Of a stretch of 22,194 bases of DNA, positions 1-22,194 are shown piece by piece (positions within the stretch are counted from its first letter, which is position 1; each line of letters begins with the position of its first letter). Position numbers and translations under genes: made by a program. The stretch spans positions 1 through 22,194 of the IMG/VR virus record IMGVR_UViG_3300025853_000749; one strand, written 5' to 3'. A model generated the notes under the pieces. That model was not told the DNA's origin and did no database searches. It saw nothing but the letters and a program-made list of their open reading frames with translations. This DNA comes from a virus.

Positions 1-325
1 TAGGGTGAACTTTCCACGAGTCGCTGCCCACGACCACCAAAACAACATTCATTTGCTTCTGAAGTTTACTCGGTGACCGATAAATTTCATGTCCAATCTG
101 TCTTCTTTTACTTTTTGTTTTCCTTCTAGATTTGGTTTTAACATCAATGCGAAAGGTTTCATCGTCAGGAGAGATTGCCACAATGTCAATAATTCCATTG
201 GGGGCTACGTTTTGAAATACTAGAAAGCCCTGCTCCAAAAGATATTGAATAGCTTTAAGTTCCGATACTATTCCCTTAACATGTTTATCGTTTATGTGAC
301 TAGTCGAGATTTTTTTTATTGTCAT
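1..325 (-). CDS. PD-(D/E)XK nuclease, Holliday-junction-resolvase-like (3' end cut by window edge)
   Basis: The first 108 residues are readable from ATG at 325; the gene runs off the left edge. Seen: a G18-x3-E22 helix, a G44-I-I-D47 strand turn, then D61-V-K63. These are the E, D and D/ExK elements of the PD-(D/E)XK nuclease fold, in the spacing typical of archaeal Hjc-type resolvases and related phage nucleases. A basic stretch (RRKTKSKRR, about residues 66-74) follows and could contact DNA. Known for the family: metal-dependent cleavage of branched or double-stranded DNA. Inferred role: processing recombination or replication intermediates together with the SNF2-type helicase at the head of the same operon. 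The start overlaps the end of the upstream gene by 26 bases in another frame, and no clear Shine-Dalgarno site is visible. The fold is well supported; the substrate is not. Confidence 0.72.
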   Translation of the reverse strand, partial: MTIKKISTSHINDKHVKGIVSELKAIQYLLEQGFLVFQNVAPNGIIDIVAISPDDETFRIDVKTKSRRKTKSKRRQIGHEIYRSPSKLQKQMNVVLVVVGSDSWKVHP

Positions 326-578
326 CAGAATATAATTTAAGAGGAATTGTCATTCTATGAATGATAGAGCTTTTATAAAGTACAATTGTGCGTCCACCCT
401 CTTTGTCTTTTCTAATCATAGAAGCCATTAATTTTAATTCATCTTTATTTTCTTGAAGAACCCATCCCACTTCATCACATATGGCGGTTTTTAATTTTTT
501 CATATCGCCGTATGTGTGCCATCCAGATTCCTCTTCGACAGTGTCTCTCCAAACGACATACTCAAGCTGATAATCCAT
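300..578 (-). CDS. Small conserved phage protein of unknown function (92 aa)
   Basis: I do not recognise a named domain. The protein has aromatic residues in its first third (YVVWRD, residues 7-12, and GW-HTYGD), a charged middle, and a beta-rich end (GGRTIVLYKSSIIHRMTIPL, about 61-80) with a highly polar tail. It has no signal peptide or membrane segment, so it is probably cytoplasmic. It lies 21 bases downstream of the methyltransferase stop and overlaps the nuclease start, so it is probably co-transcribed with both. No good Shine-Dalgarno site precedes its ATG, so it may depend on readthrough of ribosomes from upstream. The coding call rests on an uninterrupted frame filling the space between two convincing genes on the same strand. 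Confidence 0.65.
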   Translation of the reverse strand: MDYQLEYVVWRDTVEEESGWHTYGDMKKLKTAICDEVGWVLQENKDELKLMASMIRKDKEGGRTIVLYKSSIIHRMTIPLKLYSDDNKKNLD

Positions 579-599
579 AGCTTTAGTATAGAAAATTAT

Positions 600-1229
600 T
601 TACTTTTTTAAAGTATTCTGGCCTGGAACTAATTTTTCAAAAACTTTAAGTTTTTCAGGGTTTTTTCCAGTGTACCAAGTTTGCTCTTGACTACTGTTAA
701 CCCCTAATCCTTTAGCTTTTAGTTTTGACAGAGAAACTTGTACTGCTTCTGAAACTGAAGCTAAACTATAATCATCACCAAACATAACTCCATCAGTTTT
801 TAATTTAGTCCACCAATTTTCTACATCACTCATGACTGGTTCATATTCATGCGCCCCATCCACCATAATATAATCGATTGAATTGTCTTCAAACATTTCT
901 AAAATTTTAGGATCATCGGATCTTCCCTGACAAACAACTACCATTCCTTTCTCAATAAAAAATTCTAAGTTTTGTTTAAACGTTGATGAAAAATCTTTTG
1001 GTAAATCTAAGTTTGAGTGTTCTGACGATCCCTCAAAAGTATCTACTGAATAAATTTTTACGTTTTCTTTACCAGCATTATACAATGCCGTTGCTAAGTA
1101 GTGAGTAGATCTTCCTAAAAAAGAACCTATCTCTACAATTTTTCCATCATCATTAATTTGATCAACAATGATATTATAAGTTTCTGAGTAATTAAACCAT
1201 CCTGGTATTTTAAAATAACTGTGTTTCAT
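600..1229 (-). CDS. Class I SAM-dependent methyltransferase (Methyltransf_24-like)
   Basis: This 209-aa protein has the Rossmann methyltransferase order: motif I VEIGSFLGRST (residues 32-42), a post-I acidic residue in YSVDTFEG (D63), a motif around IDYIMVDGAHEYE (118-130), and GDDY (151-154) after the fourth strand. The VDGAH and GDDY elements are typical of the Methyltransf_24 family (PF13578), whose members mostly methylate sugars, glycans or small molecules rather than DNA. There is no DPPY/SPPY motif and no target recognition domain, so I do not call it a DNA methylase. A clear Shine-Dalgarno (AAGGA) lies 9 bases before the ATG, and the start overlaps the previous stop as ATGA. It sits in an operon with an SNF2-like helicase and a PD-(D/E)XK nuclease. 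Its acceptor substrate cannot be read from the sequence; modification of a phage or host surface molecule or a nucleotide is possible. Confidence 0.82.
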   Translation of the reverse strand: MKHSYFKIPGWFNYSETYNIIVDQINDDGKIVEIGSFLGRSTHYLATALYNAGKENVKIYSVDTFEGSSEHSNLDLPKDFSSTFKQNLEFFIEKGMVVVCQGRSDDPKILEMFEDNSIDYIMVDGAHEYEPVMSDVENWWTKLKTDGVMFGDDYSLASVSEAVQVSLSKLKAKGLGVNSSQEQTWYTGKNPEKLKVFEKLVPGQNTLKK

Positions 1230-1417
1230 TTTTTATTTCCTTCATTTATTTCCATTACAGATTGTGTATTTGTAAAATAATTTTTTCCTAATAATTTACT
1301 AACCAACCTTCTTTGTTGTTTTCTTTGATTCTCAGCATGTTTTGAATTTTCTGAAGATCTAGGATCATCGTATTCATAAACGGGTTTCTTTTGTAGTATA
1401 TACTTTCTATTTATCAT
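1226..1417 (-). CDS. Small basic protein of unknown function (63 aa)
   Basis: I do not recognise this protein. It is rich in Lys, Arg, Asn and Gln, with a predicted helical basic segment (about residues 24-43, containing NQRKQQRRLVSKLLGKN). That could bind nucleic acid or a protein partner, but this is only inferred from composition. It has no cysteine cluster, membrane segment or signal peptide. Its stop overlaps the methyltransferase start (ATGA), and its own start overlaps the stop of the preceding small gene (ATGA). This tight coupling on both sides is the main support for it being real. Confidence 0.6.
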   Translation of the reverse strand: MINRKYILQKKPVYEYDDPRSSENSKHAENQRKQQRRLVSKLLGKNYFTNTQSVMEINEGNKK

Positions 1418-1599
1418 TCTTTTAATTTTTCTGTTATAGTTTCAGCCAACTCTAAAGCAGTCTCATGTACAATGTTAGCCATAGCCCACTTTTCGTATTT
1501 ATCTAAACTTTCTTGCATTTTAATTAATTCATTAAAACATTCACAAGCTTCTTTTAATTTCCTGTGATCTATTTTTTCACGGTTAGGACTTAATATCAT
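1414..1599 (-). CDS. Small helical protein of unknown function (61 aa)
   Basis: No family is recognised. The protein is almost wholly alpha-helical by pattern, with heptad-like spacing in two stretches (about residues 12-37 and 39-61), so a small helical hairpin or coiled coil is likely. A longer reading from GTG at 1608 is possible. I prefer ATG at 1599 because AAGGAG at 1608-1613 is then 8 bases away, and because that start overlaps the SNF2-type helicase stop as ATGA, like its neighbours. It is translationally linked to the helicase and may be an accessory or partner protein, but nothing in the sequence proves this. Confidence 0.62.
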   Translation of the reverse strand: MILSPNREKIDHRKLKEACECFNELIKMQESLDKYEKWAMANIVHETALELAETITEKLKE

Positions 1600-3056
1600 A
1601 TTAACCACTCCTTAAATTCTTCACCGAGTATTTCACTGGCGATGTTAATTTTAGAACGTAGACTTTTAATAATGTTTTCGTCTACTGTTCCCTCACAGAC
1701 TAAGTCAACATATGTCACTTTATCCTCTGTTCCTATTCTATGATTTCTAGCTTCAGCTTGCTCTCTGATTTCTAGATCATAATCGTTAGAATAAAATATC
1801 ATAGTTTTAGCTATATTTAAAGTTAAGCCATAACCCCCTGTTCGCGGATGACCTACCAAAAATCTCATATGATGTTCAGGATCTTTAAATCTTTTTAATA
1901 TTTTTGGTCTCTCTACACTGGGAGTTTCTCCATAAAAACCTTCCGCTGACCCCTGACCATATTTCTTGTCCAGCGTTTCAATAACCTTTCTAATGTTATG
2001 GCGGTACGAACACCAGATAATTACCTTTCCGTCTACCTCCTCAATTGTATCGAGTAATTCTTTTAATCTATTCTCAGAAAAATCAATCAAACCCCCCTCA
2101 TCGGTAGTCATATACCCACAGGCAATTTGATGTAATCTTTTTAATTGTGCAATCAAAGTAGCGGTTGTTAGTTGCTCCCCATCAATCTCCGCTAGGGCAA
2201 CATTCTTCATCATGACGTAAGCCTTTAATTGTTTATCGGACATCGGTACGCGTCTCTTCATATAAATTTTATCAGGTAAATCTAAGGCCTCTGCCTTTGT
2301 TACGCGGTAAGAGAACTGCTGTATTTTATCCGTTAGCTCCTCCAACCGCTTGTATCCTGTTACCTTGTTAAAGCTTCGCCCACCAAAGTTTAGTTTTACT
2401 TGATTACAGTAGCGCGCTCTAAAAGAGTAGATAGAACTAAAGCCGAGCAGGTCTTCACTGAGAAAGGCACACTGACCATATAAGTCTTCAGGTGATTTTG
2501 TAATTGGTGATCCTGTAAGAATGGTTCGATATTTTGCAAATGTTCCAATCTTAATACATCTCTTTGTTCTTTGAGCAGACATGTTTTTAATAATAGTCGA
2601 CTCATCAATACACATTAAAGTTTTATCAACGAGAGTAAATTTTTCTGCAACACTCGATCCAAACTTAGTAATGACTGAGTCAATATTCATGATTAAAATT
2701 TTTAGTTTTTGATCTGTAGCAAACAAAACTTTTTTAATTTCATTTTGTTCTTTCTTTGTTTTTGCTCCCTCCCAAACATGAACATCATAGTCAATATGTT
2801 CAGCTAAATGTTTTTCTAATTCCTCTCTCCAATTATATTTTATTCCATTAGGGCAAACGACAAGTAGCTGATTTATTTTTCCGTTATCAAAAAGAATAGA
2901 TATTCCATCAATAAGAACTTTGGTTTTTCCGCATCCCATTTCCATAAATAAAGCATACTCAGGTGAATTCTTTTCAAATTGATTAAGCATTCCCGCTAAA
3001 CCAACAAGCTGATGCTCCATAGGCTTAGTTTTAAACTTGTATTTATTTAACAGCAT
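1596..3056 (-). CDS. SNF2-like superfamily 2 DNA helicase/translocase
   Basis: This 486-aa protein is an ATP-dependent DNA translocase of the SNF2/DEAD-like type. Visible motifs in order: Walker A GCGKT (41-45), Walker B/motif II CIDEST (149-154), motif III TGSP (181-184), motif IV region KVIIWCSY (344-351), motif V region GGYGLTLNIAKTMIFYSND (407-425), and motif VI QAEARNHRIG (433-442). The GLTLN...Q-x3-R-x2-R arrangement is the SNF2 signature. It has only the two RecA-like domains, with no extra nuclease or zinc domain, which is the usual compact form in phages. It is first in a leftward operon leading to a methyltransferase and a Holliday-resolvase-like nuclease, so a role in recombination or fork remodelling is inferred. 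No good Shine-Dalgarno precedes ATG at 3056; Met13 is an alternative start, but both lie before the motor. Confidence 0.9.
   Translation of the reverse strand: MLLNKYKFKTKPMEHQLVGLAGMLNQFEKNSPEYALFMEMGCGKTKVLIDGISILFDNGKINQLLVVCPNGIKYNWREELEKHLAEHIDYDVHVWEGAKTKKEQNEIKKVLFATDQKLKILIMNIDSVITKFGSSVAEKFTLVDKTLMCIDESTIIKNMSAQRTKRCIKIGTFAKYRTILTGSPITKSPEDLYGQCAFLSEDLLGFSSIYSFRARYCNQVKLNFGGRSFNKVTGYKRLEELTDKIQQFSYRVTKAEALDLPDKIYMKRRVPMSDKQLKAYVMMKNVALAEIDGEQLTTATLIAQLKRLHQIACGYMTTDEGGLIDFSENRLKELLDTIEEVDGKVIIWCSYRHNIRKVIETLDKKYGQGSAEGFYGETPSVERPKILKRFKDPEHHMRFLVGHPRTGGYGLTLNIAKTMIFYSNDYDLEIREQAEARNHRIGTEDKVTYVDLVCEGTVDENIIKSLRSKINIASEILGEEFKEWLI
1608..1613 (-). promoter_or_regulatory. Shine-Dalgarno AAGGAG that fixes the start of the 61-aa gene
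   Basis: AAGGAG on the minus strand lies 8 bases before ATG at 1599. It overlaps the alternative GTG at 1608, so the GTG cannot use it. It lies inside the last codons of the SNF2-type helicase gene. Confidence 0.7.
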
Positions 3057-3087
3057 GGTAATTATTATTCTAAGAGAGAATTATTAC

Positions 3088-3438
3088 ATGAGTGAAAGTA
3101 AAAGTAAAGTCTATGTAATACAAAAAGTATTGCGTAAACACATTGATGGAACCTTGAGAGGACTTGATTTTTCCCAAGCAGAAAGATTTGGAGAGATAAT
3201 TTATTTGTTTGATAGCCAAAAACAAGTAGTGATGTCTCCACAACCCACAATTAGAAAAATAAAACAGATCTTAAAAAACTTTAAAGACACTGATTATTTA
3301 GTACTTGTGGGAGATCCCGCATTAATAGGGTTGACATGTGCCGTTGCAAGCACTATATCTAATGGTAGATATAATATGTTAAAATATGATAGATTAGAAA
3401 GAGATTACTTTCCTATCAGAGTTGACATAAACGAATAA
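3088..3438 (+). CDS. Conserved phage protein of unknown function (116 aa) opening the replication module
   Basis: The protein begins MSESKSKVYVIQ and has an alternating alpha/beta pattern: a strand (VYVIQKV), a helix with LDFSQAERFGEIIYLF, a helix with PTIRKIKQILKNF, a strand-turn DYLVLVGDPALIGLTCAVAS, and a C-terminal strand. The LVGDPALIG segment looks like proteins I recall next to replication genes in marine phages, but I cannot assign a function and see no nucleotide-binding loop. I chose ATG at 3088 rather than the upstream ATG at 3037 because AAGAGAGA (3072-3079) is well placed for it. The longer version would also start inside the divergent helicase gene and add a hydrophobic leader not expected in a cytoplasmic replication-module protein. 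It is the first gene of the rightward module. Confidence 0.75.
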   Translation: MSESKSKVYVIQKVLRKHIDGTLRGLDFSQAERFGEIIYLFDSQKQVVMSPQPTIRKIKQILKNFKDTDYLVLVGDPALIGLTCAVASTISNGRYNMLKYDRLERDYFPIRVDINE

Positions 3439-3453
3439 GAAAGGAAAACAGTA

Positions 3454-3993
3454 ATGTTAGATTTACGAAAAGAGAAAAGCGATTTTGAAGTCAGTGAGGT
3501 TGATCCGATATCAAAAGCATGTCAGGAACAATTAAAAATAGAAAAAGAAATTGACGATTTAGAGTCATTAATGAAGGTAAAAAAAGACCTGCTCAGACAA
3601 AATGGAGAACAAATTGTTTCTTTAATGGAAGAGCGTGGTGTTAAATCAATTAAGATGTCAGATGGACAATCTGTAGACATCAAACCATTTTATACTGGAA
3701 GCATATCCAAAGATAATCAAGAGGCAGCGTTTGATTGGCTTCGTGAACACGGGTATGATGATATTATAAAAAATCAAGTTGTCTTAAAATTTGGTAGAGC
3801 AGAAGATGAAAAGGCTGATCAAATTTATAGTGACTTGGCGAGTAAAGGTTTAGACGCTGATAGAAATATCAAAGTTGAACCTATGACCCTCAAAGGTTTC
3901 ATTCGTGAAATGATTGAGAACGGTAAAGACATCCCAATGGAAACATTTGGTGTTTATGTCGGACATAAAATTAATATCAAGAAAGGTAAGTAA
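3454..3993 (+). CDS. Coiled-coil phage protein of unknown function upstream of the SSB-like gene (179 aa)
   Basis: The N-terminal third is a charged helix with heptad character (about residues 21-60, QLKIEKEIDDLESLMKVKKD onward). It is followed by a globular part: a basic strand (GVKSIKMSDGQSVDIKPFY), a W-containing helix (AAFDWLREHGYDDII), and a conserved-looking C-terminus with EPMTLKGFIREM and FGVYVGHKINI. I recall similar proteins immediately upstream of single-strand-binding or recombination genes in many phages, but no biochemical role is known to me. There are no catalytic motifs. A good Shine-Dalgarno (AAGGAAA) precedes the ATG. The four-base gap to the next gene suggests it is made together with the putative ssDNA-binding protein; an accessory or loading role is speculation. 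Confidence 0.75.
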   Translation: MLDLRKEKSDFEVSEVDPISKACQEQLKIEKEIDDLESLMKVKKDLLRQNGEQIVSLMEERGVKSIKMSDGQSVDIKPFYTGSISKDNQEAAFDWLREHGYDDIIKNQVVLKFGRAEDEKADQIYSDLASKGLDADRNIKVEPMTLKGFIREMIENGKDIPMETFGVYVGHKINIKKGK

Positions 3994-3996
3994 AAT

Positions 3997-4863
3997 ATGT
4001 CAGAGAAAAGTAAAACACAACAAGTAGTAAAAGAAGAAAAGAAAAGCGTAGCTGTATTTGATAATTCAATTTTGAGAAAAGCTGGTGCATCTTTGAATGA
4101 GAGAGATGCAGAAGATTATCAGATACCTTATTTGAAAGTTATTGTATCTGCTTCTCCACAAAGAAAAAAAGATAACAATAATTATATTCAAGGTGCCGAA
4201 GAGGGTATGATTTTTAATAGTGTTACATCAAAGCTTTACGATAATTTGACTGTTCTACCTGTATATTATCGAAGAAGATATACAGAGTGGCATACAGACA
4301 GAGATAAAGCGACGAGTCCTTTAAATATTTATACCATTGAAGAATACGAGAAAATGAAGAGAGATGGCAGAGTGTTTAGAAATGAGAATAACATAGAGAT
4401 TTTAGATGGTGGTGAGACTTACGTTCAAAACACCGCTGAACACTATGTGATTGTCGTTGAGGAAGACGGAAGTTGGAATCAAGCTATTATCAAAATGAAA
4501 TCTACTCAGCTAAAAAAATCTAGAACATGGAATTCTATAATGGCTAATCAAAGAAGAATTGATGGTGATGAAATTTATCAACCTAAAGATTTTGCTAGAT
4601 CATATAAACTTTCTACAAAATCAGTACCTGGTAAAAAAGGTGACTACTATGATTGGGTAATCAATCAGGGTGACTGGATTGATGAAATGGATAATCCAAA
4701 TATTGAAAAAATATTTAATGATGCCGTTAAATTTGAAAAGGCCATTCATAAAGGTGAGGTATCTGGTGTAGAAGAAGATACTTCCGATGAACAAGTTTCT
4801 CCGCAAAAGGGTGGCGGAGATGCCTCGAAGAGTGGTGACTCGGAGTCCGATTTACCATTCTAG
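3997..4863 (+). CDS. Putative phage single-stranded-DNA-binding protein with acidic DLPF tail
   Basis: The 288-aa protein has a mixed alpha/beta core (about residues 20-245). This is followed by a low-complexity Ser/Gly/Asp/Glu-rich tail ending in ESDLPF. That ending resembles the DDDIPF tip with which bacterial SSBs recruit replication partners, and the acidic tails of phage SSBs such as T7 gp2.5. The core is rich in aromatic and basic residues (for example LPVYYRRRYTEWHTDRDK, about 87-104), as expected for ssDNA contact, but I cannot identify an OB fold by eye. Its position directly before the primase and after a coiled-coil accessory gene supports the role. The function is inferred from tail, composition and context. 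An alternative is another type of replication or recombination mediator. The gene is followed by an inverted repeat rather than by close coupling to the primase. Confidence 0.6.
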   Translation: MSEKSKTQQVVKEEKKSVAVFDNSILRKAGASLNERDAEDYQIPYLKVIVSASPQRKKDNNNYIQGAEEGMIFNSVTSKLYDNLTVLPVYYRRRYTEWHTDRDKATSPLNIYTIEEYEKMKRDGRVFRNENNIEILDGGETYVQNTAEHYVIVVEEDGSWNQAIIKMKSTQLKKSRTWNSIMANQRRIDGDEIYQPKDFARSYKLSTKSVPGKKGDYYDWVINQGDWIDEMDNPNIEKIFNDAVKFEKAIHKGEVSGVEEDTSDEQVSPQKGGGDASKSGDSESDLPF

Positions 4864-4876
4864 CTTACTAGCGCAG

Positions 4877-4940
4877 GATACGGCAGTCTCTGCTATTTTA
4901 TTTCTCCACATTTATGATGTTAATAGGGGATTGCCGTATC
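4877..4940 (+). repeat. Inverted repeat / long RNA hairpin between SSB-like and primase genes
   Basis: A perfect 9-base inverted repeat, GATACGGCA (4877-4885) and TGCCGTATC (4932-4940), extends inward to a 15-pair stem (4877-4891 with 4926-4940) if three G-U pairs are allowed. The loop is 34 bases and AT-rich. No T-run follows the stem, so it does not look like an intrinsic terminator. It lies in the 98-base gap between the SSB-like gene and the primase, ending 21 bases before the primase ATG and close to its Shine-Dalgarno site. It could regulate primase translation, act as an mRNA processing site, or form a structured single-strand replication site. The repeat is certain; the function is not known. 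Confidence 0.65.
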
Positions 4941-4961
4941 ATTTATTAAGGGAACCAATAA

Positions 4962-6518
4962 ATGAATGATGCATTTGTAGAAAAATTTAAGAATATATTT
5001 ACGGGTTTAGAGCGAGCCCATGGTGTGTTTGAGAAATCAAACGAACCACAAAACGGTAAAAAAGTGGAAGCTCGAATGAAGACTGTCCACGAACCGCCGA
5101 CCACTGAGAAATTTCAAAAACACTTGAAGGGGGAGTATCCTGCCATGGGTATTGTTCCTATTAATGATGATAATCAGTGCCTGTTTGGTGCTATTGATAT
5201 TGATGTTTATCCATTAGATCACAAAGCACTACAGAAAAAGATTAAAGATAAAAAGTTTCCATTAGTTATGTGTCTATCAAAAAGTGGTGGCGCTCATTTA
5301 TATTTATTTATGAAAGAGGCAGTTGCCGCTAAAGAAATACAATTAAAATTAAGTGAAATGGCAACCGCAATTGGATATCCCTCAGCGGAAGTTTTTCCTA
5401 AACAAATTGAGTTATCTCAGAGAGAGGGAGAACAGAAGAGAGATACAGGGAGTTGGATTAACTTACCCTATCATGGAAGAAATAGATACGCACTCAAGGA
5501 GGATGGATCGGGTGCCACACTAGAACAGTTTCTTGCGCTATACGACTCAATGGTCGTTGGTGATCTGTCAAGCATCAAGACAGATTTCAAGAACGAAGTT
5601 ATCAAGGACGGACCTCCTTGTTTACAGATACTAACGGAGCAAGGAGTGAGCGATGGTTCCCGCAATAACGCTCTCTTCAATATCGGAGTATTTTATAGGA
5701 AGTCTAGTCCTGATAACTTTGCAGAATTAACGGAAGAATATAATAGAGTATATATCCACCCACCGCTGAAAGCGGATGAGGTAATATCTGTTATACGACA
5801 AATAAGTCAGAGTGATAATGAGGGTGCACCAAAGTATATGTATCGATGTACTCAGCCACCAATTGAGTCTCTTTGTAATAAACGTTTATGTAAGAAGAGA
5901 AAATTTGGTGTAGGTGGTGACAACGATAGAGAGCATCCTGTGTACTCTGATTTAAAAGTTTATAAGTCGGATCCACCGAGATACTTTCTTAATGTTGATG
6001 ACAGAAGAGTAGAAATACCTAATACCGAAGACTTAATGAACCATCGTAAAATTATTCAAGCATGTCTTGAGCAATTAAATACAGGGATAATGAACATGAG
6101 TGCCGCAGAGTGGAATAGAACATACTCAGAGTTATTCGAGAATATATCGATTGATTATCCTCCCGAAGAGGTAACCAAGAAAGGTGAATTCAAAGAACTA
6201 CTAGAAGAGTTTTGTTTACATCAGGGAGAAGCATTAAGCTTTGATGATATCTTTTTAGGCAAATCCTATAATGAGGAAGGGTATACCTATTTTGCTTTAA
6301 AAGATTTAATGGATCATTTAAAGAGAAATGATTTTAAAGAGTCTCGAGCATGGGTGACTGTTAGATTGAGAGAAGAGTATGAGGCGGAAGACCTGATCAA
6401 GACAGTAAAAAATGTTAGAATTAGACTTTGGAAAATACAAGAATTAACCGTAGGACAACCAGAATTAGATATTCCTAATATGGAAAAAGAAGTAAAAGAG
6501 GAGGAGATTCCGTTTTGA
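4962..6518 (+). CDS. Archaeo-eukaryotic-type (TOTE/AEP) primase with PriCT-like domain
   Basis: This 518-aa protein is predicted to synthesise primers for DNA replication. Seen: the AEP metal site AIDID (D79 and D81), the SGGAH element (H112), then EVFPKQ (143-148) and GSWINLPYHGRNRY (163-176). These mark the TOTE-type AEP primase family. A PriCT-1-like helical domain follows (about 228-285, GSRNNALFNIGVFYRK to PPLKADEVISVIRQ). Next is a cysteine cluster (C296, C305, C310) that may bind metal. There is no Walker A or helicase domain, so unwinding must come from another protein. The last six residues, EEEIPF, resemble the SSB C-terminal tip; the Glu codons also encode the strong Shine-Dalgarno of the next gene, which partly explains them. 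AAGGGA precedes ATG 4962. The gene overlaps the DNA methyltransferase start by four bases. Confidence 0.85.
   Translation: MNDAFVEKFKNIFTGLERAHGVFEKSNEPQNGKKVEARMKTVHEPPTTEKFQKHLKGEYPAMGIVPINDDNQCLFGAIDIDVYPLDHKALQKKIKDKKFPLVMCLSKSGGAHLYLFMKEAVAAKEIQLKLSEMATAIGYPSAEVFPKQIELSQREGEQKRDTGSWINLPYHGRNRYALKEDGSGATLEQFLALYDSMVVGDLSSIKTDFKNEVIKDGPPCLQILTEQGVSDGSRNNALFNIGVFYRKSSPDNFAELTEEYNRVYIHPPLKADEVISVIRQISQSDNEGAPKYMYRCTQPPIESLCNKRLCKKRKFGVGGDNDREHPVYSDLKVYKSDPPRYFLNVDDRRVEIPNTEDLMNHRKIIQACLEQLNTGIMNMSAAEWNRTYSELFENISIDYPPEEVTKKGEFKELLEEFCLHQGEALSFDDIFLGKSYNEEGYTYFALKDLMDHLKRNDFKESRAWVTVRLREEYEAEDLIKTVKNVRIRLWKIQELTVGQPELDIPNMEKEVKEEEIPF
6499..6504 (+). promoter_or_regulatory. Strong Shine-Dalgarno AGGAGG supporting a TTG start
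   Basis: AGGAGG lies 10 bases before TTG at 6515, inside the last codons of the primase gene. It decides in favour of the rare TTG start, since no ATG or GTG is better placed before the first methyltransferase motif. Confidence 0.75.
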
Positions 6519-7495
6519 TAAAGGTATTATTTGGAAATAGTTTTGAGAAGGTAAAAGACTTAGAAGATAACTCTATTGATTGTGTTGTCTCCTCTCCTCC
6601 TTACTTTGGTTTAAGAGATTACGGTAATGAAAATCAAATGGGTTTAGAAAATCATTATAAAGATTATATTCAAAACACGGTTAATCTTTTTAGATTAATG
6701 AAACCTAAGTTAAAAGACACTGCCACAATATGGTGGAATGTGGGGGATAGCTATTACAATTATCGGCCAACAAGAAACAAAGATAATTTATATAAAAGTC
6801 CCGACTACCATAAACAAACTATCAGTAATTCAAGACAAGACCTGCCTACAAAAGGTAGTAAAAGGGGTATTGTGTTTGAGGATATAAAAGAAAAAGACTT
6901 AATGATGATACCTAATAGGGTGGCAATCGCTTTACAGGAAGACGGATGGTATGTTCGATCAGAAATAATTTGGTCAAAACCTAATCCCATGCCTGAGAGT
7001 GTTAGAGATAGGCCTACTTCTGCACATGAAAAAATATGGTTGATAACCAAATCAAAGAATTATTATTACGATTCAAATTCTATTAAAGAACCTTTATCTT
7101 CAAACTCAGTTAAAAGATTAACACAACCTAATTTAATAAACCAACTAGGATCTAAAAGAGGAAATGGTGGAATGAAGTCTAATGGGAATATGAAAGCCGT
7201 AGGAGAACTAACAAAAAGAAATAAAAGAAATGTTTGGACAGTTACTACTAAACCATTTAAGGGAGCACACTTTGCTACCTTTCCTATTGATTTAATTGAG
7301 CCTTGTGTACTTGCAGGATGCCCTGAAGGTGGAACAATCTTAGACCCTTTTGGTGGATCAGGAACAACAGGAGTTGCCGCAAATAGACACAAAAGAAATG
7401 CAATCTTAATTGAGTTAAATGAAAACTATAAAGAAGTAATGCAGTTAAGGTTTAGTAAAGAAGATCCATTATTTTTGGAGACACAGTATGAGTAA
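6515..7495 (+). CDS. Beta-class site-specific DNA methyltransferase (N4-cytosine or N6-adenine)
   Basis: The 326-aa protein transfers a methyl group from SAM to a base in DNA. Motif order is that of the beta class (PF01555): catalytic SSPPYFGLRDYG near the N-terminus (residues 26-37), a central target-recognition region (about 100-235), and the SAM-binding DPFGGSGTTG (277-286) near the C-terminus. SPPY is most common in N4-cytosine methylases but also occurs in N6-adenine enzymes, so the base is undecided. The length is normal and no motif is missing. It starts at TTG with a strong Shine-Dalgarno, overlaps the primase stop (TTGA) and overlaps the next gene by eight bases. No cognate restriction endonuclease is seen beside it, so protection of phage DNA from host restriction, or marking of phage DNA, is the likely job. 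The target site is unknown. Confidence 0.9.
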   Translation: MIKVLFGNSFEKVKDLEDNSIDCVVSSPPYFGLRDYGNENQMGLENHYKDYIQNTVNLFRLMKPKLKDTATIWWNVGDSYYNYRPTRNKDNLYKSPDYHKQTISNSRQDLPTKGSKRGIVFEDIKEKDLMMIPNRVAIALQEDGWYVRSEIIWSKPNPMPESVRDRPTSAHEKIWLITKSKNYYYDSNSIKEPLSSNSVKRLTQPNLINQLGSKRGNGGMKSNGNMKAVGELTKRNKRNVWTVTTKPFKGAHFATFPIDLIEPCVLAGCPEGGTILDPFGGSGTTGVAANRHKRNAILIELNENYKEVMQLRFSKEDPLFLETQYE

Positions 7496-9077
7496 ACCCA
7501 TTGTTGTCATCGGACCGCCAGGCACGGGCAAAACAACTTTTATTCTTAACAAGATAGAAGAGTATATTGCTGAGGGATACTCGATTGATGAGATCGGTTT
7601 TTTCTCTTTCTCAAACAAGGCGGTAGACGAAGCTAAACAGAGAGCCAGTGAGAAATTCAAAATACCTGCCTCTCAATTAGAAAGCTTTTCCACACTTCAC
7701 TCTTATGCCTTGCGTCAGCTAGGTTTAAGTCGTGACTATATAATGAGTAAAAATGATTGGAGAAATGTAGAGGATGTACTTCGGATTAAAATTAATGTTA
7801 ATAATGATGACGATAGTTTTTACAATAACTACGACGACAAATACATTCAGTTAATTGAAAAAGCAAAGCGAAGAGATATTGATTTACGAGATTGTTGGAC
7901 AATGTTTGCAAAAGATATTATCTATCACAAACTTGAGTATATTTCTAAAGGACTAAAAGAATATAAAGAAAAAGGTTATGAAAAGTTTACTGATGGTATC
8001 ACAGGTTCTTTTGTTAAAGACTCTGGTCCTAAAATGGATTTTACTGATTTGATCAGTAACTATGTAAAGCAAGATAGAGTTAAACCTTTTCGTGTTGTAT
8101 TTTTTGATGAGTCACAGGACATGTCCACGATCCAATGGAAAATGGCAGAGATGATTTGGAAAGCATCAGAGGTGTCTTATATTGCGATGGATCCTAATCA
8201 GGCTATCTATACTTGGGCTGACGCTGATGTGGCAAGAGCCATTGAGGTAAAAACTCAGTCCTCTAAAACAATTGTTTTAGATCAATCAAAGAGAGTACCA
8301 AGAAAAATTTGGGAAGTTGTTAATCGTGTTGAAGAGCAGATAGTTGCCTATGATGATATTAAATGGAAACCCGCTGAGAGAGATGGGAATGTAGAATTTG
8401 TTAAAGGTATCTATCATCTTAATGTTTCTGAGGGTAGTTGGTTGGTAATGGGTAGAACAAGGACAATTAGAGAGGATTTAGAAGAAGTACTACGTAAAAA
8501 GAATGTATTTTTTCGTGTTAAAATGCGGGATAATAAGTATCGTTATTCTGTGAAAGCACAGGAAAGAAATGCTATACTAACTTGGAAAGAATTAATGAGA
8601 AGCGAAACAAATGAAGTTCCGATTAGAATGATTGATAATTTATATAAAAGCATTGGAAAAGGTTTTGTAGCGAGGGGATATAAAAAAGTAGTGTCAGAAC
8701 AAAAGAAAGCTTTTCCCGATAAAAAAGTTTGTTTTAAAGAACTAAAAGAAAGCTACGGACTGGAAGCTGAATTTGGAATTTCTTGGGTAGATGTAATGAC
8801 TACCTTGAATACAGAAACAAGAGCATACTTGGAAAACCTAGAGTCAAGGGGTGAGGACATAGGTAAAGAACCAAGGATAACGCTATCCACGATCCACCAA
8901 CAAAAAGGTGGTGAAGCAGATAATGTTATTGTCTCTCTTGATATAGGAAAGATGGCGTATGAAGATTACCGCACCAATCCTATTAATGAGCATCGTTTAT
9001 TTTACGTTGCCTTTTCAAGAGCGAGACACAATTTATTTGTTGTCTTACCTCAATCAAGGGAGGCTTATAGAATATGA
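7488..9077 (+). CDS. UvrD/Rep-like superfamily 1 DNA helicase
   Basis: This 529-aa protein is a compact SF1A helicase. Motifs in order: Walker A GPPGTGKT (9-16), motif Ia FFSFSNKAVDEAK (38-50), motif II FFDESQD (205-211), motif III AMDPNQAIYTWADAD (233-247), motif IV region LVMGRTR (319-325), motif V LSTIHQQKGGEADNV (466-480), and motif VI RLFYVAFSRARHNL (503-516). Cellular UvrD/Rep enzymes are about 670-720 residues, so the accessory 1B/2B subdomains must be small here. Its place between the DNA methyltransferase and DNA polymerase genes, and the lack of a helicase domain in the primase, suggest it or the SNF2-type protein drives unwinding at the fork. The start overlaps the previous gene by eight bases, with GGAG seven bases upstream of ATG. 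It overlaps the next start as ATGA. Confidence 0.92.
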   Translation: MSKPIVVIGPPGTGKTTFILNKIEEYIAEGYSIDEIGFFSFSNKAVDEAKQRASEKFKIPASQLESFSTLHSYALRQLGLSRDYIMSKNDWRNVEDVLRIKINVNNDDDSFYNNYDDKYIQLIEKAKRRDIDLRDCWTMFAKDIIYHKLEYISKGLKEYKEKGYEKFTDGITGSFVKDSGPKMDFTDLISNYVKQDRVKPFRVVFFDESQDMSTIQWKMAEMIWKASEVSYIAMDPNQAIYTWADADVARAIEVKTQSSKTIVLDQSKRVPRKIWEVVNRVEEQIVAYDDIKWKPAERDGNVEFVKGIYHLNVSEGSWLVMGRTRTIREDLEEVLRKKNVFFRVKMRDNKYRYSVKAQERNAILTWKELMRSETNEVPIRMIDNLYKSIGKGFVARGYKKVVSEQKKAFPDKKVCFKELKESYGLEAEFGISWVDVMTTLNTETRAYLENLESRGEDIGKEPRITLSTIHQQKGGEADNVIVSLDIGKMAYEDYRTNPINEHRLFYVAFSRARHNLFVVLPQSREAYRI

Positions 9078-9334
9078 ACTTAAAAGAATTAAAAGATCAC
9101 GGTCTTTTAGATGATGAAATGATTAAATGGGATGGTTTTGATGACTGTGTTTTAGGTGTTGGAAGAAGATGTGGGATGGAAGACATTCTTATTTATAGTA
9201 GACAAAAAATTGCTTACAAATTAAGAGACAGGGATAAAATGACAGTAGAAGAGGCTATCGAATATATAGACTATAACATAGTGGGAGCGTTTGTCGGAGA
9301 GAGAACTCCTATGCTTTTGGAGGATTTTATATGA
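9074..9334 (+). CDS. Small conserved phage protein of unknown function next to DNA polymerase (86 aa)
   Basis: The protein has a pattern I recall from many phage replication modules: an aspartate-rich opening (WDGFDDCVLGVGRRCG, about residues 19-34), a strand with YSRQKI, then MTVEEAIEYIDYNIVGAFVGERTP (56-79). It is small, acidic and soluble, with no catalytic motif I can name. ATGA overlaps at both ends couple it to the helicase and the polymerase, and GGGAGG precedes the start. A role as an accessory factor in DNA synthesis is only suggested by position. Confidence 0.8.
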   Translation: MNLKELKDHGLLDDEMIKWDGFDDCVLGVGRRCGMEDILIYSRQKIAYKLRDRDKMTVEEAIEYIDYNIVGAFVGERTPMLLEDFI

Positions 9335-11211
9335 GTAAGCAAATAGGAATGTTTAAACCTAAATCCGAGTGGCTACCACCAATGGACTTTCCCGATATTA
9401 AAGATGCAAAAAGAATTGCCATCGATCTAGAGACAAAAGACCCTAACATCACAGAAAAGGGTGCTGGCTGGGCTACAAACGATGGACACATTATTGGAGT
9501 AGCTATCGCTGTTGATGGTTGGGAGGGTTACTATCCTGTTCGACATGAGACAGGTTTTAATCATTCTCCTGAAATAGTTTTTGATTGGTTAAATGAAATG
9601 CTATCCACTGACTGCGAGAAGATTGCCCATAATGCCTCTTATGATTTTGGTTGGTTACAGGCAGAGGGAGTTAAGTGGAATGGTCGTATTATTGATACGA
9701 TGATTGCGGGACCTCTCATTGATGAAAATAGATTTAGTTATTCTTTAAATGCAATGTCTAAAGAGTATTTAGGAGAAAGTAAAAATGAGTTTTTGTTAAA
9801 AGAAACAGCGGCACAGTGGGGTGTCGATGCTAAAGCAGAGATGTATAAGATACCTGCTCAGTTCGTGGGAGAATACGCAGAGCAAGACGCGGTTCTCTGT
9901 CTTAAGCTTTGGGATAGACTGAGTGTGGAAGTCACCAAAAATAATTTAGAAACTGTTTTTAATTTAGAAACGGATCTCCTTCCTGTTCTTATGGAAATGA
10001 GAAAGAAGGGAGTGAGAGTTAATTTAGATAAATTAGGGGTAGCAGAAAAAGAGTTAATTAAAAGAGAAAATAAATTACTTAATTTTGTTCACGATAAAAC
10101 AGGTGGTAAGGTAGATATTTGGGCGGCTAGATCTATCGCCTCTATCTTTGATCTTTGTAAAATTGATTATCCTAAAACGGATAAAGGTAATCCTAGTTTT
10201 ACAAAAAGCTTTTTAGAAAATCATCCTCATCCTGTGCCAAAGGCAATCGTTCAAGCGAGAGAATACAACAAAGCGCGAACCACGTTTCTCCATACGATAG
10301 AAAGATATAACCACAACGGTAGAATTCATGCCAATATCAATCAACTACGAACCGAGAATGGCGGAGCGGTGACGGGGAGATTTAGTTATTCTAATCCTAA
10401 CCTACAGCAGATACCTGCTCGAGATAGTAAAGAGGCAGATATTAAAATAGGAACAATGATCAGAAGTCTATTTTTACCTGAAGAGGGAGAGAAGTGGGGT
10501 TCATTTGACTATTCACAGCAGGAACCGCGTTTAGTGGTTCATTATGCTGATTTTATAGGTTTAGCTGGTTCAGAAAAGCTCGTAGGAGCTTACAGGGACG
10601 ATAAAAACACTGACTTCCATACGATCATGGCGGAGATTGGAAAAATCGAACGTAAGAGCGCTAAAACCATAAATTTAGGGTTATTCTATGGAATGGGTGT
10701 TGGAAAACTAGCAGATCAGCTAGGAATTAACCCTGAGGAGGCAAAACTACTTATCACCGAATATAATGAGAGAGTTCCCTTTGTTAGGAAGTTAGCTGAC
10801 CGAGTTTCAGATCACGCAGGTAAAACAGGAAAGGTAAAAACATTTTTAGGAAGACAATGTCACTTTGATTTGTGGGAACCAAAAGCGTTTGGTGCTCATC
10901 GAGCATATCCTTATGAGAAAGCAAAAGAGGAGCACGGTATTAATACACCCTTAAAAAGAGCGGGTACATATAAAGCATTGAATAGATTAATTCAGGGTAG
11001 CGCTGCCGATCAAACCAAACAGGCAATGGTGACTCTTTATAAAGAGGGTGTTATTCCAATGATACAAATTCATGATGAACTAGCTATTAGCGTTGATGGT
11101 TCGAAAGAACAGCAAGAAAAAATAATAGAGGTAATGGAAAATGCTATTGAATTAAATATTCCATCAAAGGTGGATGTAGCTGTAGGAGATAATTGGGGAG
11201 AGGCGCAGTGA
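9331..11211 (+). CDS. Family A DNA polymerase with 3'-5' exonuclease domain
   Basis: The 626-aa replicative polymerase has two domains. The N-terminal proofreading exonuclease shows Exo I IDLET (D32, E34), Exo II NASYDF (D105) and Exo III YAEQDA (Y182, D186). The polymerase domain shows the thumb/TGR element TGRFSYSNPNLQQIP (348-362), motif A FDYSQQEPR (D393), motif B RKSAKTINLGLFYG (441-454) and motif C HDELA (581-585). All catalytic residues are present. There is no 5'-3' exonuclease domain, as is usual in phage PolA. The residue matching E. coli F762 is L449, a variant linked in published surveys of viral polymerases to different fidelity or lifestyle. The start overlaps the upstream stop (ATGA), with GGAGG before it. 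DUF3310 follows with a GTGA overlap. I see no DnaJ-like zinc motif (CxxCxGxG), a feature reported for the polymerase of phage HMO-2011. Confidence 0.96.
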   Translation: MSKQIGMFKPKSEWLPPMDFPDIKDAKRIAIDLETKDPNITEKGAGWATNDGHIIGVAIAVDGWEGYYPVRHETGFNHSPEIVFDWLNEMLSTDCEKIAHNASYDFGWLQAEGVKWNGRIIDTMIAGPLIDENRFSYSLNAMSKEYLGESKNEFLLKETAAQWGVDAKAEMYKIPAQFVGEYAEQDAVLCLKLWDRLSVEVTKNNLETVFNLETDLLPVLMEMRKKGVRVNLDKLGVAEKELIKRENKLLNFVHDKTGGKVDIWAARSIASIFDLCKIDYPKTDKGNPSFTKSFLENHPHPVPKAIVQAREYNKARTTFLHTIERYNHNGRIHANINQLRTENGGAVTGRFSYSNPNLQQIPARDSKEADIKIGTMIRSLFLPEEGEKWGSFDYSQQEPRLVVHYADFIGLAGSEKLVGAYRDDKNTDFHTIMAEIGKIERKSAKTINLGLFYGMGVGKLADQLGINPEEAKLLITEYNERVPFVRKLADRVSDHAGKTGKVKTFLGRQCHFDLWEPKAFGAHRAYPYEKAKEEHGINTPLKRAGTYKALNRLIQGSAADQTKQAMVTLYKEGVIPMIQIHDELAISVDGSKEQQEKIIEVMENAIELNIPSKVDVAVGDNWGEAQ

Positions 11212-11417
11212 GTGACAAGATAAACCCTGATTACTATAAAAGTAAAATAGAGACTGCTGATTATATAGATGCTCATGAAATGGATTATTTTCAAGGCAAT
11301 GTAATTAAATATGTAACTAGATTTAAAAAAAAGAATGGATTAGAAGATTTAAAGAAAGCTCAATGGTACTTACAAAGATTAATTAAAAAATATGAGAATA
11401 GTGACGACAGTTATTAA
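11208..11417 (+). CDS. DUF3310 family protein
   Basis: This 69-aa protein carries the full DUF3310 pattern (PF11753): INPDYYKSKIETADYID, then GNVIKYVTRFKKKNGLEDLKKAQWYLQRLI (about residues 27-56). The family is frequent in phages. A region of this type also occurs in T7 gp1.7, a nucleotide kinase, but the small stand-alone members have no proven activity. I chose GTG at 11208 because it overlaps the polymerase stop (GTGA) and has GGGGAG seven bases upstream; the in-frame TTG at 11193 lies before that site. It is the last gene before the 177-base non-coding stretch. Inferred: a role linked to nucleotide supply or DNA synthesis. Confidence 0.88.
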   Translation: MSDKINPDYYKSKIETADYIDAHEMDYFQGNVIKYVTRFKKKNGLEDLKKAQWYLQRLIKKYENSDDSY

Positions 11418-11481
11418 ACTAATAAATTGCAAGAGACACTAATCTAACGACCTTTTCTGAATATACACAAGTTTCCTTCCA

Positions 11482-11511
11482 TATAATTTTGGTCATCACT
11501 ATTCTTATAAT
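11482..11511 (+). promoter_or_regulatory. Two TATAAT boxes, possible promoter region (weak)
   Basis: Perfect TATAAT hexamers occur at 11482-11487 and 11506-11511 in the only sizeable gene-free stretch. Neither has a convincing TTGACA-like -35 at 16-18 bases, and the DNA is AT-rich, so chance is a real alternative. A transcript from here would run through the hairpin at 11526 into the 58-aa gene. Confidence 0.25.
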
Positions 11512-11525
11512 TAAAATATCATACC

Positions 11526-11554
11526 TGTTGTGCGTAAACAACAATTCTTTTTTT
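11526..11554 (+). terminator. Possible weak intrinsic terminator after the replication module
   Basis: TGTTGT (11526-11531), a six-base loop and ACAACA (11538-11543) form a six-pair stem, followed after four bases by seven T (11548-11554). The order stem then T-run is right for ending plus-strand transcription about 110 bases past DUF3310. The stem has only two G-C pairs, so termination would be partial at best. It might instead be a leader hairpin of the 58-aa gene. Confidence 0.4.
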
Positions 11555-11594
11555 CTTTCCTGTGGATTAAAAATTATTAAAAAGGAGAAAAATC

Positions 11595-11771
11595 ATGTTT
11601 AACTTAACCAACAAAGCAAAAGATCATTTCTTGAATTTTTTTAAGAGTGATGACAAGGACCAATCAATCAAAGATTTCTGCCAAGCAGAATACAAAAAAG
11701 ATTGGTATGCCGCTTATATGACATACAAAAATGAAGGTCAGTTTCCTAATTTTATTAGAAGAACTCTTTAA
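11595..11771 (+). CDS. Small conserved-looking phage protein of unknown function (58 aa)
   Basis: The ATG at 11595 is preceded by AAGGAG (11582-11587) at seven bases, one of the best ribosome sites in the window, and the frame is open to TAA at 11769-11771. The protein starts MFNLTNKAKDHF and has a C-terminal half rich in aromatics (AEYKKDWYAAYMTYKNEGQF, about residues 31-50). It has no membrane segment. I do not recognise a family. The DWYAAYMTYKNEG stretch resembles helical motifs in small proteins of marine phages, from memory only. It stands apart from the replication operon behind a hairpin and may be expressed separately and strongly. Its stop overlaps the lysozyme stop on the other strand. 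Confidence 0.7.
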   Translation: MFNLTNKAKDHFLNFFKSDDKDQSIKDFCQAEYKKDWYAAYMTYKNEGQFPNFIRRTL

Positions 11772-12217
11772 GTATTCGCTATAATTTCAGCAAGGGATTC
11801 ACAGCGCTTCGGTGTTTGTGAATGCCATCTGGAATCTTTCATCTCGTCTGAGGCTTCCTTCCATTTACTATTCCTCATGTTTTTCCACATTTTGGAAAAG
11901 TTTCGAACCCCCTGAGTCCCTAATTGAAAAACCATTTCAACTATTACCTCACCTACGTGTTGAGGTAAATCGTGACCAATACACTCCTCAATTAGAACAT
12001 CAGCTCCCGCTGCTGCTCTATTTAAATCCATTTCAAAAAGCTCATTGGCTTCCTCTTGTGTTATAGAGACTCCCTTTTGAAATCTTTTTCTTTCATGAGG
12101 TTGAACTAAATGTCCTATGGCAACAGTGAGCTTGCCTAGTGAATCCTCGTATGGCTCTAATACACAGCCTTCGTGAAGACGAATTCTATTTTTTAATGAA
12201 TCAGTAATTTCAATCAT
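11768..12217 (-). CDS. Endolysin, T4-type lysozyme (glycoside hydrolase family 24)
   Basis: This 149-aa muramidase cuts the MurNAc-GlcNAc bonds of peptidoglycan at the end of infection. The catalytic triad of T4 lysozyme is conserved in spacing: E16 in LHEG, D25 in PYEDSLG and T31 in LTVAIGH (T4: E11, D20, T26). The rest follows the family: an EANELFEMDL helix and a C-terminal GVRNFSKMWKNM then W-HSQTPKR segment. There is no signal peptide or signal-anchor helix, so export would need a holin, and none is evident in the window. The length is slightly below T4 lysozyme (164). AGGTG lies before the ATG. The start overlaps the stop of a 29-aa ORF (ATGA). It is the last gene of the leftward virion module and ends tail to tail with the 58-aa gene. 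Confidence 0.93.
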   Translation of the reverse strand: MIEITDSLKNRIRLHEGCVLEPYEDSLGKLTVAIGHLVQPHERKRFQKGVSITQEEANELFEMDLNRAAAGADVLIEECIGHDLPQHVGEVIVEMVFQLGTQGVRNFSKMWKNMRNSKWKEASDEMKDSRWHSQTPKRCESLAEIIANT

Positions 12218-12303
12218 TTTGCACCTATACCCCAGTGTTCTTCGTGAGGGTCTTTTTCTACCTTTCGTTTAAACATATTTATAATAATTCTTAATAATTT
12301 CAT
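12214..12303 (-). CDS. 29-aa small ORF coupled to the lysozyme gene
   Basis: ATG at 12303 follows directly on the TAA of the 519-aa gene, and the frame ends in TGA that overlaps the lysozyme ATG (ATGA). The peptide begins MKLLRIIINMFKRK and ends EEHWGIGAK: a short hydrophobic/basic helix, then an acidic and aromatic tail. There is no good Shine-Dalgarno, so translation would rely on ribosomes finishing the previous gene. It fills the only gap in this part of the operon exactly. The hydrophobic stretch is too short for a clear membrane span, so I do not call it a holin. The function is unknown. Confidence 0.5.
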   Translation of the reverse strand: MKLLRIIINMFKRKVEKDPHEEHWGIGAK

Positions 12304-13863
12304 TTATTTAAGTTTATAACCTAAACCAGCGTATTTGTCTACACTTCCACCCTTTTTAAAATTCATTGATGCTCCGAAGTTTAGTCCCCCCTGACCCACT
12401 CTAGCATTTAAGTCAACAGGTTGTCCAAATATATCTACTGTATTAGAGTAACCTAATTCGGGTTTCCCTGAAAAAACATTATCAAATCTTAAATTACCTA
12501 TAGGTGTTTTTATTTGAGGGTTTTTTGAAAAATTATATAAATCCATTAAAGAAGGTAATCCTGTATTTTCGGCCATAAGAACGGGTTGTCCAATTGGATT
12601 TGTTTCAGGAGGTTGATTATAAAAATCTTCTTTTTGTTTATTTTTCATTTGCTCTTCTTTAAGCATTTTCTCAAATAGGTACTTGTCTAGTATTCTTCTT
12701 TCTTGAGGAGATAGTTCAGTTCTTAAATCTGATCCAATAGTTCCCTCAGGAACAATACCAATACTCTCTAAATATATATTACCCAAGGTATTATTAGGGT
12801 CATAGTATTCAGGAAGATTTACATTTTCCCGAGGCATATTAATTAAATTAGGATTTTCTATTGTGCTTCTTTGATAAGGAAGAGATACACCAGCATTGTC
12901 TATACCAAATATTGATGGATCACTCTCATCACCAATATTCCTGCCTGATGAAGTTGGTAAGTTACCTCTTGATAATAAGAGATCCCCTAACTCTCCTTCT
13001 TCTAAATCCTGATAACCAGATGGATTTGTTGTTCGAGCTAAAAACGGAGTGTCATCTATCTGCGAAGCACTAAAAGCGCCTAAATAATTATAATATTGGT
13101 CTAAAGGATTTACATAAAATTCTTTTTCTCCACCTCCTGCTAAGTTAGAAGGAATTACACCTTCTGGTGCGTTAGCCTGAGGAATTATACTATTCATCAC
13201 TTGCGTCCCAATTTTTTGATTATTAAGTGGAGCAGATACATAAGCTCCTCCTACTGCGTCTGCTCCACTTGAAAAAGGATCAGGTCTTGGAACGGTTTCT
13301 ATTCCTTGACTTTCACCACTAAAGTTACTTCTAACACTATCCCAAATATCTTTAACAGCACCTGTAAAACCAAGCTTACCTGACATGGCCGCCTCTGCAA
13401 CCCCACCCAACATATCTCCAGCACCTCTTACCATATCTTGAAAAAATTCTCCAAATGTTGGAGCTTGTGCTGTCAGTTCAGGCTGCATCATTGATAAAAT
13501 AGTTCGACCCTGTGCATCTTTCATAGGAACATCGGCACCAGACATTTGTAAACGCATAATACCATCAGGACCCTCAAGTATTTTACCACCAGCAGATTGT
13601 CCTCCTTGATACTGTTTCGCTTTATTTAAAAATCTTTGAAAATCTGCACCTCTTGGGTATTTTTGTTGTATGTTGTAAGCTTGATCAATAAGTTTATCTT
13701 TACCACCTGCTTGGTTAAACATGATGTTTTGATCAGCTTTACTATAGTTTTTAAAAGAGTCTCCACCAGGTGTGTAACTACCACTATTACCTACATCACT
13801 AAAGCCAACTCTTTTTGGTTTTCGGTTTGCTCTATTAGCTTGAATTGTTTGCATTATTGACAT
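12304..13863 (-). CDS. Probable virion structural or internal protein (519 aa)
   Basis: No named family is recognised. The protein opens with a basic stretch (ANRANRKPKRVGF, residues 9-21) and contains a Gly/Ala/Met-rich helical region (about 137-170, FGEFFQDMVRGAGDMLGG onward). A long Asn/Pro-rich, low-complexity middle follows, then a C-terminal beta-rich segment (ARVGQGGLNFGASMNFKKGG) ending GLGYKLK. Low-complexity, Gly- and Asn-rich proteins of this size at the end of the virion operon are usually internal or ejected proteins in podovirus-like phages, and that is my inference. The FKKGGS element near the end is one of several GG motifs shared by neighbouring virion proteins. The start overlaps the upstream stop as TAATG, with AGGTGG upstream. 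Confidence 0.7.
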   Translation of the reverse strand: MSIMQTIQANRANRKPKRVGFSDVGNSGSYTPGGDSFKNYSKADQNIMFNQAGGKDKLIDQAYNIQQKYPRGADFQRFLNKAKQYQGGQSAGGKILEGPDGIMRLQMSGADVPMKDAQGRTILSMMQPELTAQAPTFGEFFQDMVRGAGDMLGGVAEAAMSGKLGFTGAVKDIWDSVRSNFSGESQGIETVPRPDPFSSGADAVGGAYVSAPLNNQKIGTQVMNSIIPQANAPEGVIPSNLAGGGEKEFYVNPLDQYYNYLGAFSASQIDDTPFLARTTNPSGYQDLEEGELGDLLLSRGNLPTSSGRNIGDESDPSIFGIDNAGVSLPYQRSTIENPNLINMPRENVNLPEYYDPNNTLGNIYLESIGIVPEGTIGSDLRTELSPQERRILDKYLFEKMLKEEQMKNKQKEDFYNQPPETNPIGQPVLMAENTGLPSLMDLYNFSKNPQIKTPIGNLRFDNVFSGKPELGYSNTVDIFGQPVDLNARVGQGGLNFGASMNFKKGGSVDKYAGLGYKLK

Positions 13864-16409
13864 TATGCTACCACCTGTGGTCTTTTAAATTTATTTGTAT
13901 CTAAACTAGCGAGACCACCCTCTTTTGCATTAAAAAGAGGCATGCCAATTGACTCTAAGCTAGCCACGGTCTGCGGATTAATGGGGGAAGACAAAGGAGG
14001 GATAACGTCTACCCCCTGTCCGCGGGACACTTGAGGAGAAGGAATATTAAAGGACTGTGAATTTTGAGTATCAGGTTCCATCTCTATAAACTCTGATTCT
14101 GGTGCTTGTATTTTAGGAATAAACTCTTCTGCTTTTTTCTTAACATCATCCAAAAGTTCTTGACCGTAGTAAGCTCCTGTTGTGGCAAACTCTGTTTGAT
14201 AATCCATCATTGACTCTGTAAAAAATACTACATTGGCAGCCATATTTTTTGTTAAATCTTTTACTTGTTTTTCTCCTGTTTGAAGAGCAATAAAATTCTC
14301 TAAACCGTCTCTACCCTGTTTTGTTAATAATAACTTAGAGAGATAATTCATACCTCCCGCTCTCGCTACTAAACCAGGTAAATTTACAAAACCCAAAACA
14401 ATATCAAGCATACTTGCCTTGGGACTTACACGACTAAAATTAGCTCTTCGAATATATTCTAAAACATCTCCTATTTCTTTTAACTCTTCCTTTGAAAATA
14501 AAATTTCTGCCTTACCTTTACCTCCACCAGCAGTTCCCTTTAAAGATTTGTTAAGATTTTGCATAAACCTAACAGGATCTAAAATATCCTTAAAAACCAA
14601 AGGATCAAATTTATTAGATTGCACCGCGCCTCGAGCTTGTCCCCCAGCTCTAGTTGCTTTAGATAGTTTTTCAGCTTCTAAGGTTAAATCTTCAATCGGT
14701 CTCAAGGATTTAATAAAAGAATCCTCTACAAGAGTAGCTTTCATTTGTTGAATGACATCATCATATCCGTTGTCCCTTAAAAACTTTAAAGCTTCCTCTG
14801 TTTCTTGAGCGCTTAACTTAGTAAATTGATTAACAATGTCATCCGCAGATTTTTTCCCTGTTTGAATAAAACCACTTAAAAAAGAATTTTCTAAAGCTGT
14901 TATTAAGTCGGAGTCTATTTTGTAATCGTCTCTTACTTTTTGTAAATTTTTTGCCACAGCGGTTTGAATGGTGTTACTCATTTGTTTTAACTGAACATTA
15001 CCCAGTAAACCACTCTCAATGGTTTGATCTAAATCTTTGTTTAAAGCATCCAATAATTCTCTGGACGGTCTCTTCTGAGCAGCTGCACCTAAATCTTTGA
15101 AAACACTACCCGTTCCCGCTGCGGCTGAACTGTATTGACTAATTAAATTTTGAAATTGAAGAGCAGTTAATACACCCTCTCCCCCTGTATCATCCAGTAA
15201 AGATGCTCTAGCGTCTAATAAACTCCTGTACAGAGAGTCATCCCCTGTGCCCATTGGTTTGTATTGTGCTATTAATTCATCTAATTTAGCTACAAAGTTA
15301 TTTGTATTTAATAAAGGTATCTCAGAAAAATCAACTATTTTTCCTGAGTTTTGATCTTTTAACTTAGATAAATTGGCAAACCCCTCATCAGCTCTAACTT
15401 TTCTATTTTTAATTAGATTATCTAAAATATTATTGTAAGCAGTAGAAATTTTATTTCCTAAGAGAGGACCGCCTTGTTTACCATACAGTTGTTTCATCAT
15501 ATTCTGTATTGCTGTAGCAGTGTTGGTTATCTGTTCAAACGCTAAATCAGCTCCCTGACCTCTCGTCAGGTAGTACCCTCTTAAAAAGTCTTCTATTTGT
15601 CTTAAAAATTTATCACCGCTTATCTCTGATAAACTAAGTGCTCCATATTTTTCTTGTAATCTTAAACCCTCTTCAAAAAATTCTCTTGCTTCACTACCTT
15701 TTTTTCCTTTAATTGTTTTAACAATATTTTTTGTAGCAAAGTTTTTTACAGGGTTAACAGTTGTAATCCAATTTAAGAAACCGTTAGCAGCCCACTGAGT
15801 AGACCCACCCAACACACCATTAGACACAACTCTAAATGCTCTTTCCTCATTAGTTAGGTTTTCTTCACCTGGTAAGGAAGAAGATATAAACTGTAAGGCT
15901 CCCTCTCCAGCAGCCATTGTTAAGGCAGCGGTTATAGGATTAGCAGTAAACATAGCGGGACCAAATTGTACTACCTCACTAGCCATTTCAATTGGCTGTA
16001 TAAACATTTCTGATACATTGTCTGCTGAAAATTCAGGATTGTATGCTTCCCAGCTAGCTCCTGGTTCATCTCTAAAAACAATGTTTCCATCAATATCTGA
16101 AAAGACGTTGTCTTCTCCATAAAGGTTTTTCACATAACCTATTTCACCTGCCTTACTGACTCCCTCTTTTAAATCAGCAAATAATCTATCTTTAAAAGCA
16201 ACTTTGTCGCTTTTCCCTTTGGGATATATATCAGGTCCAATTTCCTCTTCTAGTTGAGCCAAAAAAGATAAAAAGTTTTCCGCATTGGAGACATAAGGCT
16301 TAAATACTTCATCTTCTTGTATAGGAATTAAAGGAATATCTTTAACACTTCTAAAGGGATCATAAGTCCCTGTTTCTTTCCCTAATATTGGGTTGAAATC
16401 TTCAGCCAT
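13863..16409 (-). CDS. Large probable internal virion / DNA-ejection protein (848 aa)
   Basis: This is the largest gene in the window. The protein is mainly alpha-helical, with an acidic N-terminus and two hydrophobic, Ala/Gly-rich stretches (about residues 143-177, MASEVVQFGPAMFTANPIT onward, and 195-217). It then has a long charged helical body (220-760) and a Pro-rich C-terminal tail with KEGGLAS at 829-835. A further hydrophobic segment lies near VLGFVNLPGLVARAGGM. Long helical proteins with internal amphipathic or hydrophobic patches are typical of podovirus ejection proteins that form a channel across the cell envelope. I see no lytic transglycosylase motif. Function is inferred from size, pattern and position. 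The stop overlaps the next start as TAATG. The start is two bases after the upstream stop and has no close Shine-Dalgarno, which suggests coupling. Confidence 0.72.
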   Translation of the reverse strand: MAEDFNPILGKETGTYDPFRSVKDIPLIPIQEDEVFKPYVSNAENFLSFLAQLEEEIGPDIYPKGKSDKVAFKDRLFADLKEGVSKAGEIGYVKNLYGEDNVFSDIDGNIVFRDEPGASWEAYNPEFSADNVSEMFIQPIEMASEVVQFGPAMFTANPITAALTMAAGEGALQFISSSLPGEENLTNEERAFRVVSNGVLGGSTQWAANGFLNWITTVNPVKNFATKNIVKTIKGKKGSEAREFFEEGLRLQEKYGALSLSEISGDKFLRQIEDFLRGYYLTRGQGADLAFEQITNTATAIQNMMKQLYGKQGGPLLGNKISTAYNNILDNLIKNRKVRADEGFANLSKLKDQNSGKIVDFSEIPLLNTNNFVAKLDELIAQYKPMGTGDDSLYRSLLDARASLLDDTGGEGVLTALQFQNLISQYSSAAAGTGSVFKDLGAAAQKRPSRELLDALNKDLDQTIESGLLGNVQLKQMSNTIQTAVAKNLQKVRDDYKIDSDLITALENSFLSGFIQTGKKSADDIVNQFTKLSAQETEEALKFLRDNGYDDVIQQMKATLVEDSFIKSLRPIEDLTLEAEKLSKATRAGGQARGAVQSNKFDPLVFKDILDPVRFMQNLNKSLKGTAGGGKGKAEILFSKEELKEIGDVLEYIRRANFSRVSPKASMLDIVLGFVNLPGLVARAGGMNYLSKLLLTKQGRDGLENFIALQTGEKQVKDLTKNMAANVVFFTESMMDYQTEFATTGAYYGQELLDDVKKKAEEFIPKIQAPESEFIEMEPDTQNSQSFNIPSPQVSRGQGVDVIPPLSSPINPQTVASLESIGMPLFNAKEGGLASLDTNKFKRPQVVA

Positions 16410-16410
16410 A

Positions 16411-18585
16411 TCACTGATTTAACCTGTCTATGATATCTTGTGGATTATCAAGATTGAATTCTTTTCCGCGATCCGTTAACGGTAAATTAAAGACTTTCTC
16501 CAATTCCCGATAGTAATCAAACTTTTTATTGTCTGGAAGACTGTCAAAATCACCTACCTCAGGTAATGTTAATCCTTGAGTAAAGTCGGGAAGAACTGAT
16601 ATAGGGCTTAAACCTCTCTCATCTACAATATTTTCAAAACCACTTCTAACTCCTTCATAGGCTCTGTAAGCCCCCAGTGTTGCCCCTCTCGCCGCGGAGA
16701 TAAGAGTTGCTCTTTGTTTAGGTGTTAAAACCGTTTGACCATTGAGAATCTTGTTTATAGTATTCAGACTTATATTCTCAAACATAGATAAGTCAGTAGA
16801 TGCCGCTAAACCAAATTCACTATCTCTAACAACAGAGGTTGGATCTAAAATTTTCATGTAAGTAAAGACCAGAGCCATGTCAGTGGCACCAGTGGAATCG
16901 GAGGCTATGGTATCTAGAATAGAAAACTGTCTGACAGCCGAAGAAAAGTCTTTTGTTTGAGCTAGATACTCTTTTCTTAAAGTGTCTTCTTGTGACATTT
17001 TAAATTTTCTCCCCTCATCTGTATCATAAAAATCTTGTTTAAATCGAGGACTATTTTTTACAAAGTAATCTGCGTCTTGGTCGATTTGAATTAATTCTTC
17101 TTGAGTCAGATCAGGGAATAAATTTTTAACTGACTGAGCTGTCTGTAATTTAAATCCTTTATTTACCTGTTCCATTTTTGCGTTTGTTAGAGAGGTGTAA
17201 TATATATCTTGACTGCTGATGGGTAGACCAGTGCTTTTATCAAAGGGAATAGGAACTCCATTTACCGTTTGAAATACTATTTCTTTGTTCTTCTGTTCCG
17301 CAAAAGCTTTTTTAATTGCTTCTGCTCCAAAAAGTTTAACAAAGTCTGACTGTTTCGTAGCTTGAATTTCTTTGTCTTTTGTTGCTAAGTTTAGAGCTTG
17401 TGTTTTATAAGGCTGTTTTAGTTTTTCTCCAGCCTGACCTGCCGTGCCAATTCTACTAAATCCTCCCATCAAAATTTCACTAAAAGATTTGTTAGGATCT
17501 AAGATGTCTTGAGCAGTTTGAAGCAACAAAGGGGAGACCACACTAGTTAAAAATTGACCCTTTAAATCAGCATTGTTCAATAATGTTTCCTCATATTGTT
17601 TTGCTCTTTGAGTAATATCCACAGGTGGCTTTCCCATATCAAACATATTTTCTCCCATTTTCGTAATAAAATCATACTGATTAGGGGACATCATACCCTG
17701 TAAAATATCGTAGTTTTGTGAAGAGGATGCAGCTGTATTTTCCGTAGGCATCTTTAAACTCATTGACATGTCTTGCCCAGCAAAAGGCACAGCATCTGCT
17801 GAATTAATAAAAAGTCCTGTATTCGCTCTAACTATTCCCATATTTTGCGGATTAGCTAGTTGATCAGCCGCAGTTGGCATCATTGGTTGAGACATACTTT
17901 GAGCCTCCTGTGTTTGAGCAATACCACCTTGCTCCTCTAATTCAAAAACTGGTTGTACCAAAGCGAGAACAGATAAAGGGGTATCCTGAGCGTCTTTTTC
18001 TCCTACCTTCATTGCTAATTCTTGTACTCTTCCCTCTAAAGGAATGTCATCACCTCTAACCTCATTCATTAGCTGAACATACTGGTCAGGGGATACCTTA
18101 GCGATACCTGCGTCTGACGGTTCGCTAACCGCGGTCATCATTTCTTCCTCCGCATCTAGTCCATCGGCAATACCCACAGCGTCAGCAGTCATTTCACCAC
18201 CCTCAGCCATGTTTTTTAATCTATTTAAAAATATCAATTCCTCCTCTGGTATCATGTCGCCTTGAGGAGGAAGAGCGCCTTTTTGATTCATTTCGTTTGA
18301 AATCTTAAAATTAGTAAACTCATTCATTAGACCAGTTAACATACTAAAGTTTTCTGGATTATTACCTTGTAAAAGAGTATCTAAAATACCTTGACCCCTA
18401 TCACCATAAACACTTAACAAAAAGTTTTGAAATTCAGGATTCATTATATTTTTACCGTAGTCATCCATCTCAGGTTTTTCTTTTATCTTAATATCAAAAT
18501 CATACATTTCTCCCATGGGAGAGCTGCCCTGTTGTCTTCTCACCATTTGAGGTCTAAACATTGGTCTTTGCATAACTACATTCAT
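16411..18585 (-). CDS. Large probable internal virion protein (724 aa)
   Basis: The protein has a Met/Gln-rich N-terminal half and a helical C-terminal half. A segment at about residues 125-225 (NMAEGGEMTADAVGIADGLD, then QLMNEVRGDDIPLEGR, then TPLSVLALVQP) has the look of a repeated module I recall from virion proteins of marine podoviruses. The C-terminal domain contains TYMKILDPTSVVRDSEF (575-591) and TPKQRATLISAARGATLGAY (621-640), a helical signature also recalled from internal phage proteins. No enzyme motif is visible. It probably belongs to the ejected core complex with the 848-aa and 519-aa products. It overlaps the upstream stop as TAATG. The assignment to virion is from context; the detailed role is unknown. 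Confidence 0.72.
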   Translation of the reverse strand: MNVVMQRPMFRPQMVRRQQGSSPMGEMYDFDIKIKEKPEMDDYGKNIMNPEFQNFLLSVYGDRGQGILDTLLQGNNPENFSMLTGLMNEFTNFKISNEMNQKGALPPQGDMIPEEELIFLNRLKNMAEGGEMTADAVGIADGLDAEEEMMTAVSEPSDAGIAKVSPDQYVQLMNEVRGDDIPLEGRVQELAMKVGEKDAQDTPLSVLALVQPVFELEEQGGIAQTQEAQSMSQPMMPTAADQLANPQNMGIVRANTGLFINSADAVPFAGQDMSMSLKMPTENTAASSSQNYDILQGMMSPNQYDFITKMGENMFDMGKPPVDITQRAKQYEETLLNNADLKGQFLTSVVSPLLLQTAQDILDPNKSFSEILMGGFSRIGTAGQAGEKLKQPYKTQALNLATKDKEIQATKQSDFVKLFGAEAIKKAFAEQKNKEIVFQTVNGVPIPFDKSTGLPISSQDIYYTSLTNAKMEQVNKGFKLQTAQSVKNLFPDLTQEELIQIDQDADYFVKNSPRFKQDFYDTDEGRKFKMSQEDTLRKEYLAQTKDFSSAVRQFSILDTIASDSTGATDMALVFTYMKILDPTSVVRDSEFGLAASTDLSMFENISLNTINKILNGQTVLTPKQRATLISAARGATLGAYRAYEGVRSGFENIVDERGLSPISVLPDFTQGLTLPEVGDFDSLPDNKKFDYYRELEKVFNLPLTDRGKEFNLDNPQDIIDRLNQ

Positions 18586-19508
18586 TAGAATAACCCTTGT
18601 AATCCTTTTAATCCGCTAAGTGCTCCGAGACCAGCCATTCCATATCCTATTGTCTGTTGTAAAGGAGATAAGCTGCCACCACCTCCAGCCGAGGCTACCT
18701 GAGGTATAGAAGGAGCATAACCAAACCCTGATCCTAAGAAACCTAATTCTGTAAAGGGTTGTTGATACTGTGCTAACTGATTAGCGTAGTCCACATCGAA
18801 ACCTTTTTGTGTTTGCTGTTGCTGTAAGTTTGCAAAGTCTAACATAGTGCCTATATCTACTAACCCTGCTTTTTGTACATCAAAACCAAGACCCGCTTGA
18901 CCAGAACCTACTTGACCATATTGAGTTCCAAGATTACCCAACGACTGAGCAATTTGACCTAGTCCTCCAGCAGAAGCTGATTGAGAAGCTAAATATTGTT
19001 GTAGTCCTTGTCCAAAAGCTTGAGACTGTGCTCTTGCTAATTCTGAAGCACGATTTCTTTCTAATTCTGCTCTTTGAACACCTTCACGACCACCACCAAA
19101 AGCGTTTGCTCCGATAGCACTAGCAGAAGCTTGATTAGAAGCAATATCATAAGCACGATTAATTTCGTCTCTAACTGCTTGCTGATAAGGATTCATATAA
19201 GGCTGAAGGTCTTCCATAGTAGGAGCAGTTCCTAAAGTTTGATAAGCAGATGTAGCTTGACCTAGAACATTCTGTGCTTGATCTAAAGCACCAACTCCTC
19301 CAGCCATTGTTTCTTGACCTGTACTGACATAAGGCTCATAAGCACCAATACCTTGCTCAAATTGTTGTTGAGCTTGAGAATATAATTCATTTAATTCAGC
19401 TAATTTTTGTTCAGGGACACCTTGGACATCACCCGCTTTAATATCATCAAGAAGAGCTTTGATACTATCTAAGTACCCTAAATATTTACCTTGAATTTCT
19501 TCTTCCAT
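18585..19508 (-). CDS. Gln/Ala/Gly-rich virion structural protein (307 aa)
   Basis: The protein is strongly biased to Gln, Ala and Gly. Its N-terminus (1-60) is a helical, coiled-coil-like region. The middle holds a conserved-looking block, MEDLQPYMNPYQQAVRDEI (97-115), followed by SAIGANAFGGGREGVQRAEL (about 129-148), a combination I recall from structural proteins of pelagiphages and cyanophages. The C-terminal part has many FDV/QQP turns and ends in a hydrophobic Gly-rich segment (GYGMAGLGALSGLKGLQGLF) that could insert in a membrane or pack against a neighbour. GGGGAGAG lies six bases before the ATG, a strong ribosome site consistent with high expression. Both junctions are TAATG overlaps. 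The exact virion location is not known. Confidence 0.72.
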   Translation of the reverse strand: MEEEIQGKYLGYLDSIKALLDDIKAGDVQGVPEQKLAELNELYSQAQQQFEQGIGAYEPYVSTGQETMAGGVGALDQAQNVLGQATSAYQTLGTAPTMEDLQPYMNPYQQAVRDEINRAYDIASNQASASAIGANAFGGGREGVQRAELERNRASELARAQSQAFGQGLQQYLASQSASAGGLGQIAQSLGNLGTQYGQVGSGQAGLGFDVQKAGLVDIGTMLDFANLQQQQTQKGFDVDYANQLAQYQQPFTELGFLGSGFGYAPSIPQVASAGGGGSLSPLQQTIGYGMAGLGALSGLKGLQGLF

Positions 19509-20518
19509 TATGCTCTCCCCACCATGCCCATACTTTGTTTAGATAAACTACCACCTTTTTCTAAACTTTTCATTAATTTATACATATTCTTTGCTCCCGC
19601 TTTCCGCGATCCGCCGCCCGCGTTTCTTACAGCTTGAGCAGTCATTACAAACTCTCCATCCGATAACATTGCAGGAATGTCATCAGAAGTTCCCGTTCCA
19701 GCTCCTGCAATTTCACCGATACGCTTTGGATGTTCTTTTACTTTACCATCAGGATGCTCTATTTTTTTTCCAGTATTTGCAATACCACCTGTTACCTCAC
19801 CGCCGTCAGCGGCATAGGAGAAAGTAAAGTCTTCTCTCGCTTGTTCATCATATCCTGTTCCCCCTTCATCTGGCTTTTCACGAAAGGCAAGAGGAAGTAG
19901 TGCACTACCTGCCGCGTATAGCGGACCATATTTATAACCAAAACCTGTCTTCTCTGTCGGAGAGGGAAACTTATTTAAGAATGTAGAAAGAACCTCTGGA
20001 TTGTTACTTGCTACAGCTTTATCTAAAGCGCTTGTATAGTAGTCTTGATATGCTCCCGCTTTACCCATAGCTTGATCAAATTTTGAAGCAGCGGAAGTCA
20101 GTCTCTCTCCTCTTTGAGTAGGATCAAATGTCTGTCTTAAAAACGAATCCTCCCCTGTAATATATTTTTGCATAAAGTTTTGGCCTTGATTTGAACCTAA
20201 GTCAGATAAACCTAACTGTTGTTTAAAAGAGTCTCCATATTTCCCTCCGCTAAGACCACTTGCAATTCCAGATGTGGCTACCTGAAGTGCCATATTTTTT
20301 GCAATGTCAACTGGCTTTTGTCCAGCGGCTAAACCAATTCCTGCTCCTATCAATTGTTTTGTTAATGGACCACCAGGTAAAAAAGGTAAAACATAAGGAG
20401 CAATCGGAGCAACAGCTCTAGCAACACCTGTGACAGTGTCCTTAACATTTTGAAAGAAATCCCCGATCAGCGATCCGAGACCTAATTCATAAACTTGTGC
20501 GTACTCTTTTTCTTGCAT
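19508..20518 (-). CDS. Virion-associated protein with hydrophobic N-terminus and DGEFV module (336 aa)
   Basis: The N-terminal third has a hydrophobic, Pro/Gly-containing region (about 31-65, GVARAVAPIAPYVLPFLPGG onward) that may interact with membrane. After a polar middle comes YAADGGEVTGG (235-245). The C-terminal block holds GTSDDIPAMLSDGEFVMT (276-293) and AGGGSRKAGAKNMYKLMKSL (300-319). The LSDGEFV...AG-GS--GAK pattern recurs, from memory, in structural proteins of many phages; its function is unknown to me. The protein ends in a basic/Gly-rich tail. AAAGGA precedes the ATG. It lies between small structural genes and the internal protein genes, so a tail or ejection role is likely but unproven. 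Confidence 0.75.
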   Translation of the reverse strand: MQEKEYAQVYELGLGSLIGDFFQNVKDTVTGVARAVAPIAPYVLPFLPGGPLTKQLIGAGIGLAAGQKPVDIAKNMALQVATSGIASGLSGGKYGDSFKQQLGLSDLGSNQGQNFMQKYITGEDSFLRQTFDPTQRGERLTSAASKFDQAMGKAGAYQDYYTSALDKAVASNNPEVLSTFLNKFPSPTEKTGFGYKYGPLYAAGSALLPLAFREKPDEGGTGYDEQAREDFTFSYAADGGEVTGGIANTGKKIEHPDGKVKEHPKRIGEIAGAGTGTSDDIPAMLSDGEFVMTAQAVRNAGGGSRKAGAKNMYKLMKSLEKGGSLSKQSMGMVGRA

Positions 20519-20527
20519 TTTATTCCT

Positions 20528-20779
20528 TTACTCAGGTAGGGTGTGTGCTCCAGCGAATACATTCGGAGCTGTCACGTGAACATCTCTTCTAATATCTGCT
20601 TCTTTTGTTTCTGTTTCTGGATTGTCAATATCAGCCTGACATTCCTCGTGTGAAGTATACTCTTGACCTGTTTTAGTGTTAGTGACAGTTGTCTCTACTT
20701 TTGCGCTATACACAGGAATTTTTTCGCCATTGATCACGTCATAACGTAAAATCTTTGGCTCATCTACAATTTTTGCCAT
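20528..20779 (-). CDS. Small acidic virion-module protein of unknown function (83 aa)
   Basis: The protein is acidic and beta-rich in pattern. It starts MAKIVDEPKILRYDVINGEK, has a central VETTVTNTKTGQEYTSHEEC (about residues 28-47) and ends with RRDVHVTAPNVFAGAHTLPE. It has one cysteine, no signal peptide and no membrane segment. It looks like a small conserved protein that I associate with marine phage structural modules, but no function is known to me. It lies nine bases upstream of the next gene, whose Shine-Dalgarno spans its stop region. Its own ATG has no clear ribosome site. Confidence 0.72.
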   Translation of the reverse strand: MAKIVDEPKILRYDVINGEKIPVYSAKVETTVTNTKTGQEYTSHEECQADIDNPETETKEADIRRDVHVTAPNVFAGAHTLPE

Positions 20780-20819
20780 ACTCTATTTTTATAGATAGAA
20801 AGCTAGGAAATCAATAGGT

Positions 20820-21173
20820 TTATTGCTGTTGCTTGATCTCTAATACAGATATATCAGAGGTGAGATCTGTTGAAGACGCTTGAATTTTTAAAGAGTCTCC
20901 ACCCTCATATACAAAAGGTCCATTGAGTTGTTCTGTAGTTCCGTGAGCTACATCAATGTTGTTGATTTCTACGTCAGTAGAACCATTATTATGTGTTATT
21001 TTTGCGTTAACAGTGCCTGATCCTGAATCATTATGAAGAACTATTGTTTGAACTATAAAGGTAGAAACGGGTGTTGGAGGAGTTGCTGCCACATTTGCAA
21101 CAGGAACTGTAAAAATTGTTATGACATCAGTGCTAGCGGCCTTTTGTGTAAACCTTTTAAATACGTCAGCCAT
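20820..21173 (-). CDS. Probable beta-sandwich virion protein (117 aa)
   Basis: The protein is built almost entirely of short alternating beta strands, for example DVITIFTVPVANVA, STFIVQTIVLHNDSGSG and TVNAKITHNNGSTDVEINN. It then has an FVYEGGDSLKIQASS element and a final SDISVLEIKQQQ strand. This pattern is that of small jelly-roll or Ig-like virion proteins (decoration or tail-attached proteins). It begins right after the TAG of the 55-aa gene (no gap), so coupling is likely. I cannot tell whether it sits on head or tail. Confidence 0.72.
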   Translation of the reverse strand: MADVFKRFTQKAASTDVITIFTVPVANVAATPPTPVSTFIVQTIVLHNDSGSGTVNAKITHNNGSTDVEINNIDVAHGTTEQLNGPFVYEGGDSLKIQASSTDLTSDISVLEIKQQQ

Positions 21174-21341
21174 CTATCTAAAAAACCACGCTCTTCTTGT
21201 GGACTCCTCTTGAGTGTCTTGTGTATATTGAGTGTTCAATTGTTGTATCATTTCCTCTAACTGTCGAATTAGTTCAGCAGACTGTTGAGCATCATACTCA
21301 GGTCTAGGGTCAGGAAATCTTTGTAGTATTAATTTTGCCAT
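21174..21341 (-). CDS. Small helical virion-module protein (55 aa)
   Basis: ATG at 21341-21339 overlaps the stop of the tail-type gene (TAATG). The frame runs to TAG at 21174-21176, directly before the next ATG, so it fills the gap exactly. The peptide starts MAKLILQRFPDPRPEYDAQQ, continues as an amphipathic Gln/Glu-rich helix (about residues 16-45, coiled-coil-like), and ends RRAWFFR. I recall proteins with the same opening and helix at this place in marine podovirus genomes, but I have no function for it. A small assembly or adaptor protein is possible. It is short enough to be missed by length filters. Confidence 0.75.
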   Translation of the reverse strand: MAKLILQRFPDPRPEYDAQQSAELIRQLEEMIQQLNTQYTQDTQEESTRRAWFFR

Positions 21342-22194
21342 TATCTTCTACCATCGGGTTGAATATCAAAACGTTGTGTTCCTAATCTCCAAGCGGTGCC
21401 TGTTGTATTAGAGACAACGTTGACTGTGAATTCTCTACCTCTTCCTCGTAAGCTTACAAACTCTGTGGTATCGGTAAATGTTGCTGTCTTAATGACACTT
21501 GTCGTATTGTTTGGATAATATTTGAATTCTAAATTCATATTTAAAGTGCCTTCTTGATTTTGAATATCTGGTATTAGTTTTTGTACAAAAAGAATATCAT
21601 TACCATCACCTATTTCTACAGATCCTGATTTCACGAAAGCTGTCATGGCTTGACCGTCTGCATTATTTCCTGTCTCATGTAAAAACATTTGAGTGGCACC
21701 ATCAGTTAGACCAGAGATAACTTCATTGTTGGCCGTGGTCGTTGGTAAGTAGTCCGAGGCTACAGGATTATCATAAACTTCTCTATCAATCCAAGTTGTT
21801 CTATCTAGTGTTCCTGTCCACCAAGTTTGCTCTAGATAATTATAAGCCACTACTGCGTTAATCGTGTCAGATCCTGTTCTTGGATAAAACCATAATACTT
21901 CATTGAACTCACCATTATGACCTACAAAAGCATTTTCAGATCCTGTTATATTAATATTATCAAAAACAAACTGTTCTACAGTACACGGTAATTTTTTGAC
22001 TGTACCATCAAACAGATAAAAAGAATCTTGCGACATCCAATAGGCAACACCGTTCAAATCAAGTCCCGCGTGACTACCAATGATTCCACAGTTTTGACCT
22101 AATTGTCGTAAACCAAAAGTAAAAGGAGGACCAATAAACTGCATTGAGTGTAATGATGTATCTGTCCATACAAGTATTTGACCTCTTGATCGCT
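21341..22194 (-). CDS. Tail-type virion structural protein (N-terminus cut by window edge)
   Basis: The 283 readable residues run from the right edge to TAA at 21341. An internal Met could suggest a start at 22144, but the frame is open to the edge and the residues before it (GQILVWTDTSLHS) continue the conserved block into MQFIGPPFTFG, so the true start is outside the window. Next comes GLDLNGVAYWMSQDSFYLFDG, then EFNEVLWFYP and a W-rich stretch (NYLEQTWWTGTLDRTTW). The C-terminal half is beta-rich. The repeated turn of short beta strands with W/Y-D-G motifs suggests a beta-propeller-like fold, as in podovirus tail-hub or tail-tubular proteins. I infer a tail hub or tubular role from this and from its position upstream of the internal protein genes. 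Confidence 0.72.
   Translation of the reverse strand, partial: RSRGQILVWTDTSLHSMQFIGPPFTFGLRQLGQNCGIIGSHAGLDLNGVAYWMSQDSFYLFDGTVKKLPCTVEQFVFDNINITGSENAFVGHNGEFNEVLWFYPRTGSDTINAVVAYNYLEQTWWTGTLDRTTWIDREVYDNPVASDYLPTTTANNEVISGLTDGATQMFLHETGNNADGQAMTAFVKSGSVEIGDGNDILFVQKLIPDIQNQEGTLNMNLEFKYYPNNTTSVIKTATFTDTTEFVSLRGRGREFTVNVVSNTTGTAWRLGTQRFDIQPDGRR

Follow-up and report, generated by a model that had tools for sequence, protein, structure and literature searches.

The window, that is, the whole stretch of 22,194 nt analysed here (IMG/VR virus record IMGVR_UViG_3300025853_000749, positions 1 to 22,194), carries on its + strand the genes of a Pam3_gp32-like protein, a Pam3 gp33-like protein, a Pam3_Gp34-like protein, an AEP primase, an N6/N4 DNA methyltransferase, a UvrD helicase, and a family A DNA polymerase. 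The methyltransferase gene (6515–7495) is situated between primase and helicase, where DSL-LC04 and HTVC027P have no such annotation. The gp34-type gene (Pam3_Gp34, PF23977, Pfam E 1.5e-48; phrog_2402) occupies 3997–4863 and encodes a protein with the tail ...ESDLPF, and the AEP-type primase gene (phrog_21866; AEP-TOTE and PriCT_1 domains, from domain and family matches) occupies 4962–6518, its product ending (6500–6518) in EEEIPF, an SSB-like acidic tip. The stop at 4863 and the primase start at 4962 delimit a hairpin-bearing intergenic gap of 98 nt (4864–4961, + strand), defined by ORF coordinates, folding, and junction comparison. As had been read from the sequence alone, such a gap is exceptional in this operon: the + strand junctions from 3438 to 11211 otherwise overlap or measure at most 15 nt, and the second large gap of the window comes after 11417.

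The perfect 9-base inverted repeat that the sequence-only reading had placed at 4877–4940 was recovered with exact coordinates, its complementary halves being GATACGGCA (4877–4885) and TGCCGTATC (4932–4940). Folding confirmed the stem and its extension by G-U pairs, albeit to 14 contiguous pairs (two of them G-U) and not to the 15 that had been counted. The 5′ arm GATACGGCAGTCTC (4877–4890, + strand) is joined to a 3′ arm (4927–4940, + strand) ending in ATTGCCGTATC, with a 36-nt terminal region between them (4891–4926, + strand) that contains the pyrimidine-rich TTTCTCC. Beyond the 14-pair stem the fold gives a 2-nt bulge and then five weak pairs, the weak inner pairing of the terminal region being that of 4893–4897 with 4922–4926. 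The minimum free energy of 4860–4960 is −27.2 (z −2.84), a value equalled by two of 200 dinucleotide shuffles; the gap alone yields a hairpin of −24.0 kcal/mol (shuffle p 0.015), and its fold is equalled by two of 150 same-length windows of the contig. The likely primase SD, AAGGGA (4948–4953, + strand), lies outside the stem in a region that is about 0.7 unpaired.

Within the window clade the gap exists in three versions, namely that of the window and L002, that of L001, L003, and L004, and that of L005 (97% primase identity), and the differences between them in the stem, the 5′ arm included, keep the pairs through G-U exchanges; L005 has, in addition, a second hairpin in front of the stem. 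Relatives at 76–78% primase identity have a gap of 52–55 nt with a CTAGCCGA..TCGGCTAG hairpin, and more distant primase relatives have yet other hairpins there. The window hairpin occurs once in the window and, in the contigs of its clade, at a single place each, not in the many copies of a REP-type element, and a mobile or repeated element was rejected when the hairpin pattern matched 11 contigs, five of them at this site in the window clade and six at places that look like chance or coding matches. A hidden small ORF (4787–4969) is open in L001 and interrupted by same-register stops in L005, L006, and L008, and is hence not coding. An internal promoter was likewise set aside, as promoter-like sites are at shuffle level (29 against 30.9). 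An Rfam scan at gathering score returned 0 matches in the window and 0 in 11 relatives.

The gene upstream of the hairpin belongs to a family to which PHROGs assigns no named function. Most gp34 relatives end in acidic C-terminal tails (DDIPF, DLPF, or EVPF, that is, xxIPF/LPF/VPF), and an acidic tip of the IPF/LPF type is a feature of bacterial SSBs. The AlphaFold model built from a 30-locus alignment (A4) has a mean pLDDT of 77 and gave no Foldseek match at E ≤0.001. In VIA-align, the best row is phiC31 gp3 (Z 7.9), a recombination directionality factor that ranks ahead of T4 gp32, followed by a BRCA2 chain (Z 6.2). The T4 gp32 core (1gpc) aligns with Z 6.1 over 160 residues at an rmsd of 4.8, where a Z below 8 is not proof, and the RB69 gp32 core with Z 5.9, the gp32 rows spanning 160–162 residues; RPA and SSB chains rank below the gp32 cores. 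Because the gp32-core rows come together with the acidic tail, gp34 is probably a gp32-like ssDNA-binding protein. It is not the sole SSB in Vibrio phage H2 (L142, 3259–3735) and Burkholderia phage Bm1 (L144, 3258–3650), where an annotated SSB follows directly after the gp34-type gene, and these phages may thus encode two. In L129, a gp34 homologue can be read on the + strand at 3059–3895, a place annotated in the record as a hypothetical gene of the minus strand.

The gap behind gp34 was then compared across phages. Primase relatives comprised 45 loci retrieved with the window protein and 80 kept of 132 retrieved with a 17-member alignment, to which named phages were added. The tblastn search with gp34 reached 504 phage records against 24 for the primase, and from the 504 a non-random set of 17 named phages (L134–L150), with a gene other than this primase behind gp34, was chosen for taxonomic spread. 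Taking as a hairpin any stem-loop of −8 kcal/mol or better between the gp34 stop and the next start, one was present in the post-gp34 gaps of 42 of 47 representatives, the window among them, at a median of 7 nt from the stop; the representatives, from clusters at 90% primase identity, are not independent of one another, and L130, in which gp34 does not adjoin the primase, was omitted from this count and from the T-tract and shuffle counts. The exceptions are three representatives of one clade (L093–L095) with a gap of 25–27 nt and no hairpin, and L117 and L129 with weak ones. In the 17 named phages without this primase as next gene, the hairpin reaches about −12 kcal/mol or better in every case.

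Other junctions are much poorer in such structures: 40 of 44 post-gp34 junctions have a hairpin (L129, L130, L141, and L150 omitted) as opposed to 35 of 191 other same-strand junctions, a difference that narrows to 40/41 against 35/53 when only gaps of at least 30 nt are compared. In the 17 named phages, the gap behind gp34 ranks among the most stable 10% of windows of its own locus in ten, a figure to be read with the knowledge that GC-rich genomes fold strongly everywhere, and none of 16 gaps before gp34 does so. For L141, this own-locus figure used the annotated next gene (434 nt) and the 47-gap count a nearer, hand-chosen ATG with an SD; for distant loci, a script picked the primase starts. 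The post-gp34 gap is more stable than dinucleotide shuffles at p ≤0.05 in 36 of the 47, and the 11 non-significant gaps include those of the GC-rich L144 and L147 (Pam3), the latter with its hairpin 153 nt from the gp34 stop. The shuffle statistic for the window hairpin is modest when taken on its own and convincing through this comparative evidence; the window stem-loop is a genuine RNA structure. Between clades the hairpins differ in sequence, length, and U-tract. Since they are present behind gp34 whatever gene comes next, the hairpin seems, from these comparisons, to go with the upstream gp34 gene and not with the primase. In the literature searched, no report of a conserved hairpin behind the gp34 gene was recognised; the predicted-terminator table of the PB1-like phage JG024 holds no hairpin like that of NP3 (PMC3008698, in that table), and a term search of PMC535899 brought up nothing on a 3′ hairpin. 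The Pam3_Gp34 3′-boundary hairpin is a grouping proposed in this analysis.

A more elaborate structure was found in a sister clade. In 24 loci at 78–82% primase identity (L006–L020, L024, L025, L027–L031, L034, and L038), the pre-primase gap is longer (116–141 nt) and holds an invariant outer stem TAATAGC/GCTATTA, a variable hairpin P2, and a covarying hairpin P3 whose apical loop is CCTCC, mostly within CCTCCTTTC (in the RNA, CCUCC and mostly then UUUC); the 11 loci scanned gave no Rfam match. Alignment A2 comprises 20 of the 24 long-leader loci, 19 of them distinct (L007, L018, and L031 were dropped as duplicates and L012 as truncated). Eight of the 12 pairs of P3 show two-sided changes and 97% of its cells are paired, as against two to four two-sided pairs over the whole structure in slid controls; P1 is invariant in six of seven pairs and thus uninformative on covariation. 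The 222 cells of P3 divide into 183 Watson-Crick, 33 G-U, one A-C, and five other combinations, and, while A2 was scored with a structure derived from A2 itself, so that the count leans towards pairing, the ratio of G-U to A-C is nonetheless extreme. Because G-U stands so far above A-C, the pattern fits pairing kept as RNA of the coding (+) strand and not as a DNA hairpin. The pair-preserving changes that had been suggested as a check on homologous gaps were found, mainly in this clade.

The sister-clade element is single-copy: the covariance model R1 finds one strong copy per record in nine of 18 records, and a pattern for the apical loop matched 20 stretches, 19 of which were taken as this site (18 by contig identity with primase-search loci and L174 by sequence) and one of which, in L165, lies elsewhere. 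In the window, R1 does not hit the site at 4.9 kb, its best score of 14.3 bits (E 0.22) lying at another place, and neither the TAATAGC/GCTATTA stem nor the CCTCC loop is present in its sequence; R1 likewise did not find the element in L021-type relatives. Position and the L005 version suggest a common origin of the window hairpin and the sister-clade element. The latter, compact and without an Rfam match, could be a phage RNA regulator of a new kind.

The leading reading, held with about even confidence, is that the hairpin is a 3′-boundary structure of the gp34 (SSB-like) message in the replication operon which raises SSB over the products of the downstream genes. One message serves both SSB, required in stoichiometric amounts, and the replication enzymes, required in catalytic ones; a hairpin slot behind the SSB gene, whether a U-tract accompanies it or not, would be a simple ratio setter, testable in culturable phages. 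In the hairpin-bearing post-gp34 gaps, the stem close behind the gp34 stop would act as a barrier, so that SSB would be produced in excess over the catalytic enzymes of the genes behind it. Where a lineage has a U-tract, the hairpin would be a leaky intrinsic terminator. The window lineage has a long loop and lacks the U-tract; there the hairpin would chiefly block 3′-to-5′ exonucleases or serve as a processing point, and the SSB message would thereby outlive the primase part. Message protection or processing is preferred over termination in the window because its copy has no T-run. The comparison of gaps thus favours a control of SSB dosage at the level of the message, through leaky termination or through 3′-end protection or processing. 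Against it count the many other gaps of at least 30 nt that also have hairpins (the 35 of 53 above), the post-gp34 gaps with a weak hairpin, with none, or with no significant advantage over shuffles, and the second annotated SSB in Vibrio phage H2 and Burkholderia phage Bm1. The RNA processing site setting the SSB:primase ratio that the sequence-only reading had offered comes closest to the evidence; its idea of a ratio survives, now with the hairpin assigned to the 3′ end of the SSB gene.

Known systems offer partial parallels. The REP element in malE-malF is an intra-operon 3′ stabilising hairpin between a high-dose and a low-dose gene and requires no U-tract, in all of which it is like the window hairpin, but it is a repeated element whereas the latter occupies one place per contig. 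In T4, the gap behind gene 32 (L184, 2004–2148, minus strand, 145 nt) carries GGGGACCCTAGAGGTCCCCTTTTTT in its first part, at a distance of 22 nt from the stop, as a hairpin GGGGACC..GGTCCCC plus TTTTTT; over its full length the gap does not differ significantly from shuffles, 17 of 200 of which fold as well. The T4 structure is likewise a stem-loop right behind an SSB gene, and the gp34 model resembles the gp32 core; it differs in its short loop and T-run from the window copy with its 36-nt terminal region and no T-run. Control of T4 gene 32 runs through a 5′ pseudoknot, to which gp32 binds, and through cleavage by RNase E (PMC3014915). The pseudoknot is again an RNA structure tied to an SSB gene and controlling the amount of SSB, but this operator sits 5′ of gene 32 and represses it, whereas the window structure is 3′ of the SSB gene. 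In T7, gene 2.8 follows directly after gene 2.5 with no downstream gap, and a universal SSB rule is therefore ruled out; the rule would be limited to the gp34 family, and perhaps T4 gene 32.

An attenuator, at which RNA polymerase would partly stop at the hairpin and so lower the primase and later genes, is an unlikely account of the whole. T4 gene 32 with its hairpin and T-run lends it support, as does a T-tract behind the hairpin in 17 of the 47 post-gp34 gaps (a count run separately to correct for rows of the 47-gap count in which the hairpin end takes in part of the T-run), with T-runs, for example, in ZP6, NP3, Karil-Mokiny-1, and ECO71P1 and textbook terminator forms in L085, L110, L139, L145, and L146. 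The remaining 30 gaps have no T-tract, so that one termination mechanism cannot explain all. In the window, as had already been pointed out in dismissing a simple terminator, no T-run follows the stem, its tail being CATTTATTAAGGG. No intrinsic-terminator core (score ≥14, loop 3–8) was found in the window gap, where the 14-pair stem carries its 36-nt terminal region and the sole terminator-like site is a weak inner 5-bp hairpin at 4882–4894; such sites number six against 4.9 in shuffles, which is chance level.

A leader controlling translation of the primase, in which CCUCC loops would pair with the primase SD or the gp34 protein would bind the structure, is also unlikely. It draws on the 24 sister-clade loci with their closing stem, P2, covarying P3, and apical CCTCC; CCUCC is the anti-SD core (PMC6288834), and pairing of the loop with downstream purine boxes is possible in all 19 distinct rows, with up to eight contiguous pairs in L008. 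This complementarity is, however, no test, because any anti-SD loop pairs with any SD, and an anti-SD role of the loop is put forward as a hypothesis only. The translational control of the primase proposed in the sequence-only reading is weakened by the hairpins that follow gp34 without this primase (17/17 named phages), by the absence of the element from the window and from L021-type relatives, and by the window SD, which is outside the stem. The SD is unpaired to a median fraction of 0.46 over the 42 hairpin-bearing gaps; its sequestration is not a common theme and may occur in single lineages. The seg43(25) leader of Aeromonas phage 25 (PMC2988022) also has a stable hairpin that lies shortly before an RBS without sequestering it, and is in this respect like the window, but there the gene is that of a homing endonuclease and the pertinent part of PMC2988022 does not connect it with an SSB gene. 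In the sister clade, translational control of the primase may still operate. A joint scheme, in which many phage genera would keep a free-sequence hairpin behind a gp32-fold SSB gene for dose and the sister-clade slot would have grown into an RNA of a closing stem and two hairpins, its apical loop copying the CCUCC-type 16S rRNA tail and holding back the primase start, is improbable in its entirety; if true, the sister-clade RNA would represent a cis-acting anti-SD RNA of a new class.

That post-gp34 gaps merely collect palindromes as neutral or relic hairpins without function would agree with sequences unconserved between clades and with the one clade that does without, and is rendered very unlikely by the excess over other junctions and over shuffles and by the compensatory changes. 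A single-stranded DNA structure for priming or replication start, the third option of the sequence-only reading, was suggested by the location between SSB and primase genes and is close to negligible, given the 33 to 1 of G-U over A-C, the occurrence of the hairpin away from primase genes, and a GC skew which, over the window, has no turn at 4.9 kb, its turns coinciding with the switches of gene direction near 3.0 and 11.7 kb.

Elsewhere in the window, a 17-nt inverted repeat (88%) with a 22-nt spacer lies at 13220–13275, inside a minus-strand coding gene.
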